From positions 248,001 through 312,000 of the forward strand of contig NZ_JAAZTS010000001.1 of NCBI RefSeq assembly GCF_019239235.1: 64,000 nt of DNA, read 5' to 3'. Source of the stretch: Caecibacteroides pullorum. Lineage in GTDB: Bacteria > Bacteroidota > Bacteroidia > Bacteroidales > Bacteroidaceae. This document shows positions 1 through 64,000 of the stretch, piece by piece (positions within the stretch are counted from its first letter, which is position 1; each line of letters begins with the position of its first letter). The notes under the pieces were generated by a model. The model made no database searches, was not told the origin of the DNA, and was given only the letters and a program-made list of their open reading frames with translations. The position numbers were made by a program, and so were the translations under genes.

Positions 1-1604
1 TATCGGAACTGCTCAATAGTTGTTTTAAAGTTTCGTCTTTTTTCTCTTTAGCCTTGCGCTTTTTGAACATTATCTGGCTTCTTATTAGCAGGAATACGGC
101 CACACCTATCAGCAGGATAATAGCTACTGTGCCGCCATAATGGATGAATAAGGTCACGAAGAAGCAGAAGGTGAAAGCGGCTCCCGCGGTGATGAACCAT
201 CCGCCAATGACACTTAACACGCCCGTAATACGGAAAACGGCAGAGTCACGTCCCCAAGCACGGTCAGCTAATGAGCTACCCATGGCTACCATGAAGGTTA
301 CATAGGTAGTAGATAGGGGCAATTTCAGTGAAGTACCCAACGCGATGAGTAGTCCGGCCAGTACCAGATTGACAGAAGCGCGCACCATGTCGAAGGCGGC
401 TCCGTCGGCTATGATAGCTTCGTCCTTGCGGAAACGGGTATCAATCCAGCGTTTGGTGCTTTCGGGAGTTATTTTTGAGATGCCGGTGGCAAGTGTCATG
501 CTGAAACGTACCAGTGTGCGGGCGATTGGCGTACTACCGAAGTTCTCTTCACCCTCGTCTTGGCGGGACAAGTCTACGGAAGTCTTGATGACGTTGTGGG
601 CTTTCTTCGAAGTAGCTAAGGCAATGACCATGACTGCACCCGAACCTAACAGGAAATACCAAGGGGTTTGTGCGGAACCAAGTAAAGAAGTCATCAGGAA
701 ACCGTTGGGACCTGCGGCTTGTCCGTTGGCCGTGTAATCCAGGAACGAAGAATAACCGGCCAAAGGCACACCGATGAAGTTCACCAGGTCATTTCCTGCA
801 AAAGCCAATGCCAAGGCAAACGTACCCATCAGCACAACAACCTTAAAAACGTTCACCTTGCAGATGTGGAGCACCTGCATCAGGACGGTGAAGAACACGA
901 AAAAGGCACCCACCAGTTCCAGCGTGTGCGCTTGTATCCAATGGTTGTATTCGGGAGTCATAAAGGAACTGTCCTTCAGTCCTTTTATCAGCATGAAGTA
1001 GATGATGCTCGTAGCGGCTATACCTCCGAAAATGCCGATACTATACTTCATGTGCTTCTTGTAGTTGAACGTGAAGACGATACGTGCCAACCATTGTACC
1101 AGCATACCGAAGAAAAACGCAATGGCTACCGACACGAAGATGGCCATGATGACGGAAAGGGCTTTATCTGTATTGATCAGATCGCCTAATCCCAAAGTTC
1201 CTTCGCTGCTGTAAACCTTGATAAGTGATAATGCAAAAGTACCTCCCAGCAGCTCGAATACCATTGAAACGGTAGTCGAGGTTGGCATACCCATCGTGTT
1301 GAATACGTCTAATAGGACGACGTCCGTCAACATGACGGCCAGTAGAATACACATGATCTCCGCGAAGTAGAAGTGTTGCGGTTGATAGATGCCGTGTCGG
1401 GCTATGTCCATCATACCGTTGCTGAGTGCCGCACCGATGAAGACTCCTACGCCTGCAATGAAGATGATAGTCTTGAAAGATGCCGCCTTGGCTCCGATAG
1501 CAGAGTTCAAGAAGTTGACGGCATCGTTGCTTACGCCCACCACCAAATCGAATATGGCCAGGACGAACAGGAAAATTACAATTCCTAGATAGATAGTTTC
1601 CATA
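1..1604 (-). CDS. Inorganic phosphate transporter, PiT family (C-terminus beyond window)
   Basis: This gene starts at the ATG at 1604-1602 and runs off the left edge, so about 534 codons are visible. Translation gives a very hydrophobic protein. Its N-terminal helix contains VGVSNDAVNFLNSAIG, which fits the duplicated PiT signature; further on are GMPTSTTVSMVFELLGG and, in the second half, FAGNDLVNFIGVPLAG and LPLSTTYVTFMVAMG, i.e. the inverted second copy. A hydrophilic segment (TSKKAHNVVKTSVDLSRQDEGEENFG) separates the halves. PiT proteins import phosphate, usually driven by a cation gradient, across the inner membrane. The next gene upstream on the same strand is polyphosphate kinase, only about 80 bases away, so uptake and storage of phosphate are probably linked (inference). 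The visible end is Lys-rich and cytoplasmic in character. Confidence 0.93.
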
Positions 1605-1684
1605 TAAATTATAGTGAATTTTTATTCGGATGCAAAGGACGGTTTTTTCTGTTACACATACTTGTCATATATGTTACAATCGTG

Positions 1685-3739
1685 TTACAAACGAGATTTC
1701 AAGTATTCATAAAAAGCATATTGCGCTCGTACCTTTTCGGTCTGTGGATGAGGTGATTTCCATCGGTTTTTTAACTCCTCGTCCACAAAACATGCTTTGC
1801 GCTTATCAGCCAGTTGGATATGAAGCATATCGGTCAATTCCTGTCTCAGTCTTTTGTCGAGCACAGGTGTCACCGCTTCAATCCGTCGGTAGAGGTTACG
1901 GCGCATCCAGTCGGGCGAACCGAGGAAGAGCTGTGGCTTTCCGCCGTTACCGAAGTACCAGACGCGCGCATGTTCCAGAAATGTATCCACAATGCGCGTC
2001 ACACGGATGTGCCGGCTGTATGCTTGTCCGGGAATGAGGCAGCAGATGCCTCTCACGATGAGATCTATCTCTACGCCGGCTTCCGATGCTTCGTACAGGC
2101 GGCTTATCATCACCGGATCCTGTAGCGCATTCATCTTCAGGATAATACGTCCTCCCTTTCCGGCTTTGGCCAAGGCTATTTCCCGGTCAATCAGTCGGTT
2201 CAGTTCGGGGATGAGGTTGAAGCGTGCCACGAGCAAACGGTGGAAAACTGGTGCCTTCCTTTTGCCTTGCAGGGTACGGAAAAGATTGTACAGGTCGTTC
2301 ACGATGACCGCATTGCAGGTGAAGAGCCCGCAGTCGGCATAGAGCGTGGCTGTCTTTTCGTTGAAGTTTCCGGTACTGATATAGGCGTAGCTGGTGAGTT
2401 TATGGCCTGCCGGATCTTTGCGTAGTATGAGTGCCACTTTGGCATGCACCTTCAGTTTAGGTATGCTGTAGATGATGCGGATACCCGCCTTTCCCATCAT
2501 GGCTGCCGTAGCCAGATTGTTTTCTTCATCAAAACGGGCTTTCAGTTCTACGAAAACAGTGACTTTCTTTCCATTTTGCGCCGCTGCAATCAGGGTATTG
2601 ATGACGGCCGAATTTTCAGCTACACGGTATTGTGTCACCATAATCTCCCTTACCGTCGGTTCATGGACAGCTTCGTAGAGGAAGTGGATGAAGTGTTCGA
2701 ACGAATGGTAGGGGTAGTGCAGCAGCAAGTCCCGTTGCTCGACGTAATCGAATATCGATTCCCGTTCGTTCAGGCAATTCAGTTTCATGGGCTGCGGCTT
2801 CTGGATAGGCTTCAGATTCGGGTTCGGGTTGGGCAGGTGGCGGAGGTCCTCCAGGTTGAGGTGTTTGTCGCCCGGCACCAGTTCGTTACGGTCTATCCGG
2901 TAAGCGTCTACCAGAAATTCCAGGAAATCGGCTGGCATGGCACGATCGTAGACGAAGCGACACACAGCACCAGTCTTTCGTTTTTTGACTTTCGTTTTCA
3001 GTTGTTCGATGATTTCGTTGCTGCTTGCGGCATCGTCTATCAGGATATCCGCGTCGCGCGAAATCTTGATGCAATAGCTGCTGTCCACCCGATAGCCTGA
3101 GAAGATAGTCGTCAGATTGGCTTTGATGATGTCTTCGATGAACATCAGGTAGTAGTCTTTCCCCTTTTTCGGCAGTTCGATGAAGCGGGGTACCTTGCTG
3201 TAGGGCAGCTTCATTACGAAGTACTCCGGCTTTGCATCCGGCATATCCTTTTGGTAGAGGCGTACTGCCAGGTAGAGGCGGTTGTCGCGCAGGAAGGAGA
3301 TAATCCGGTCTTTGGTCACCGGTACGGGAGCCAGATAAGGGAAAATCTCTTCGCGGAAGAAGCGGCTGACAAACTCCTGATGAAAATCTTCTACCTGTCG
3401 GCTTTGATAGAAGATGATGTGATGTTTGCGCAGGGCAGGCAGTATTTTGGTCTCGTAGATGCGGATACGGTCTTCCAGTTGTCGGTTCACTTCCCGGTTG
3501 ATTTCATCCACCAGTTCGATGGCAGATTGTACGCTTTCGTCGTCTTCGGGTGTCTTGCCGGTAGCGATAGCCTTGTGGTCGGCTACACGTATCTTGTAGA
3601 ATTCTTCAAGGTTCGACGAATAGATGGAGATAAAGTTAATGCGTTCGTACAGCGGCAGTGAGTCGTCGTCCGCCTCGAGCAGGACGCGGTAGTTGAAGGA
3701 TAGCCAACTGATGTCTCGTTTGAAGAATTGGTATTCCAT
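1685..3739 (-). CDS. ppk1: Polyphosphate kinase 1
   Basis: The 684-residue product has the full length and order of PPK1: an N-terminal helical domain beginning FFKRDISWLSFNYRVLLEA, a middle (head) domain, and two phospholipase-D-like C-terminal domains. The C-terminal part shows KLKVHAKVALILRK, with the conserved catalytic His of the family, and YISTGNFNEKTATLYAD. PPK1 reversibly transfers the gamma-phosphate of ATP onto inorganic polyphosphate. The start is the only Met that keeps the conserved FxxRDxSWLxFNxRVL opening. It lies on the same strand as the PiT transporter gene and is divergent from the phosphoesterase gene. A TACATTTG box on the minus strand (plus-strand 3813-3820) may be its promoter, but no good -33 box was found. 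Confidence 0.96.
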   Translation of the reverse strand: MEYQFFKRDISWLSFNYRVLLEADDDSLPLYERINFISIYSSNLEEFYKIRVADHKAIATGKTPEDDESVQSAIELVDEINREVNRQLEDRIRIYETKILPALRKHHIIFYQSRQVEDFHQEFVSRFFREEIFPYLAPVPVTKDRIISFLRDNRLYLAVRLYQKDMPDAKPEYFVMKLPYSKVPRFIELPKKGKDYYLMFIEDIIKANLTTIFSGYRVDSSYCIKISRDADILIDDAASSNEIIEQLKTKVKKRKTGAVCRFVYDRAMPADFLEFLVDAYRIDRNELVPGDKHLNLEDLRHLPNPNPNLKPIQKPQPMKLNCLNERESIFDYVEQRDLLLHYPYHSFEHFIHFLYEAVHEPTVREIMVTQYRVAENSAVINTLIAAAQNGKKVTVFVELKARFDEENNLATAAMMGKAGIRIIYSIPKLKVHAKVALILRKDPAGHKLTSYAYISTGNFNEKTATLYADCGLFTCNAVIVNDLYNLFRTLQGKRKAPVFHRLLVARFNLIPELNRLIDREIALAKAGKGGRIILKMNALQDPVMISRLYEASEAGVEIDLIVRGICCLIPGQAYSRHIRVTRIVDTFLEHARVWYFGNGGKPQLFLGSPDWMRRNLYRRIEAVTPVLDKRLRQELTDMLHIQLADKRKACFVDEELKNRWKSPHPQTEKVRAQYAFYEYLKSRL

Positions 3740-3852
3740 AATTTGTAGATTTAGGGCGCGGAAGAAACGTCGGCACGGTGTCGAATAACGTTTTCTTCTT
3801 TTGCGAATGTATCACAAATGTACTTACTTTGCAGACAAAAACAAATGAAAAG

Positions 3853-4344
3853 ATGATAAAAATAGGTTTGTTATCTGATACACACGGCTATTGGGACGAG
3901 AAATACCTGCAATATTTCGAACCGTGCGATGAAATCTGGCATGCGGGCGACATCGGTTCACTCGAAGTGGCCGAACGTTTGGCTGCTTTCCGTCCCTTTC
4001 GGGCGGTGTATGGCAACATTGACGGTCAGGATATCCGCCGGCTCTATCCGCAGACTCTCCGTTTTCGGATAGAAGGAGCCGAAGTGCTGATGAAACACAT
4101 TGGCGGCTATCCCGGCAAGTACGATCCTTCGATTGCTGGTAGCATTCTGACGCGTCCCCCAAAGCTGTTTATCAGCGGACATTCGCACATCCTGAAGGTG
4201 AAGTATGACAAAACGCTCGATCTGCTCCACATCAATCCCGGTGCGGCAGGCAAGTATGGTTTCCACAAAGTGCGTACGTTGGTGCGCTTTGTTATCGAGG
4301 ACGGTGTTTTCAAGGATCTGGAAGTTGTGGAACTGGCCGGATAA
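3853..4344 (+). CDS. YfcE/MJ0936-type metallophosphoesterase
   Basis: A 163-residue calcineurin-like phosphoesterase. All metal-ligand motifs are visible: SDTHG (Asp9, His11), HAGDIG (Asp33), YGNID (Asn55), SGHSH (His110, His112) and INPGA (Asn128). The family binds two divalent metals and hydrolyses phosphodiesters; small members act on cyclic nucleotides or model substrates, and the true substrate here is unknown. The open frame extends upstream to 3778, but the start at 3853 is chosen because the conserved MIKIGLLSDTHG opening begins there. Short degenerate repeats start around its stop codon, and a small RNA gene on the opposite strand ends about 130 bases downstream. Confidence 0.9.
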   Translation: MIKIGLLSDTHGYWDEKYLQYFEPCDEIWHAGDIGSLEVAERLAAFRPFRAVYGNIDGQDIRRLYPQTLRFRIEGAEVLMKHIGGYPGKYDPSIAGSILTRPPKLFISGHSHILKVKYDKTLDLLHINPGAAGKYGFHKVRTLVRFVIEDGVFKDLEVVELAG

Positions 4345-4353
4345 TTTTTCTTC

Positions 4354-4422
4354 AGTTGGGAAAAAATTTTTTGCTGACTGGAGAAAAATGTTTTGCCAAC
4401 TGGGGAATTCTCTGCCTGCTTT
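4354..4422. repeat. Short degenerate tandem repeat, about 22-23-bp period
   Basis: Directly after the phosphoesterase gene, units beginning AGTTGGG, ACTGGAG and ACTGGGG recur every 22-23 bases, each followed by an A-run and a TTTTTGC-like segment. An AACTGG at 4331 inside the coding end may be a first degenerate unit. The layout resembles the arrays after nadD and the NlpC/P60 gene, though the core motif is poorer here. Confidence 0.55.
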
Positions 4423-4474
4423 CCCGGTTTCTCAGGAAGAGGCTAAGGCTGTCGGGGTGGCCGCTTATGGGCAT

Positions 4475-4537
4475 AAAAAAAGGGCTCCGCTGAGCCCAAC
4501 CTTTGTTAACCTTAAATCTAATACTATGAAAAACACA
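4475..4537 (-). ncRNA. Small RNA, copy 1 of a two-copy family (about 60 nt)
   Basis: On the minus strand a TTTG box (4571-4568), a 19-base spacer and TACCTTTG (4548-4541) form an excellent Bacteroidetes promoter. Transcription should start near 4537 and stop at a hairpin with stem GGGCTC/GAGCCC (4497-4482) followed by seven T (4481-4475). No convincing reading frame lies inside. A second copy at 46810-46886 on the plus strand matches from the -7 box through the terminator and a further ATG with a single mismatch, including the GATTTAAGGTTAACAAAGG core. The flanks differ. From memory, paralogous small RNA families (for example FopS) are reported in Bacteroides; membership here is untested. Confidence 0.8.
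4482..4497 (-). terminator. Intrinsic terminator of small RNA copy 1
   Basis: A six-pair G/C stem (GGGCTC with GAGCCC) with a four-base loop is followed on the minus strand by seven T residues at 4481-4475. Confidence 0.85.
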
Positions 4538-4540
4538 TTG

Positions 4541-4571
4541 CAAAGGTACGGGTTTTCTGGAAATCTACAAA
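4541..4571 (-). promoter_or_regulatory. Promoter of small RNA copy 1
   Basis: A -33 TTTG box and a -7 TACCTTTG box are separated by exactly 19 bases, matching the primary sigma factor consensus known for Bacteroides. The same boxes and the same spacing stand before copy 2, while the spacer sequence between them differs completely. Confidence 0.82.
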
Positions 4572-4662
4572 TAATGCAAGAAAAAAGGTGTGTTTTATAA
4601 CATGCTTTATCATTTTTGCGGACTTCATTAACAATTTGATGAGGGAAAATTAGGCTGAAAAG

Positions 4663-5565
4663 TCAGGAGGCCAGTGCCGCGCAGAGCAGCAGTCCCATGA
4701 ACAGCATGTTGCGTGAGGTCTCGCCCAATATGCGGTTCAGTTCTTTGCCTTCCTTAATTTCTATCATCTTACGCCACGTCAGGGTGTGCAGGTAGAGGTA
4801 GATGCACGGTGCCCAGATAAATTCCGGCCACGTGAGCCGTCCGGTAAAGACCAGGCCGGCACAAATGGCGACGGCTGCCAGTCCCAGTCCTAGGTACATA
4901 CCTGCTCCGAACCGTTCTCCGTACCTCACGACCAATGTCTGTTTCCCGCTGATCCGGTCCTGTTCGCGGTCGCGGTAGTTGTTCACCATCAGCAATGTGT
5001 CGATGACCAGTCCCGATACGAGCGACAGCAGGCATACGTCCCAGTTCACTTGCCCTGCCTGTACGTAGTAGGTTCCGCCTACGGGCACGAAGCCGAAGAA
5101 CACCAGTACCAGTACGTCGCCCCAGCCTTTGTAGGAGAGCACCGTGGTGTAGAGAAACGCAAACAGCAAGCACAGTATGCCCAGCAGCACCAGTTCCCAT
5201 CCGCCGTGCGGCAGATTTCCCCAGGCGAAGTACAATACGCCGAGTCCGCATGCACAAGCCAGTGCCAGCACGACACCGATGCCGATGGTCATGGCATACG
5301 GTGTAATCCATCCCTCGGCACAAGCCCTTTGGGGGCCAAGGCGGTCACTGCGGTCGCTGCCTTTCCGAAAGTCGAACAGGTCGTTGATAAAGTTGGCTGC
5401 CACCTGCATCAGGCAGGCGAACAGCAGGCATAGCACCGCTTCCTCTGTCTGGAATTGCCGGTCGGCAAAGGCCAGTGCACTGCCCAATATCACGGGGATA
5501 AGGGCGGCCGTCAGCGTCTTGGGGCGGGCGGCGAGGAGCCAGGCTTGGGGGGAGTTGGGGTGCAT
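4663..5565 (-). CDS. menA: 1,4-dihydroxy-2-naphthoate polyprenyltransferase
   Basis: A 300-residue UbiA-superfamily membrane protein. It opens with SPQAWLLAARPKTLTAALIP, typical of MenA, and has the first prenyl-diphosphate/Mg2+ motif NDLFDFRKGSD at residues 61-71 and the second, NNYRDREQD, in the C-terminal half; about eight or nine hydrophobic helices are visible. MenA attaches the polyprenyl tail to dihydroxynaphthoate in menaquinone synthesis, at the inner membrane. The frame is open upstream to 5637, but the Met at 5565 fits family starts. Its start lies only 8 bases below the stop of the upstream DUF4493 lipoprotein gene, so it may be co-transcribed with an unrelated surface operon. No other men genes are in the window. 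Confidence 0.93.
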   Translation of the reverse strand: MHPNSPQAWLLAARPKTLTAALIPVILGSALAFADRQFQTEEAVLCLLFACLMQVAANFINDLFDFRKGSDRSDRLGPQRACAEGWITPYAMTIGIGVVLALACACGLGVLYFAWGNLPHGGWELVLLGILCLLFAFLYTTVLSYKGWGDVLVLVFFGFVPVGGTYYVQAGQVNWDVCLLSLVSGLVIDTLLMVNNYRDREQDRISGKQTLVVRYGERFGAGMYLGLGLAAVAICAGLVFTGRLTWPEFIWAPCIYLYLHTLTWRKMIEIKEGKELNRILGETSRNMLFMGLLLCAALAS

Positions 5566-5573
5566 AGAGACTG

Positions 5574-6275
5574 TTATGGATTTACGGTTGTTTTGAGTTG
5601 AGTGGGCGAAGCCAGGGAATAGTTGATGACGTAGCAATGTCCCGGTTCTACCTTTTCTCCTTCCACATTTCCATAGGTCTTCTTTTCTGTTGTGAAGGTT
5701 TCGTTATCTGCATTCGTTGCAGTCAGCGTGTAGGTAAAGGTCATGTATTCGGCATAGTCCATGTAAACAGTTTCTCCGGGTTGAAGGACTGTTACAGTTT
5801 GTTCATTTGTCGTATAGAACGAAAGTTCAACGTCATTAAACAATCCTTGAAGCTCGTCGGACAGTGTTGCCAGGCTGATGCCGACATTGACCATCGGTAC
5901 AGATATGGTAGGATAAGTCACTTTTTCCGCTTGGATGGTGAAAGTCGTTTCCATGTAATATTGCGGAGTATTGGCTGTCTTGTTCTTATAAGCGTCGTTA
6001 TATGCCTTTAGGGTATATTCGCCTGCTTCCAGTTCGATTTTTTCTTGTGGAAACTGTCCAGGTTCATAACTTTTTATCGGTTCTGTTTCTGAAAGAATTT
6101 CTATATATAAGTCTGTGTCCACAGCACGGGTTTGCACGCTTTCTATGGTCGGCGATACAAGGGATAAATTCGTCAATTGAAGGTATCCTTTTTTTTCTTG
6201 TTCCGACAGGATATCTTCCTGCTGGCAGCTGATGAGCAGGAAGATGCTAAGTAAAGTATAGAGTGTCTGTTTCAT
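5574..6275 (-). CDS. DUF4493-like lipoprotein
   Basis: A 233-residue lipoprotein, last surface gene of the run starting at 15015. The signal peptide ends in lipobox LISC, and the following QQEDILSEQE is acidic, as in Bacteroidetes lipoproteins exported to the cell surface. The body matches DUF4493 in layout: a first strand (GYLQLTNLSLV), a TRAVDTDLYIEI segment, an ELEAGEYTLKAYN motif, then NVGISLATLSDELQGLFNDVELSF. Unlike its relatives upstream it stops after this domain, so it may be a stand-alone unit. The function of DUF4493 is unknown; the strand pattern and LPxGxYTxxA motif recall fimbrillin-type folds (inference). Confidence 0.75.
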   Translation of the reverse strand: MKQTLYTLLSIFLLISCQQEDILSEQEKKGYLQLTNLSLVSPTIESVQTRAVDTDLYIEILSETEPIKSYEPGQFPQEKIELEAGEYTLKAYNDAYKNKTANTPQYYMETTFTIQAEKVTYPTISVPMVNVGISLATLSDELQGLFNDVELSFYTTNEQTVTVLQPGETVYMDYAEYMTFTYTLTATNADNETFTTEKKTYGNVEGEKVEPGHCYVINYSLASPTQLKTTVNP

Positions 6276-6287
6276 AAATTCAGTATA

Positions 6288-8465
6288 TTATTTGTCATAG
6301 ATGAGGGAGATGTCGTCGATAAAAAGTTCATTTCCTCTCCACATACAATCAGCAGTTGTATTAGTATTACCTGTAATAAAACTATCACTACCAAACATCT
6401 TTTTTAAATCTGATTGAGATAAATCTTCTTTTGTACCGGATTTAAAAATAATGACAATTTTATTAGGCTCTAATTTTATAATACTGTTCTCTTTTATATA
6501 ATTAATAGGCAATATTTTATATTCATAGGAATTTGTTGCTCCAGTTTGAAAAATACCACTTCCCAATAATGTGTCATTATGGTATAGCTCTACTCGTGCT
6601 TCAGATAAATCATTGCCTATGTTTGAAATACATTTATAGTAAAATCCGATGCCACTTGGATGTGAAATATATGATATTCCGTAAGAACGATTGTCATTTT
6701 CTTCTTCAGGTTCTGTTCCTAAAAATAATTCGCTGTGTATGAAATTGTTTAATTTGTTATAAGTACTTCCATATCCATATCCAGTTGTAATGATTCTGAC
6801 AGCATCTATTCCTTCAGATGACGATGGCTTGTCTGTTGTTGGTCTTACTCCCGATCTTGAATTATGTGCATAAGCAGCAGCATGGCAATTGGGTGTTGTT
6901 AGTGGGTTGGTTGTAGCCCATCCTTCCCAGGCATAACGGGCACCTCTATTTTGGCCTATTTTACCATCTGAGCCGGTTGTAATATAGGCTCCTTCCAATC
7001 CTCCATTTTCAAGCTCAATAATCGGATAAGTATTCACTTCTGCGACTTCACTCGCAATCTCTCCTCGATATAATCCACGGATATAGTAGGTTGTTTTAGG
7101 GGTTAAGCCAGTTTGGCATAAATCTTCTCCTAAATCAATCCATTCAATACCATTGGTGCTATATTGGTAAGTCATATTTGTGCTTAGTTTGCTGTAGTCA
7201 CCACTGGTAACTTGTTCTTTCATCAGGGCATTCATGGTAAACTCTTTTGTCCAAATATTGCCAGGATAAGCATTTACAGTGAATTCTGGTTTTATTGTCC
7301 TGATTTCATAAATGGTCGGTTCTTCACTGCTCCATCGATTGTTTGCCTTGACACGAACTTTGATGGTATTGACAGCTTCTGTTCCTCCTGCTAAAGTTTG
7401 TAGACTGCTGGTCATGGTTGTGAAATCAAACTGGCCACTATTTGTTCCGTCCAAGTTTGGTAGAATAATAAATGCGGCATCCAATAAGTTGCGATCTTCT
7501 TCAGATAGTTGACTCAGTACAAACGTTTTATGGTTTAGTGCTTGGAACTTTTCTTGCGTATCTTGAAAATCAAATGAAAATTCGACATCTTGAATGGCTT
7601 GGGAACCTGTGAATGTCAATTGCGCAGGAATTGCATTGTCTGTTTCTGTATATGTCAGACTTGTCTGACCATCATTAAAACCATTTACTTTCGGCTTTGG
7701 TAGCCACTCTACTGGTATCGTTTCCGAAATGGTAACCGTCTCCACTTCCACTTTCTCCACAGTGATGATGGCACCGGCTGTAGTAGGTTTCAACGACAAG
7801 GTAAGTTTGCAATGCTGTCCTGCTTGGAAAGCGTCGGCCGTCAGTTTGTCTGAGGTAATCTCCATGCTGACGTTTTGGTTATTTTCTTTCAGCGTTCCTT
7901 TAAAAGTGAAAGTGGGAGTGGAACCGGCACGGTAGTAAGCACTCTGTGTGGTAGAGCCATTACGTCCGATGGTTACGCTGCTGTTGCCTACTTTGACTTC
8001 CACACCGTAGGTGGAGAATAGCTCATCGAATTTGTCTATCTGTCCCTCTCCATAAATGACGGATGCCAATGCGTTGGCCACCTTGCATGTCAGGGTTACT
8101 GGGGTAGACTGATTTACTTCAACCTCCACACCGGTCTCTTCTCCTTTGTAATAAGGGGAGTCGAGGGCAATGGCAAGATTTGTGCCATAAGTGGCTGTTA
8201 CGGTGTATGCACCTGTAGAGGCGGGAATCGTTTGTTTATATATGCCGTTGTAGGTATTTTCACCAGTACTTTCTTTGACAATATTCAGGGTAAACCTCTC
8301 TGCTGTCGGTTTTCCCTGTTCGGCAGGTGTACTTTTGGTACTTATACTGACATCTTCGGCAAGGGTGATGCACAAGCTGCCTTGCGAGGCTTCCCACTGC
8401 TCCGTCTGGCAGGCTGTCATCAGCAAACCTACCAGTCCGATATAGATTGACTTGATATATTTCAT
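6288..8465 (-). CDS. DUF4493 plus PCMD-like surface lipoprotein
   Basis: A 725-residue lipoprotein (lipobox LMTAC then QTEQWE). The first 230 residues form a DUF4493-like domain (GSLCITLAEDVSISTKS, PASTGAYTVTATYG, TVEVNQ-like and TCKVANALASVIYG motifs). The middle holds Ig/fibronectin-like segments (INTIKVRVKANNRWSSEEPTIYEI, LTPKTTYYIRGLYRG). The C-terminal 250 residues resemble PCMD, a putative carbohydrate-metabolism domain, ending in GNELFIDDISLIYDK. The two related proteins upstream share a SASKYGDYFTG motif that is absent here, so the C-terminus has diverged. The 3' part of the gene (roughly 6300-7300) is visibly richer in A/T than the 5' part. It begins 32 bases after the preceding gene. 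Confidence 0.75.
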   Translation of the reverse strand: MKYIKSIYIGLVGLLMTACQTEQWEASQGSLCITLAEDVSISTKSTPAEQGKPTAERFTLNIVKESTGENTYNGIYKQTIPASTGAYTVTATYGTNLAIALDSPYYKGEETGVEVEVNQSTPVTLTCKVANALASVIYGEGQIDKFDELFSTYGVEVKVGNSSVTIGRNGSTTQSAYYRAGSTPTFTFKGTLKENNQNVSMEITSDKLTADAFQAGQHCKLTLSLKPTTAGAIITVEKVEVETVTISETIPVEWLPKPKVNGFNDGQTSLTYTETDNAIPAQLTFTGSQAIQDVEFSFDFQDTQEKFQALNHKTFVLSQLSEEDRNLLDAAFIILPNLDGTNSGQFDFTTMTSSLQTLAGGTEAVNTIKVRVKANNRWSSEEPTIYEIRTIKPEFTVNAYPGNIWTKEFTMNALMKEQVTSGDYSKLSTNMTYQYSTNGIEWIDLGEDLCQTGLTPKTTYYIRGLYRGEIASEVAEVNTYPIIELENGGLEGAYITTGSDGKIGQNRGARYAWEGWATTNPLTTPNCHAAAYAHNSRSGVRPTTDKPSSSEGIDAVRIITTGYGYGSTYNKLNNFIHSELFLGTEPEEENDNRSYGISYISHPSGIGFYYKCISNIGNDLSEARVELYHNDTLLGSGIFQTGATNSYEYKILPINYIKENSIIKLEPNKIVIIFKSGTKEDLSQSDLKKMFGSDSFITGNTNTTADCMWRGNELFIDDISLIYDK

Positions 8466-8497
8466 TGTTTTATTACTCGCTTGTTTATAAGGATGAA

Positions 8498-10177
8498 TCA
8501 GTCATAAATCAATTCAAAGTTATCTACCAATAACTTGCTTCCTACTCCTCCCGTGAAATAATCACCATATTTACTAGCAGACGCTACTATTAGTATGTAT
8601 TTAGGGGTACGATTGGTATAGCGATAGTTCAATACCAAATCTTTTTGTTGATATTGGCTGTCAGAATTTCCGCTTATGTATTCTGCGTAGGCTATAACAT
8701 GAGAGTCGTTCTTGTCAAACAGCTGACGTTCGCTGGGACGGGTACGTATCTCAAGCGGTTGATTCCAGTCAGCCAAGGCAATGTAAATATGGCAGGAGTC
8801 TGGTCGACCTTTTAGATATTCTAATGCGTCTTCACCGATCTTGTCTATTGTGGCAGAAGTATATTTATAGTTGATGCGTAATTTGGAAGGAAAGGATTTG
8901 AATTCACGACCGAAGCTTAGAACTCCATTCGTACCATCTGTACGTACATAAGAACCCGTGAAGATGTTACCGGAAGCTAGTTTCATCACGACCCATTTAG
9001 TTTCAAGTGAAGCTGCCTTACCAGATCCGTTGCATGTTTCAGAGGTCGGTACGCTGTTACTGTCTGCTATTGTTGTAGCGCCTCTATTTCCTGTATCCCA
9101 AAAGGAAGAAGTGGACCAAGGTTGCCATAAAGTTCCATTGGCAGCAGCTTCGGACGACCATTCATCAAAACTACCATTTTCTAAGGGTGTAGCAGTGGCT
9201 GTGGTAAAAGATTGTTCGCTACCTATTGAGCCGTCTACATTAATGCGATATTTGTACGTGGTAGAAGCGCTTAGCCCTGTCAGTGTAGCACTGAAAGTAT
9301 TGCTTGAAACGTTGACATTGGCTGATGGTACAGTGATCCACGACGTCTCACTTTCTTTACGGTATTCCACTACAGGAGTCTTACCACTTTGTATCTTTCC
9401 GTTCACGGTGGCGCGGGTAGTCATAGCGAAAGCTTCGGTCGAACTGCTACTACTTTCACCGCTGTCTGGGTAGACATAAACGGTCCATTCATAAGAATAT
9501 TCTTCCCACGAACAGCTGACGTTGAAGGTAGAGGGCTTTGAATAGTCTTTCTGTAGGGTTGGGTCAGGCGAAACTCGTCCGTATTCACCGCCCAAATTCA
9601 GTTTCTTTACGTTCAGATTTGTACGGTCAGTTTCAGGATCAACATAGATGATAACAGAACGAGTATTTGTATCGATTACATAGTCTGTCATACCATCTAT
9701 TTCGATGTCACGCTGGATAATTTGATTTACTGTTACTTTCCACTGATAGTCTTGGTACGTGCGCAGGGTGAAGGTAACAGGTTGCGAGAAGTCTACGTGT
9801 GTGTTGGATGACAATGGGATGCTGTCTAGCGAAGCGAATCCGGACGTAGGGAATTTCGAGTAGTCTTCGCATACATTGGGATCATCCACCACAAGTTCTG
9901 CCCCAGCAGTAGTCTTCAGGCTGAGGATTTGCAGGCGGGAGATGTCTACACCGTCGTTCACGTAGAGGGTTACCGTGCGTGCCGACTTGTTGATGGTGGC
10001 GGCAGTAAAGGTGTTCTGATCCGCTCCCCGTTGGCCTTCCACAGTCATCGACTCGATGGAGGCTTCTATGATGGGGTAGGGAATGTCGTTTTCGATAGCG
10101 CAGGATGTGAGAATGCCGGCCGTCAGTGCCAGCATGCCAAGTATGCGGGTTAGGTGTTGTTGGATCATTCGTTTCAT
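8498..10177 (-). CDS. PCMD-domain surface lipoprotein with DUF5018-like repeats
   Basis: A 559-residue lipoprotein (lipobox ILTSC, then AIEND). The first 240 residues contain two similar modules with KSARTVTLYVNDGVDISRL and NTRSVIIYVDPETDRTNL, each followed by a DYSKP-type and a YxWxVxV-type strand (TYQDYQWKVTV, EEYSYEWTVYV). This is the pattern of DUF5018-like bacterial surface repeats. A fibronectin-like stretch (LTGLSASTTYKYRINVDG) follows, then a PCMD-like C-terminal domain ending SASKYGDYFTGGVGSKLLVDN. Its start is 4 bases downstream of the stop of the barrel gene, implying tight co-expression. The function is unknown; binding of a surface glycan or protein ligand is an inference from the domain layout. 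Confidence 0.75.
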   Translation of the reverse strand: MKRMIQQHLTRILGMLALTAGILTSCAIENDIPYPIIEASIESMTVEGQRGADQNTFTAATINKSARTVTLYVNDGVDISRLQILSLKTTAGAELVVDDPNVCEDYSKFPTSGFASLDSIPLSSNTHVDFSQPVTFTLRTYQDYQWKVTVNQIIQRDIEIDGMTDYVIDTNTRSVIIYVDPETDRTNLNVKKLNLGGEYGRVSPDPTLQKDYSKPSTFNVSCSWEEYSYEWTVYVYPDSGESSSSSTEAFAMTTRATVNGKIQSGKTPVVEYRKESETSWITVPSANVNVSSNTFSATLTGLSASTTYKYRINVDGSIGSEQSFTTATATPLENGSFDEWSSEAAANGTLWQPWSTSSFWDTGNRGATTIADSNSVPTSETCNGSGKAASLETKWVVMKLASGNIFTGSYVRTDGTNGVLSFGREFKSFPSKLRINYKYTSATIDKIGEDALEYLKGRPDSCHIYIALADWNQPLEIRTRPSERQLFDKNDSHVIAYAEYISGNSDSQYQQKDLVLNYRYTNRTPKYILIVASASKYGDYFTGGVGSKLLVDNFELIYD

Positions 10178-10181
10178 ATCG

Positions 10182-10934
10182 TCAGAGGTAGAAAGTCATT
10201 CCGAGATTGATGGAGAAGAGGTTTATCTTGAAGTTACCGGAGGAGACGCGGCGTTTACCCGTTTCCACCTGGTTGGTCTTCTGGTCGGTCCACTTGAAGT
10301 CGAAACCCATCACGCCGACCGATACTTCGGCTGCTGCCCAGTTGGTGATGAAGGCTGTCAGCCCCGGTGCAAAACCAATTTGGAAATTCTGTACGGTCTG
10401 GTATGTGCCATCATATGTGGTTCCCGAGCCAGTAGAGTTTTTTCCTTCGCCATAACCGTAGGTGAGACGCATTTCGTTAAAAAGACCGAATACTTTGCTA
10501 CGGCCTACGGGAATATACGAACGAAAGAAACCGGATACTTCGTATTTATGTTCCAAATAATAGATGTCTTTTAGACTGATATTAAAATCTTCGCCAAGGT
10601 TTAGGTCAAAATTACCTAAGTCAAGATAATCACGATTGTAGGCAAAACGGATACCTGCAGCCATGTTGTTGCGGAAGAAGTAGCCGATGTAGGGGCTGAT
10701 GCTGAAGTCGTAACCATTTCCTTCGACGTCCTTGATGACAAGGAAGTTCAGGTTGTCCTGTTCGTGCTCGGAATAGGAGACAGTTCCTCCTGCCATCCAT
10801 GTACCTTTGGGGATGAATACGCGTGTCTGTACATCACGGTCTATTCGTTCGATGGCCCGTTTTCCTCGCTGGGCCCATGCGTTGGCGGTCGTCACGACCG
10901 CCAGCAACATTAGCAGAATTGTTTTTTTCTTCAT
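10182..10934 (-). CDS. Outer-membrane beta-barrel protein
   Basis: A 250-residue protein with a classical signal peptide (MKKKTILLMLLAVVTTANAWA) and no lipobox. The mature part is made of alternating amphipathic strands (SYSEHEQDNLNFLVI, FSISPYIGYFFRNNMAAGIRF, LFNEMRLTYGYGEG, INLFSINLGMTFYL) and ends in an aromatic-hydrophobic strand, the usual signature of a small outer-membrane barrel. It is the only non-lipoprotein of the surface run and lies in its middle, so it may anchor or export the neighbouring lipoproteins (inference). A TATCTTTG box on the minus strand (11057-11050) and a 12-bp hairpin in the leader suggest it also has its own promoter. Confidence 0.78.
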   Translation of the reverse strand: MKKKTILLMLLAVVTTANAWAQRGKRAIERIDRDVQTRVFIPKGTWMAGGTVSYSEHEQDNLNFLVIKDVEGNGYDFSISPYIGYFFRNNMAAGIRFAYNRDYLDLGNFDLNLGEDFNISLKDIYYLEHKYEVSGFFRSYIPVGRSKVFGLFNEMRLTYGYGEGKNSTGSGTTYDGTYQTVQNFQIGFAPGLTAFITNWAAAEVSVGVMGFDFKWTDQKTNQVETGKRRVSSGNFKINLFSINLGMTFYL

Positions 10935-10989
10935 CTATTCTTCTATAAGAATTACTTCTATAATATTTGAGTCTGATTATTTCCCACTG

Positions 10990-11037
10990 AAGGGGTTAGA
11001 AACCATTTCCTGTTACAGAATAGGCTTCTAACCCCTT
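10990..11037 (-). promoter_or_regulatory. Leader hairpin before the barrel gene
   Basis: A perfect 12-bp stem (10990-11001 with 11026-11037) around a 24-base loop lies between the upstream lipoprotein stop and the barrel start. There is no T-run after it on the minus strand, so it is unlikely to be a simple terminator. A TATCTTTG box at 11057-11050 would place the hairpin within the first 55 bases of a transcript. It could stabilise or partition expression within the operon (inference). Confidence 0.5.
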
Positions 11038-11063
11038 GGGGTGAGTTTGCAAAGATAGGATTT

Positions 11064-12872
11064 TTATTCCGACATTACCGGGGTATCACCGTAAATCAGT
11101 TCAAGGTCGTCAACGTACATGACACTATTTGTACTTCCTGTGAAATAATCACCGTACTTGCTAGCCGAGAAAACAATGATTAAGTAATATGTCTCCAATG
11201 GTTCCAAAGTCTTGTACTTGAAATTCAAAGTGAATTCTTTCCAGCCATTGGTAGTTACGGCTTCCGCATCAGACAATTGACCATACGCAATGATGTCCGT
11301 ATCATTCTTCAAATCAAGGAACGTTTCGGTATTTGTGTTGTCTACCTGCTTTTGTTTCTTTGATAAAGCTACGTAGATGGAACAAAGATCATCCGAACCT
11401 TTCTCTCCTAAGCCTTCCGGTGTGTTTCCTCCACGATAATCTATTTTACCGCTGGTATAATTAAACCAACCATGCAGAGCAGTAGGGCGAGATACAAAGG
11501 GCTGTCCGAAATCAATTTTCGCACCGTTAGTACCTACCAATGAATTGAATTTACCTGTGTACAGACTGGCGGCTGCAAATTTACCAATACCAAAAGCACT
11601 AGCATATTGGGATTTCAGTTCAGCAGATTGGCCTCCGCTTGTATGTACTGTTGTACTGTTACCTTGCGTCGGATTTTTATTAACTAAAGCGCCTGCTCCT
11701 GTGGTTGTACCCGGATTACTGGAATCCCAGAAAGAACCGGAAACATTGTAATCGTTTTCCGTTACTGGATACCAAGTCTTTCCGCTCTTGTACCAACTGT
11801 CCAGGTTGCCGTTAGGCAACGGAGTTTGGGCTTCCGTAGTAAAGTCCACCGTTTCGCTCGTGATGCCCTCCTCGCTTCCGTCGTTGTAGTAGAGGCGGCA
11901 TTGGTAGGCCGTGGCAGGCGTCAGGCCGGTAAGACGGGTAGCGAATTTCTTGTCCTTTTCCTCTACGGTCATCTCGGTTGCAACTTTAGTCCATTCGGCG
12001 GCATCGGCTGTCTTGTATTGGAACTCCAATTTACTTTGGTCGAAGACGTCGGCAAACGAGGGGACTTCGCCGGTGAGGTAAGCAAAGGTGCTCCAGGCAT
12101 TGGCCGAGGCTACGAGGGTGCTGGTAGCAGTCACAGGTACACCGATGGTGTAAGTATACGTCTTCGTGGCGTCGTCTACAGTAACGCCGATGTTCGACGA
12201 ACCGCTGGATGCAATGCGATAACGCAGGATGACGTTCTCTTGGGCTTTGATGCCGGTGATGGTATCTTTCTTGCTGTGCAATTCACCTTTGTAGTTGGAT
12301 ACAGTCAGGTTGGATATCAAGTCTGTCACAGGAAAATAAGCCTTACCTGTTTCGCTGGCTTGGCGCATCTCGAAAGTCACTTTGTTGTCACTGTTGCTTT
12401 TGTCTGAGACGCCAACCACGGCGCTCTGGAAAGCGGCTCTGAAATCGTCGCTAAATTCTACGGTTACTAATACATTAGCCAGCTTGCAGACAATCTCTTT
12501 GCTGGTATTAGTATTCATTTTAATGTCTACGGTTTCCTTAGCGGCATAATAGGGCTTGTCCCATCCTGCCGTCTTTCCGTCAAATCCAGCAGAAGAGGCC
12601 TCGATGGTGTAAGTACCTACGGGCAGCTCAATGGCTTCAGTCCAAGTAGTGCAGTCATCCGTCTCTTTTACTGTTTTGCCTGCGGAGTTTACAATCTTGA
12701 CGGCAATCTGTTTGGGGTTGTATGTATCTTCTGTCTTGGTAAGGGTCGTTTTATCCGTACCCACTTGCAGCATCAGGTAGCCGACGGCTTTCTGCTCCGT
12801 TTCCTCGTTTTGGCACGAACCAAGGTAAGCAAGGAGAAGACAGGCTGTTAAGATAGTATATAGCTTTTTCAT
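11064..12872 (-). CDS. DUF4493 plus PCMD-domain surface lipoprotein
   Basis: A 602-residue lipoprotein (lipobox YLGSC, then QNEETEQ). Residues up to about 250 form a DUF4493-like domain with GYLMLQVGTDKTTLTKTE, LPVGTYTIEASSAGFDG, PYYAAKETVDIK and CKLANVLVTVEFSDDFRAAF. A fibronectin-like linker (LTGLTPATAYQCRLYYNDGS) leads to the PCMD-like domain, which ends in FSASKYGDYFTGSTNS and VDDLELIYG. It shares those end motifs with the protein encoded at 8498-10177. The gene starts 5 bases below the stop of the next upstream gene. The domain pair suggests a modular surface-displayed binding or processing protein; no enzymatic residues can be named. Confidence 0.78.
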   Translation of the reverse strand: MKKLYTILTACLLLAYLGSCQNEETEQKAVGYLMLQVGTDKTTLTKTEDTYNPKQIAVKIVNSAGKTVKETDDCTTWTEAIELPVGTYTIEASSAGFDGKTAGWDKPYYAAKETVDIKMNTNTSKEIVCKLANVLVTVEFSDDFRAAFQSAVVGVSDKSNSDNKVTFEMRQASETGKAYFPVTDLISNLTVSNYKGELHSKKDTITGIKAQENVILRYRIASSGSSNIGVTVDDATKTYTYTIGVPVTATSTLVASANAWSTFAYLTGEVPSFADVFDQSKLEFQYKTADAAEWTKVATEMTVEEKDKKFATRLTGLTPATAYQCRLYYNDGSEEGITSETVDFTTEAQTPLPNGNLDSWYKSGKTWYPVTENDYNVSGSFWDSSNPGTTTGAGALVNKNPTQGNSTTVHTSGGQSAELKSQYASAFGIGKFAAASLYTGKFNSLVGTNGAKIDFGQPFVSRPTALHGWFNYTSGKIDYRGGNTPEGLGEKGSDDLCSIYVALSKKQKQVDNTNTETFLDLKNDTDIIAYGQLSDAEAVTTNGWKEFTLNFKYKTLEPLETYYLIIVFSASKYGDYFTGSTNSVMYVDDLELIYGDTPVMSE

Positions 12873-12877
12873 CTTTG

Positions 12878-14191
12878 TTATTCAGTTATAGTGATGGTTA
12901 ACACATCGCTTACAGTTACATCTTCGTTATCTGTCAAAGTGATGTGAAACTTATGTGTACCAGGAAACATATCTAAGAACGTAAAGAATGCTCCGACAGG
13001 GAACTTGTATTCTGTTACTCCCGGTTTCGGTGAACGGTCTTCCAGTCCTACTCCGGTAAAGAGATCATCAATACCGGTATTATTCACCAGTTCTACTCCT
13101 TCAAGCAGATTTCCTCCCATATCGACATCTTCTAATGTAGCTTCAAATGCAGGACTTGTAGTTTCAATCTTGACAATTGCACTCTTTAATCCCGCAGGTG
13201 TTTTGAGCCATGCGTCAGCACTTGCTGGTTTACCGTCTCCAGTACTTTCTGAATACGAAAAGTCTGCAGGTAAATCAATAGTGGGAGCTTTTTCATTTCC
13301 TTCTCCTTCATCGCCACCATCTTCGCCTGTTCCGGGCTCTTCCGTGTCACCACCTTCCGTACCCGGATCAACGGTAATCTCTACGTTTTCGTTCTTTTCG
13401 GAGTTGAACATGGTGATGGTTATCTGAATACCTTCTTCCAGAATACCCGGCGTAGAACCCTCTACTTTTACAGGGCTGAATTCGATTTTCAGTTCGTCGC
13501 CTCCTACGAAAGAGGTGTCGTCGCCTTCTTCATATTCCGGTAAGTTGGATTTCTTGGCTGTGCCTGAAATAGTAACATCTTCACCTCCGTTCGTTTTGGC
13601 TGTTCCATTGATGTAGATGGTTTCCACGCTTTCGTCCATTTTCCAATAGACAGGAGCAGGAGTTTCACCGTCTGCGGCTTTCGTATAGGTTTTGATGTGT
13701 CCGTTTTTGTCTGTCACGTTAATGGTCCAGTCTTGGTACGTAGCCAGGAACTCTTCGGTGAGGCTGATCGATATTTTGACGTTCTGCATCGTACAAACCA
13801 CTGAGGTCTCGGCTGTCTGGCCTTTCACAATCTTTACGTTTTCTAACTTTCCGCCATAGAACGGTTCGCTCATTTCGCTTTTGAATTCTCCCGGTGAACA
13901 GGCTTCGATGGTGTATGTACCTACGGGAAGCGTAACATCACCGGCTTGTTTCAGTTCGGCATAGCTATCGAATTTCTTGGTATATTCTACGTCTGTACCG
14001 GTAATGGTTACAGGGAACTGATCTACTTGATCGGTGGTTCCCTTGGTTGTCTTGCCCGTTTCCACGTACAGGCTCAGGATTCCAGTGTCGCCCGTCAACG
14101 GATCTTTCCCTAGAATCTCGTCTTTCATTTCGCACGATGACAATCCGGCCAACAAAGTTACGGCCAACGCCCATTTATTGATTGCTTTCAT
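12878..14191 (-). CDS. DUF4493-like lipoprotein with acidic Gly-rich linker
   Basis: A 437-residue lipoprotein (lipobox GLSSC, then EMKDEILGKD). The N-terminal 250 residues carry the DUF4493 pattern: GILSLYVETGKTTKG, LPVGTYTIEACSPGEF, PFYGGKLENVKIVKGQ and CTMQNVKISISLTEEFLATYQDW. An acidic Gly-rich linker follows around residues 275-300 (TEGGDTEEPGTGEDGGDEGE). The C-terminal 130 residues form a separate all-beta module (PTIDLPADFSYSESTGDGKP onward) that lacks PCMD features and ends VTVSDVLTITITE. The gene is the second of the run; its start is 41 bases from the upstream stop. Confidence 0.72.
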   Translation of the reverse strand: MKAINKWALAVTLLAGLSSCEMKDEILGKDPLTGDTGILSLYVETGKTTKGTTDQVDQFPVTITGTDVEYTKKFDSYAELKQAGDVTLPVGTYTIEACSPGEFKSEMSEPFYGGKLENVKIVKGQTAETSVVCTMQNVKISISLTEEFLATYQDWTINVTDKNGHIKTYTKAADGETPAPVYWKMDESVETIYINGTAKTNGGEDVTISGTAKKSNLPEYEEGDDTSFVGGDELKIEFSPVKVEGSTPGILEEGIQITITMFNSEKNENVEITVDPGTEGGDTEEPGTGEDGGDEGEGNEKAPTIDLPADFSYSESTGDGKPASADAWLKTPAGLKSAIVKIETTSPAFEATLEDVDMGGNLLEGVELVNNTGIDDLFTGVGLEDRSPKPGVTEYKFPVGAFFTFLDMFPGTHKFHITLTDNEDVTVSDVLTITITE

Positions 14192-14232
14192 CTTTTTGAT
14201 TACTTATTTAGGATGTTCTGTGATAAGTTTGT

Positions 14233-15015
14233 TTATACCCAGTCGGAGGGGACTTCGATGTCCACTGGATGCTCAATGACGGTCTCATCTATTTCGATGG
14301 TGATGGTCAGGTTACCCGAACCGACTACAGGTGTGAGGGTCATCTTCATGGCGTCTGCGGGACTCAGCGTATAGGATTTTTTGATGGATGTTTCAGCACC
14401 GATACCACTCTTCGGCGTCAGTTTGATAGTCATTTCGACAGACTCGTTCTGTTTTACCTTGAAATAGACAGGGCCTGTTGTCTCTTTTTCCCAGGGATAA
14501 ACGGAACCGTTTTGTGCGGCTGTTTTGATTCTCACTTCGTATTCAGAGAAGTATTCGTCCATCTTTTCGTCAAATGCAATATTTACACGAGCAGAATTGG
14601 GCTTACAGGCTACTTCTACATTCACCGAATCGTTTTTCACGGTGAACGATTTGTATCCTAAAACGCAAAGATCGTCTGTATAGACAGCTTTTGTACTATC
14701 ACCGCAAATGGCGGACATGGTATAAGTGCCGTTTGCCAGTTCTGTGAATTCAGGAATTTCGTTGTATTTCCATTGTTGCACGGGAACGCTTTCTCCGCTT
14801 TTTGTGATGGTTACCGTGTAATTTTCTTTTTTACTGTAGTAGGACTCATCCACCGCCTTGGTCTGGAACCCAGTATTTGTGTTCAGCGCCAGTTTTACAT
14901 ATCCTTTTCCTTCAGGAATTTGCTGGAGGTCGTCATCCGAGGTACAGGCCGTCAGCAGCCATCCTCCGAGGATGCATGACAGGAGGCCTCCCAATAATTT
15001 TTTCATTGCATTCAT
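14233..15015 (-). CDS. DUF4493-like lipoprotein, first gene of the surface run
   Basis: A 260-residue lipoprotein. Starts at 15015 (MNAMKKLLGG) or 15006 (MKKLLGG) both give a signal peptide ending in lipobox LLTAC, followed by the acidic TSDDD expected of a surface-exported lipoprotein; the frame upstream of that is not needed. The body shows the DUF4493 pattern: GYVKLALNTNTGFQTKA, ELANGTYTMSAICG, CVLGYKSFTVKND, CKPNSARVNIAFDEKMDEYF. It is the promoter-proximal gene of seven on the minus strand down to 5574. A TTACTTTG box and a palindrome built of TTGTGAG half-sites lie upstream. Confidence 0.75.
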   Translation of the reverse strand: MNAMKKLLGGLLSCILGGWLLTACTSDDDLQQIPEGKGYVKLALNTNTGFQTKAVDESYYSKKENYTVTITKSGESVPVQQWKYNEIPEFTELANGTYTMSAICGDSTKAVYTDDLCVLGYKSFTVKNDSVNVEVACKPNSARVNIAFDEKMDEYFSEYEVRIKTAAQNGSVYPWEKETTGPVYFKVKQNESVEMTIKLTPKSGIGAETSIKKSYTLSPADAMKMTLTPVVGSGNLTITIEIDETVIEHPVDIEVPSDWV

Positions 15016-15103
15016 GTTTTTATATACTAACTTTGTTTTATGTATCATTGATATTAAAGAGTACGAGTCTGAAATGGAATGTCGCTGCATTCGCTCTCGT
15101 AAT

Positions 15104-15152
15104 CTCACAATTTTTCGGGTGCAAAGTAACAGATAATTTGTGAGGCTCACAA
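15104..15152 (-). promoter_or_regulatory. Candidate promoter and operator of the DUF4493 surface run
   Basis: On the minus strand a -7-like TTACTTTG (15129-15122) is preceded by a 15-base palindrome, TTGTGAG-G-CTCACAA (15138-15152), lying between the -33 and -7 positions. A third half-site, CTCACAA (15104-15110), lies about 12 bases past the -7 box. Half-sites on both sides of the start point are what a repressor would use. The -7 box departs slightly from TAnnTTTG and no -33 TTTG is clear. Confidence 0.4.
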
Positions 15153-15262
15153 GGTCATTTTTAAGGAAGAAAGGTTCTTTTTTTAAGAATTATGGAACAA
15201 AAAAAAGGTATAAACGACTTTTAGTGTTGCTTTTTTAAGATTGTACTTGGAAAGTGGCGACT

Positions 15263-15367
15263 GCCAAGTCCATAGTTACGTCCGTCAAGTTCATAGTTAC
15301 GCTCGCCAAGTCCATAGTTATGTCCGTTAAGTGGATGTTTGTTTCCGTCATGTTAAACACGGTTTGT
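15263..15367. repeat. 21-bp tandem repeat, about five degenerate copies
   Basis: Units at 15263, 15284, 15305, 15326 and 15347 share a GnCAAGTnCATAGTTAnG core; the first three are close copies and the last two are decayed. The period is exactly 21 bp. Confidence 0.85.
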
Positions 15368-15500
15368 GTGTTGCTCGTAATGGCTTGCCGGTAGAGCGTG
15401 ATATTGGAATTAACCGATGATGCTGAATATGCTTTCAATCCTTCACACGGCATACAATCGGCTGTAGATGTAGAACTTTCGGTGAAACCAGAAATTTCAC

Positions 15501-15529
15501 CCTCGTGAAAGATATATTCTTTCACGAGG
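15501..15529. repeat. Perfect 12-bp inverted repeat
   Basis: CCTCGTGAAAGA (15501-15512) and its exact reverse complement (15518-15529) flank a 5-base A/T loop. A second smaller hairpin, GGTGAAA with TTTCACC (15481-15500), is adjacent, and GTGAAA recurs at 15571. It follows the stop of the gene at 15595-18564 on the minus strand and may act at its mRNA end, although no clean T-run follows. Confidence 0.7.
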
Positions 15530-15594
15530 ATTTGATTTCACAATAAGATGCTGCTTCTTAGGGTTTTACGGTGAAACTTCACTGGAAAGATGCC

Positions 15595-18564
15595 TCAGAT
15601 TTCCGGCATCAGCACGACACCTTGTTTCTTCTTGCCGTCCATTTTGACGGTCATGGGCCGTTCGAAGCGGACGTGACGCAGGAATTCTGTTTCGTGCAGG
15701 GCGGGCTGGGCGTTGAGGAAGTCTTGGTTGTAGATTCCGTCGTTCATGTAGGCATTGATGGTGAAATAGCCCACGCCGAACGATGTCAGGTTCTGGAAGA
15801 AGTGTGTACCCTGGCTGGGATCTACGCGATAGTTGGTCAGGCCGGCTTCCACGATGACGCGGGCTGCACTGATGTGGGGCCACTTCACGGGGATGCCCAG
15901 CCACGTGTCGCTGCTTCCCCAGCGGCCGGGACCTACCAGTACGTAGTTGCGTCCCTCGTCGAGGAACTGCTGGTTGAGTTTCTCGATTTCCCAAGCTATT
16001 TTCTGATTGTTCGAGGCACTGTAGTGATCTGTCTTCACATAAACGATGTCATAGAGGTCGTTCATGATGCCATGGCCCAGCGAGTTGTAGGAGCGAAGCA
16101 GCAGACGGTCGTCGGGGATGGCGGTGAGGTCTTCGTCGAGCACGGCGTTGTTGTCCACGATGGGACGTATCTGAAGCAGGTAGAAGGTGCCAGTCTTGTC
16201 TTTTTCGCGGCTCAGTGTGGCGGCAAACTCGATTTCCACGGGGCGGCGCATCTCTTCCTGGCCATATTTCAGGGCTAGTTGCAGGAGGCGCGGCAGGGGG
16301 AAGACGTCGTGCTGCAGGATGTTGGCAAAAGTGATGACCTTGCGTCCGCCCGGATACAGACCGTCGCGGATAATCTGATCGTAGGGGTCGTAGGTCGAGG
16401 CGATGTAGTTGAGTGCACCGTCTTTCTCGGCTTCCTTGACGTGAAGCTTCAGCAGGTTGAACCCGTCGTCGATAGAGAAGTCGTGGCCACAGTTGCTCAG
16501 GTCGAGGGCATAGAAACGGGTCTGTGTCTCGCGAAGAGCTATCTCCATTTCGCTGGTCTGCAATACCTTGGTGGGGTGATAAGGCGAGAAACGGAGTGTC
16601 AGGCCGCCGTCTACGATATACTTACCCAATCCGAGTGCCAGATTGACGATACCTTCTTCGGCCTTTTCGTCCCCCAGGGGATAGTAGTTGAGCGAGCGTG
16701 CCACGCCGGACATGCTGGGATAGAAGCGGGGACCGTATTGGTTGCCGACTACTTCCTGGAGGATGACGGCCATCTTCTCCTGGTCGATGACGTTGCTCGT
16801 GGCCTGCATGTAGGCTTTGGAGTCTCGGAAGTAGACGGAGGCGTAAACACCCTTGATCGCGTCGCTCAACATGCGGAGCATCTCGTACTTGTCGTCCAGG
16901 TAGGGAATCATGTACGTATTGTAAATGCCGGCAAAGGGCTGGTAGTGCGAGTCTTCGAGCAGCGACGACGAACGGATGGCGATGGGCGACTTCACCACGT
17001 CGAAGAAGGTGAAGAAGTCCTCGACCAGGCGGTCGGGCAGCTTGGCCTTGAGGAAATAGCGCAGGATGGTGTTGTCGTCCGCATCCGACAGGGCTACTTG
17101 GTAGAGGTTATTGGTCTCCATGAACTCGTCGAACACGTCGGTACAGAGCACGACGGTCTTGGGAATGGCTACACGGGCGTTGTCGAATTCCTCGAACTCG
17201 GGATGGCGCTTTACCAGATTGTCGATGAAAGCCAGGCCGCGGCCCTTGCCTCCCAGCGAACCTTCGCCGATGCGGGCAAAGTTGGAGTAGCGGTCGAAGC
17301 GGTCGCGCTTGAAGACGGCCACCACGCCTTGGTTCTTCATCTTGCGGTACTTGACGATGGCTTCGAAGATGATCTGGCGGTGGGCATCCACGTCCTGCAA
17401 GGTATTCCAGGTGATGGGTTTCAGGAATTCGGCGATGGGGAACATGGCACGCGAGTAAAGCCAGCGGCTGATGTGGTTGCGGCTGATGTGATAGAAGAAT
17501 GATTCTGAGGGCACGGCGAACAGGATATTTTGCAGTTCCTTCAGGTTCTTTACACGGGCGATCTCTTCCATGGTATCGGGGTTGCGGAAGATGAAGTCGC
17601 CGAAGCCGAAGTTGTCGGATACGATGCGGCGCAGGTCGACGTCCATTTTCTTGGAATTCTTGTCGATGAAGGCGGCACCGTACTTGGAGGCGTAGGTCAT
17701 GTTTTCCGTTTCGGACGACTGGATGATGAGTGGCACAAACGGGTCTTGCTCGCGTATGGCGGCGCAGAGGCGTATGCCGGCCATGCCGTCTTTTTCGCCA
17801 CGTTCGGTACGCGGAAAGCGGACGTCAGTCACCACGCCGAGAATGTTATTCTTATATTTATTATAGATAGAGATGGCTTCTTCGTAATTTCGGGCCAGTA
17901 CGATTTTGGGACGTCCACGCATACGCAGGGTACGTTGGTGGGCGTTCAGTGCTTCAGTACTGAACTCCTGGCTTTGCTTCAGCACAAACTTGTAAAGGTT
18001 GGGCAGCAGGGAGGAATAGAACCGGATGCTGTCTTCTACCAATAGGATGGCTTGTACGCCTACCTCCTTGACATCATGGTCGAGGTTCATCTTGTCTTCG
18101 ATCAGCTTGATGATGGACACGAGCAGGTCGGTATTGCCCAGCCAGCAGAATACATATTCGAAAGCGCTGAGGTCTTCGTTGGCGATGCGCTTGGTAATGC
18201 CGTGGCTGAAAGGGGTCAGGATGACCATCGGAATGCTTGGCCATGCCGCTTTGATGGTGCGTGCCACGTCGAAGCCCTCATTGTCGCCCGTACCCGGCAT
18301 GCAGATGATGAGATCGTAGGTCATGTTTTTCAGCTGCGTCAATGCCTCGTCGCAGGTACTGACTTGCGTGAAGCGCGGCGGGTAGCGCAGAGACAGCGAG
18401 GTATACTCGTTGAATATCTTTTCGTCGATGCGACCGTCGTCTTCGAGCATGAAGGCATCGTAGGGGTTGGCTATCAGAAGTACGTTGAAGATACGGCGGG
18501 TCATCAGGTTGGCGAACTGCGTATCCTTCAGATAAAGCAGATTGAGTTTCAGTTTGCTGAGCAT
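15595..18564 (-). CDS. Receiver-like domains fused to a PEP/pyruvate-binding domain
   Basis: A 989-residue protein. Residues 20-170 form a receiver-like domain (IFNVLLIANPYDAFMLEDDG, LIICMPGTGDNEGFDVARTI). A second, better receiver follows around residues 180-340 (AILLVEDSIRFYSSLLPNLY, GVVTDVRFP with a possible phospho-Asp, PLIIQSSE). From about residue 425 there is the ATP-grasp-like PEP/pyruvate-binding domain of PEP synthase/PPDK (IGEGSLGGKGRGLAF, PIAIRSSSLLEDS, RRPVEIEF). The swivelling phospho-His domain and the PEP-binding barrel that complete those enzymes are not recognisable in the remaining C-terminus. It is probably not a normal PEP synthase; a sensing or phosphotransfer role is an inference. 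A TAATTTTG box (18579-18572) lies just before the ATG. Confidence 0.82.
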   Translation of the reverse strand: MLSKLKLNLLYLKDTQFANLMTRRIFNVLLIANPYDAFMLEDDGRIDEKIFNEYTSLSLRYPPRFTQVSTCDEALTQLKNMTYDLIICMPGTGDNEGFDVARTIKAAWPSIPMVILTPFSHGITKRIANEDLSAFEYVFCWLGNTDLLVSIIKLIEDKMNLDHDVKEVGVQAILLVEDSIRFYSSLLPNLYKFVLKQSQEFSTEALNAHQRTLRMRGRPKIVLARNYEEAISIYNKYKNNILGVVTDVRFPRTERGEKDGMAGIRLCAAIREQDPFVPLIIQSSETENMTYASKYGAAFIDKNSKKMDVDLRRIVSDNFGFGDFIFRNPDTMEEIARVKNLKELQNILFAVPSESFFYHISRNHISRWLYSRAMFPIAEFLKPITWNTLQDVDAHRQIIFEAIVKYRKMKNQGVVAVFKRDRFDRYSNFARIGEGSLGGKGRGLAFIDNLVKRHPEFEEFDNARVAIPKTVVLCTDVFDEFMETNNLYQVALSDADDNTILRYFLKAKLPDRLVEDFFTFFDVVKSPIAIRSSSLLEDSHYQPFAGIYNTYMIPYLDDKYEMLRMLSDAIKGVYASVYFRDSKAYMQATSNVIDQEKMAVILQEVVGNQYGPRFYPSMSGVARSLNYYPLGDEKAEEGIVNLALGLGKYIVDGGLTLRFSPYHPTKVLQTSEMEIALRETQTRFYALDLSNCGHDFSIDDGFNLLKLHVKEAEKDGALNYIASTYDPYDQIIRDGLYPGGRKVITFANILQHDVFPLPRLLQLALKYGQEEMRRPVEIEFAATLSREKDKTGTFYLLQIRPIVDNNAVLDEDLTAIPDDRLLLRSYNSLGHGIMNDLYDIVYVKTDHYSASNNQKIAWEIEKLNQQFLDEGRNYVLVGPGRWGSSDTWLGIPVKWPHISAARVIVEAGLTNYRVDPSQGTHFFQNLTSFGVGYFTINAYMNDGIYNQDFLNAQPALHETEFLRHVRFERPMTVKMDGKKKQGVVLMPEI

Positions 18565-18753
18565 GTTTTTCCAAAATTAGTAGGACAAAAATCGGGCTTT
18601 TTCTTGGGATATGCAAAAAAGCGAAAAGGTATTTCGGAGGGCTGAAGGACAGCGTGCGGGGAAAAACGTATTATATATTAGATGTTAAATGACATTTTAT
18701 TATTATTTGCTTATTTTTTCGTCTTAAAATTTAGGATGTTTGAAAAGAATAGC

Positions 18754-18761
18754 TATATTTG
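18754..18761 (+). promoter_or_regulatory. -7 box before gdhA
   Basis: TATATTTG matches TAnnTTTG; a near-consensus TTTA lies 20 bases upstream (18730-18733). The implied leader is about 70 bases. Confidence 0.55.
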
Positions 18762-18836
18762 CAGTGTTGTTAGTTGACAATTTGTTCAGCTGGCAGCGAG
18801 TGAACCATTGATAGAACCTTTTTAAAACGTAATATT

Positions 18837-20174
18837 ATGAATATTGAACGTATCATGGCCTCTTTGGAGGCAAAGCATCCCGGCGAATCTGAGTATCTTC
18901 AAGCCGTAAAGGAAGTACTTCTTTCTATCGAAGATATCTACAATCAGCATCCTGAATTCGAAAAGGCAAAGATTATTGAACGTCTGGTGGAACCCGATCG
19001 TATCTTCACGTTCCGTGTCACTTGGGTGGACGACAAAGGTGAAGTGCAGACCAACTTGGGTTATCGCGTGCAGTTCAACAATGCCATTGGCCCGTACAAA
19101 GGCGGTATCCGTTTCCATGCTTCGGTCAACTTGTCTATCCTGAAGTTCCTGGGATTTGAGCAAACGTTCAAGAATGCCCTGACGACGCTGCCTATGGGTG
19201 GTGGTAAGGGTGGTTCGGACTTCTCTCCCCGTGGCAAGAGCGACGCTGAAATCATGCGTTTCTGCCAGGCCTTTATGTTGGAGTTATGGCGTCATGTAGG
19301 TCCCGATATGGATGTGCCTGCCGGTGATATCGGTGTAGGCGGCCGCGAAGTGGGCTATATGTTCGGTATGTACAAGAAACTGACCCGTGAATTTACAGGA
19401 ACCTTTACCGGTAAAGGATTGGAATTCGGCGGTTCGCTGATTCGTCCTGAGGCTACAGGCTTCGGAGGCTTGTATTTCGTGAACCAGATGCTGCAAACCA
19501 AGGGTATCGACATCAAGGGTAAGACGGTGGCTATTTCTGGCTTCGGAAACGTGGCATGGGGTGCCGCTACCAAAGCTACTGAATTAGGTGCCAAAGTGGT
19601 GACTATCTCCGGTCCGGACGGTTACATCTACGATCCCGACGGTATTAGCGGTGAAAAGATCGACTATATGTTGGAGCTCCGTGCATCGGGCAATGATATC
19701 GTAGCACCGTATGCTGAACAGTTCCCGGGTGCAACGTTCGTGGCTGGCAAACGTCCTTGGGAAGTGAAGGTAGACATCGCACTGCCGTGTGCTACCCAGA
19801 ATGAATTGAACGGTGACGATGCCCGTCATCTGATAGACAACAATGTGCTCTGTGTAGGTGAAATCTCAAATATGGGATGTACGCCTGAGGCTATCGACCT
19901 CTTCATCGAACACAAGATGATGTATGCACCGGGTAAGGCTGTCAATGCAGGTGGTGTGGCTACCAGCGGACTGGAAATGTCACAGAATGCCATGCACCTC
20001 AGCTGGAGCGCTGCTGAAGTGGACGAGAAGTTGCATGCCATCATGCACGGCATCCATGAACAGTGCGTGAAATACGGAACAGAACCTGATGGTTACATCA
20101 ACTATGTGAAGGGTGCGAATATCGCCGGCTTCATGAAAGTTGCTCATGCCATGATGGGTCAAGGTATAATATAA
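18837..20174 (+). CDS. gdhA: Glutamate dehydrogenase
   Basis: A 445-residue protein of the hexameric GDH family at standard length. Visible motifs are GPYKGGIRFH, the catalytic-Lys loop LPMGGGKGGSDFSP (Lys124), PAGDIGVGGREVGYMFG and the dinucleotide fold VAISGFGNVAWGAATKATELG. It catalyses 2-oxoglutarate plus ammonia to glutamate with NAD(P)H; the length and family favour an NADP-linked biosynthetic form, though cofactor choice cannot be read securely here. It stands alone with its own -7 box and a strong terminator, divergent from the receiver/PEP-binding gene. Confidence 0.96.
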   Translation: MNIERIMASLEAKHPGESEYLQAVKEVLLSIEDIYNQHPEFEKAKIIERLVEPDRIFTFRVTWVDDKGEVQTNLGYRVQFNNAIGPYKGGIRFHASVNLSILKFLGFEQTFKNALTTLPMGGGKGGSDFSPRGKSDAEIMRFCQAFMLELWRHVGPDMDVPAGDIGVGGREVGYMFGMYKKLTREFTGTFTGKGLEFGGSLIRPEATGFGGLYFVNQMLQTKGIDIKGKTVAISGFGNVAWGAATKATELGAKVVTISGPDGYIYDPDGISGEKIDYMLELRASGNDIVAPYAEQFPGATFVAGKRPWEVKVDIALPCATQNELNGDDARHLIDNNVLCVGEISNMGCTPEAIDLFIEHKMMYAPGKAVNAGGVATSGLEMSQNAMHLSWSAAEVDEKLHAIMHGIHEQCVKYGTEPDGYINYVKGANIAGFMKVAHAMMGQGII

Positions 20175-20216
20175 GAGAGAAACTTTGTTTAGTTGTATTT
20201 GTATTTGTGGTTTATG

Positions 20217-20255
20217 CTGCCCCGTGCCTGTGAAGGTACGGGGCAGAGTGTTTTT
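20217..20255 (+). terminator. Intrinsic terminator of gdhA
   Basis: Stem CTGCCCCGT (20217-20225) with ACGGGGCAG (20238-20246), then a T-run at 20251-20255. Confidence 0.88.
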
Positions 20256-20359
20256 AGTCAGGAAGTGAAATATACCTATTCGTAGGTATTTTCGGATTAT
20301 CTGTCCGTATGAAAGGTTAACTTACTTTTTGATGCGTGATGCTTATTCCTTAAAATTAC

Positions 20360-20367
20360 TATCTTTG
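20360..20367 (+). promoter_or_regulatory. -7 box before the M24 peptidase gene
   Basis: TATCTTTG matches the Bacteroidetes -7 consensus and lies 29 bases before the ATG. No convincing -33 TTTG at 19-21 bases was found. Confidence 0.5.
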
Positions 20368-20395
20368 CAAGCAGAAACCATAAACAGCTAAGAAA

Positions 20396-21559
20396 ATGTT
20401 ATTTCCAGAATTGAAACAAAGACGTGATAAAATACGCATTTTGATGGCTCAACAGGGGATCGATGCTGCCCTTATTGCTTGCAATGTCAATTTGATTTAT
20501 ACATATGGTCGCGTGGTCAGCGGTTATTTGTACTTGCCGTTGAACGATTTTGCGCGTTTGTTCGTGAAGCGTCCCAATACCATAGAGGGAGAACACGTGA
20601 TGTCTATCCGTAAACCCGAACAGTTGCCTGACCTGATTAAGGAGTGTGGCTTGCCGTTACCTCAGAAATTGATGCTGGAAGGGGACGAACTGTCTTTCAG
20701 GGAATACAACCGCTTGGCAGCCTGCTTTCCTGAAACTGAGGTCGTTTCTTGCGGCTCTTCGCTGATACGTCAGGCACGTGCTACAAAGACCGAGATGGAG
20801 ATTGAATTTTTCCGTCGCTCGGGCGTAGCTCATGCCAAAGCCTACGAACAGATTCCGTCGGTCTACCGGCCTGGTATGACCGACCTCCAGCTTTCCATAG
20901 AGATCGAACGGCTGATGCGTCTGGAAGGTTGTCTCGGCATTTTCCGTGTGTTCGGTCAGAGTATGGAGATATTCATGGGCAGCCTGCTGGCGGGCGACAA
21001 TGCCGCTACTCCTTCTCCTTATGATTTTGCATTGGGAGGGGCTGGACTGGATCCTTCGCTTCCCGGTGGCCCCAACGGTACACTGATACAGCCCGGACAG
21101 AGTTTCATGGTGGATATGGGCGGCAACTTCTATGGCTATATGTGTGACATGAGCCGTGTATATTCCATCGGCAAATTGAGCGAACAGGCTTATGCGGCCC
21201 ATCAGACCTGTCTGGAGATACAGGAAGCCGTATCGTCTATGGCCAAGCCGGGAGTCATCTGCGAGGACTTGTACAACAAGGCCATTGAGATGGTGACAAA
21301 AGCTGGTTTTGCTGACTATTTCATGGGAGTAGGACAGAAGGCAAAGTTTATCGGGCATGGTATAGGACTGGAAATCAATGAAGCTCCTGTGATAGCTCCC
21401 CGTATCTGGCAGGAATTGGAGCCAGGCATGGTCTTTGCGTTGGAGCCGAAAATCGTATTGCCGGGAGTCGGCCCGCTGGGCATCGAGAACTCTTGGGTAG
21501 TGACGGCCGAAGGCTTGGAGAAGCTGACTACCGCTCCCGAAGAAATCATCGAGCTTTGA
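20396..21559 (+). CDS. M24-family Xaa-Pro peptidase
   Basis: A 387-residue pita-bread metallopeptidase with a creatinase-like N-terminal domain (residues 1-130) and a C-terminal catalytic domain. All five metal ligands are visible: two Asp in MVDMGGNFYGYMCDMSRVY (about residues 240-252), His in GHGIGLEINEAP (about 321), Glu in FALEPKIVLPG (about 350) and Glu in GIENSWVVT (about 363). The family removes N-terminal residues before proline, in the cytoplasm; no signal peptide is present. It is transcribed alone, followed by a repeat array and a long bidirectional palindrome. Confidence 0.9.
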   Translation: MLFPELKQRRDKIRILMAQQGIDAALIACNVNLIYTYGRVVSGYLYLPLNDFARLFVKRPNTIEGEHVMSIRKPEQLPDLIKECGLPLPQKLMLEGDELSFREYNRLAACFPETEVVSCGSSLIRQARATKTEMEIEFFRRSGVAHAKAYEQIPSVYRPGMTDLQLSIEIERLMRLEGCLGIFRVFGQSMEIFMGSLLAGDNAATPSPYDFALGGAGLDPSLPGGPNGTLIQPGQSFMVDMGGNFYGYMCDMSRVYSIGKLSEQAYAAHQTCLEIQEAVSSMAKPGVICEDLYNKAIEMVTKAGFADYFMGVGQKAKFIGHGIGLEINEAPVIAPRIWQELEPGMVFALEPKIVLPGVGPLGIENSWVVTAEGLEKLTTAPEEIIEL

Positions 21560-21584
21560 CGGGCAGTTGTTTGGGGGTGTCATG

Positions 21585-21684
21585 CAGTGCTTCGTGAGCT
21601 GCTGATGCAGTGCTTCGTTACCCTCTCATACAGTGCTTCCTTACACTCTGAGGAAGCACTGCATGACACTCTGAGAAAGTACTG
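21585..21684. repeat. CAGTGCTTC repeat array, 22-23-bp period
   Basis: CAGTGCTTC occurs at 21585, 21608 and 21631; then the inverted form GAAGCACTG is at 21653-21661 and a variant GAAAGTACTG at 21675-21684. Spacing between cores is 22-23 bp throughout, regardless of orientation. It begins 26 bases after a stop codon. A 74-codon frame over the region is not a credible gene. Confidence 0.85.
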
Positions 21685-21802
21685 CGTCAGAGTGGTTTGT
21701 AGGTATCGAAGTTTTGTATTTATGTCCTATTTACTTACTCTGTTGATTTTGAGTGTTTTAGGTAGATGCGTGATAAGTGCTTGTATAAACTTTCTGTACA
21801 TT

Positions 21803-21846
21803 ATTAAATAAATAGGCTGCCTTTAAAGGCAGCCTATTTATTTAAT
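21803..21846. terminator. 44-bp perfect palindrome, bidirectional terminator
   Basis: Two exact 22-base arms meet without a spacer. The core GGCTGCCTTTAAAGGCAGCC is G/C-rich and the outer arms are A/T-rich, supplying T-runs in both directions. It lies between the convergent M24 peptidase and acyltransferase genes. Confidence 0.8.
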
Positions 21847-21874
21847 TGTCCGCGTAATGTTTACCAATAGCCTG

Positions 21875-21925
21875 CCACTCATCTACCTAAAATGAACATA
21901 ATCAGGCAAGTAGGTAGATGAGTGG
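21875..21925. repeat. 15-bp inverted repeat, 21-base loop
   Basis: CCACTCATCTACCTA (21875-21889) and its exact complement (21911-21925) lie just after the acyltransferase stop on the minus strand. A related TAGGTAGATGCGTG occurs at 21761-21774. The role is unclear; an mRNA 3'-end structure is possible. Confidence 0.7.
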
Positions 21926-21936
21926 TTGGTGGAAGC

Positions 21937-23076
21937 TCACTTTTTGCTCAACCACCGGCGCACAGGCTCATCATAAAGTTTCAGGCAGAGCCAGGCCAGC
22001 AGGATGCTGCCTGCATAGACGGTGAGAGCCGTGGGCCACACTTCGCCGAACGTATAGTGTTCGTGTTCGATGAGCCAAGAGTAGAACAGGTACATCACGG
22101 GGTAGTGGACGGCATAGAGCGGATAGGAGATGTCGCCTGCAAACCGGCATATCCGGGTGGAATGTTTGTCTGTAGTCTTTCCGGAAGCGGCCAGCCACAC
22201 CAGCAGCGGGAACACGAGGAAGATGCAGAACACTTCGTACAGACCGTTCAGGCAGATGCCCTCTTTTCCTTCTATATAAGGAACGCAGAACAGTACGAGC
22301 AACACGGCTGTACAAATCCAGAAGGCCCCCTTGATTTTGACGGGCTTGAAGTGGCGCGAAAGCAGCATACCCAGTGTGAAGGGGAAGAGCATGCGCAGCA
22401 GGCCACCCAGGAAGTTGGCACCGTCCAGTGTCCAGCCTACACCGATCATGCCGTATCCCACCACGTCGAACAGAGCGAACCAAGCCAAACCTACTCCCGA
22501 CAGGACGGTCAGCAAGGCCAGCATCTTGTTGCTCAGGCGATGGATGAAGAGCGCATAGAGGATATTACCGATGTATTCGAAGAAGAGCGACCAGCTCGGA
22601 CCGTTCAGCGGAAACATCTCGCCGTTGCCGCGTATGTCGTAGCTGGCTCCCGGGGCGGCGGGAATGAAGAACATGGCACAGAGCAGGGCAAGCATTACCA
22701 GTGAAAGACTGATGTGGGTGCCGTCCCATTGCACCGAGCCTTGCAACAGATAGAATACCACACCCAGCACAGCTCCCATTACAATCATCGGGTGGAGTCG
22801 AATCAGTCGACGCTTGAAGAAGTTGCCCAGACTCATGCTTTTGCCCAACCGGTCGTCGTAGGCATAGCCGATGACGAAACCGGACAGGATGAAGAAGAAG
22901 TCTACGGCCAAATAACCGTGGTTGATGACGGTAATGAGGGTACCTCCGGCGGCAAAGGACAGCCCCTCGAATATGTGGTAGAACACAACCAGCAGGGCGG
23001 CTACTCCTCTCAGCCCATCGAGTAGCTCATAATGGGGCTTGGTGTCGCTGAAAGCGGCGGAAGAAATGTTTTTCAT
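21937..23076 (-). CDS. Acyltransferase family 3 membrane protein
   Basis: A 379-residue integral membrane protein of the OafA/NodX type. The conserved opening motif HYELLDGLRGVAALLVVFYHI contains the Arg and His typical of the family, and AVDFFFILSGFVIGYAYDDR follows; about ten hydrophobic helices are visible. Such proteins transfer acetyl or other acyl groups to sugars of surface polysaccharides or to other acceptors at the inner membrane. No glycan cluster surrounds it, so the acceptor cannot be guessed. The gene begins 58 bases after the DUF3843-like gene on the same strand. Confidence 0.9.
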   Translation of the reverse strand: MKNISSAAFSDTKPHYELLDGLRGVAALLVVFYHIFEGLSFAAGGTLITVINHGYLAVDFFFILSGFVIGYAYDDRLGKSMSLGNFFKRRLIRLHPMIVMGAVLGVVFYLLQGSVQWDGTHISLSLVMLALLCAMFFIPAAPGASYDIRGNGEMFPLNGPSWSLFFEYIGNILYALFIHRLSNKMLALLTVLSGVGLAWFALFDVVGYGMIGVGWTLDGANFLGGLLRMLFPFTLGMLLSRHFKPVKIKGAFWICTAVLLVLFCVPYIEGKEGICLNGLYEVFCIFLVFPLLVWLAASGKTTDKHSTRICRFAGDISYPLYAVHYPVMYLFYSWLIEHEHYTFGEVWPTALTVYAGSILLAWLCLKLYDEPVRRWLSKK

Positions 23077-23134
23077 GTGTGATAATGTTATTTTCTGTGT
23101 TAATTCGAGTTATTTGTGGTGGATTCTATAATTC

Positions 23135-24124
23135 TTAGTCTCCTTCATAATATTCTCCCAGAAAGTAACGGGCAATGAAATCCCAGTTCTGCTGTAGTAT
23201 TTCCCGACCTCTGTTGAAAGGGAGGGCGACATCACACAAGAGGTTGTTCTGCATACCATACTTCAACAGATCGAATGGACAACGGCCGGGCAGGCAGAAC
23301 AACTCGTAACCTTCGGCTGTGGCAGTCTGTGCATCATAGGCTGGATTGTGGGAATCACGGAAACAGGCAGCTACGCCGGGAGCCAGTAGCATGCCTTTGG
23401 TGTTGGCATAGACTACAAAGTCCTTTTCAGCTTTCAGGTCAGCCAGTATGCCATCGGGATGATCTTCCCACTCCAGTGTACCGATGAGGAAGACGCGTAG
23501 TTCTTCGTAAGTTGCAAAATAGAGCAGGGGATTTCCTTGGCTGTATTGCAGGCAGCGTTCCACATCCTTGGTCAACCGACTGTCGGGAGTGACTTCGGGC
23601 AGGGGAACGAAAGGTATTTCCAGCAGGTTGAGGTCCATGACCCATGTTTCCGGAGAGGAAATTTCGTTGATGGGGGCTTCTTCGAAAAGGGAGTCCATCC
23701 GGTCATAGAGTTGTCGAGCCAGGGTTAGCAATGACTTTTCGGAAGGATTCTGGAAATAGAAAGAAGGATGAACATCAGACAGGTTTTTCCACAGGAGGAA
23801 ACAGACATCATCCCAATTGATTTCGTCATCAATATAGCTTGTACAGGGGTAGAACGGTAACGGTTGTCCGTACAACGTGCCGTAACGGGTGGTGAATGCT
23901 TTCCAGCCTCCGGTTTGAGCAATGGCATCCTGGAAGTAAAGGGTTATGTCCAAAACCGTTTTAGTTATCTTGTCAGCAGTCTTGTTGGCAAACAAGGGGG
24001 AAGCTGCAATTAGGGGGAGCATTTCGTTGGTGAAATTCAGATACCATGAGTCTCCGGGTAGCGTTCGGGTACGTCCGTTGGCCTCCAACCAGCGTTTCAT
24101 ATAGATAGTAGAAGTGGTTTTCAT
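23135..24124 (-). CDS. Conserved hypothetical protein, DUF3843-like
   Basis: A 329-residue soluble protein without signal peptide or membrane segments. It opens MKTTSTIYMKRWLEANGRTR and has conserved-looking segments such as GDSWYLNFTNEML, WDDVCFLLWKNLSDVHPSFYFQNP and NKGMLLAPGVAACFRDS-like text. I believe this matches DUF3843, a Bacteroidetes family of unknown function, but that is from memory. It starts 15 bases after the ruvA stop, so the two are probably co-transcribed. Confidence 0.65.
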   Translation of the reverse strand: MKTTSTIYMKRWLEANGRTRTLPGDSWYLNFTNEMLPLIAASPLFANKTADKITKTVLDITLYFQDAIAQTGGWKAFTTRYGTLYGQPLPFYPCTSYIDDEINWDDVCFLLWKNLSDVHPSFYFQNPSEKSLLTLARQLYDRMDSLFEEAPINEISSPETWVMDLNLLEIPFVPLPEVTPDSRLTKDVERCLQYSQGNPLLYFATYEELRVFLIGTLEWEDHPDGILADLKAEKDFVVYANTKGMLLAPGVAACFRDSHNPAYDAQTATAEGYELFCLPGRCPFDLLKYGMQNNLLCDVALPFNRGREILQQNWDFIARYFLGEYYEGD

Positions 24125-24139
24125 GGATGAAATAGCGTT

Positions 24140-24745
24140 TTAAAGTCTTTTTAAAGCCAGTTTGATCACTTGTTCCACCGGAGCGTCGGGGGTTTCCTTG
24201 AGAATAGCCAGTACCACTTTTTGCGAAGCAGCCTGTGCAAAGCCCAGCATGGTGAGGGCGGCTACGGCTTCGTCCATCACCTCGTTGTTGGCAGTAGTGG
24301 CGAGCGGAAGTCCCGGCTCGACACCCATTGCCGCGGCTACAGAACCGGTCTTCATCTTGTCCTTCAGGTCCACGATGATGCGCTGGGCAGTCTTCAGGCC
24401 GATACCTTTTACTGTCTTCAGCAGGTTGGCGTTCTCCGTACTGATGATGTTGATGAGTTCGGCAGGCGACAGAGCCGAGAGTATCATGCGGGCGGTGTTT
24501 CCGCCGATGCCTGACACTGAGATGAGCAGTAGGAAAAGTTCGCGCTCCTGTTTGTCGGCAAAGCCGTAAAGCTGGTAGGCGTCTTCGCGGATGGCTTCGT
24601 AGACGTAGAGTTTGCAGGACTTCTTGCCCTGAATGGCCGAATAAGTGTTGAGTGAGATACTGGCCAGGTAGCCCACACCATTGCAGTCGATGATGGCGGC
24701 TGCCGGAGTGAGTTCGGCCAGTTCGCCTCGGATGTATTCTATCAT
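24140..24745 (-). CDS. ruvA: Holliday junction branch migration protein RuvA
   Basis: A 201-residue protein with the standard RuvA plan: an N-terminal OB fold ([30 protein letters not shown]), tandem helix-hairpin-helix motifs ([20 protein letters not shown] and [21 protein letters not shown]) and a C-terminal three-helix domain ([21 protein letters not shown]) that contacts RuvB. RuvA binds four-way junctions and loads RuvB during recombination repair. The frame extends to 24844 but the family start is 24745. A TACATTTG box at 24841-24834, preceded by a TTTT 19 bases away, is a likely promoter. ruvB is not adjacent. Confidence 0.96.
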
Positions 24746-24928
24746 ATCAAAAAGTTTCGTTGTAGCTGTTCCAGAACAGTGTTTTGTGGTCTGCTCGAAC
24801 AAATGCTTTACTTGTCTTGTTTTATGTCTGGTGCAAATGTACAAAATATCTCTTGGCTATAAAATAGTCTTAATAAAGAAAAAAGGAAATGGAAGAATGA
24901 ACTGTTTTATGTTCAAGTTTAAAGAATA

Positions 24929-24937
24929 ATGACTACT
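24929..24937 (+). promoter_or_regulatory. -7 box before ddh
   Basis: A TACTTTTG box fits TAnnTTTG and lies about 45 bases before the chosen ATG at 24984. It supports the internal start over the upstream ATG at 24939, which would sit at the transcription start. Confidence 0.5.
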
Positions 24938-24983
24938 TTTGTACCCGCAAAACAGAAAACTGATAATTAAATTCGATAAAAGT

Positions 24984-25883
24984 ATGAAAAAAGTAAGAGC
25001 TGCCATCGTTGGTTATGGCAATATCGGGCACTATGTGCTTCAAGCTTTGCAGGCTGCGCCTGATTTTGAAATTGCCGGTGTAGTGCGTCGTGCAGGCGCC
25101 GAGAACCGTCCGGCCGAACTGAATGACTATCCTGTGGTAAAAGATATCAAGGAACTGGAAAGTGTGGATGTAGCCATCCTCTGTACGCCGACCCGCAGTG
25201 TGGAGAAGTATGCCAAGGAGATTCTGGCACTGGGCATCCATACCGTGGACAGCTTCGATATCCATACGGGTATTGCCGACCTGCGCCGTACGCTGGATGC
25301 CGAGGCCAAGGCTCACAACACCGTTTCTATCATTTCGGCCGGTTGGGATCCGGGAAGTGACTCTGTAGTGCGTACACTGCTGGAGGCTATCGCCCCGAAG
25401 GGCATCACGTACACCAATTTCGGTCCGGGCATGAGTATGGGACACACGGTAGCCGTGAAAGCCATCGAAGGTGTGAAGGCTGCTTTGTCTATGACGATTC
25501 CTACCGGTACGGGCATTCATCGTCGTATGGTGTACATCGAACTGAACGAGGGTTATGACTTCGACAAGGTGGCTGCTGCCATCAAGGCCGATCCTTACTT
25601 CGTGAACGACGAAACACACGTGAAGCTGGTGCCCAGTGTGGATGCACTGCTTGATATGGGACACGGTGTGAATCTGACTCGCAAGGGTGTTTCAGGCAAG
25701 ACGCAGAACCAGCTGTTTGAGTTCAACATGCGCATCAACAATCCGGCTCTGACAGCTCAGGTATTGGTTTGTGTGGCACGTGCGGCCATGCGTCAGCAGC
25801 CGGGCTGTTATACAATGATCGAAATTCCCGTTATCGACCTGTTGCCGGGCGAGCGCGAGGAATGGATCTCTCATTTGGTATAA
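24984..25883 (+). CDS. ddh: Meso-diaminopimelate D-dehydrogenase
   Basis: A 299-residue protein with an N-terminal Rossmann fold (MKKVRAAIVGYGNIGHYVLQAL, then GVVRRAG) and the substrate-domain motifs typical of DAP dehydrogenase: CTPTRSVEKYAKEILALG, DSFDIHTGI, ISAGWDPGSDSVVR and FGPGMSMGHTVAVKAIEGV. It catalyses NADP-dependent interconversion of tetrahydrodipicolinate and meso-DAP, the one-step branch of lysine and peptidoglycan-precursor synthesis. The ATG at 24984 is chosen because family proteins begin at this point and the -7 box lies upstream. A strong terminator follows. Confidence 0.93.
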   Translation: MKKVRAAIVGYGNIGHYVLQALQAAPDFEIAGVVRRAGAENRPAELNDYPVVKDIKELESVDVAILCTPTRSVEKYAKEILALGIHTVDSFDIHTGIADLRRTLDAEAKAHNTVSIISAGWDPGSDSVVRTLLEAIAPKGITYTNFGPGMSMGHTVAVKAIEGVKAALSMTIPTGTGIHRRMVYIELNEGYDFDKVAAAIKADPYFVNDETHVKLVPSVDALLDMGHGVNLTRKGVSGKTQNQLFEFNMRINNPALTAQVLVCVARAAMRQQPGCYTMIEIPVIDLLPGEREEWISHLV

Positions 25884-25909
25884 TCCCTGACCTATATATA
25901 ATAAACGGT

Positions 25910-25943
25910 GAGGGCGCGTCCTGTTGGATGCGCCCTCGTTTTA
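25910..25943 (+). terminator. Intrinsic terminator of ddh
   Basis: GAGGGCGC pairs with GCGCCCTC and the stem continues as TCC with GGA past one mismatch (25910-25937); a T-rich run follows. It may also serve the convergent gene at 25952. Confidence 0.85.
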
Positions 25944-25951
25944 TTTTCATC

Positions 25952-27580
25952 TTACTTCGCCGGTTTTAACAGCAATGTATGGTTGTTGGTATCGCGCCAT
26001 TCAGCCATCAGGGCGTAGAAGTCACGGTAGACTTCAGGTGTGAGCAACTGTTGCATGATGCTAAGGCTGCGGGTGACGGTTATCCCATCTGTAGTGGGGT
26101 GGTAAGTGAACGATACTTTGCCACACTTGTTGGCCACTACCTTGTCAGCCTTCGGACTCCAAGTAGTACCTTCGGGCAGTTTGATCAGCGTTTCGCTGGT
26201 CACGTCCACGGTCTGCGGAAGCAGGATGTTCTCGCGGATGGTGGTATTGGCAGCATAGGCATAGAGCGGAAGAGCAGCCGATATCGGCTTCAAGTTGACA
26301 ACTTGCCATCCTTCGGGCAGTGTTTGCGAGTTGTCGGCTTTGACTTCCAATACGGCTTTCTGAGTGTCTTGAACTTCGGGTGCTTTCAATTCCAAAGGTT
26401 GTGCCTGTAGGTCGGTCACTGTCATGTAGCCTTGCAACCTGGCTTCGTCCGTACCTTGTAGCACTACACCTTTCGGGGTGGCATCCGATTTTACGACGAG
26501 GGATATGATGCTTCCCAAACCGAGGTTGTCCACTTCCGCCGGGTGAAGGGCACAGATGGTTACTTCGGCTTTGAGACTGGCAGCCTGTTGCAGGGCGACA
26601 TCCAGGTTGACCAGTTCGGCCTGTGTACCGTAGGCACTACGGATGATTTCCGAAGCCGGACGTAGGCGGTAGCCCGCTTCTCCGAGCGACACTTTGCATT
26701 GGGCGGAACGGTAGAGGCCGTCCATGTAGGTGGCGATGGCGCTGCGCAGGTCGCTGCTGTCTTTTTGGGCGGCTTGCTTTAGTTCGGTCAACTTGGCTTC
26801 GATGACAGTGCGGTCGCCGGGGACGAATTGCCGGGCAAGAGACTTCAGTGCGTCGGCATAGCTGGCCCAGGTAGAGGCCACAATGACGGGCATCATGCCG
26901 GAAGCTACTTGCTGCACTGTGCCCAGACTACTACGTAACGAGGGATAGGAATAGGGACGCGGTTTTACGTTCTTCAACTTCCAGGTGATGGATTTCATGC
27001 CGTCCTTGTTCGTTTCAGTCGGACGGGCGGAAGCGTTCAACAGTTCGTAGTGCAGTGTCTTTCCTTCAGGTACTTCGATGCGTAAAGTGAATTCGTCGAT
27101 GGGCGACAGCTCTTTTATAGGGCAACAGATGTCCAGTTCGGGCAGGTAGCCGGCACGACTCTTGATGGAGTAGTCCAGGCAGATGGTGGCGCCCAGTTCC
27201 AGGCCGGTATGTACTACGACCATTTCCTTCAGCCCGTTATAGGCAGGGGCATTGGTGGCTGCGGAGGGCAACACTTCGACAAAGGCGTTGTCGGGAGTAC
27301 GGACGATGGTGCCGTCCTTCTGCCGCGTGTACGAATCGTGTATTTCGAGCTGCTGGTATTGCGGATCGTAGACGATGAACGTTTCGCCGTAGAGGCTGTT
27401 CATGGCGGCGTGGGTGTAGAGGGTCAGTTCTTTCTGTACGCGGAGTTCCTGACTGCCGTCGGCGTGCAGGGTGTAGATCTTCGACAGCTTGCCAAAACGT
27501 GCCTCGGGTGCGGCCTGTGCGGTGAGGGTCATGGACAGGAACAGGGCAAGCACACCTATATATAGATGGATTGTTTTCAT
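25952..27580 (-). CDS. Secreted DUF3857-like protein
   Basis: A protein of about 542 residues with a signal peptide (MKTIHLYIGVLALFLSMTLTAQA). The first 250 residues resemble DUF3857: YTLHADGSQELRVQKELTLYTHAAMNSLYGETFIVYDPQYQQLEI and GLKEMVVVHTGLELGATICLDYSIKSR. The central part has transglutaminase-like spacing, but no Cys-His-Asp triad is evident, so it is probably non-catalytic. The start is uncertain. An upstream ATG at 27619 overlaps the stop of the preceding gene as ATGA and would add 13 residues; the ATG at 27580 has an A/G-rich stretch before it and gives the cleaner signal peptide. It forms a two-gene unit with the transglutaminase protein upstream. Confidence 0.75.
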   Translation of the reverse strand: MKTIHLYIGVLALFLSMTLTAQAAPEARFGKLSKIYTLHADGSQELRVQKELTLYTHAAMNSLYGETFIVYDPQYQQLEIHDSYTRQKDGTIVRTPDNAFVEVLPSAATNAPAYNGLKEMVVVHTGLELGATICLDYSIKSRAGYLPELDICCPIKELSPIDEFTLRIEVPEGKTLHYELLNASARPTETNKDGMKSITWKLKNVKPRPYSYPSLRSSLGTVQQVASGMMPVIVASTWASYADALKSLARQFVPGDRTVIEAKLTELKQAAQKDSSDLRSAIATYMDGLYRSAQCKVSLGEAGYRLRPASEIIRSAYGTQAELVNLDVALQQAASLKAEVTICALHPAEVDNLGLGSIISLVVKSDATPKGVVLQGTDEARLQGYMTVTDLQAQPLELKAPEVQDTQKAVLEVKADNSQTLPEGWQVVNLKPISAALPLYAYAANTTIRENILLPQTVDVTSETLIKLPEGTTWSPKADKVVANKCGKVSFTYHPTTDGITVTRSLSIMQQLLTPEVYRDFYALMAEWRDTNNHTLLLKPAK

Positions 27581-27615
27581 TCTTCTTCTTTGTTTTGAGT
27601 GTTTGACGAATCGGT

Positions 27616-29583
27616 TCATTTCTTTACGACGAGGTACTGGCCGTAGCTCTTGGCGGTGTTGACGGCCTGGCGGAAGCTGTTCCAGTCGGCTGCCTCATAG
27701 ACGCGCTTCTTCAGGGCGAGGCGGGTCTTCACGGTCAGGCGGTTGCCCTCCTGGGCAATGGAACCTTCGAAGTCGGCTGCCTGTCCGCTGAGGCTATCCT
27801 GACGTGGTTCTCCTGCCAGTTGGTAGCCCGAGGGCAGACGGAGTGTTTCGTCCAGTTCCACCAGACGCGAACAGCCGTCCTTGAAACCATACTGACGTGT
27901 CTCCAGACTGGTGTCGATGCGCAGGTAGGACATCACTTGCGTATAGAGGTTGTTCAGCACGAAAGGCTTGAAGACCATCTCGCTGCCGTCGCCCGCCAGG
28001 GCATAGTCGGGTATTTCGTAGCGGAAGGTGATGCGGATGGGAGCCTTCTGATAGTCCTTCGGGTTGCGTCCGTAGTCCACGCTGAGGAGGCGTGCCTTGG
28101 GAGAAACGTTCAGCAGCTGGCGCTCCATCGTGTTCTGCCACTCGCTCTGGAAGCCGGTGGTGAAGATGCGGCGGATGTTGCTGTCGCTCTGTCCTTCTGC
28201 TTCAATGGTGAAGCTGCCTCGCAGGGTGCCGTCGGCGGAGAGGCGGTTGTCGGCGTGGATGCGGACGTAGTGGTTCTCGGGAGCGGAGACGGGTGTCAGG
28301 CAGAGGTCGGTGCCTTCGGGCGTGCCGGGCAGGTAGTTCTGTTGCTGTTCGGCACTGCTCCACAGCTCGCGGCAGAAGGGCACCCACGTGGGGTCGAGAG
28401 GCATCAGCGTGCCGTCCTTCAGGCGTACCACGGCTACGCAGTGGTTGAAGTGGTCGGCAGGGATGGTCTCTACGCGGCTGCCTGCCATCGTCATGGCCGG
28501 ATAGGCTTCGAAGCCCGCCATGCGCAGGAAGGCGATGAGTGTGCCCGCGATGTCCTTGCACACGCCGCAGCGGTCGGTGTAGTTCATCTTCAGGTTGTGC
28601 AGGGTGAAGCCTTCGCCCTTGCCCATGGTGATGCCGGCGTAGCGGATGTTGTCGGCCACCCAGTGGGTCAGCACGGCTATCTTCTCCAGGTCGGTCTTCT
28701 TGCCGCGTATCAGTTCGTCCACCTTGCGCTGGGCTTCGGGGATGGCGGTGAAGCTGCCGTAGTCTTCGTTGACGCCATGGAACCAGCGCGACTTCTCACG
28801 CCAGTCGGCAGTGGTGGACATCATCAGTTTGGGCGCGGCGTCGTAGAAGTCCACCATGTTCGGCTCGCGGCGGAAAGGCATCAGGCCGTCCGAGGCAAAG
28901 GTGTAGACTTTGCGTCCGTCTTCGTAGCGCAGGGACGAGGCGCAGCTGCCTTGGTAGAACTGAAACTGCATGTCCTTCTCGGCAGGCAGACTGACACGGT
29001 AGACTTTGCGCACCGTCGGGTCACTGCTCCAGAAGGGCACGATGTCGTAGAACTGGCCGCGCATGGGCGGGATGAAGCGTGAGTCGTCTCCGTCCTGAGG
29101 CATGTCGGCCAGCAGGGCATAGGTGAATCCCTTCTTGTCTATTTCGTAGTCAATGACGTCGCCGGGCTTCAGCTGCCCCAGCTCGATCATAATCTGACGG
29201 GCACCCCAGTAGATGGCACGGGCGGGTGCGGCATAGTCCAGGGTTTTCGATACATCCACTTCGGTCTTCGTACCGTCGGCATGGTGGACGGTGACCCGAC
29301 GGAAGCGGGCGGCAGCCGTCAGCGGGTCGTAGTCGTACTTCAGTACGCGCTGGCGCAGGGCGCCGGCAGGTGTCTGCACCTTGACGGTGCGGCACACGGC
29401 GAACGAACCTTGTCCGCTGGGTTGTACCGTGACGCTGGTGCTGTCCAGCAGGTTGACACAATCGTGTCGGGCGTAGGCCTCGTCCTGCAAGGTCGTCCGT
29501 TCATAGGCCTTCCACGACTGGGCCTGGAGAGCCGTCGCTCCGCACAGCAGGGCGGCGGCCAAGGTAGCAGTTGTTTTTCTCAT
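27616..29583 (-). CDS. Secreted DUF3857/transglutaminase-like protein
   Basis: A 655-residue protein with a signal peptide (MRKTTATLAAALLCGATALQA). An N-terminal DUF3857 domain (VCRTVKVQTPAGALRQRVLKY, YWGARQIMIELGQLKPGDVI) precedes a transglutaminase core with the Cys-His-Asp triad: DRCGVCKDIAGTLIAFLRM (Cys near residue 340), DHFNHCVAVV (His) and LMPLDPTWVPF (Asp). The C-terminal part resembles DUF3858 (YEIPDYALAGDGSEMVFKPF). Such proteins may act on peptides or amide bonds in the periplasm, but the substrate is unknown. It overlaps the following gene by ATGA and shares its N-terminal domain type, suggesting an old duplication in which one copy kept the catalytic core (inference). Confidence 0.82.
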   Translation of the reverse strand: MRKTTATLAAALLCGATALQAQSWKAYERTTLQDEAYARHDCVNLLDSTSVTVQPSGQGSFAVCRTVKVQTPAGALRQRVLKYDYDPLTAAARFRRVTVHHADGTKTEVDVSKTLDYAAPARAIYWGARQIMIELGQLKPGDVIDYEIDKKGFTYALLADMPQDGDDSRFIPPMRGQFYDIVPFWSSDPTVRKVYRVSLPAEKDMQFQFYQGSCASSLRYEDGRKVYTFASDGLMPFRREPNMVDFYDAAPKLMMSTTADWREKSRWFHGVNEDYGSFTAIPEAQRKVDELIRGKKTDLEKIAVLTHWVADNIRYAGITMGKGEGFTLHNLKMNYTDRCGVCKDIAGTLIAFLRMAGFEAYPAMTMAGSRVETIPADHFNHCVAVVRLKDGTLMPLDPTWVPFCRELWSSAEQQQNYLPGTPEGTDLCLTPVSAPENHYVRIHADNRLSADGTLRGSFTIEAEGQSDSNIRRIFTTGFQSEWQNTMERQLLNVSPKARLLSVDYGRNPKDYQKAPIRITFRYEIPDYALAGDGSEMVFKPFVLNNLYTQVMSYLRIDTSLETRQYGFKDGCSRLVELDETLRLPSGYQLAGEPRQDSLSGQAADFEGSIAQEGNRLTVKTRLALKKRVYEAADWNSFRQAVNTAKSYGQYLVVKK

Positions 29584-29664
29584 ATCGTTTGATTTTAGTT
29601 TGGAACAGGCTTGTCTTTTTTTCGTTGTCGCTGTATCGGCGTGCTAAGGTAAGATTTTCCGTTC

Positions 29665-29700
29665 GAAAAAGCAAGCTTTCGCGGTTTGCGAAAGCTTGCT
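29665..29700 (-). terminator. Intrinsic terminator after the 40-bp repeat array
   Basis: A perfect 13-bp stem (29670-29682 with 29688-29700) and 5-base loop are followed on the minus strand by five T residues. It lies between the 40-bp array and the transglutaminase gene, not directly after any coding gene. Confidence 0.8.
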
Positions 29701-29720
29701 GACGCTGCGATGATATTTTT

Positions 29721-29976
29721 CAGATGCTGGAAAACTTTATCTCGCTGAGATAGCACTTTCCCAAAGCTGGAAAGCTTCATCTCGCTGAGATAGCACTTTC
29801 CCAAAGCTGGAAAGCTTCATCTTGCCAAGATAGCACTTTCCCGAAGCTGGAAAGCTTCATCTTGCTGAGATAGCACTTTCCCGAAGCTGGAAAGCTTCAT
29901 CTCGCTGAGATAGTACTTTCCCAAAACTGGATAACCTTATCTCACTAAGATGGCGTTTTCTTGAAACTGGAACGCG
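29721..29976. repeat. Exact 40-bp tandem repeat, six full copies
   Basis: Six units start at 29721, 29761, 29801, 29841, 29881 and 29921, all exactly 40 bp, with a partial seventh to 29976. The core of the unit is AGCTGGAAAGCTTCAT followed by CTCGCTGAGATAGCACTTTC. It contains two small palindromes (AAGCTggaAAGCTT-like and ATCTCgctGAGAT). The middle copies are nearly identical and the outer ones decayed. There are no spacers, so it is not a CRISPR array. It is flanked by two minus-strand terminators. Confidence 0.93.
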
Positions 29977-30051
29977 AAAAAAAACGCGGGCGGCTCGGAC
30001 AGGCACGAAATGCTGATGCAGTCAGTCCGTGCAGGTCCGGGTCGCCCGCGT
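29976..30051 (-). terminator. Intrinsic terminator of the rseP operon
   Basis: A long hairpin with outer 9-bp stem ACGCGGGCG/CGCCCGCGT (29984-29992 with 30043-30051), inner pairs CGGAC/GTCCG and GCACG/CGTGC, is followed on the minus strand by eight T. It lies 36 bases past the rseP stop. Confidence 0.88.
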
Positions 30052-30086
30052 ATGGGGGAGGGGGAATCCGCCTGTTTATTAACAGG

Positions 30087-31421
30087 TCAGAAAATGAACC
30101 TCAGTACATCGTTCAGGTTCGCCCAAAGAAGTAGGGCGAAAAGTAGGAACATGCCCACCATCTGCGCACGTTCCATGAACTTGTCGCTGGGTTTGCGGCG
30201 TGCCACAATCTCGTAGATGAGGAACAGCACGTGGCCGCCGTCCAGGGCAGGAATAGGCAGAATGTTCATGAAGGCCAAAATGATGGAGAGGAAAGCTGTC
30301 ATGTACCAGAACTGGTGCCAGTCCCACGTAGCGGGGAAGATGCTGCCGATGGTGCCGAAGCCACCCAGCTGCTTGGCGCCCTCCTTGGAGAAGAGGTATT
30401 TCATTTGTCCCACGTAGCCCTTCAGTGTGTTCACACCCAGCATGACGCCGGCGGGGAAGGAGGAGAAGAAGGTGTATTCCTTCTTCACCACGGGTAGCAG
30501 GTGGGAGGTACGCATGTCGGCCGTGATGCCTATTTCGTAGAGCGAGTCGGTGGTTAGCGTCAGGGTATCGGTCACGCCGCTTCGCACGTAGGTCAGGCAG
30601 ATGTCGTGCGAGGCCTGTCCGTCAGCCTTACGTTTCAGCATCTCTTCCTTGAAGTCGAAGTAGGCGATGTTGCGTCCGTCCAGCTGCGTGATGCTGTCGC
30701 CCGGTTGCAGTCCGGCCAAGGCAGCAGGACGTCCATCCACGATGCTGTCGATGACAAACGGGTAGCGGAAATCGGCAAAGCGAGTACTGTCTGCCAGCAG
30801 GCGGTCCATCAAGTTATCGGGAATGTAAACTGAAGCCTCTTGGCCGTCGCGCAGCACCGTCACTTGGCGGGCATCGACAATGGCCGTCAGCAAGTCGCTG
30901 CCCATGCGCTCGAAAGGTACGCCATCGGCTGAAATCAGCACGTCGCCGTCGCGGAATCCTGCCTGATGCATGGTTTCATTGAAGTCCATGCCAAGTGGTA
31001 CCTTCTGCACGGGGATGTAAGAGTCGCCCCAAGCGAAGAGAATCATGGAGTAGATGAACAGGGCGAGCAGGAAATTGAACAGTACGCCGCCCACCATGAT
31101 GAGCAGTCGTTGCCATGCGGGCTTGGCGCGAAACTCCCATGGCTGCATGGGTTGTTTCATCTGTTCGGTATCCATCGACTCGTCTATCATACCAGCAATT
31201 TTAACGTATCCGCCCAGCGGTAGCCAGCCGATTCCATATTCCGTTTCGCTGTTCTTGGGTTTGAACTTGAACAGTGTGAACCAGGGATCGAAGAAGAGGC
31301 AGAACTTTTCGACCCGCGTCTTGAAGAGGCGGGCAAAGAGGAAGTGCCCCATTTCGTGGATGACGACGAGCAGCGAAAGGCTCATGACAAGTTGTAGGGT
31401 ACGAATCAAAAATGTTTCCAT
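30087..31421 (-). CDS. rseP: RIP metalloprotease (site-2 protease)
   Basis: A 444-residue inner-membrane zinc protease. The first helix carries HEMGH (His22, Glu23, His26) and the last third has the second metal motif NILPIPALDGGHVLFLI. A PDZ-like region with PLGMDFNETMHQAGFRDGDVLIS and PAALAGLQPGDSITQLDG stands between them; two PDZ domains are likely. The family cuts transmembrane segments such as those of anti-sigma factors. It is the last gene of a minus-strand cluster from tsaB and ends in a strong terminator. No anti-sigma factor is in the window. Confidence 0.94.
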   Translation of the reverse strand: METFLIRTLQLVMSLSLLVVIHEMGHFLFARLFKTRVEKFCLFFDPWFTLFKFKPKNSETEYGIGWLPLGGYVKIAGMIDESMDTEQMKQPMQPWEFRAKPAWQRLLIMVGGVLFNFLLALFIYSMILFAWGDSYIPVQKVPLGMDFNETMHQAGFRDGDVLISADGVPFERMGSDLLTAIVDARQVTVLRDGQEASVYIPDNLMDRLLADSTRFADFRYPFVIDSIVDGRPAALAGLQPGDSITQLDGRNIAYFDFKEEMLKRKADGQASHDICLTYVRSGVTDTLTLTTDSLYEIGITADMRTSHLLPVVKKEYTFFSSFPAGVMLGVNTLKGYVGQMKYLFSKEGAKQLGGFGTIGSIFPATWDWHQFWYMTAFLSIILAFMNILPIPALDGGHVLFLIYEIVARRKPSDKFMERAQMVGMFLLFALLLWANLNDVLRFIF

Positions 31422-31460
31422 TATTTATTCAACTATAAATTATCAATTATTAAAATTCAA

Positions 31461-32615
31461 TTATTTGTTTATCAAGCTTTTTGCTACACAGCGCGCTTCG
31501 GTGTCTGTTGCAACATAATCTTCGTAGGTAGGTTGCTGGATGAAAGCTACGCGCTCCATGGTCTTTTCAATTACGTCGCTCATACCGAGGAACGAGATGC
31601 GGTCGTGTAGGAAAGCAGCCACACAGACTTCGTTGGCAGCATTGACGATGCAGGGTATATTTCCTCCACGGTGCAGGGCTTCGTAGGCCAGTGCTAGGTT
31701 GCGGAAACGCGTAGTATCCGGTTGTTCGAAAGTGAGCTCTGTACATTTCGTGAAGTCCAGCCTAGGAAACGAGGCATGCAAGCGGTCGGGGTAGGAGAAG
31801 GCATACTGGATGGGCAGGCGCATGTCCGGCATGCCAAGCTGTGCCTTCACTGCACCGTCTTCGAACTGTACCATGCTGTGTATGACCGATTGCGGATGGA
31901 CTACTACTTCTATTTGGTCCGGCCGTACGCCGAAGAGCCACTTGGCCTCTATTACTTCAAATCCTTTGTTCATCATCGAAGCCGAGTCGATCGTGATTTT
32001 GGCTCCCATGTCCCAATTGGGGTGGCGCAGTGCCTGTTCTTTGGTTACCGTCTTCAGTTGTTCGTGACTAAACGTGCGGAAAGGACCTCCGGAAGCCGTA
32101 AGTATTACTTTTTCAATAGCGTTGCCTGCTTCTCCGGCCAGGCATTGGAAGATGGCAGAATGTTCCGAGTCGACTGGCAGGATGGGGGTGCGGTTTACGC
32201 GTGCCAGTTGATTGATGAGTTCTCCTGCTACCACTAACGTTTCCTTATTAGCCAAGGCAATAGCCTTGCGTGCACGGATGGCATTTATCGTGGGGCGCAG
32301 TCCTGCATATCCTACCATTGCTGTCAGTACGATGTCTATCGGTTTCTCCTGTACTATTTGGCAAAGTGCTTCCTCGCCAGCATATACTTTAACTGGCAGG
32401 TCGGCCAAGGCATCCTTCAGTTGTTGGTATTTTGCTTCATTGGCTATTACTACTGCTTCGGGCTTGAATTTACGTGCCTGAGCGATGAGTTCTTCCACTC
32501 GGTTGTTGGCTGTCAGTACATAAGCTTCGTACTTGTCGGGATGCTCCTCAATCACTTGCAACGCCTGTGTCCCGATTGAACCAGTGGAACCAAGTATGGC
32601 TATCAGTTTTTTCAT
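31461..32615 (-). CDS. dxr: 1-deoxy-D-xylulose 5-phosphate reductoisomerase
   Basis: A 384-residue protein of standard DXR length. The NADPH-binding loop ILGSTGSIGTQAL (from residue 7), the active-site region LPVDSEHSAIFQCL, ASGGPFRTF, NWDMGAKITIDSASMMNKGFE and GMPDMRLPIQYA are all present. It converts DXP to 2-C-methyl-D-erythritol 4-phosphate, the committed step of the MEP isoprenoid pathway, in the cytoplasm. It sits 14 bases after the M23 gene and 39 before rseP. Confidence 0.97.
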   Translation of the reverse strand: MKKLIAILGSTGSIGTQALQVIEEHPDKYEAYVLTANNRVEELIAQARKFKPEAVVIANEAKYQQLKDALADLPVKVYAGEEALCQIVQEKPIDIVLTAMVGYAGLRPTINAIRARKAIALANKETLVVAGELINQLARVNRTPILPVDSEHSAIFQCLAGEAGNAIEKVILTASGGPFRTFSHEQLKTVTKEQALRHPNWDMGAKITIDSASMMNKGFEVIEAKWLFGVRPDQIEVVVHPQSVIHSMVQFEDGAVKAQLGMPDMRLPIQYAFSYPDRLHASFPRLDFTKCTELTFEQPDTTRFRNLALAYEALHRGGNIPCIVNAANEVCVAAFLHDRISFLGMSDVIEKTMERVAFIQQPTYEDYVATDTEARCVAKSLINK

Positions 32616-32629
32616 GATATATCGTTTAT

Positions 32630-33496
32630 TTAGAATACAATATAAATTTCAGGGTTGATGGCACGGCCCCGATGCCACAACTCAAAATGCAGATGTGGGC
32701 CAGTACTCAGCTGTCCTGTATTACCAACCAATGCGATCGCTTCTCCACCTTTTACCGTGTCGCCCTCTTTTTTGAGTAGAGATCCGCAGTGTTTGTAGGT
32801 GGATACGAAATCTTGTCTGTGTTGTACCTGTATCACATATCCCGTTTCAGCGGTATAGGTACTCAGAATAACGGTGCCATCCAGAGTGGCCAATACGCTT
32901 TCGCCTGGATTAGCGGCAATATCTGTACCGTAGTGCTTCTGTTCAGCATTAAAGGAGGATGATACGATTCCTCTGGTGGGACAATGGAAATTTAGTCCAT
33001 CTGCCGACATGGCAGTTATGGTTGTCAGATTGTATTTTTCTTTCTCTTCGTATTGTTTGCGAAACTCTTCTTCCCGTTTGGTTCGTTTCATGAGTGAATC
33101 CTGACGCAGGGTTGTCAATGAGTCGATGGACTGAATGGTATCTGCCTTAACGTCGCCGCGGAAGATGTCCTGTATATTCATGATGTACAGGTTCTGCCGT
33201 TCTACCAATTGTTGGAGCGAGTCTACACGCAAAGCATTGTCTACTACTTGTGCGCGGATTTCACTGTTCATATAGCCGGGCAGATAATTACGCAGTGGAG
33301 TGAAAGCTACGATCAGTGAGGCTATCAGAAATAGAACAGTCAATACGGACAGGAGTACAGAGATGCCGTTCAGCTTGGACACATGCAAGCCTACCACCTC
33401 TTCCAACGTATTCTCGTTGACGATGGTCAGCTTGTACTTGAACTTGATGTTGTTCCAGAAAGCTTTACTTTTTCTTCTTTTCTTAGGGGTCGGCAT
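32630..33496 (-). CDS. M23-family peptidoglycan endopeptidase, membrane-anchored
   Basis: A 288-residue protein with a basic N-terminus (PTPKKRRKSKAFW), one transmembrane helix around residues 48-68 (ISVLLSVLTVLFLIASLIV), a coiled-coil-like stretch with DSLQQLVERQ and DSLMKRTKREEEFRKQYEEK, and a C-terminal LytM/M23 domain. The metal residues are visible in HYGTDIAANPG (His, Asp) and GPHLHFELW (HxH). It probably cleaves peptidoglycan cross-links from a membrane anchor, or regulates an amidase; the ligands look intact, which favours catalysis. The position inside a murA-rimM-dxr cluster fits an envelope role. Confidence 0.9.
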   Translation of the reverse strand: MPTPKKRRKSKAFWNNIKFKYKLTIVNENTLEEVVGLHVSKLNGISVLLSVLTVLFLIASLIVAFTPLRNYLPGYMNSEIRAQVVDNALRVDSLQQLVERQNLYIMNIQDIFRGDVKADTIQSIDSLTTLRQDSLMKRTKREEEFRKQYEEKEKYNLTTITAMSADGLNFHCPTRGIVSSSFNAEQKHYGTDIAANPGESVLATLDGTVILSTYTAETGYVIQVQHRQDFVSTYKHCGSLLKKEGDTVKGGEAIALVGNTGQLSTGPHLHFELWHRGRAINPEIYIVF

Positions 33497-33516
33497 GTCT
33501 TCTTTATGTGTATAGG

Positions 33517-34053
33517 TTATTCCTCTTCTGCTTTATCAAGGTCTATTAGGCCGACGGGAAGGTCGACAGTAATCACTTTATGCTTTCGGTCGATATCGGT
33601 AATGAACTCTTCTTGAGCAGGTATCAATAGTTCTTCGCTGTTATGGTCAACGACAAACAGGGTGTTGATGGTAGAAGTATCTACATCTGTCACTTCCCCT
33701 ATGTTACCGTGGTGGATTTCTTCCATACGAAACCCGATGAAATAATTCCATGTCAGTTCACCGTTGTCAGCACTTTCTGCATGTTTTACAGGAAACCAGA
33801 CTTCGACGTTGGTAAACATACGGGCACGCTCTGCAGTGTCCACTCCTTCGAGTTTCATCAAGGCGGTGGAATCTGAGCGGAAGCGGTATTCTTCGATAAA
33901 GAAAGGTACGAAGATGCCGTCTAGCAGACAAATGATGTATTCTGCCTCCACCCGATCGAAAATGTCGTCGGTGAAAGTGAACTGCAGTTCGCCATGGATA
34001 CCATGTGGCTTGTTGAATATACCTATCTTATATACTTCTTCTCGTTTAATCAT
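33517..34053 (-). CDS. rimM: Ribosome maturation factor RimM
   Basis: A 178-residue protein with the N-terminal RimM barrel ([24 protein letters not shown]) and the C-terminal PRC-barrel ([56 protein letters not shown]). RimM binds ribosomal protein S19 and assists late 16S rRNA and 30S maturation. The start at 34053 (MIKREEVYK) is chosen over 34089, which would run into murA; the murA stop lies only 4 bases upstream. The usual bacterial partners (rpsP, trmD, rplS) are absent here. Confidence 0.94.
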
Positions 34054-34057
34054 ATGG

Positions 34058-35362
34058 TCAGATTCTCGTGATTCTTGCTCCGATAGCATTCAGACGCCCT
34101 TCAATGTCCTGATAACCGCGGTCTATTTGTTCGATGTTGTGGATGCGGCTGATACCGTCGGCGCTCATGGCTGCAATGAGCAGGGCGATACCGGCACGAA
34201 TGTCGGGTGAGGTCATGTTGCCGCCGTGTAGGCGGAAACCACGGTTGTGGCCGATGACTACAGCGCGGTGCGGGTCGCAGAGGATGATCTGTGCTCCCAT
34301 GTCTATCAGCTTGTCTACGAAGAACAGGCGGCTTTCGAACATCTTCTGGTGGATGAGTACACTTCCCTTAGCTTGAGTAGCTACTACGAGCATCACACTC
34401 AGCAGGTCGGGGGTTAGTCCTGGCCAGGGGGCGTCGGCAATGGTCATGATGGAGCCGTCGATGAACGACTCTATCTCGTACGTCTCTTGTGCAGGGACGT
34501 AGATGTCGTCTCCTTGCTGCTCTAAGTGGATGCCCAGGCGGCGGAAGCACTGGGGAATAATACCCAGGTTTTCGTAGGAGACGTTCTTGATGGTCAGTTC
34601 GCTGGCTGTCATTGCGGCCATGCCGATGAAACTACCCACTTCGATCATGTCAGGCAGGATGGTGTGCTCTGTACCGTGCAATTCCTTTACCCCTTCAATC
34701 GTAAGCAGGTTCGAGGCGATACCTGTTATTTTAGCACCCATGCGGTTCAGCATACGGCAGAGTTGTTGTACGTAAGGTTCGCAGGCCGCGTTGTAAATGG
34801 TTGTTTTTCCTTCGGCCAGCACGGCGGCCATGACGATATTGGCCGTACCTGTAACAGATGCCTCGTCCAGTAGCATATAGGTGCCTTTTAGGCGGTCGGC
34901 CGTTATTTCGAACGTGCCGGCCTCTTCATTATATCTGAAGTCGACTCCCAAATTCTGAATGCCAATGAAGTGAGTGTCAAGTCTCCGACGCCCTATCTTG
35001 TCACCTCCTGGTTTGGAGATGATAGCCTTGCCGAAGCGTGCCACCATGGGGCCTACCAACATTACCGAACCACGCAGGCTGGAGCATTTCTTCAGGAACT
35101 CTTCGCTTTCCAGGTAGGCAGTATCTATCCGTGTCGCTTGGAAGGTATAGGTGTCAATTCCTGTTTTAGACACTTCTACCCCCATGTCGCGCATCAGCTG
35201 AATCAGGTTGTTTACGTCCAGAATGTTGGGTACATTGTGCACGGTCACCTTCTCTGCTGTGAGCAGGGTGGCGCAGATGATTTGCAATACTTCATTCTTG
35301 GCTCCTTGCGGATGGATGTCACCTGCCAGCCTGTGTCCTCCTTCGATGATGAATGATGCCAT
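34058..35362 (-). CDS. murA: UDP-N-acetylglucosamine 1-carboxyvinyltransferase, Asp-type active site
   Basis: A 434-residue MurA of the EPSP-synthase fold. It keeps the conserved Lys22 (QGAKNEVLQ) and the loop [23 protein letters not shown]. In that loop the residue aligned with the usual catalytic Cys (Cys115 in E. coli, PGGCTIG) is Asp121, read directly from codon GAC at 35002-35000. The enzyme transfers enolpyruvate from PEP to UDP-GlcNAc, the first step of peptidoglycan synthesis. From established knowledge, Cys-to-Asp MurA enzymes remain active and resist fosfomycin. The start at 35362 ([12 protein letters not shown]) is used, as the upstream extension to 35416 is not family-like. Confidence 0.95.
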
Positions 35363-35412
35363 GATAGTCGGTTTGTTGGATCTGTTTGTGAAGTCCGCTA
35401 ATGGGGCAGAAT

Positions 35413-36036
35413 TCAATATTTCTTTTTCTTGTTATTTCGGTTGTTATTGTTATTGGGGGTATTGGCCTTGGTCGGACGATAGTATAAGTCAATTCGTTCG
35501 GCCATCAGCTTCAGAATTTCATCTGTCATCTGTAATTTCCCGCCCGACAGTTCATACAAATCGTCTGCTATTTTGCGGTCGTCTACCGTGTCTTTGTTCC
35601 ACGTCATGTAGTCCTTCTTCATGTGGTTGCAGATGAGGGCTACCAGATTTTGCTTTTCATCCCCTTCAGGAAATTCGCATGCCTTTTGGATCAGCACTTC
35701 CAGTGTGCGGCCGTAATGGCGGTAACGGATTTTTGTGCAGGGATAAGGCACAGGCTCAGGTTTGGCATCGAGGTTGTTTTTGGGGATTACCTCAAACGGA
35801 TAGTCGATGTCCAGCTTGAAGTCGGACATGATAGCCAAGTGATCCCATAACTTGTGTTTAAAGTCGGGTACGTCGCGCAGGTGAGGAAACATTCCTCCCA
35901 TGATGTTGATGATGGTGTTGGCGCAACGTTGGCGTTCGGCACGGTCTTCGATGGTCAGTGCGTGGTCTACCATGTTCTGGATGCTGCGACCATATTCAGG
36001 CAGGGGCATCCGTTTCTGTTGGGTGTTATATTGCAT
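35413..36036 (-). CDS. DUF4290-family protein
   Basis: A 207-residue cytoplasmic protein, MQYNTQQKRMPLPEYGRSIQNMV onward, with RQRCANTIINIMGGMFPHLRDV and YPCTKIRYRHYGRTLEVLI. I recognise this as DUF4290, a Bacteroidetes-specific family often found next to murA. Its C-terminus is low-complexity and Asn/Lys-rich (TPNNNNNRNNKKKKY). The function is unknown. It lies 37 bases after tsaB and 50 before murA, within the same run. Confidence 0.82.
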   Translation of the reverse strand: MQYNTQQKRMPLPEYGRSIQNMVDHALTIEDRAERQRCANTIINIMGGMFPHLRDVPDFKHKLWDHLAIMSDFKLDIDYPFEVIPKNNLDAKPEPVPYPCTKIRYRHYGRTLEVLIQKACEFPEGDEKQNLVALICNHMKKDYMTWNKDTVDDRKIADDLYELSGGKLQMTDEILKLMAERIDLYYRPTKANTPNNNNNRNNKKKKY

Positions 36037-36073
36037 ATATTCAGTAAATTATCGGTTTATGGTGAACGGCTAA

Positions 36074-36772
36074 TTATCCGTTCAGCAGATTTTTAGGTTT
36101 GCCAGCTACGAATTCCTTCAGGTAGAAGGGTTCGAAGTAGGCTACGTCTTCGAAATTCTCTTCAGCGATGGCTTTCTCGGCCAGGGGAAACATCATACTG
36201 GCCAGCGGGCGGATGCCGTCGATAAAGTGAGCGTTGGGGTGCGTAATTTTTTCCTTGCACTTGGCTGCTCCGTCTCCGAAGAAATAGACAGGGTGCTGGT
36301 CGAGGAATTCGCGGTATGAGTTTTCGTCTACAATGTCGGCAGCAATGTCGCGTACGGGTTTCAAGGCGCGGTCGTAGACGGCAGCATAGACTTCCATGCG
36401 GCGGGCATCTATCATGGGGCACAGCAGGGCATTGTCGGGAAGCTCGTCGTGATAGAGCAATACCGGCACGCACTGTACTTTCAGCGTAGGCAGGCCAATG
36501 AGTTTCAGATTACGTCCGTAGCAGATGCCTTTTGCCATGGATACTCCGATGCGTAGGCCTGTATAGGACCCCGGCCCGCAACTGACGGCCACCGCATCCA
36601 ACGGCATGGCATGGCTATCGGCGAAAGACAATGCTTCGTCTACAAAAACTCCCAATGATACGGCATGTGAAGGGCCGTTCAAGTCTTCCTTTTTGAACAC
36701 TACCTGCCCGTCTTCGCTCACGGCTACCGAACAGGCGGAAGTGGATGTTTCAATATGCAGGATACATGACAT
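36074..36772 (-). CDS. tsaB: tRNA threonylcarbamoyladenosine biosynthesis protein TsaB
   Basis: A 232-residue ASKHA-fold protein. The opening ILHIETSTSACSVAVSEDGQVV and the signature AVSCGPGSYTGLRIGVSMAKGICYG are typical of TsaB. TsaB pairs with TsaD and TsaE to make t6A at position 37 of ANN-decoding tRNAs. It is the first gene of the minus-strand cluster ending at rseP, divergent from yicC. A TAAATTTG box at 36809-36802 on the minus strand probably drives the cluster. Confidence 0.94.
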   Translation of the reverse strand: MSCILHIETSTSACSVAVSEDGQVVFKKEDLNGPSHAVSLGVFVDEALSFADSHAMPLDAVAVSCGPGSYTGLRIGVSMAKGICYGRNLKLIGLPTLKVQCVPVLLYHDELPDNALLCPMIDARRMEVYAAVYDRALKPVRDIAADIVDENSYREFLDQHPVYFFGDGAAKCKEKITHPNAHFIDGIRPLASMMFPLAEKAIAEENFEDVAYFEPFYLKEFVAGKPKNLLNG

Positions 36773-36842
36773 AGTTACTATTCATCTTTTTAATCAGCTG
36801 ACAAATTTACGTGATTATTTTCAGTAATTAAAAATAATCGTG

Positions 36843-36850
36843 TAATTTTG
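36843..36850 (+). promoter_or_regulatory. -7 box before yicC
   Basis: TAATTTTG matches TAnnTTTG 20 bases before the ATG; the -33 region is only T-rich. A second box in the opposite direction (36809-36802, TAAATTTG) serves tsaB. Confidence 0.5.
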
Positions 36851-36870
36851 CACAAAACTTAAGAAGCATT

Positions 36871-37749
36871 ATGATACAGTCGATGACGGGATATGGCAAG
36901 GCTATTGTCGAATTGCCCGATAAAAAGATAAATGTTGAGATAAAATCGCTTAACAGCAAGGCGATGGATCTGTCGGCACGAATTGCTCCCGCTTACAGAG
37001 AGAAGGAGATGGAAATCCGCAACGAAATAGCCCGCGTGCTGGAGCGTGGCAAGGTGGATTTCAGCCTTTGGGTGGAGAAAAAGGATGCCGAGCAACTGGC
37101 TACTCCCATCAATCAGGAACTGGTGGCTGCCTACTATCATCGTATCAAGGAAATCTCTTCTGCTACAGGTATTCCTGAGCCTGAAGACTGGTTTGGTACT
37201 CTGCTTCGTCTGCCTGATGTGATGACCAAGACCGAGACACAGGAACTGAGCGAAGAGGAGTGGCAGGTGGCTCATGCGGCCGTCGAAGAGGCACTGAACC
37301 ATCTGGTGGACTTCCGCAAGCAGGAAGGTGCTGCACTTGAGAAAAAGTTCCGTGAGAAAATAGCCAACATTGCCCATCTGCTCGAAACAGTGGAGCCTTA
37401 TGAAAAGGAACGTGTCGGAAAAATAAAGGAACGCATTGTCGATGCGCTCGAGAAGACGATCAGCGTGGATTACGACAAGAACCGTCTGGAGCAGGAACTC
37501 ATCTATTACATCGAGAAGCTGGATATCAACGAAGAGAAGCAACGCCTTAGCAATCACTTGAAATATTTCATCAGCACGCTGGAAACAGGTAGCGGACAGG
37601 GTAAGAAGTTGGGCTTCATCGCACAGGAGATGGGGCGTGAAATCAACACCTTGGGCAGCAAGTCCAACCATGCGGAGATGCAGAAGATCGTGGTTCAGAT
37701 GAAGGATGAGTTGGAGCAGATCAAGGAACAGGTACTGAATGTAATGTAA
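36871..37749 (+). CDS. YicC-family protein
   Basis: A 292-residue protein with both YicC halves: the N-terminal MIQSMTGYGKAIVELPDKKINVEIKS-type region and the C-terminal DUF1732 segment (GKKLGFIAQEMGREINTLGSKSNHAEMQKIVVQMKDELEQIKEQVLNV). YicC proteins are associated with RNA decay, and the E. coli protein has endoribonuclease activity. The gene is followed after 12 bases by gmk, a common bacterial pairing, and starts a four-gene plus-strand unit. Confidence 0.93.
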   Translation: MIQSMTGYGKAIVELPDKKINVEIKSLNSKAMDLSARIAPAYREKEMEIRNEIARVLERGKVDFSLWVEKKDAEQLATPINQELVAAYYHRIKEISSATGIPEPEDWFGTLLRLPDVMTKTETQELSEEEWQVAHAAVEEALNHLVDFRKQEGAALEKKFREKIANIAHLLETVEPYEKERVGKIKERIVDALEKTISVDYDKNRLEQELIYYIEKLDINEEKQRLSNHLKYFISTLETGSGQGKKLGFIAQEMGREINTLGSKSNHAEMQKIVVQMKDELEQIKEQVLNVM

Positions 37750-37761
37750 TCGATTTTAAGT

Positions 37762-38325
37762 ATGGGTAAACTGATTATCTTTTCCGCCCCTTCAGGTTCG
37801 GGCAAATCGACCATCATCAACTATCTGCTGACGCAGAACCTGAACTTGGCTTTTTCCATTTCGGCCACCAGCCGTCCGCCGCGTGGCACGGAGCGTGATG
37901 GCGTAGAGTATTTCTTCCTCTCGCCCGAAGAATTCCGCCGTCGTATTGCTGAGGGTGAGTTTTTGGAGTACGAAGAAGTCTACCACGACCGCTTCTATGG
38001 TACATTGAAGTCGCAGGTCGAAAAGCAGTTGGCTGCTGGGCAAAATGTGGTGTTCGACGTCGATGTCGTAGGCGGATGCAATATCAAGAAGTTTTATGGC
38101 GACCGTGCCCTGTCTGTCTTTATCCAGCCGCCTTCGGTCGAAGAGCTGCGCAAGCGCCTGGTGGGGCGAGGTACTGATACGCCCGAAGTCATCGAGGATC
38201 GTGTGGCCAAGGCTGCCTACGAAATGTCTTTTGCCCCGAAGTTCGACAAGATTATTGTGAACGACGACTTGGAGACAGCCAAGGCCGAGGCGTTGGAGGT
38301 AATTACCCAATTCCTGAAGGCATGA
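37762..38325 (+). CDS. gmk: Guanylate kinase
   Basis: A 187-residue protein with Walker A loop SAPSGSGKSTI at residues 8-18 and the GMP-binding segment SATSRPPRGTERDGVEYFFLS, then EYEEVYHDRFYGT. It phosphorylates GMP to GDP with ATP. The stop overlaps the next gene's start as ATGA, indicating translational coupling. Confidence 0.96.
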   Translation: MGKLIIFSAPSGSGKSTIINYLLTQNLNLAFSISATSRPPRGTERDGVEYFFLSPEEFRRRIAEGEFLEYEEVYHDRFYGTLKSQVEKQLAAGQNVVFDVDVVGGCNIKKFYGDRALSVFIQPPSVEELRKRLVGRGTDTPEVIEDRVAKAAYEMSFAPKFDKIIVNDDLETAKAEALEVITQFLKA

Positions 38326-38537
38326 CGAAAGATTATAGCGGCAAGAACTTCTCGCGCAAGATGAACAAGGGATTGTTGATTGTCAACCTCATCTTGCTGG
38401 TATGTGCCGTATGGTTGCTAATTGCCAATATACAGCACGAAGAATACACTGTAGCTATAGGCATGGGGCTTGTCGGCATAGTGTCCATCGCGAACGGCAC
38501 CCTTGCTTTCCTTCGGCTGAAGGGAAAGAAAATCTGA
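38322..38537 (+). CDS. Small two-helix membrane protein
   Basis: A 71-residue protein with a basic N-terminus, two hydrophobic helices (residues 18-38, [20 protein letters not shown], and 44-63, [20 protein letters not shown]) and a basic tail (RLKGKKI). No family is recognised. The 4-base overlap with gmk and 7-base gap to nadD place it in the same transcript, which supports a real gene. Confidence 0.7.
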
Positions 38538-38544
38538 TGCGCTT

Positions 38545-39105
38545 ATGGATGTTGGTATCTTCAGCGGTTCGTTCAACCCCATCCACGTCGGCCATCTGGC
38601 TTTGGCTAATTACCTTTGCGAGTTTGGCGGGCTGGATGAATTGTGGTTTCTGGTGACTCCCCGCAATCCTTTTAAGGTGGGGCAGGATTTGCTGCCTGAT
38701 GCCTTACGGTTGGAGCTGGTGCAACTTGCCGTAGAGGGATATTCCAAGTTTCGTGCTTCCGATTTCGAATTCCATTTGTCTCAACCTTCTTATACCATCC
38801 ATACGTTCGACCGCCTGAAGGAAGTCTATCCGCAACACACGTTTCACCTGATTATCGGATCGGACAACTGGCACTCCTTCTCCCGCTGGTATCAGTCCGA
38901 ACGCCTGCTGGCCGAGAATCCCATTTTGATTTATCCCCGTTCAGGCTATCCCGTCGACGTGTCTTCTCTGCCTCCTCGCGTGCGTCTGGTCGATTCGCCT
39001 GTACTCGAAATCAGCTCTACCTTTATCCGAGAGTCTATCGAGGCAGGGAAGGATGTACGCTATTTCCTCCATCCTCGCGTGTACGAACGGCTGATGCAGA
39101 AGTAA
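38545..39105 (+). CDS. nadD: Nicotinate-nucleotide adenylyltransferase
   Basis: A 186-residue nucleotidyltransferase with the HxGH motif in [14 protein letters not shown] (His14, His17) and the C-terminal ISSTFIRES motif. It adenylates nicotinate mononucleotide in NAD synthesis. The start is the ATG at 38545 giving [12 protein letters not shown]. It is last in the yicC-gmk unit; a repeat array follows. Confidence 0.95.
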
Positions 39106-39143
39106 GCTTTCGGCTTCGTTCACTTGCCTTAATTATGCTCCCC

Positions 39144-39231
39144 AAAAACAAGTAATGTTTTTGCTGAATGGAAAGCATTGTTTTGTCGAGCGAAAAGCAA
39201 TGCTTTACCATGCAAAAAGCAATGTTTTATG
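39144..39231. repeat. AAAGCAATGTTTT repeat array, 22-23-bp period
   Basis: Four quasi-palindromic cores of the form AAAnCAnTGnTTT have centres near 39155, 39178, 39200 and 39222, i.e. steps of 23, 22 and 22 bp. The first is the most decayed. The array begins 38 bases after the nadD stop. Confidence 0.88.
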
Positions 39232-39265
39232 AAACGGAATAGGTTGGAACTTTAGGAAGGGGCTG

Positions 39266-40081
39266 TTATAGGTCGAATAGTCTCTCTACCGCCACGGCTA
39301 CTCCATCTTCATCATTACTCAGGGTAATGTAGTCAGCAGCTTGCTTCACTGGCTCCTGGGCATTGGCCATGGCAACGCCCATACCTGCGAATTTAATCAT
39401 GCTAAGGTCATTGTAACCGTCGCCCATGGCTACCATCGCTTCACGCGTGAGGCCCAGTTTGTCCAATAGCACGGACAAGGATTGGGCTTTGTCGATGCCC
39501 ATTGGCACCAGCTCCAGAAAGTAAGGCTCCGAGCGGTAGACGCTGATTTGTCCCTGCAGGCGGAGGGAGAGTTCGGCTTCGGTTCGTATCAGTCGGTCGG
39601 GGTCGCCCACGATGAGGCATTTGGGCAGGGGGAGGGGAGCTGCTGCCAGAAAATCGTCTACGGCACGTATCTGCATTTTGTTCAGAAAGGCTTCCTTGCG
39701 GACATATTCGTCGTCGGGACTTTCGGTCAGGATGTATTCGTTGTCGTAGGTCAGGATGGCCTGTTCGTTACGCACAGAGGCTGTATAGAGTATGGGCAGC
39801 ACATCGTCGGGCAAGAGGTTCTTGTAGAGCAGACGGCCTGTGCCCCATTCGATAATTTCGCCTCCGTTGTAGGAGAGGATGAAACCACCGTATTCTTTCA
39901 TGTGTAGAGCGTCGGCCAGGGGAGCGATGCCATACGTGGGGCGGCCTGAGGCCAGTACCAGGCGGACATCTCTTTGCTGGAGGCGGAGCAGGGTCTGCAG
40001 GTTGCGTGGAGAAATCTCTTTCTTCGAGTTGGTCAGGGTGCCGTCCAGGTCGAGGACAAGCAGGTGGTATTTTTTTGTCAT
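39266..40081 (-). CDS. Cof-type HAD-superfamily phosphatase
   Basis: A 271-residue haloacid dehalogenase hydrolase of type IIB. Motif I is VLDLDGTLTNS (Asp11, Asp13), motif II is LASGRPTYG, and motif III/IV is AMGDGYNDLSMIKFAGMGVAMANA. The large C2 cap occupies residues 85-190. Such enzymes dephosphorylate small sugar or nucleotide phosphates; substrate cannot be deduced. It is a single-gene unit with a strong own promoter at 40142-40111. Confidence 0.92.
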   Translation of the reverse strand: MTKKYHLLVLDLDGTLTNSKKEISPRNLQTLLRLQQRDVRLVLASGRPTYGIAPLADALHMKEYGGFILSYNGGEIIEWGTGRLLYKNLLPDDVLPILYTASVRNEQAILTYDNEYILTESPDDEYVRKEAFLNKMQIRAVDDFLAAAPLPLPKCLIVGDPDRLIRTEAELSLRLQGQISVYRSEPYFLELVPMGIDKAQSLSVLLDKLGLTREAMVAMGDGYNDLSMIKFAGMGVAMANAQEPVKQAADYITLSNDEDGVAVAVERLFDL

Positions 40082-40110
40082 CTTGTGGTTTCTTTATTGA
40101 ATTTTAGCGG

Positions 40111-40142
40111 CAAAGATACGGAAAGACGAGAGCAGAGGCAAA
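40111..40142 (-). promoter_or_regulatory. Promoter of the HAD phosphatase gene
   Basis: On the minus strand TTTG (40142-40139), a 20-base spacer and TATCTTTG (40118-40111) give a full consensus promoter; the leader would be about 25 bases. Confidence 0.8.
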
Positions 40143-40331
40143 TCACAAGAGCAGGAATTTTCTGTCTGATTGAGGAATGTATTTCCTTTTTTTGAGCAAA
40201 GTGAAAAAATAATCGTTTTTTGATCGAGAAAAATGTTTTTTGTATTGTTATTATTGCTACCTAAGCTATCGGCTATTCTTCAAGGTTTGTAATGGCTGGA
40301 ACTATGGAAAATATTTTTAATAGAATTAAGT

Positions 40332-40460
40332 ATGGAAACGACAAAAGAAATCTATGAAGCCCCCCTTTGTACAGTCATCGAAGTGGAGCCCGTGCAAGTA
40401 ATCTGCTCCAGTGTAACAGGTTCACACCAAGGATTTGGTGAAGATAATTACGGATGGTAA
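40332..40460 (+). CDS. 42-residue peptide upstream of a fimbrillin-like gene
   Basis: A short frame encoding METTKEIYEAPLCTVIEVEP at its start and ending GSHQGFGEDNYGW. It has no signal peptide or membrane segment. I recall similar peptides of about 40-60 residues with a YxAPxxxVxE/Q start and a Gly-rich, Trp-ending tail before fimbrillin and related surface genes in Bacteroides; this is memory, not a search. It ends 37 bases before the next ATG, so the two are likely on one mRNA. The role is unknown. No modification enzyme or transporter lies beside it, so a classical RiPP precursor is unlikely. Confidence 0.65.
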   Translation: METTKEIYEAPLCTVIEVEPVQVICSSVTGSHQGFGEDNYGW

Positions 40461-40497
40461 TTGACATACAGAAATCCAACCAATCAACTTATCAGTC

Positions 40498-42579
40498 ATG
40501 AAACAAATCAAAGCTATACTCTATCTGGCGGTCTTGACCGCCATGGTATCCGCCTGCTCCGAGGACGAACTGGCAGACAACACACGACCCTCAGGCAAAG
40601 TGCCAATGGAATTCTACGCCAACACCGACGCCTCCACACGCACCGAGCTCACTACCGGAAATGCCGTATATTGGGAAGCGAACGACACCATCTCGCTGTT
40701 CGACCCCAACGGCGATAACAATCGCTTCTATACTACCGAAAGCGGTCCGAGCGTCACCTTCACAGGCGAGGCAACTCCTGTCGAGGGTACCTATTATGCT
40801 CTCTACCCGTATGATGCGAATGCACAAATAAAAGGCACCACCATCACCACCACTCTGCCAGCCGAACAGGATGCACGAGAAGGTAGCTTTGCACAAGGCC
40901 TGAATCCGTCCGTAGCCACGGCCGATGCGCAGCACAACCTTTGTTTCAAAAATGTTTGTGCTTTGGTGAAATTTACGCTTGTCGAAAATATCACTACTAC
41001 CATAACCAAGGCAACACTTTGCGGAAACAACGGTGAGGCGTTGGCAGGGACACTGACTATCGATGCTTCACAAGAGAATCCGATAGCGAATGTTGACCCC
41101 GAATGGGCTGGAATAGAAATTGCTTTAAAAGGAAACTTAATTGCAGGAAAAAACTACTATTTCGTAACCGCCCCGGCCACACTAAGCAACGGGATAACGC
41201 TTACACTTTATAACTCAGATGGATATATATGGAAGAGAGAAGGCACTCAATCTGCCACATTTACAGCTAGCCGCATACTAAATTTGGGAACGATGCAACC
41301 TGACGAATTCGAACCGGAACAGGGATATGAAGTGATAGACGGCACGTATCACATTTACAATGCCAAAGGCTTGCAGGCTTGGGCTTCAGATACCGATGTA
41401 TTGAACAAGAGCGTCATACTGGAAAAGGACATAGACCTGACAAACGTGGACTGGACACCTGTAGGTAGCAACATGAACACCGGCACAGGCTACGCCGGAG
41501 ACTTCGACGGCAATGGAAAATTTATCTATAACCTCGTGGTAGAAAGCGACGCAAGCAATGTGGGTTTCTTCGGTGGACTGGCTGAAAAAGCCAAGGTGCA
41601 TAATGTGAAGTTTGCTAACGCCCAAGTAACTGCCACCAGCGGAGCTGCCTATGCAGGCGTGATAGCCGGATCCAGCATGGGTAAGATAGAAAGCTGCAAC
41701 GTGCGTAGCTCCCAAGTGGCGGGACACTATGCCGGAGCCATCGTGGGAAACAACAGTGTGCAGGTGAACGGATGCAATGCACTTGATGTTGAGGTCAGTG
41801 CCACTCATGCCGCCGGAGGCATCGCAGGTGCCAGCTATGGAAAAACAGAATATTGCAGTGTATCGGGCAACAGCCACATAACAACAACAGGATCAAGCAC
41901 TCGTGCCGGAGGCATCATAGGAACCTCTTCCCAAGAAGGCGGCGTCAGCACCAGCGGTCGACTGCTGAAGTGTGCCGTAGATGGTGCTACCATTTCGGGA
42001 TATTGGGCTGGAGGCATTGCCGGTGAAAACAGCTTCGGCATTGTGGCGCAATGTATTGCCAACAGGGTGACGGTAACCCACAACTCATCCCAACCAAGTT
42101 CCCGCCTGGGTGGTGTGGTAGGTTATAACACTCGAGGCGATGTAGTGGCCAGCTATTCGGCTTATTCTACAATAGGTACTGAAAAACTTATATCAGAAGC
42201 GATGGGCGGTATTGTGGGATATAATAACAACAGTTCGTCAAATGTCTATGGATGTTATTCTACGCATGTATCATTATTGGGTACAGTAAATAATAGAGGA
42301 AGTATTGCTGGATATACTGGTGGACATGTCACTTCGTGCTACGCAATTTTGCCCGATGGGGTAACCGGTATTAGTCTGGTAGGTGGCGGTTCGTTCTCTT
42401 CCGATCATTGTGTGGATGCTGGGGGTGCAAATTATGAGGTCTTGGTTACCGGTGTTGACAATCTTACCGCTTCTGACGGCTCTGTCTGGGAAGCAGTCAA
42501 GATATGGGATCTTACCGCTTCGGGTACTCCTACCATCGTGTCGACTTATATTTGCGAGCCGCCGGCCACGAAGCCTTGA
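40498..42579 (+). CDS. Fimbrillin-like lipoprotein with GLUG-type repeats
   Basis: A 693-residue lipoprotein (signal peptide with lipobox MVSAC, then SEDELAD). The first 270 residues resemble the fimbrillin (Mfa-like) N-terminal domain: NTDASTRTELTTGNAVYWEANDTISLF-type text, YYALYPYDANAQI and LCFKNVCALVKFTL. From about residue 280 there is HIYNAKGLQAWAS and then repeated GLUG-like strands (FFGGLAEKAKVHNVKFANA, YAGVIAGSSMGKIESCNV, YAGAIVGNNS, AAGGIAGASYGKTEYCSV and others to about 620). Such beta-helical repeats are typical of adhesins. It follows a 42-residue peptide gene and ends with a strong terminator. Adhesion or a fimbrial tip role is an inference. Confidence 0.82.
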   Translation: MKQIKAILYLAVLTAMVSACSEDELADNTRPSGKVPMEFYANTDASTRTELTTGNAVYWEANDTISLFDPNGDNNRFYTTESGPSVTFTGEATPVEGTYYALYPYDANAQIKGTTITTTLPAEQDAREGSFAQGLNPSVATADAQHNLCFKNVCALVKFTLVENITTTITKATLCGNNGEALAGTLTIDASQENPIANVDPEWAGIEIALKGNLIAGKNYYFVTAPATLSNGITLTLYNSDGYIWKREGTQSATFTASRILNLGTMQPDEFEPEQGYEVIDGTYHIYNAKGLQAWASDTDVLNKSVILEKDIDLTNVDWTPVGSNMNTGTGYAGDFDGNGKFIYNLVVESDASNVGFFGGLAEKAKVHNVKFANAQVTATSGAAYAGVIAGSSMGKIESCNVRSSQVAGHYAGAIVGNNSVQVNGCNALDVEVSATHAAGGIAGASYGKTEYCSVSGNSHITTTGSSTRAGGIIGTSSQEGGVSTSGRLLKCAVDGATISGYWAGGIAGENSFGIVAQCIANRVTVTHNSSQPSSRLGGVVGYNTRGDVVASYSAYSTIGTEKLISEAMGGIVGYNNNSSSNVYGCYSTHVSLLGTVNNRGSIAGYTGGHVTSCYAILPDGVTGISLVGGGSFSSDHCVDAGGANYEVLVTGVDNLTASDGSVWEAVKIWDLTASGTPTIVSTYICEPPATKP

Positions 42580-42601
42580 CCTCGCATCTTTGTGATAAAT
42601 G

Positions 42602-42641
42602 AAAGCCCTCAACGACCTTGTCCGGCAGTTGAGGGCTTTTT
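42602..42641 (+). terminator. Intrinsic terminator after the fimbrillin-like gene
   Basis: A perfect 12-bp stem AAAGCCCTCAAC/GTTGAGGGCTTT (42602-42613 with 42628-42639) with T-rich end; its A-rich left arm lets it work in both directions between convergent genes. Confidence 0.88.
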
Positions 42642-42674
42642 ATGTTTGGCCTGTTTGATATGGAATGTGTCGGA

Positions 42675-43922
42675 TTACTCCAAGCACTCATCCAAGTCAT
42701 GCGCCAACTGTTCCTTGTCAAGGTGTTGGCCGATGAAGACAATCTTTTGCATGCGGTCGCCGTACTTTTCGTCCCAGTCGCGAAGCAAGCCAGGCTCTTG
42801 TTTCATCAGCTCGATGAGGTCTTCTTCGGGCGCGGTGGCATACCACTGTCCTGCCTCGGTGAGCTGCTTCTGCACGCCTACCTGCTCAAAGAGGTAGGAC
42901 ATGTCGCGGTTGTGGCTGAAGTAGCATACACCCTTGGCGCGGATAATGTTCTTCGGCCAGCGGGTGGCGATGAAGTGGTCGAGCTTGTGGATGTCGAAGG
43001 CCGGTCGGCGGTAGTATACAAATGTGCCGATGCCGTATTCTTCCACCTCTCCGCCTTCGTGGTCGTGGTGGTGATGGTGGTGATGATGTCCTTCTTCTTC
43101 GTGCTCGTGTTCCTCGTGGTGGTGCTCTTCTTCATGCTCGTGGTGATGGCTGCCGTGGGCATGTGCTTCGCGCTCCTCTTCCTCCGTGGCGGCCCGTTCT
43201 ATTTCGCGGATCCAGCCGGCTGAGGTGGCGGCACGTTCGAAGTCGAACAGATGTGTGTCGAGCAGTTTCTCCAGCGGTACGTCGGCGTAGTTGCATTCGA
43301 TGATTTCGGCTGAAGGTTGCAGGGTGCGGATGATTTTCTTGATGCGTCCCAACTCTTCGGGCTTCACTTCGGCTGCTTTGTTTAACAGGATGATGTTGCA
43401 GAACTCTATCTGCTGGATGATGAGGTTTTCGATGTCTTCCTCGTCCAGTCCCTTGCGTGTCAGGCTGTCGCCGCAGGCAAATTCGCTTTGCAGGCGCAGG
43501 GCGTCGACTACGCTGACCAGGCAGTCCAGGCGGCAGATGCCGTGGCGGGTATAGGCATCGCCCAGGCGAGGGATGGAACAGAGTGTCTGTGCGATGGGTT
43601 CGGGCTCGCAGATACCGCTGGCTTCGATGACGATGTAGTCGAAACGTTCGGTGCACATCAGTTCATAGACTTGCTCGATGAGGTCGGCCTTCAGTGTGCA
43701 ACAGATGCAGCCGTTTTGCAGGGCTACGAGGCTGTCGTCTTTCTGAGCCACTACGCCGCCTTTCTGGATGAGGTCGGCATCGATGTTCACCTCGCCGATG
43801 TCGTTCACGATGACAGCGAAGCGGATGCCTCGCTTGTTGGCCAGGATGCGGTTCACCAAGGTGGTTTTGCCACTGCCCAGGTATCCCGTGAGCAGCAGTA
43901 TGGGAATTTCTTTTTGTTTCAT
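42675..43922 (-). CDS. CobW/COG0523-family GTPase with His-rich insert
   Basis: A 415-residue G3E GTPase. It has the P-loop GYLGSGKTT (residues 13-21), Walker B-like IVNDIGE, the family metal motif GCICC (Cys72, Cys74, Cys75) and a NKAAEVKPEEL guanine-specificity segment. Around residues 244-292 is a long His/Glu-rich insert with one run of eight His, followed by the CobW C-terminal domain. COG0523 proteins deliver or sense metals, most often zinc. The His-rich insert fits zinc storage or binding, but the metal is an inference; no Zur box was identified. A TATCTTTG box lies at 43952-43945. Confidence 0.88.
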   Translation of the reverse strand: MKQKEIPILLLTGYLGSGKTTLVNRILANKRGIRFAVIVNDIGEVNIDADLIQKGGVVAQKDDSLVALQNGCICCTLKADLIEQVYELMCTERFDYIVIEASGICEPEPIAQTLCSIPRLGDAYTRHGICRLDCLVSVVDALRLQSEFACGDSLTRKGLDEEDIENLIIQQIEFCNIILLNKAAEVKPEELGRIKKIIRTLQPSAEIIECNYADVPLEKLLDTHLFDFERAATSAGWIREIERAATEEEEREAHAHGSHHHEHEEEHHHEEHEHEEEGHHHHHHHHDHEGGEVEEYGIGTFVYYRRPAFDIHKLDHFIATRWPKNIIRAKGVCYFSHNRDMSYLFEQVGVQKQLTEAGQWYATAPEEDLIELMKQEPGLLRDWDEKYGDRMQKIVFIGQHLDKEQLAHDLDECLE

Positions 43923-44068
43923 GTCGTTTTTTATTTAGCAGGGGCAAAGATAAGCCTTCTGGATTAGATTATGCTTCCAAGTCCTACCTTTTTCTTGTAA
44001 GTTCTCTTTGTTTTTAGATAAAATAGGATGCACTTCGACAGCGTCTTCACTTAAAAGCAGGCTTTTAG

Positions 44069-44100
44069 TTTGGTACTGCGCTCACCTTTCACTATTTTTG
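44069..44100 (+). promoter_or_regulatory. Promoter of ribE
   Basis: TTTG (44069-44072), a 20-base spacer and TATTTTTG (44093-44100) form a full consensus promoter. The leader is about 80 bases; I see no FMN riboswitch motifs in it. Confidence 0.78.
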
Positions 44101-44185
44101 CAGAAGCATCTGCGGAGAGGGCGGTTGTTGGTTCCTCTTTCTGTCAAAAGATGCCATGTCGTAACCCTTAAAAAGAAAGAGATTT

Positions 44186-44791
44186 ATGTTTTCTGGAATT
44201 GTAGAAGAGTGTGCCACGCTGGTAAACGTGGTAAAAGAACAGGAGAATGTGCATTTCACTTTCCGTTGCTCCTTCGTGGGCGAACTGAAGATTGACCAAA
44301 GTGTGGCTCACAACGGCGTCTGCCTGACCGTCGTGGCGCTGACCGACGATACTTATACCGTCACTGCCATGAAGGAGACGCTCGACCGCTCCAACCTGGG
44401 CTTGCTGAAGGTGGGCGACGAGGTAAACGTGGAGCGCAGCATGATGATGAACGGACGTCTGGACGGACACATCGTGCAGGGGCATGTCGATCAGACGGCT
44501 ACTTGCATCGACGTGAAGGATGCCGAAGGCAGCTATTATTTCACCTTCCGCTATGCGTTCGACAAGGAAATGGCCCGACGCGGCTACATCACTGTGGACA
44601 AGGGTTCGGTTACAGTCAACGGAGTCAGCCTGACGGTGTGCAATCCCACGGATGATACCTTCCAGGTAGCCATCATTCCCTATACCTTTGAACATACCAA
44701 TTTCCACGCCATTCAGGTGGGCTCGGTAGTGAACTTGGAGTTTGACATCATCGGCAAGTACATCAGCCGTATGATTCAGTATCAGTCATAA
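44186..44791 (+). CDS. ribE: Riboflavin synthase, alpha chain
   Basis: A 201-residue protein made of two lumazine-binding repeats. The first begins MFSGIVEECATLVNV and has NGVCLTVV and LDGHIVQGHVDQTA; the second repeats this pattern with KGSVTVNGVSLTVCNP and FEHTNFHAIQVGSVVNLEFD. It dismutates two 6,7-dimethyl-8-ribityllumazine molecules to riboflavin. The other rib genes are not in the window. It is followed after 17 bases by a TlpA-like lipoprotein gene. Confidence 0.95.
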   Translation: MFSGIVEECATLVNVVKEQENVHFTFRCSFVGELKIDQSVAHNGVCLTVVALTDDTYTVTAMKETLDRSNLGLLKVGDEVNVERSMMMNGRLDGHIVQGHVDQTATCIDVKDAEGSYYFTFRYAFDKEMARRGYITVDKGSVTVNGVSLTVCNPTDDTFQVAIIPYTFEHTNFHAIQVGSVVNLEFDIIGKYISRMIQYQS

Positions 44792-44808
44792 ATCATATCA
44801 TATAAAAA

Positions 44809-45933
44809 ATGAAGAATCTGTGCTGGATGCTCTTAGGAGCAAGTCTGTTGACAGCCTGCAGCCCTGCGGCTAAAATGGAAATCAGCGGTACGCTGAATGG
44901 CATTGAGAGTGATACGTTGTTGGTCAACCATCGGTCGGTAGACGGTGGCGAGGCACGGCTAGACACAGTGCCTATGCTGAATGGGCAGTTTGCCTTTAAT
45001 GTGGGCGACAGCGTGCTGAAGCAAGTCTATATCTATGCCAAGCCCTCAGGTAATGGTGCTGTTAGTATGAAAGCTTTGGGACTGGTACTTTTGCCCGGCC
45101 GTCCTGTTACGGTAAGCGGTACGCTGGATGATTATCGTCTGAGTGGTGATGCTTTTTACGAAGCCTGCAATGAACTGAATGAACAGCTCCGCCCTTGCAT
45201 CACGAAGCTCGATTCGCTTAGCAAAGTATGTATGCAGATGGAGGTTGATGGCATTCCTGCCGACAGCATCCGACTGGCTTATGCCCCTTCACGAGAATTT
45301 CTGAACCGTATGCAGGACCTGCGTTGTGACTTCATCCGCAGCCATGCCGACCAGGATGTGGCCGTCTATGCTCTGTCACGCGACTTGTCTGTTGAGAAGA
45401 TTGGCGAGATGCTTGATGTGGTGGCCGAGCCTGTACGTACGGGTGTGATGGCACCGTTGTATCGTCAGGTAAAGGATGGTTATGACAAGGAAATGGCCCG
45501 TCGTGCTGCTGCCGAACGGGTGAAAGAAGGCAATGCGGCTCCCGAATTTACGCTGAAAGATCTCAAGGGTAATGACTTTACTCTTTCGTCGCTTCGAGGC
45601 AAGTATGTAGTACTTGATTTTTGGGGCAGCTGGTGTGGTTGGTGTATCAAGGGTGTACCCGATATGAAGAAGGCCTATGCCAAGCACAAGGCCAAGGTTG
45701 AATTTGTGGGCATCGACTGTCGTGATACAGAGGAGAAATGGCGCAAGGCGGTAGAAGAGCATGACATGCCTTGGTTGCATGTTCGCAACGAGGGCGATCC
45801 CGATGTCTCTGTCCTGTATGCTGTCCGCGGCTATCCGACGAAGATAGTCATCAGTCCCGAAGGTGTCATCCTGAAAGTAGTTGTAGGTGAGGATCCTGAA
45901 TTCTATACTTATTTGGATGGATTGCTGAAGTGA
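44809..45933 (+). CDS. TlpA-like thioredoxin-fold lipoprotein
   Basis: A 374-residue lipoprotein (lipobox LLTAC, then SPAAKME). The N-terminal half is a DUF4369-like domain (ISGTLNGIESDTLLVNH, LVLLPGRPVTVSG). The C-terminal 140 residues form a TlpA/AhpC-type thioredoxin domain: GNAAPEFTLKDLKGNDFTLS and DFWGSWCGWCIKGVPDM, with an intact CxxC pair. Such proteins reduce or exchange disulfides in the periplasm, for example in cytochrome maturation. It is probably co-transcribed with ribE. Confidence 0.9.
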   Translation: MKNLCWMLLGASLLTACSPAAKMEISGTLNGIESDTLLVNHRSVDGGEARLDTVPMLNGQFAFNVGDSVLKQVYIYAKPSGNGAVSMKALGLVLLPGRPVTVSGTLDDYRLSGDAFYEACNELNEQLRPCITKLDSLSKVCMQMEVDGIPADSIRLAYAPSREFLNRMQDLRCDFIRSHADQDVAVYALSRDLSVEKIGEMLDVVAEPVRTGVMAPLYRQVKDGYDKEMARRAAAERVKEGNAAPEFTLKDLKGNDFTLSSLRGKYVVLDFWGSWCGWCIKGVPDMKKAYAKHKAKVEFVGIDCRDTEEKWRKAVEEHDMPWLHVRNEGDPDVSVLYAVRGYPTKIVISPEGVILKVVVGEDPEFYTYLDGLLK

Positions 45934-46003
45934 GGCCCGTATTTGAAACAGCCTTCTTAAGTCTTCAAGATATTGTCATAAACTTATAGATGGAGAGATA
46001 GCA

Positions 46004-46537
46004 ATGGATTTTCTGCAATTGGCGGCCAGCCGCCAGAGCGATCGCGCTTACGAACACCGACCTGTGGAGCGCGAAAAGTTGGAGCGCATCCTCCGGGCGG
46101 CCTGCCTGGCTCCTTCGGCCTGCAATGCCCAGCCGTGGAAGTTTGTGGTGGTAGACGACCCCGAACTCGCGCGAAGGGTGGGGAAGGCTGCCGCAGGGCT
46201 GGGCATGAACCAGTTTGCCAAGGAGGCGCCTGTTCATATCCTCATTGTCGAGGAGTCGATGAACTTCACTTCCTTCCTTGGCGCGAAGATCAAGGACAAG
46301 TATTTTCCCCTGATAGACATCGGCATCGCCGCTGCCCACATCACGCTTGCCGCCGAGAGCGAAGGCCTTGGCTCGTGCATCGTGGGTTGGTTCGACGAGA
46401 AGGAGATGAAGCAGCTGGTGGGCATTCCTGCGGGCAAGCGCCTGTTGCTCGATGTGGTCGTAGGCTATGCAGCCAAGCCCAAGCGCAAGAAGTCGCGCAA
46501 GGATCTGGAGAAAGTCGTATCGTATAATCACTATTAA
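46004..46537 (+). CDS. Nitroreductase-family flavoprotein
   Basis: A 177-residue single-domain nitroreductase. The FMN-binding start FLQLAASRQSDRAYEHRPV, the CLAPSACNAQPWKFVVVDD segment, and IDIGIAAAHITLAAESEGLGSCIVGWFDE are typical, and the C-terminal DVVVGYAAKPKRKKSRKDLEKVV also fits. These FMN enzymes use NAD(P)H to reduce nitro compounds, quinones or other acceptors; the physiological substrate is unknown. It is preceded by a 70-base gap and followed by a repeat array. Confidence 0.9.
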   Translation: MDFLQLAASRQSDRAYEHRPVEREKLERILRAACLAPSACNAQPWKFVVVDDPELARRVGKAAAGLGMNQFAKEAPVHILIVEESMNFTSFLGAKIKDKYFPLIDIGIAAAHITLAAESEGLGSCIVGWFDEKEMKQLVGIPAGKRLLLDVVVGYAAKPKRKKSRKDLEKVVSYNHY

Positions 46538-46809
46538 AAACTGTGGCGTGCGAGGCTATACTTGCACCCTTTCTGACGAAGCACTGCGTCAGCCTTTCAG
46601 AAAGTGCTTCCTGAGGGTCTCATGCAGTGCTTTGTGAGGAGGTGAGGAAGCACTGTGTCACGCCTTCATGAAGCACTGTGTGAGGACGTCTGCTGGTGGA
46701 ATGTCCCCCTGCGACGCTTTTTTTTGTTTAATAAGTCCGCAGATTTGCTAAAACATGTTATTAAACATGCTTTTTTAGTTGGATTATTTGCAAGTTGCTG
46801 AAAAGTACG
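46538..46809. other. Gene-free interval with GAAGCACTG repeats
   Basis: GAAGCACTG or its complement occurs at about 46578, 46602, 46625, 46648 and 46681 in both orientations, with spacing of 20-33 bp, less regular than in sister arrays. The rest is A/T-rich, with the -33 TTTG (46787-46790) of small RNA copy 2 at the end. No gene is seen. Confidence 0.75.
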
Positions 46810-46817
46810 TACCTTTG
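46787..46817 (+). promoter_or_regulatory. Promoter of small RNA copy 2
   Basis: TTTG (46787-46790), a 19-base spacer and TACCTTTG (46810-46817). The layout is identical to copy 1. Confidence 0.82.
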
Positions 46818-46820
46818 CAG

Positions 46821-46883
46821 TGTGTTTTTCATAGTATTAGATTTAAGGTTAACAAAGGTTGGGCTCAGCGGAGCCCTTTTTTT
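46821..46883 (+). ncRNA. Small RNA, copy 2 of a two-copy family (about 60 nt)
   Basis: Transcription from the 46787-46817 promoter should start near 46821 and end at the hairpin GGGCTC/GAGCCC (46861-46876) plus seven T (46877-46883). The match to copy 1 covers 77 bases (46810-46886 against 4548-4472) with one A/G difference near the 5' end. The conserved interior includes TTAGATTTAAGGTTAACAAA, which may be single-stranded seed sequence. It lies 25 bases from the stop of the convergent YihY gene. Confidence 0.8.
46861..46883 (+). terminator. Intrinsic terminator of small RNA copy 2
   Basis: A six-pair G/C stem with a four-base loop followed by seven T. Confidence 0.85.
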
Positions 46884-46907
46884 ATGTCCGTACCTCTCGT
46901 GTCGGGA

Positions 46908-48227
46908 TTATAAATCTTTCAGCAACACTTCGCCCGCATTCCTGTAATATTCTTCACGTGTTTTCATCAGTGTCGTCCACTGGTCGTTGTAGGCGTGTTC
47001 CTTGTCTATCTTGAAGTCCTCTGAACCATGCGAGTCGAGGCGGTCGAGCAGGACGGCTACGTTCAGGCGGTTGATGTCCATCGAGGGCTGGTAGGAGAGC
47101 GATTCACTCTTCTCGTCGGTAGCCACTTCGTGCACCAGCTTCACGTCCTGAAGTTCTTCAAATATGCGTCGGGTCAGGCGGATGGGGATCTGACATTCCT
47201 CCGAAATCTCTTCGGCCGTATAGGGCTTTTCGCCGCGGGCAAAGCGCTTGGCGATGAGCGACATCATCAGCACGGCCACGAAGTCGTGGTAGCGTCGGCT
47301 GATGTTGCGCGTATCCTTGTCGAAGCTGAAGCTGTTGATGTTCTGCCCTGCATAGGTCAGCTGGACGCCAAAGAGGCAGATGGTCCACGAGATCTGAAGC
47401 CAGAGAAGGAGCAGGGGCAGGGCGGCGAAGCTACCATAGATAGCATTGTAGCGCGACACCCACAACTGGCTGCTGATGTAGAGGAACTGAAAGGCCTGAT
47501 AGGCGGTACCTGCCAGGATGCCCGATATGAGCGCGTGCTTGAACTTCACCTTCGTGTTGGGCATGAAGATGTAGAGCCCTGTGAACATGCACCACGTCAG
47601 TACATAGGGAATGAGGCGCACCAGAAACTTGCCCAAAGGGGCCAGCAGGGTGAAGTCTTCCATGTTCTTCAGCATGGTGCTCATGAAGATGGAAAGACCG
47701 CCCGAGAGCACCAATAGGATAGGTATCAGGAGCAGCATGGAGAAATAGTCCGTGATGCGCCGATAGACGCTTCGTGCCTTCTGCACCTGCCAGATGCGGT
47801 TGAAGGTGATTTCCATGTTGTTGATCAGGTTGAGCACCGACCAGAGCAACATGATGAGACCCACGCCGATGAAGATGCCGTTCTTCGTTTGCGACAGGTA
47901 GGTGTTGACGATGTTCAGGATGGCGCTGCTCGTCTCGTTCAGGCCGCCGAAGCCTGTAGCAATTTCGTGCTCTATCACGTTGTCGAAGCCGAATCCGCGC
48001 GCGATGGCGAAGACCACGGCCAGGATGGGAATGAGGGCAAACAGCGTGCTATAGGTCAGGGCAGCGGCCTTGTTGGCCAGTCGGTCCTTGGTAAATCGGT
48101 TGACACAGAGGTAGATAGTCTTGATGACGGTATAGACGGAGAAGGTGGTCTTGTTCACCTCGTCCTCCGTGATGCGCCAGATGTCATCGGTGAGGAACTT
48201 CCAGAGTCTTGCGATTTTTTGGTTCAT
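46908..48227 (-). CDS. YihY/BrkB-family membrane protein
   Basis: A 439-residue inner-membrane protein. Residues 45-330 have six hydrophobic helices in the YihY pattern (AAALTYSTLFALIPILAVVFAIARG, LIMLLWSVLNLINNMEITFNRIWQV, YNAIYGSFAALPLLLLWLQISW). A cytoplasmic C-terminal region (AEEISEECQIPIRLTRRIFEEL) looks like a winged-helix domain. The family function is unsettled; it is not RNase BN as once labelled. A TATCTTTG box at 48237-48230 ends just 2 bases before the ATG, so the mRNA may be leaderless or read through from rnpB, which lies immediately upstream on the same strand. Confidence 0.85.
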   Translation of the reverse strand: MNQKIARLWKFLTDDIWRITEDEVNKTTFSVYTVIKTIYLCVNRFTKDRLANKAAALTYSTLFALIPILAVVFAIARGFGFDNVIEHEIATGFGGLNETSSAILNIVNTYLSQTKNGIFIGVGLIMLLWSVLNLINNMEITFNRIWQVQKARSVYRRITDYFSMLLLIPILLVLSGGLSIFMSTMLKNMEDFTLLAPLGKFLVRLIPYVLTWCMFTGLYIFMPNTKVKFKHALISGILAGTAYQAFQFLYISSQLWVSRYNAIYGSFAALPLLLLWLQISWTICLFGVQLTYAGQNINSFSFDKDTRNISRRYHDFVAVLMMSLIAKRFARGEKPYTAEEISEECQIPIRLTRRIFEELQDVKLVHEVATDEKSESLSYQPSMDINRLNVAVLLDRLDSHGSEDFKIDKEHAYNDQWTTLMKTREEYYRNAGEVLLKDL

Positions 48228-48253
48228 GGCAAAGATACATATATAATAAAAAG

Positions 48254-48631
48254 AAAAGCAGTTGGCCTGTAAGCCGGGTTCTGTGCCTTGTCCGAGGGGG
48301 ACAAGGTGTCTGCCATTTATCTGAGCCGTATGTCACCATACGCGCTTTAGCGGTCTACCCTCCGGCATCGAGCGAGCAACTCTCCTTGCGCCGGTTTACA
48401 TGACCTTACAACTCCCAAGACGCACAGCCCTTGTGTCGCCACAAGACTGGTGGGCTCTTACCCCGCCTTCTCACCCTTACCCTCCTTCCGAGAGAAGAAG
48501 GGCGGTTGTTTTCTTCTGCGTTACTCTACCCTCGCGGACAGCTTTCTGTTAGGAAGTGGGACGCTCTGTGTTGCCCGGACTTTCCTCATGCACACCCAAA
48601 GTGCAGGCGGCAGACCGGCCAACTGCTTTAT
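48254..48631 (-). ncRNA. rnpB: RNase P RNA
   Basis: On the minus strand the sequence begins AAGCAGTTGGCCGGTCTGCC and includes GAGGAAAGTCCGGGC, the universal bacterial RNase P P4/J3-4 signature, and ends with ACAGAACCCGGCTTACAGGCC. The terminal AGTTGGCC/GGCCAACT pairing forms helix P1. The length of about 378 nt fits the ancestral type A. A TACCTTTG box (48644-48637) precedes the 5' end by about 5 bases, and T-runs follow the 3' end. The RNA processes tRNA 5' ends. Confidence 0.96.
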
Positions 48632-48636
48632 GGTGG

Positions 48637-48644
48637 CAAAGGTA
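48637..48644 (-). promoter_or_regulatory. -7 box of rnpB
   Basis: TACCTTTG on the minus strand, the same eight bases as the small RNA promoters; a consensus -33 box is not evident. Confidence 0.6.
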
Positions 48645-48686
48645 CGATTTTCGCGTCAAAAACACAGGATTTATGGAAATAATTCG

Positions 48687-48694
48687 TAGATTTG
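48687..48694 (+). promoter_or_regulatory. -7 box before the NlpC/P60 gene
   Basis: TAGATTTG matches TAnnTTTG and lies 31 bases before the ATG; the -33 region is not clear. Confidence 0.45.
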
Positions 48695-48725
48695 CTCGTA
48701 TTAATCACCCACAAACAGACATTTC

Positions 48726-49931
48726 ATGAACAAAAACTATCTTATTCTTGCTCTTTTGCTCTTCTGCTCCTTGCCATCCGCAAGGACCTATGCCGCAGGC
48801 GGGGACATTCCGCCCGAGGTTGTTGCCCTGACCGACAGCCTCAAACAGAAGTATGCCCCCGACGGGCGTGTAGCCCTTTTTAAGACAGACTATACGTTCG
48901 ACGGCAAGCACGTGATGCTTCGTGGCGAGACTACTTCGCCTTCTGCCAAGGCCGAACTGGTGGAGGCCCTGTCGAAGGCCGGCTACGAGGTGATGGACTG
49001 CCTGAAGGTGCTGCCCGACGAGGCGGCGCTCGAGGGAAAGACTTATGGCATCATCAACCTCTCCGTGGCCAGCTTGCGCGTACAGCCCGACTATTCGTCG
49101 GAGATGATGACGCAAGCCCTGCTAGGCATGCCCGTGCGTGTGCTCGAGCGCGACGGATGGTATCGCATTCAGACACCCGACGACTACATCGCCTGGACGC
49201 ATCGTGTCAGCGTCCTGCCCGTCACCCGCGAGGAACTGACGGCTTGGAATCGGGCAGAAAAGGTCGTGGTCACGTCGCACTACGCCTTCGTCTACTCCCA
49301 GCCCGACCGACGCTCGCAGACGGTGTCCGACATCGTGGCTGGCAACCGCCTGAAGCTGGAAGGCACGAAGGGAGGCTTCTATCGCGTGTCCTATCCCGAC
49401 GGCCGACAGGGCTATGTGGAGAAGTCCGCCGCCTTGCCCGAAAAAGAATGGCGCAAGAGCCTGAAGCAGGATGCCGCCAGCATCATCCGCACGGCCCACA
49501 CGCTGATGGGGGTGCCCTATCTTTGGGCAGGCACCTCGTCGAAAGGCGTGGATTGTAGCGGCTTCGTGCGCACAGTGCTCTTCATGCACGACATCATCAT
49601 CCCCCGCGACGCCTCCCAGCAGGCCTACGTGGGGCAGCATATCGACATCGCCCCCGACTTCTCCAACCTCCAGCCGGGCGACCTCGTGTTCTTCGGACGC
49701 AAGGCCACGGCCGAACGCAAGGAGCGGGTGGTGCACGTGGCCCTGTACGTGGGCGGCAAGCGGTTTATCCATTCGCAGGGCGACGTACACGTCAGCAGCT
49801 TCGACCCGCAGGACGAACGGTTCGACGAATACAACTTGGGGCGCCTGCTCTTCGCCGCGCGCGTGCTTCCATCTATTAATAAGGAGAAGGGGCTGAACAC
49901 GACGGACGAGAACCCCTACTATCGGTGGTGA
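48726..49931 (+). CDS. NlpC/P60 endopeptidase with SH3b domains
   Basis: A 401-residue exported protein (signal peptide ending PSARTYA). Two bacterial SH3 regions follow (IINLSVASLRVQPDYSSEMM, then SHYAFVYSQPDRRSQTVSDIV). The catalytic NlpC/P60 domain starts near residue 255 with HTLMGVPYLWAGTSSKGVDCSGF (Cys277), continues with VVHVALYVGG (His337) and FIHSQGDVHV (His349, third polar residue). Relatives cut D-Glu-DAP bonds in murein peptides, releasing L-Ala-D-Glu. The dipeptide epimerase gene that would use this product follows 126 bases downstream. Confidence 0.92.
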   Translation: MNKNYLILALLLFCSLPSARTYAAGGDIPPEVVALTDSLKQKYAPDGRVALFKTDYTFDGKHVMLRGETTSPSAKAELVEALSKAGYEVMDCLKVLPDEAALEGKTYGIINLSVASLRVQPDYSSEMMTQALLGMPVRVLERDGWYRIQTPDDYIAWTHRVSVLPVTREELTAWNRAEKVVVTSHYAFVYSQPDRRSQTVSDIVAGNRLKLEGTKGGFYRVSYPDGRQGYVEKSAALPEKEWRKSLKQDAASIIRTAHTLMGVPYLWAGTSSKGVDCSGFVRTVLFMHDIIIPRDASQQAYVGQHIDIAPDFSNLQPGDLVFFGRKATAERKERVVHVALYVGGKRFIHSQGDVHVSSFDPQDERFDEYNLGRLLFAARVLPSINKEKGLNTTDENPYYRW

Positions 49932-49935
49932 GCAG

Positions 49936-49997
49936 GAAAGCATTGCTTTCCCCTCCGTAAAGCACTGTTTTCTCCTCCGCAAAGCATTGCTTTCTCG
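49936..49997. repeat. AAAGCATTGCTTT repeat array, 22-bp period
   Basis: Three palindromic cores, AAAGCATTGCTTT, AAAGCACTGTTTT and AAAGCATTGCTTT, have centres at about 49943, 49965 and 49987, exactly 22 bp apart, joined by CCCTCCGT/CTCCTCCG linkers. It starts 5 bases after the NlpC/P60 stop. Confidence 0.92.
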
Positions 49998-50057
49998 AGG
50001 ACGTCGGTGCTGTATTGAAAATAGACTAAAAACGATATAAAATAAGAAGATACTACG

Positions 50058-51233
50058 ATGCAAAATAGAAGAGATTTCCTGAAGACGGCGGCCTTTGCCG
50101 CATTGGGTTCAGGCATGGTGATGAACGAAGCGCTGGCCGCTGAAAAGAAGCGGGGTGCATGGTTCAATCTGAACAGAAAGAGTGGCGCAGGGACGCAGAT
50201 GAAGTTGCGCTTCTTCCCCTACGAGTTGAAGCTTCGCCACGTCTTTACTGTGGCCACCTATTCGCGCAGCACGACGCCCGACGTGCAGGTGGAGTTGGAG
50301 TACGATGGCGTCATCGGCTATGGTGAGGCCTCTATGCCGCCCTACCTGCAGAAGGAGTTGGGCACGCTGGACAGTGTGATGGCCTTCCTGAAGAAAGTGC
50401 AGGACACGATCGGTCGGTTCTCCGACCCCTTCCAGATGGAGGATATCCTGGCTTACATCGACAGCCTTTCGGAGAGTGACGCGGCGGCCAAGGCGGCCGT
50501 AGACATCGCCCTGCACGACCTTGTGGGCAAACTCTTGCAGGCGCCCTGGTACAAAATATGGGGGCTGGACAAGGAAAAGGCCCCGTCGACCACCTTCACC
50601 ATCGGCATCGATACGCCCGACGTGGTTCGCGAGAAGACCAAGGAATGTGCCGACCAGTTCAATATCCTCAAGGTGAAGCTCGGAGGCGACAACGACAAGG
50701 AGATGATCGAGACCATCCGTTCGGTCACGTCCCTGCCCATTGCCGTGGACGCCAACCAGGGGTGGACCGACCGCCAGCATGCCCTCGACGAGATACACTG
50801 GCTCAAGGAGCAGGGCATCGTCATGGTGGAGCAGCCCATGCTCAAGACGCAGATCGACGACATCGCCTGGATTACCCAGCAGAGTCCTCTGCCCATCTTT
50901 GCCGACGAGGGCGTCCAGCGCCTGAAGGATGTACCTGCGCTGAAGGGAGCCTATACGGGCATCAACATCAAGCTGATGAAGTGTACGGGCATGCGCGAGG
51001 CGTGGAAGATGCTCATCCTGGCGCGTGCGCTCGACATGAAGGTGATGGTGGGTTGCATGACGGAGACTTCGTGTGCCTGCTCGGCGGCTGCCCAACTCTC
51101 GCCCGCGGTCGATTTTGCCGACCTCGACGGCAACCTGCTCATAGCCAACGACCGTTTCCGAGGCATGGAGGTGGTCAAGGGGAAGATTACCTTGCCCGAC
51201 CTGCCTGGCATTGGGGTAGTGATTAATAATTGA
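50058..51233 (+). CDS. Dipeptide (L-Ala-D/L-Glu) epimerase, enolase superfamily
   Basis: A 391-residue protein with a possible Tat signal (MQNRRDFLKTAAFAALGSGM). The body is a muconate-lactonizing-type enolase-superfamily enzyme: capping domain YELKLRHVFTVATYSRSTTPD, then FNILKVKLGGDND (catalytic Lys pair), VDANQGW (metal Asp), VEQPM (metal Glu), FADEGV (metal Asp/Glu) and NIKLMKCTG (second catalytic Lys). From memory, a B. thetaiotaomicron relative in a similar context next to an NlpC/P60 gene was characterised as an L-Ala-D/L-Glu epimerase. It would turn murein-derived L-Ala-D-Glu into L-Ala-L-Glu for use as nutrient. Exported location is predicted but untested. Confidence 0.88.
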   Translation: MQNRRDFLKTAAFAALGSGMVMNEALAAEKKRGAWFNLNRKSGAGTQMKLRFFPYELKLRHVFTVATYSRSTTPDVQVELEYDGVIGYGEASMPPYLQKELGTLDSVMAFLKKVQDTIGRFSDPFQMEDILAYIDSLSESDAAAKAAVDIALHDLVGKLLQAPWYKIWGLDKEKAPSTTFTIGIDTPDVVREKTKECADQFNILKVKLGGDNDKEMIETIRSVTSLPIAVDANQGWTDRQHALDEIHWLKEQGIVMVEQPMLKTQIDDIAWITQQSPLPIFADEGVQRLKDVPALKGAYTGINIKLMKCTGMREAWKMLILARALDMKVMVGCMTETSCACSAAAQLSPAVDFADLDGNLLIANDRFRGMEVVKGKITLPDLPGIGVVINN

Positions 51234-51317
51234 TAATTGATAATTGAGAATTGAAAATGAAGAATAGCCGTGTGCGTGTGTTCATTTTCCATTTTCAATT
51301 CTCCATTTTCCATTGAA
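51234..51317. repeat. A/G-rich inverted repeat before a start codon
   Basis: ATTGATAATTGAGAATTG-type sequence and AAAATGAAGAA form the left arm (51234-51263); the complement TTCATTTTCCATTTTCAATT and following bases form the right arm (51282-51315). The spacer contains CCGTGTGCGTGTG. The right arm ends 5 bases before the ATG at 51321. A sister element stands before the MarR gene at 60931-61048. Confidence 0.75.
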
Positions 51318-51320
51318 TGT

Positions 51321-52658
51321 ATGAAGAACCTGCTTTATCTTGTCCTGTTTCTGCTGGCCTTTTCGGCTTGCAACCGCAAGGCGTCCGACGCTTCCTACTC
51401 GTGGGCGTCCGACCTGCACCAACGCCTCCTGACTGATTTCTGCCTGACGGAGGCGCAAGTGAAAGATTACATCCGCCGCTACCTGCCCGACGTGACCGAC
51501 GAGCAGATGCGCCAATGGGAGGAGTCGGGCGCGTTGGAGTGCATGATGCTCGACGGCGAGAAGCGCTACTTTCGCAATGCGGGTCCCAACCTTTTCCGCA
51601 TCGACTCCCTGTGTCGTGAGGTGAAGCTGGCCAAGGAAGGCGAACAGGTGAGCACCAGCGACCGCGCGAATGCTGAGAACCTGCCCGAAATCTTGGCCGC
51701 TACCGACGGACGGGGCGACTCGTGCCTGGCGGCTCCCAAGCGCATGCGCGTCACCTATACGCTGACCGTCGACACCAATGCCGTCCCAGCGGGCGAAGTA
51801 GTGCGTTGCTGGCTGCCCTATCCACGCACGGACATTCCCCGTCAGCAGGACGTGAAGCTGATAGCCACCAGCGAGCCTTCGTACACGCTGACCTCTGAAG
51901 GCACGACGCACAGCACCCTCTACATGGAGAAGCGGGCGGTGAGCGGAGAGCCCACTGTCTTCTCGGAAACGTTCGAATACACCTCTTATGGCGAGTGGCA
52001 CGACATTCGTCCCTCCGACGTCCTGCCCTACGACACCACGACGGAGCTCTACCGACGCTATACGTCCGAGCGCGACCGCCACATTGTCTTCTCGCCCCGC
52101 CTGCGCCAGTTGGCTGACAATTTGACAGAGGGCGAGGACAATCCCTACTTGAAGGCCTGTCGCATCTTCCGCTGGGTGAACGATCACTTCCCTTGGGCCT
52201 CTGCGCGCGAGTATTCTACCATCGACAACATCCCTGAATATGTGCTCGACAACCGCCATGGCGATTGCGGCCAGGTGACGTTGCTCTTCGTTACCCTGTG
52301 TCGCATTGCGGGCATCCCTGCCCACTTCCAGAGCGGCTTCATGATGCAACCCCGCGCATGGAACCTGCACGACTGGGCAGAAGTCTACTTCGAGGGCATC
52401 GGCTGGGTGCCTGTCGACCAGTCATTCGGCCTGGCTCCCTATGCGGAGAAGGCAGGGAAGCCCTATTTCTATCTGGGCGGCATCGACTCGTGGCGCATGG
52501 TGGTGAACCAAGACTATGGCATGCCGCTCGTGCCCGAAAAGAAATATCCGCGGAGCGAGACGGTGGATTTCCAGCGTGGCGAAGTGGAGTGGACAGGTGG
52601 TAACCTGTACTTCACTGAGTGGGGCTATCACATGGATATAGAGTATCTGAACTATTGA
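51321..52658 (+). CDS. Transglutaminase-like lipoprotein
   Basis: A 445-residue lipoprotein (MKNLLYLVLFLLAFSAC then NRKASD). The start at 51321 is chosen because the upstream extension runs through an inverted repeat. The C-terminal half is a transglutaminase-like domain with the triad in RHGDCGQVTLLFVTLCRIAG (Cys), LHDWAEVYFEGIGW (His) and PVDQSFG (Asp). The N-terminal half has a beta-rich segment (RVTYTLTVDTNAVPAGEVVRC). It follows the dipeptide epimerase in the same direction. A role in processing or handling murein peptides at the cell surface is an inference from context. Confidence 0.88.
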   Translation: MKNLLYLVLFLLAFSACNRKASDASYSWASDLHQRLLTDFCLTEAQVKDYIRRYLPDVTDEQMRQWEESGALECMMLDGEKRYFRNAGPNLFRIDSLCREVKLAKEGEQVSTSDRANAENLPEILAATDGRGDSCLAAPKRMRVTYTLTVDTNAVPAGEVVRCWLPYPRTDIPRQQDVKLIATSEPSYTLTSEGTTHSTLYMEKRAVSGEPTVFSETFEYTSYGEWHDIRPSDVLPYDTTTELYRRYTSERDRHIVFSPRLRQLADNLTEGEDNPYLKACRIFRWVNDHFPWASAREYSTIDNIPEYVLDNRHGDCGQVTLLFVTLCRIAGIPAHFQSGFMMQPRAWNLHDWAEVYFEGIGWVPVDQSFGLAPYAEKAGKPYFYLGGIDSWRMVVNQDYGMPLVPEKKYPRSETVDFQRGEVEWTGGNLYFTEWGYHMDIEYLNY

Positions 52659-52944
52659 CCTCGTGTTCCGTTCGACGTTTCCTTTTTCCGACCTGTGAAG
52701 CATCTCTTTAGAAGCGGAAACATATTTTTACGCTCTAAGCCTCAAAGTGTTAAAGTGGCAGGAAACGTGCATAAATGCTAATTTGGTAGCCTCTGTCGTT
52801 AACCGCTGTTAAGCTCAAAAACGGCTTTGTTAAAAGAGGACAAAAAAGACTGACAGGGTGAATAACTGAATAGTTTTTGTCGTTATTTTAACGTCATAAA
52901 GTTAAAACAAAGTCGAATATTAACATTTTAAAGAGATAAGATTT
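52659..52944. other. A/T-rich leader of the HtrA gene with GTTAA motifs
   Basis: No gene is seen. GTTAA, TTTAA or TTAAC recurs about eight times between 52749 and 52935. No standard TTTG-TAnnTTTG promoter at correct spacing was found, so an alternative sigma factor or regulator may control this stress protease (inference). Confidence 0.4.
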
Positions 52945-54480
52945 ATGAAACGGACAGCAAAAATGGTAATGGGAGTCACCGCTGGTGTACTTCTGAGTTC
53001 CGCGATAGGTGGATTTACTGCCTACAAGTTAATGGCCAAGCAGCAGATGGAAAACGCCACGTTCAGCGAGCTTTTCCAGCAAAATCCAAATAATGTAAGG
53101 TTGGCAGGTCTGAGCGCGATCAATGCGCAGCCCGTCGACCTGACCCAAGCCGCCGAAAGTTCAGTACATGCCGTAGTGCACATCCGCGCTACCGAGTTGA
53201 GCAAGACGCGTACCATCCAGACACAACCCGATATTTTTGATTTCTTCTTTGGCGATGGCCGTGGCCAGCAGCGTCAGATCCAGACGCAGCCGCGTGTGGG
53301 CTTCGGTTCGGGTGTCATCATTTCGAAGGACGGATATATCGTGACGAACAACCACGTAGTCGAGGGTGCTGACGAAATCACTGTCAAGCTCAATGACGAG
53401 CGTGAATTGAAAGGACGTGTCATCGGTACCGACCCCGACACCGACCTGGCTCTGCTGAAGATCGAAGGCGACGATTTCCCCACCATCCCTGTGGGCAATT
53501 CGGACAACCTGAAGGTGGGCGAATGGGTTTTGGCCGTGGGTAACCCCTTCAACCTGAATTCTACCGTTACGGCAGGTATCGTGAGCGCCAAGGCTCGTTC
53601 CATCGGTACGACGGCTGCCAACGGACAGGCTGCCAGCATCCAGTCGTTCATTCAGACCGATGCCGCCATCAACTCGGGTAACAGTGGTGGTGCCTTGGTG
53701 AATGCCGCCGGCGAGCTGGTAGGTATCAACGCCATGCTTTATTCGCCTACGGGTGCCTATTCGGGCTATGGATTTGCCATCCCTACCAACCTGATGACGA
53801 AGGTCGTTTCCGACCTGAAGCAGTATGGTACCGTTCAGCGTGCTTTGTTGGGCATCAAGGGCGGTGACTTTACGACCGACCTGCAGATGAACGACGAAGT
53901 GGTGAAGGAGATGGAGAAACGCATGGAAGAGCTGGGCGTGAAGGAGGGTATCCTTGTGGCTCAAGTCATAGAAGGCGGTTCGGCTGCCGGTATCCTGAAG
54001 GAAAACGATGTCATTATCAAGCTGGACGGCAAGAAGCTGCACAAGTTCACCGACCTGCAAGAGGCTCTGTCCAAGCATCGTCCTGGTGACAAGGTACAAC
54101 TGACCATCGTTCGCGACAAGAAGGAAAAGGAAGTGACCATCACGCTGAAGAACGCTCAGGGCAATACGAAGGTAGTCAAGAATGCCGGTATGGAAATCTT
54201 GGGTGCTGCCTTCAAGCCGATCGACACCGACCTGCGCCGCCAGCTCAACCTGGGTTATGGTCTTGAAGTGACAGGCGTAAGCGGTGGCAAGATGGGCGAT
54301 GCAGGCATCTGCAAGGGCTTCATCATCCTGAAGGCCAACGGCCAGCCGATGAAGACCGTCGAGGATCTGGAGGACGTACTGAAGGCTGCTACGCAAACAC
54401 CCGAACAAGTGCTCTTCATCACGGGTATGTTCCCCTCGGGCAAGCGTGCCAGCTATGCAGTAGATTTGAGTCAGGAATAA
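52945..54480 (+). CDS. DegP/HtrA-type serine protease
   Basis: A 511-residue Do-family periplasmic protease. After an N-terminal signal anchor (GVTAGVLLSSAIGGFTAYKLMA), the trypsin-like domain carries the triad His137 (VTNNHVVEG), Asp167 (DPDTDLALL) and Ser247 (NSGNSGGALVN). PDZ1 (about residues 300-395) has GILVAQVIEGGSAAGILKENDVII; a weaker PDZ2 (about 415-505) has LGYGLEVTGVSGGKMGDAGI. Such proteases degrade misfolded envelope proteins. The gene lies directly upstream of rpoD but has its own terminator. Confidence 0.94.
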   Translation: MKRTAKMVMGVTAGVLLSSAIGGFTAYKLMAKQQMENATFSELFQQNPNNVRLAGLSAINAQPVDLTQAAESSVHAVVHIRATELSKTRTIQTQPDIFDFFFGDGRGQQRQIQTQPRVGFGSGVIISKDGYIVTNNHVVEGADEITVKLNDERELKGRVIGTDPDTDLALLKIEGDDFPTIPVGNSDNLKVGEWVLAVGNPFNLNSTVTAGIVSAKARSIGTTAANGQAASIQSFIQTDAAINSGNSGGALVNAAGELVGINAMLYSPTGAYSGYGFAIPTNLMTKVVSDLKQYGTVQRALLGIKGGDFTTDLQMNDEVVKEMEKRMEELGVKEGILVAQVIEGGSAAGILKENDVIIKLDGKKLHKFTDLQEALSKHRPGDKVQLTIVRDKKEKEVTITLKNAQGNTKVVKNAGMEILGAAFKPIDTDLRRQLNLGYGLEVTGVSGGKMGDAGICKGFIILKANGQPMKTVEDLEDVLKAATQTPEQVLFITGMFPSGKRASYAVDLSQE

Positions 54481-54567
54481 GATTTAGGTATTAGATATAG
54501 ATATAGGATAGGTTAGACAGTTGATAAGGTAAGAAGGTTGAAGTATGTTTAATTTATCTTGTAAGTG

Positions 54568-54600
54568 GTGCCGGCAAAGAACTTGTCGGCACTCTTTTTG
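54568..54600 (+). terminator. Intrinsic terminator of the HtrA gene
   Basis: Stem GTGCCG/CGGCAC (54568-54573 with 54587-54592) followed by TCTTTTTG. Confidence 0.75.
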
Positions 54601-54674
54601 TTACCTGTTGTAAGGAGCCCGAAAGGCGTTCCTCTGACTTTTTTTGTTGAACCTGACAAAAAGATGGCAAAAGA

Positions 54675-54707
54675 TTGGTGCTAATCCGATTTTTTGTCGT
54701 AACTTTG
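54675..54707 (+). promoter_or_regulatory. Promoter of rpoD
   Basis: TTGG (54675-54678), 21 bases, then TAACTTTG (54700-54707). The leader is about 20 bases to the ATG at 54732. Confidence 0.6.
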
Positions 54708-54731
54708 TCAACCCAATATGTATATAGAAGA

Positions 54732-55592
54732 ATGAGACAACTAAAAATTACCAAAAGTATCACTAACCGAGAGAGCGCTTCTCTGGACAAGTACTTGCAG
54801 GAAATCGGGCGTGAGGACCTCATTACTGTTGAAGAAGAAGTGGAACTCGCTCAGCGCATCCGCAAGGGTGACCGTGTTGCACTGGAGAAACTGACACGTG
54901 CCAATCTGCGTTTCGTCGTATCTGTCGCAAAACAGTATCAGAACCAAGGCTTGAGTTTGCCCGACTTGATCAATGAAGGCAACCTGGGTCTGATCAAAGC
55001 AGCCGAAAAGTTCGATGAGACACGTGGTTTCAAGTTCATCAGCTACGCGGTGTGGTGGATACGCCAGTCCATTCTGCAAGCCCTGGCCGAACAGTCGCGT
55101 ATCGTGCGTCTGCCGCTCAACCAGGTGGGCTCGCTGAACAAGATCAGCAAAGCCTTCTCCAAGTTCGAGCAGGAGAACGAGCGCCGTCCGTCGCCCGAAG
55201 AGCTGGCCGATGAGCTGGAAATCCCTGTCGACAAAATCTCCGACACGCTGAAGGTATCCGGCCGCCACATATCGGTCGACGCGCCTTTTGTCGAGGGAGA
55301 GGACAACAGCCTGCTGGATGTTTTGGTGAATGACGATTCGCCTATGGCTGACCGCTCGTTGGTGAACGAGTCTCTTGCGAGGGAAATTGATAGAGCACTT
55401 TCTACGCTGACCGAGCGCGAAAAGGAGATCATACAGATGTTCTTTGGCATCGGACAACAGGAAATGACCCTGGAGGAAATCGGCGACAAATTCGGGCTGA
55501 CCCGTGAACGTGTGCGCCAGATCAAGGAAAAAGCTATCAGAAGATTAAGACAAAGTAATCGTAGCAAATTGCTCAAGTCCTACTTGGGATGA
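54732..55592 (+). CDS. rpoD: Primary RNA polymerase sigma factor, RpoD/SigA type
   Basis: A 286-residue sigma-70 factor starting [21 protein letters not shown], the short form typical of Bacteroidetes, lacking the large N-terminal region 1.1. Visible regions are 1.2 ([16 protein letters not shown]), 2.1-2.4 ([43 protein letters not shown]), 3 ([21 protein letters not shown]) and 4.2 ([22 protein letters not shown]). It recognises the TTTG/TAnnTTTG promoters found throughout this window. The frame is open upstream to 54675, but that lies within the promoter. Confidence 0.97.
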
Positions 55593-55628
55593 GTGGGAAT
55601 ATCGGTTTCCGACAAACAAAAAGAATTC

Positions 55629-55666
55629 AAAAAACGGCAGTGGCGTGCAGCTCTGCCGTTTTTTTT
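55629..55666 (+). terminator. Intrinsic terminator of rpoD
   Basis: Ten-pair stem AAAACGGCAG/CTGCCGTTTT (55631-55640 with 55653-55662), 12-base loop and a run of T. Confidence 0.9.
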
Positions 55667-55722
55667 GTTACCTTTGTCCCCTATAAAGTGATAATTTGGA
55701 ATTTTTGAAAACAGAAAGACGT

Positions 55723-56121
55723 ATGAAATACATTCGACTGATTATGGCGGTGGCTCTGACCTTCCTGGTATGTTCCGCCTTTACGATGAAAAAAGACAAG
55801 GAGAAACCCGTGTATGTTTTTGGTGTGGCAGCTTCGTTCACCGATACGCTGGTCTATTACACCGACATCCAGTTGCTGGACAGCGTTCACCTTAACGAGC
55901 ATGGCTTCCTGCCCCAGCGCGACTTGTATTCCTACCAGCTGAAGAACCATCTGGAGTATAACATGAACAAGCTCAACTATACGTGTGTCATCTATTTCTC
56001 CGACAACAAGAAGAAGCTCGAGAAAGAGGCTTCGAAAGTGAAGTCTGGCTACCTGAAGAGCAAGCAGACCTTGCGGCCGATCGAGGCTTCGGAGTTTCAG
56101 TTCAAGAAGCCCGAAGAATAA
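55723..56121 (+). CDS. Exported hypothetical protein
   Basis: A 132-residue protein with a signal peptide (MKYIRLIMAVALTFLVCSAFTM). The mature part starts KKDKEKPVYVFGVAASFTDTLVYYTDIQ and ends Lys-rich. No family is recognised. Its stop TAA shares a base with the ATG of the next gene (TAATG), so translation is probably coupled to the clostripain-like protein. The start at 55723 is used because the frame's earlier Met at 55696 would only add a charged extension before the signal peptide. Confidence 0.75.
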   Translation: MKYIRLIMAVALTFLVCSAFTMKKDKEKPVYVFGVAASFTDTLVYYTDIQLLDSVHLNEHGFLPQRDLYSYQLKNHLEYNMNKLNYTCVIYFSDNKKKLEKEASKVKSGYLKSKQTLRPIEASEFQFKKPEE

Positions 56122-57848
56122 TGAATAAAATGTTGAGATTTAGTATGTTTAGACAGGTATATATTATATTGTCATTATTTTCGTTCTTGTTTTTGGGCTC
56201 TTGTGGTAAGGAAGATTTGCCCGATGCAATAGCGGTTTCAGGGGTTGTTCTTGATGTTGATGAGGTGACTCTTGATGTTGGTGATAGTATAAAATTGAAT
56301 GCTGTTGTTTTGCCTCAAAATGCGACTAATAAAAAGGTTTCTTGGCTTTCTAGCAACGAAAATGTTGCTGTTGTTACATCTGAAGGTGTTGTTAAGGCTT
56401 TGAAAGAGGGAGTCGCTTCCGTTGTGGTTGTTACAGAAGATCAGGGGGTATATGCAAGTTGTAGGGTGTATTGTGGGGATAATGGTGAAGTTGGGATACC
56501 TGTTGATAGTTTATATCTTAATAAGTCTGAACTTCTTTTGCAAGAAGGCGATACTTATCAGTTAAAGGCTATAATATTGCCTGATGACGCAACTAATACA
56601 AATATCACTTGGCATTCAAGTGACGCATCTGTTGTATCTGTTGATGAAAATGGAATGATTTTGGCTAATAAGGTAGGGGTAGCAAAGGTTATTGCTACTA
56701 CTGAAGATGGTGGTAAGGTTGCTGCATGTAGTATCAGAGTATTTGAGCCTTCGCCCTACAAGCGGACGGTGCTGGTCTATCTGGCTGCCGACAACAATCT
56801 TTCTTCCTTTGCGCTGGAAGACCTGGCTGAAATGAAGGAAGGCATGGTGCAGGTATCCGACGGTATGCTCCATCTGCTCGTCTACATTGATACGGGCAGC
56901 TCGCCCCGCCTTGTGGAACTGAAGAAACAGAACGGACAGGTGGTGGAAGACGTGGTGCGCACCTACGACGATCGCAATTCGGTGGGCGTGGACGAGACGC
57001 GCGAAGTCTTTGCCGACGTATTTTCCAATCCCGATTTTCTGGCCGAAGGCTACGGCTTGATTTACTGGTCGCATGCCGACGGGTGGATCCCCTACGGTCA
57101 GGCTTCGACCCGTTGGGTGGGGCAGGACAAGACGGACGGTGACCATCGCATGAATATCTCCGAGTTGGTATCTGTCCTTGAAGGGGCGCCCCATCTCGAT
57201 TTCCTTATGTTCGATGCCTGCTTCATGGCCTCTGTCGAGGTGGCCTACGAGCTGCGCGGCTTTACCGACTACTACATCGGTTCGCCTACCGAGAACCCCG
57301 GTCCCGGCGCTCCCTACGAACGCCTGGTTCCCCTGATGGCTGCCGACCAGGCAGCGGTCGAGATGTCCAAGGCCTATTTTGCTGCCTACGAGGAAATCTA
57401 TAACGGCGGTATCGGCATCAGCAACAACAACTGGACGGGCGGTACGTCCATCTGCGTGATGCGCACCGACGCCCTCGAGCAGCTGGCCGCACTCACCGCC
57501 CAGCTCCTGCCCGAAGAGGTGGTGGACATAGCTGCCTTGAAGGAAGAAGTCTTCGACTACGACCACAAGGGGTGGGGTCGCGACTACGTGGGCTACTTCG
57601 ACCTGAAGCAACTCATGGAGCAGGTGCTCGACGATGCCTCGTATGCCACGTGGACGCAGGCCTTCGACGCCGCCATTGCCTACTGGAGCACCACGCCCAA
57701 GAACTACTCCCAGTTTGTCGGCATGTTCTCCATGGAGGGTGCCAACGGCATCACCCACTACATCCCCGGCAGCAGCACCCAGCGCGATGCGGCCTACCGT
57801 TCCCTGAAGTGGTATCAGGACGCAGGGCTGGAGAAGCTGGGATGGTAA
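56121..57848 (+). CDS. Clostripain-family (C11) lipoprotein with two Ig-like Big_2 domains
   Basis: A 575-residue lipoprotein (signal peptide, lipobox LGSC, then GKEDLPDA). Two Big_2 domains span roughly residues 30-115 (SGVVLDVDEVTLDVGDSIKL, VSWLSSNENVAVVTSEGVV) and 125-210 (LNKSELLLQEGDTYQLKAI, ITWHSSDASVVSVDENG). The C11-like catalytic domain begins at about residue 213 (KRTVLVYLAADNNLSSFALEDL) with likely catalytic His in YWSHADGW and Cys in FDACFMASVEV. Clostripains cut after basic residues. The first 630 bases (to about 56750) are A/T-rich and the rest G/C-rich, with an abrupt change at the domain boundary. The start overlaps the preceding stop. Confidence 0.86.
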   Translation: MNKMLRFSMFRQVYIILSLFSFLFLGSCGKEDLPDAIAVSGVVLDVDEVTLDVGDSIKLNAVVLPQNATNKKVSWLSSNENVAVVTSEGVVKALKEGVASVVVVTEDQGVYASCRVYCGDNGEVGIPVDSLYLNKSELLLQEGDTYQLKAIILPDDATNTNITWHSSDASVVSVDENGMILANKVGVAKVIATTEDGGKVAACSIRVFEPSPYKRTVLVYLAADNNLSSFALEDLAEMKEGMVQVSDGMLHLLVYIDTGSSPRLVELKKQNGQVVEDVVRTYDDRNSVGVDETREVFADVFSNPDFLAEGYGLIYWSHADGWIPYGQASTRWVGQDKTDGDHRMNISELVSVLEGAPHLDFLMFDACFMASVEVAYELRGFTDYYIGSPTENPGPGAPYERLVPLMAADQAAVEMSKAYFAAYEEIYNGGIGISNNNWTGGTSICVMRTDALEQLAALTAQLLPEEVVDIAALKEEVFDYDHKGWGRDYVGYFDLKQLMEQVLDDASYATWTQAFDAAIAYWSTTPKNYSQFVGMFSMEGANGITHYIPGSSTQRDAAYRSLKWYQDAGLEKLGW

Positions 57849-57945
57849 CGGATGGACTGGCTTTTTCTTGCTTGTAATGATTTATATGGCAATTTTCTGT
57901 TTTGATGTAATTTTATTTTATTATTATTACTGTTTCCCCATACAT

Positions 57946-58177
57946 CCTTACGCCCTTACATTACAAAACTTACAAAAAGAAATTGTGTGTTGCTTTTTGG
58001 CTGATAGACTTGAATTTGGAAGTTTATTATATATTTATATATATAATATATATTATATATATAAATATATAATAAAAATATTTTGCTTATGATTTGAAAC
58101 CTGTCAGTCGTTGGAAGCGGACGGATGTTTTTATTCAAAAAAAACAATTGTAAGTTTTGTAATGTAAGGGTGTAAGG
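57946..58177. mobile_element. Candidate MITE-like element: 30-bp inverted ends around a 54-bp A/T palindrome
   Basis: The left arm 57946-57975 and right arm 58148-58177 are inverted copies with 29 of 30 positions complementary (CCTTACG/CCCTTACATTACAAA on the left). At the centre, 58023-58076 is a perfect 54-bp A/T palindrome. No protein is encoded. A target-site duplication is not obvious. It could be a non-autonomous transposable element or a structural element; copy number in the genome is the deciding test. Confidence 0.55.
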
Positions 58178-58290
58178 GCTGTTTTTATTTCATGCAGTCC
58201 TCTTCCTGAAACCGATGATCTCATTCCTGTGCGGATGGACACGCCGTCCGCCCCCGCCGCGTACCGGCGAGGATATGTTCCCTCTCTCAG

Positions 58291-58350
58291 CAAAACATCG
58301 CTTCCTGCCCCGCAAAACGGTGCTTTCCTCCCCGCAAAACAATGCTTTCC
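58291..58350. repeat. AAAACnnTGCTTTCC repeat array, 22-bp period
   Basis: Three cores (GCAAAACATCGCTTCC-like, GCAAAACGGTGCTTTCC and GCAAAACAATGCTTTCC) have centres at about 58298, 58320 and 58342, exactly 22 bp apart. Unlike the sister arrays, it lies upstream of a gene and 440 bases from the previous stop. Confidence 0.88.
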
Positions 58351-58472
58351 AAAAGAAAATAATATCTTTTCTGATAAATTTTCCATTGGAAATTATATTT
58401 TCTCGGAAATTATGCTTTTCTTTGCGGCGTGAAACCGAAAACAACAACGAAAACCCAACAACAAGAAACGTT

Positions 58473-60929
58473 ATGAAATACCTGATTATTGGGGGTGTGG
58501 CAGGCGGAGCAACCGCCGCCGCCCGACTGAGAAGAGTGGACGAAGCGGCAGACATCATCCTGCTGGAGAAGGGAAAATACATCTCGTACGCCAACTGCGG
58601 CCTGCCGTACTACATCGGCGGCGTCATCGAAGATCGTGCCAAGCTGCTGGTGCAGACGCCCCAGTCGTTCGGGCAGCGCTTCCGCATCGACGTGCGTGTG
58701 GAGAACGAGGCCGTGGCCATCGACCCCGCCCGCAAGGCCGTGACCGTGCGCCGTGCCGACGGCACCACCTACGAGGAGACCTACGACAAGCTGCTCCTCT
58801 CGCCCGGCGCCACGCCCGTGCGTCCGCCCCTCGAGGGCATCGGCGAGGAGGGCATCTTCACCCTGCGCAATGTGGACGACACCGACCGCATCAAAGCCTA
58901 TCTCACGGAGAAGCGCGTGCGTCGTGCCGTCGTGGTGGGCGCGGGCTTCATCGGGCTGGAGATGGCCGAAAACCTGCACCACGCCGGCGTGGCCGTCTCC
59001 GTGGTCGAGATGGGCAATCAGGTGATGGCCCCCATCGACTACTCCATGGCCGCCCCCGTGCACCAGCACCTCGTGGAGAAGGGCGTGGGCCTCTACCTGG
59101 AGGAGGGCGTCACCAGCTTCCGCCGCACCGACGAGGGCCTCACCGTCTTCCTGAAGAGCGGCAAGACCCTGCAGGCCGACCTTGTGCTGCTCTCCATCGG
59201 CGTGCGTCCCGCTACGGCCTTGGCCAAGGAGGCCGGATTGAAGCTGGGCGAGACGGGCGGCATCTGGGTGGACGAGTACCTGCAAACCTCTGCCCCCGAC
59301 ATCTATGCCGTGGGCGACGCCATCGAGTTTCCGCACCCGTTGACGGGCAAGCCCTGGCTGAACTACCTGGCCGGCCCTGCCAACCGACAGGGACGCATTG
59401 TGGCCGACAACATGGCCCTGGGCAACGTCACCGCCTACGAAGGCGCCATCGGCACCTCCATCGCCAAGGTGTTCGACCTCACCGTGGCCTCCACCGGCTT
59501 GGCCGCCAAGCGCCTGAAGCAGCTGGGCATGGACTACCTGAGCTCCGTGACCCACTCCGGCTCGCATGCCGGCTACTATCCCGACGCCCTGCCCCTGACG
59601 CTGAAGCTGACCTTCGACCCCCGGTCGGGCCGCCTCTACGGCGCCCAGTGCGTGGGTTACGAGGGCGTGGACAAGCGCATCGACCAGATTGCCCAGCTCA
59701 TCAAGCACGGCGGAACGGTGTACGACCTCGTGGAAACCGAGCACGCCTACGCGCCGCCCTTCTCGTCGGCCAAGGACCCCATCGCCATCGCCGGCTACGT
59801 GGCCTCCAACCTGCTGAGCGGAGCCATGCCCGCCATCACCTGGCGCGAGCTGGTGGCGCAGAAAGACGGCCTTGTGCTCATCGACACCCGCACGCCCGAG
59901 GAATTTGCCTTCGGCACCATCCCTGGCGCCGTGAATATCCCCCTCGACAACCTGCGCCAGCGCCTGTCCGAAGTGCCGACGGACCGTCCTGTCGTGGTGT
60001 TCTGCGCCGTGGGTTTGCGTGGCTATCTGGCGCAACGCATCCTGATGGGGCACGGCTACACCAACGTGCGCAACCTGATTGGCGGCTACAAGACCTATTC
60101 CGCGGCCGTAGCGCCCGTTTTGCCTACCGAGGCGTGTTCTTGTACCCGCGAGCCGTCCGCGTCGCACAGAGAGGCTGAAAATGCGTCGTGCGTGTGCGAC
60201 CGCCCCGTGGTGCGCATCAACGCTTGCGGCCTGCAATGCCCCGGCCCCATCATGAAGGTCAAGGAGGCGATGGACGCCGCCGTGCCCGGCCAGCGCGTGG
60301 AAGTGGTGGCTACCGATGCCGGTTTTGCCCGCGACGCCTCTGCCTGGTGCCACACGACGGGCAACCGGTTGATTGAAAAATCGGAGTCGAAAGGCCGCTA
60401 TACCGTACTTTTGGAGAAAGGAAACGGCGTTTGTGAGGCCGAAAATGGCGGAAAAAGCGGTCGCGGAAAGACGCTGATCCTCTTCAGTGACGACCTGGAC
60501 AAGGCGCTTGCGACTTTTGTTTTGGCCAACGGAGCGGCCGCCACGGGTCAGAAGGTGTCTATATTCTTTACCTTCTGGGGATTGAACGTGTTGAAAAAAG
60601 TGAATAAGCCCGCCGTGCAGAAAGACATCTTCGGCCGCATGTTCGGCTGGATGTTGCCCTCCAGCTCGCTGAAGCTGAAGCTCTCGCAGATGAACATGCT
60701 GGGCATGGGCAGCCGCATGATGCGCTACCTGATGAAGCGCAAGGGCGTGGATTCGCTGGAGAGCCTCCGTGCGCAGGCGCTGGCACAGGGCGTGGAGTTC
60801 ATCGCCTGCCAGATGTCGATGGACATGATGGGCATCGCCCGCGAGGAGCTGCTGGACGAAGTGACCGTGGGCGGCGTGGCCACCTACATGGATCGTGCCG
60901 ACCAGGCGAATGTGAACCTGTTCATCTAA
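58473..60929 (+). CDS. CoA-disulfide reductase-like protein fused to rhodanese, TusA and DsrE domains
   Basis: An 818-residue protein. Residues 1-445 form a pyridine-nucleotide-disulfide oxidoreductase of the CoA-disulfide reductase/NADH oxidase type: FAD motif LIIGGVAGGATAAARLRR, active-site Cys42 in SYANCGLPYYIGG, NAD motif VVGAGFIGLEMAENL. Residues 455-555 form a rhodanese domain with Cys511 (VVFCAVGLRGYLAQRI). Residues 580-655 form a TusA-like domain with INACGLQCPGPIMKVKEAMDA (Cys589). The last 160 residues are DsrE-like (KTLILFSDDLDKALATFVLANGA). All four modules handle sulfane sulfur or thiols, so relay of persulfide sulfur is likely. The start at 58473 is chosen from the FAD motif. 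The gene is strikingly G/C-rich. Confidence 0.92.
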   Translation: MKYLIIGGVAGGATAAARLRRVDEAADIILLEKGKYISYANCGLPYYIGGVIEDRAKLLVQTPQSFGQRFRIDVRVENEAVAIDPARKAVTVRRADGTTYEETYDKLLLSPGATPVRPPLEGIGEEGIFTLRNVDDTDRIKAYLTEKRVRRAVVVGAGFIGLEMAENLHHAGVAVSVVEMGNQVMAPIDYSMAAPVHQHLVEKGVGLYLEEGVTSFRRTDEGLTVFLKSGKTLQADLVLLSIGVRPATALAKEAGLKLGETGGIWVDEYLQTSAPDIYAVGDAIEFPHPLTGKPWLNYLAGPANRQGRIVADNMALGNVTAYEGAIGTSIAKVFDLTVASTGLAAKRLKQLGMDYLSSVTHSGSHAGYYPDALPLTLKLTFDPRSGRLYGAQCVGYEGVDKRIDQIAQLIKHGGTVYDLVETEHAYAPPFSSAKDPIAIAGYVASNLLSGAMPAITWRELVAQKDGLVLIDTRTPEEFAFGTIPGAVNIPLDNLRQRLSEVPTDRPVVVFCAVGLRGYLAQRILMGHGYTNVRNLIGGYKTYSAAVAPVLPTEACSCTREPSASHREAENASCVCDRPVVRINACGLQCPGPIMKVKEAMDAAVPGQRVEVVATDAGFARDASAWCHTTGNRLIEKSESKGRYTVLLEKGNGVCEAENGGKSGRGKTLILFSDDLDKALATFVLANGAAATGQKVSIFFTFWGLNVLKKVNKPAVQKDIFGRMFGWMLPSSSLKLKLSQMNMLGMGSRMMRYLMKRKGVDSLESLRAQALAQGVEFIACQMSMDMMGIAREELLDEVTVGGVATYMDRADQANVNLFI

Positions 60930-60930
60930 T

Positions 60931-61048
60931 TGGAATGAAGAATGAAGAACGAAGAATGAAGAATTTCCGTGTGGCCAGTTTGCCCCTTATTCTTCATTCC
61001 TCGTTCCTTATTCTTCATTCCTCATTCTTCATTCTTCATTCTTCATTT
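60931..61048. repeat. A/G-rich inverted repeat before the MarR gene
   Basis: The left arm is GAATGAAGAATGAAGAACG-type sequence (60931-60967); the right arm is the T/C-rich complement in several copies (60988-61048). The spacer contains CCGTGTGG. The right arm ends 6 bases before the ATG at 61055. It would form a strong hairpin covering the translation start region of the mRNA. Confidence 0.78.
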
Positions 61049-61054
61049 ATTTAT

Positions 61055-61414
61055 ATGGAAGTTTTGTGTAAGATACGCGACATCTATCGGGCCATCGCCG
61101 AGTTCGAGGCCCAGTTTGAGCAGGCCTATGGTCTGTCGCTCAACGAAGGCATGCTGCTCTGTACGCTCCTGTCGCGGGGCAAGCTGAGCTCCAGCGAGGT
61201 GGCCGAGGCTTTGGGGCTTTCGGCCTCCAACGCGTCGAAAGTCATCCGCTCCGTCGAGGGCAAGGAACTGATTGTGCGCCAGGTGGGGCGCGAGGACAAG
61301 CGTCAGATGTACTTCGTGCCGACCCCTGCGGGCAAGGAACTGATCGGGCGCATCAAGGCGGCCCACTTCGACCTGCCGCCGTTACTGGCCGAGGCCGTGG
61401 GCGAGGGGTGCTGA
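61055..61414 (+). CDS. MarR-family transcriptional regulator
   Basis: A 119-residue protein with a winged helix: GLSLNEGMLLCTLLSRGKLS, then the recognition helix region SSSEVAEALGLSASNASKVI and the wing RQVGREDKRQMYFVPTPAGKE. The start at 61055 (MEVLCKIRD) follows the inverted repeat; the longer frame from 60935 only translates that repeat. The adjacent upstream gene suggests it senses thiols or sulfur species and controls the four-domain protein, but this is inference from position. The domain is slightly short at the C-terminus compared with usual MarR dimerisation helices. Confidence 0.85.
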   Translation: MEVLCKIRDIYRAIAEFEAQFEQAYGLSLNEGMLLCTLLSRGKLSSSEVAEALGLSASNASKVIRSVEGKELIVRQVGREDKRQMYFVPTPAGKELIGRIKAAHFDLPPLLAEAVGEGC

Positions 61415-61494
61415 GACAGCTTCATCTTCGTTACCCGCGATGAGTTTTGAAGGAAGAACTTGCCTTTGGGGAAGGTTTTTTCTTCAGAATTGTT

Positions 61495-61502
61495 TATTTT
61501 TG
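61495..61502 (+). promoter_or_regulatory. -7 box before fkp
   Basis: TATTTTTG matches TAnnTTTG, 38 bases before the ATG; no clear -33 box at normal spacing. Confidence 0.45.
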
Positions 61503-61540
61503 TAGCCAATAATGATTGGACACAACAAAAAAAGAACGAT

Positions 61541-64000
61541 ATGCAAAAGCTGTTGTCATTGCCCCCCAACCTGGTGGAGGCCTTCTCCGAACTGGAACGT
61601 GTAGACACGAACGAATGGTTTTGTACGTCCGACCCTGTCGGCATGAAGCTGGGTTCGGGTGGTGGTACCACCTGGCTCCTGCGCCAGTGGGAGCAGAATC
61701 GCTCCGCCGAGGCACGAGCCGAGAAGCGCATCCTCCTCCATGCCGGCGGACAAAGCCGACGCCTGCCGTCCTATGCCCCGTCGGGCAAGATACTGACGCC
61801 CCTGCCCGTGTTCCGCTGGGCGCGCGGCCAGCGGTTGGGTCAGAACCTGCTCTCCCTGCAGCTGCCCTTGTACGAAAAGATCATGGAGCGTGCTCCCGAG
61901 TCGCTTCGCACCCTTATAGCCAGCGGCGACGTCTACATCCGTGCCGAGAAGCCCTTGCAGGACATTCCTGAGGCCGACGTCGTGTGCTACGGCCTGTGGG
62001 TAGATCCTGTGCTGGCCACCCATCACGGCGTGTTCGTCTCCAGCCGCAAGGAGCCCGAAGTGCTCGACTTCATGCTTCAGAAACCTTCGCTGGCCGAGCT
62101 CGAAGATTTGGCGCAAACCCATCTCTTCCTGATGGACATCGGCATCTGGCTCTTGAGCGACCGTGCCGTCGAGTTGCTCAAGAAGCGTTCGCTCAAGGCC
62201 GAAGGGCCGACAGACCCTGCCGTTCTCTGGTCCGACCTGCGCTACTACGACCTCTACTCCGACTTCGGTCGGGCGCTGGGTGCCCATCCGCGCATTGCCG
62301 ACGACGAGCTGAACGCCCTGTCGGTGGCCATCTTGCCCCTGCCTGGTGGCGAGTTCTATCACTACGGCACCAGCCGCGAGCTGCTTTCGAGCACCCTCGC
62401 CCTGCAAAGCAAGGTGTCCGACCAGCGTCAGATCATGCACCGCAAGGTGAAACCCAATGCCTCCATCTTCACCCAAAACGCCGAAGTGGGCATCAAGTTC
62501 TCCGAGGCTAACGAAAACGTGTGGATAGAAAACAGTTGTGTGCCCGCTTCGTGGGAGCTTGGCGCGCGACATATCATCACGGGTGTGCCTCGCAACCAGT
62601 GGGAGCTAGTGTTGTTCGATGGCTATTGCGTTGACATCGTGCCCTTGCAGGGTGGAGGATGGGCGGTTCGCCCCTATGGCTTCGACAATGCTTTCAAGGG
62701 GGCTTTGGACGATGAGAATACCCGTTACCTGAATAACTCCTTCAACTTTTGGATGGAGTGCCGCGAACTTACTTTGGACGACTTCCCAGGCCGTCACGAC
62801 GATCTTCAGGCGGCCGCCCTCTTCCCTGTGGTGTACGATGTGGAGATGATGGGGCAGATGGTTGCCTGGATGACCACTAACCCTACCTCGTGGGAAGTTC
62901 GTCAGAAGTGGCTGGAGGCTGAACGCCTCTCGGCCGACGAGATTTCCGCCCGTGCCGACCTGCGCCGCCTCTATGCCCAACGCGAAGCCTTTGCCAAGAA
63001 GAACTGGGAACTGCTGGCCTTGAACTATGAGAAAAGCGTCTTCTACCAGCTCGACCTGGCCGACGCCGCGCGCGAATACCATCGCCTCGACTTGCCGAAG
63101 CCAGCTCCGCTGCCCGACGATGCCCCACTGATGCAACGCATCCACAACCGCATGCTTCGTGCGCAGGTGGACAAGCTGGGCGGCGCCGACTACAAGGCCG
63201 ACGAACAGGCTGCCTTCGGCCTGCTCCGCGAGGGCCTGCTGGCCGACCTCTACGAACACAAGAGCCGCCCCATGCTCAACGTCTATAGCGACCAGATTGT
63301 GTGGGGACGAAGCCCTGTGCGCATCGACATGGCGGGCGGATGGACCGACACGCCTCCCTATTCGCTCCTGGCGGGTGGGCATGTGGTGAACATTGCCGTC
63401 GAGCTCAACGGCCAGCCGCCCCTGCAGGTCTATGTCAAGCCCTGCAAGGACTTCCACATCATCCTCCGCTCCATCGACATGGGTGCTATGGAGGTCATCC
63501 GTACGTACGAAGAACTGCACGACTATTGCAAGATAGGTTCGCCCTTCTCCATCCCCAAGGCGGCGTTGGTGCTGGCTGGTTTCTCGCCCAAGTTCTCTGA
63601 AGTAGCTTACGAGACACTGACCGAACAGCTTCAGGCCTTTGGGACGGGCATTGAAATCACCCTGCTCTCGGCCATCCCTGCGGGGTCAGGGTTGGGTACC
63701 AGCTCCATCCTGGCGTCCACCGTGCTGGGGTCGCTGAGCGACTTCTGTGGCCTGTCGTGGGACAAGAACGAGGTGTGCCGCCGCACCCTCGCCCTCGAGC
63801 AGTTGCTCACTACGGGCGGCGGTTGGCAAGATCAGTATGGAGGTGTGCTTCAAGGTATCAAGCTCTTGCAGACGGAGCCTGGCTTCGTTCAGCAACCTTT
63901 GGTGCGTTGGTTGCCCGACCACTTGTTTGTACAACCAGAATATCGCGCCTGCCACCTGCTCTACTACACAGGTATCACTCGCACGGCCAAAGGTATTCTG
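61541..64000 (+). CDS. fkp: Bifunctional L-fucokinase/GDP-fucose pyrophosphorylase (C-terminus beyond window)
   Basis: 820 codons are visible and the frame is open at the right edge; the known B. fragilis enzyme is about 950 residues. The N-terminal half is the pyrophosphorylase, with HAGGQSRRLPSYAPSGKILT (about residues 67-86) and a left-handed beta-helix section. The C-terminal half is a GHMP kinase, with VRIDMAGGWTDTPPYS (about residue 595) and the ATP loop SAIPAGSGLGTSSILAS (about 709-725). It converts external L-fucose via fucose-1-phosphate to GDP-fucose for surface glycans. The ATG at 61541 begins MQKLLSLPPNLVEAF. An antisense frame over it is a codon-bias shadow. Confidence 0.95.
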   Translation, partial: MQKLLSLPPNLVEAFSELERVDTNEWFCTSDPVGMKLGSGGGTTWLLRQWEQNRSAEARAEKRILLHAGGQSRRLPSYAPSGKILTPLPVFRWARGQRLGQNLLSLQLPLYEKIMERAPESLRTLIASGDVYIRAEKPLQDIPEADVVCYGLWVDPVLATHHGVFVSSRKEPEVLDFMLQKPSLAELEDLAQTHLFLMDIGIWLLSDRAVELLKKRSLKAEGPTDPAVLWSDLRYYDLYSDFGRALGAHPRIADDELNALSVAILPLPGGEFYHYGTSRELLSSTLALQSKVSDQRQIMHRKVKPNASIFTQNAEVGIKFSEANENVWIENSCVPASWELGARHIITGVPRNQWELVLFDGYCVDIVPLQGGGWAVRPYGFDNAFKGALDDENTRYLNNSFNFWMECRELTLDDFPGRHDDLQAAALFPVVYDVEMMGQMVAWMTTNPTSWEVRQKWLEAERLSADEISARADLRRLYAQREAFAKKNWELLALNYEKSVFYQLDLADAAREYHRLDLPKPAPLPDDAPLMQRIHNRMLRAQVDKLGGADYKADEQAAFGLLREGLLADLYEHKSRPMLNVYSDQIVWGRSPVRIDMAGGWTDTPPYSLLAGGHVVNIAVELNGQPPLQVYVKPCKDFHIILRSIDMGAMEVIRTYEELHDYCKIGSPFSIPKAALVLAGFSPKFSEVAYETLTEQLQAFGTGIEITLLSAIPAGSGLGTSSILASTVLGSLSDFCGLSWDKNEVCRRTLALEQLLTTGGGWQDQYGGVLQGIKLLQTEPGFVQQPLVRWLPDHLFVQPEYRACHLLYYTGITRTAKGIL

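Follow-up and report, generated by a model that had tools for sequence, protein, structure and literature searches.

Two FopS small RNA genes of Caecibacteroides pullorum and a shared upstream element that resembles a Crp-type site

A stretch of 64,000 nucleotides from one Caecibacteroides pullorum contig (the window) carries, on its minus strand, a feature that a preliminary description took for a stand-alone small RNA (sRNA) gene nearly identical to a distant copy on the other strand. Which RNA is it, why are the two copies so alike, and what controls them? Here, both copies are identified as FopS genes. In Bacteroides thetaiotaomicron, the 14 FopS copies are RbpB-associated repressors of SusC-type transporter mRNAs; a common 5' seed (the published R1' seed, in the 5' part of the RNA) blocks SusC translation, the RNA-binding protein RbpB counteracts the block, and FopS levels rise with bile salts (PMC11697453). 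The window's sRNA is an unremarkable member of this published family; the interest lies in its promoter, where a shared and apparently new site ahead of FopS copies resembles a Crp-type site.

Gene structure and family identity

The first copy (4472..4536, minus strand; 65 nt including the terminator tail) is flanked by a metallophosphoesterase gene (3778-4344, plus strand) and a UbiA/MenA-like gene (4663-5637, minus strand), whose ends converge on it. On the minus strand from 4571 to 4472, a -33 box TTTG (4571-4568) is followed after 19 bases by the -7 box TACCTTTG (4548-4541) and, four bases later, by the RNA, which contains an invariant 5' seed region (28-mer TTTTTCATRGTATTAGATTTAAGGTTAA, 4506..4533, found exactly in Bacteroidales contigs) and a G/C hairpin, GGGCTC-AGCG-GAGCCC (4497-4482), with seven T after it. 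The promoter and the intrinsic terminator are as first described. The second copy (46822..46886, plus strand) specifies an identical RNA in the same layout (46787-46886), with TTTG at 46787..46790 and TACCTTTG at 46810..46817.

Nothing convincing as an open reading frame was found in the RNA (4472-4536), in keeping with the preliminary description: the sole ATG is its last three bases, a GTG at position 1 begins a frame that stays open through the hairpin and has no leader, and the single listed minus-strand frame overlapping FopS starts upstream of the RNA. The predicted fold consisted of the hairpin and a weak 5' helix, and the whole RNA was not more stable than its shuffles (predicted folding, z -0.97), as expected where the 5' half of an sRNA is open.

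Both copies scored 71.6 bits against the Rfam covariance model of FopS (RF04319; gathering cut-off, 56 bits), and membership of GibS (RF04182) was ruled out (both copies 40.1 bits; cut-off, 115). They also have the FopS traits of a seed with only a weak predicted 5' helix, a terminator as main hairpin, multicopy paralogues, and, by inspection, a sigma-ABfr promoter (TTTG-N19-TACCTTTG). The minus-strand feature at 4472-4536 is a real, complete FopS sRNA gene; it stands alone, as proposed, and belongs to the family that the preliminary description had offered for comparison. As that family is already published, the gene is a further member of it, and the length of the match together with the Rfam hit means that the likeness of the two copies is not due to chance.

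The genome (3.61 Mb, 60 contigs) held 11 FopS matches, nine of them above the cut-off; of the other two, one is a GibS-like gene on contig C18. All 41 Bacteroides genomes sampled, this one counted, had matches above the cut-off. In this genome, a 5.4-kb stretch of contig C10 carries four of the nine genes on the same strand, with unrelated genes between them (G000:C10:20501-25894; L354), and other Bacteroides carry three tandem copies 244 bp apart (L355) or clusters adjoining cydAB (L356, L357). FopS conservation has been described as within Bacteroidaceae (PMC11697453); among the matches listed, the 28-mer also occurred in Bacteroidales families beyond it (L152-L269). About 1.4 kb from the second copy, the window encodes a bacterial class A RNase P RNA (48254-48626, minus strand).

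Similarity between the two copies

The reported single mismatch in 77 bases was recovered (4472-4548 against 46810-46886), and the 65-nt RNA was identical at 65/65 positions between 4472-4536 (minus) and 46822-46886 (plus). The downstream boundary had been correctly placed near the terminator, with 10/35 matches at +66..+100. The preliminary description had further placed the onset of conservation exactly at the -7 box, with differing flanks, which was not borne out: the copies matched at 11/12 positions at -12..-1, 14/24 at -36..-13, 12/16 at -52..-37, 19/24 at -76..-53, and still 16/24 at -100..-77, so that similarity extends to about -100; 18/80 positions matched at -180..-101. Neither the downstream sequence nor that beyond about -100 matches, so the block does not belong to any larger repeat.

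This near-identity had been ascribed to selection on the RNA rather than to a recent block duplication. Selection stands, as the seed is shared exactly; the exclusion of recent duplication does not, as copying acts too. The exact 28-mer was found in at least 118 stretches from records titled Bacteroides, Prevotella, Muribaculaceae, Dysgonomonas, Barnesiella, and other Bacteroidales, and the seed is, judged by this spread, under strong constraint. Short-class terminator stems were identical in 87/111 within-genome pairs versus 273/1374 between-genome pairs; on this comparison, the stems are genome-specific dialects. The stem sequence can vary freely: among the longer-stem dialects, two-sided changes were seen in 5/7 pairs, with 35/35 cells paired in five chosen sequences (the count used five of eight, two shorter-stem and one long-class sequence being dropped).

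The 4472 copy lies within about 310 bp that are missing at the matching place from the nearest relative examined (G007), in which both neighbours are kept and the MenA-like protein is 89% identical; the alignment blocks are 17 bp apart in G007 versus 327 bp, FopS included, in this genome. Inspection of the insert by eye revealed neither a transposase nor inverted repeats nor a target duplication. Of 20 MenA loci inspected among 30 fetched, one being this genome's, the 19 others had no FopS in the stretch retrieved; some of these stretches end at contig ends, and a clean empty site was offered by G007 only. The 46822 copy, with identical RNA, is present in G007, which alone had it at the same place among 12 other nitroreductase loci inspected (of 30 fetched). 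On the simplest reading of these loci, the 4472 copy was gained recently by within-genome copying; loss in G007 is a possible alternative. Gene conversion at a fixed locus was considered at cydB, beside which FopS was found only in G003 and G026 (30 loci, 38 genomes with a match of 41 searched), and as these two copies are of the same dialect, conversion and recent re-duplication are inseparable in them. The positional turnover of FopS favours duplication and loss. Seed conservation and recent within-genome copying thus appear both to act in keeping the pair so alike.

A conserved element upstream of FopS

The upstream similarity includes a conserved element at -76..-53 (first copy, 4589..4612, minus strand; second copy, 46746..46769, plus strand). 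The genome was searched with the pattern TAAAACATGTTATAAAACA, mismatches being allowed stepwise and the reversed pattern serving as control. With up to two mismatches, all six sites started at -73 of FopS genes; a third mismatch added five sites, four of them away from FopS and one belonging to a FopS gene, while five were obtained with the control. For a wider view, 98 distinct FopS upstream regions (promoter set 1) were drawn from part of the listed matches in 30 of the 41 genomes, taking RNAs with at most three substitutions in their first 27 bases, and a 75% identity filter reduced them to 74, of which 61 were CATAG-type and 13 CATGG-type by a motif in the RNA. Information in the 61 CATAG promoters averaged 0.67 bits per position at -78..-54 versus 0.047 at -180..-121.

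The element was compared with the predicted site of the Crp-family protein BT4338 (Cur), wwwTATGTTnTAnAACATAwww (PMC3878776); once such a site (22 bp) had been deleted from the promoter of fusA2, BT4338 no longer bound there, and the protein is capable of repression too (PMC6989115). Promoters were scored against the 14-base Cur consensus, with 11/14 or better taken as Cur-like and dinucleotide shuffles as control. The palindrome, TATGTTnTAnAACATA, is imperfect in the window, at 12/14 in the first copy (CATGTTATAAAACACA, 4604-4589, minus strand) and 11/14 in the second (CATGTTATTAAACATG, 46754-46769, plus strand), both centred at -60.5 (consensus from PMC3878776 and PMC6989115). Across set 1, 32/61 CATAG promoters had a Cur-like site (3.2% of shuffles), centred at -60.5 in 30 of the 32, and 29/61 scored below 11/14; 9/13 CATGG promoters reached 13-14/14, with centres at -27.5 or -28.5 (at least 11 in 3.5% of shuffles). 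As a control with real sequence, 5/99 other upstream regions of this genome reached 11/14.

Named contigs among the matches listed supplied a second set (118 non-redundant promoters, overlapping set 1 in part), which had Cur-like sites in 15/59 CATAG and 35/59 CATGG promoters (shuffles, 4-5%), 11 of the former being centred at -60.5 and 21 of the latter at -27.5 or -28.5. When this set was split by lineage according to the records' own titles, some MAG names being doubtful, Cur-like sites were found among the matches listed in 15/27 Bacteroides/Mediterranea/Phocaeicola promoters, none of which (0/27) had the box TTGATnnnnATCAA, and in 1/32 of those titled Prevotella, Prevotellaceae, or Segatella, of which 22/32 had TTGATnnnnATCAA at 9/10 or better, 15 centred at -79.5. 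The box TTGATnnnnATCAA is an FNR-type palindrome (example Prevotella-titled loci, L182, L199, L244, and L255).

Two of the nine copies above the cut-off in this genome (L001 and L009) scored at most 9/14. L009 (G000:C13:31025) belongs with L241, L247, and L252 to a third promoter/5'-end class, which has the RNA region TGATTTTTTTCATAG and no -73 element. A divergent FopS-like gene, L010 (G000:C11:52653; 53.3 bits, below the cut-off), has GTTTTTTTCATAGAGATTTAGATTTAAGG, and its Cur-like site, at 11/14, has its centre at -35.5.

Beyond the palindrome, TTAAA is conserved at about -75..-71, outside the Cur consensus, and recurs in CATGG promoters that have their Cur-like site at a different position; a different regulator, or a further one, may therefore be involved. 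In this genome, ATGTTnTATAACAT with one mismatch gave 25 strand-hits versus 11 for the reversed control and was mostly uninterpretable. TATGTTnTATAACATA gave 68 strand-hits in the 41 genomes versus five reversed, and 9 of 30 inspected loci were FopS promoters; it, or in this genome its one-mismatch forms, also precedes a small-protein gene (L430, L434, L454, L455, L114), a secreted protein of about 117 aa (L446, L129), a dipeptidase gene (L447, L453, L128), and transcripts that have GCAGTTGGGAAACTGC close to where they should begin (L448, L449, L451, L456). This last group may be another conserved RNA.

A candidate Cur orthologue was sought with the cNMP_binding profile, which had six matches in this genome, five above the cut-off. 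The strongest, a 233-aa protein with cNMP_binding and HTH_Crp_2 domains, is a putative Cur orthologue; its best match among solved structures was 2gau, named as a Crp/Fnr family regulator, NCBIfam returned Crp/Fnr models only, all below cut-off, and an 11/14 Cur-like site lies ahead of its start codon. A literature search on BT4339, a neighbour-gene route to the orthologue, found nothing.

Target pairing and viral copies

Genes, controls, and shuffles were handled alike in a test of predicted pairing. Start regions of SusC genes paired with the FopS 5' end at a mean z of -1.57 (n = 29) versus -0.64 for window ORFs (n = 46; one-sided p = 0.0017), and z fell below -2 in 31% of SusC genes versus 20% of controls, while some window ORFs paired as well as the best SusC genes; the predicted SusC-start pairing excess in this genome is modest. 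The idea that FopS arose recently by antisense copying of a single mRNA start was rejected: the complement TTAACCTTAAATCTAATACTATGAAAAA, with up to three mismatches, had eight sites in this genome, all eight inside FopS/GibS genes.

Exact copies of the 28-mer were also found in phage-like contigs (L270, L274, L275, L280, L282-L286, L288, L289, L293), PQ571285.1 (L464) is listed with the FopS-bearing phage-like sequences, and phage BX-TP2 has a FopS-like stretch as well. The phage-like 28-mer copies are without the Bacteroides FopS promoter, and several stand right after a reading frame, with a hairpin next. ARAGORN did not bear out a tRNA-like sequence suspected ahead of two of the viral copies. 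These copies are possibly phage-made FopS mimics that would act on host transporters or on RbpB.

Proposed regulation and its alternatives

In the proposed circuit, a sigma-ABfr-type promoter would give an RNA of about 65 nt from each FopS copy, and the copies would form a dosage set. The largely unpaired 5' half would be complementary to start-codon regions of SusC-like and related mRNAs, and pairing there would block translation, RbpB opposing, as published for B. thetaiotaomicron (PMC11697453). A Crp/Fnr-type regulator would act on the near-palindrome, at -60.5 in CATAG-type and near -28 in CATGG-type promoters. A site at -60.5 has class I geometry, the usual place of an activator; the site at about -28 lies between the promoter boxes, so that repression is equally possible there. 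Cur would turn on carbohydrate genes and raise FopS, keeping SusC translation low unless the specific inducer is present, a dual action that would make an incoherent feed-forward loop. We think it probable that FopS genes are autonomous and that most copies are under Crp/Fnr-family control, in Bacteroides most likely that of Cur/BT4338, whose direct role we infer from the likeness of the site. The broader proposal, that FopS genes are direct Crp/Fnr-family regulon members throughout Bacteroidales, with boxes of Cur type (at -60.5 or about -28) in Bacteroides and several further lineages, FNR-type boxes at about -79.5 in Prevotellaceae, and an incoherent feed-forward loop, seems to us evenly balanced.

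The position of the 4472 copy, between the convergent ends of the metallophosphoesterase and UbiA/MenA-like genes, might suggest a transcript antisense to one of these neighbours or derived from its 3' UTR. This is scarcely credible for a feature equipped with separate promoter boxes and an upstream element and free of overlap with both flanking genes. The copies might instead be a degenerate repeat, mobile remnants that phages or recombination have distributed, any single locus being of little function; the 28-mer does occur in 24 viral stretches, the 4472 copy does sit in an insert missing from G007, and four copies do cluster in 5.4 kb on C10. We nevertheless hold this very improbable, because both window copies retain complete promoter boxes, seed, and terminator, which are seen again in other inspected copies, the terminator stems covary, the insert bears no mark of a mobile element that could be seen by eye (transposase, inverted repeat, target duplication), and FopS function has been demonstrated experimentally in B. 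thetaiotaomicron (PMC11697453).

More weight attaches to a constitutive sigma-ABfr promoter whose upstream element serves another regulator, for example a bile-responsive one, or is an AT-rich aid to RNA polymerase, with an incidental likeness to the Cur site. Bile is the published FopS inducer (PMC11697453), nearly half of the CATAG promoters fall below 11/14, and TTAAA extends past the Cur consensus and is common to CATGG promoters with their palindrome near -28. Yet the Cur-like matches cluster exactly (30/32 at -60.5), 9/13 CATGG promoters have near-perfect palindromes, and an AT-rich element predicts neither a palindrome nor a second fixed place. The different Crp/Fnr-type box TTGATnnnnATCAA in 22/32 Prevotella/Prevotellaceae/Segatella promoters, 15 at -79.5 among the matches listed, speaks in the same direction, and on balance we judge this explanation unlikely.

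Crp/Fnr-family control of FopS is suggested by the conserved sites together with published observations on sRNAs: another sRNA, MasB, is reported to be activated by Cur (PMC10994844), and some sRNAs induced by carbon limitation (BTnc140, BTnc195, BTnc364) lie near BT4338 sites (PMC10294740). The FopS paper suspects an "unknown transcriptional regulator," and "Cur," "Crp," "BT4338," and "starvation" are absent as whole words from its text (PMC11697453). The promoter-motif search in B. thetaiotaomicron spanned only -50 to +1 (PMC7366714), which leaves the -73 element outside its range. The parts of PMC10861873 and PMC12596196 consulted held nothing on FopS transcription, PMC12632263 contained none of the terms sought, and the literature searched, mostly open full texts without figures or supplementary tables, nowhere described control of FopS by Cur.

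A genuine Crp-type site would make one circuit of the transcriptional control of carbohydrate genes by Cur and the post-transcriptional control of transporters by FopS and RbpB. Should the regulon reading be true, a multicopy brake driven by the master sugar regulator would act on the transporters of the very systems that this regulator licenses.

Comparison with known systems

CyaR of Escherichia coli is a Crp-activated, Hfq-dependent sRNA that represses outer-membrane protein mRNAs; its likeness to FopS, if the Cur reading holds, is in mode of action. MasB of B. thetaiotaomicron (PMC10994844), likened here by its description, is likewise an sRNA, reported as Cur-activated and RbpB-associated, but is a single gene with another target. 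GibS (RF04182; PMC7366714) has its first 20 or so nt (the R1 seed) in common with FopS, whereas its model spans 142 positions and the eight GibS-like genes inspected were without the -73 element. The closest counterpart is FopS itself (RF04319; Ruttiger et al. 2025, PMC11697453), which the window copies resemble in score, invariant seed, single hairpin terminator, multicopy occurrence, and sigma-ABfr promoter; they differ in coming from another genome, in terminator stems that are genome-specific here, and in the upstream Crp-type-like element, which goes unmentioned in the main-text parts of that paper examined.
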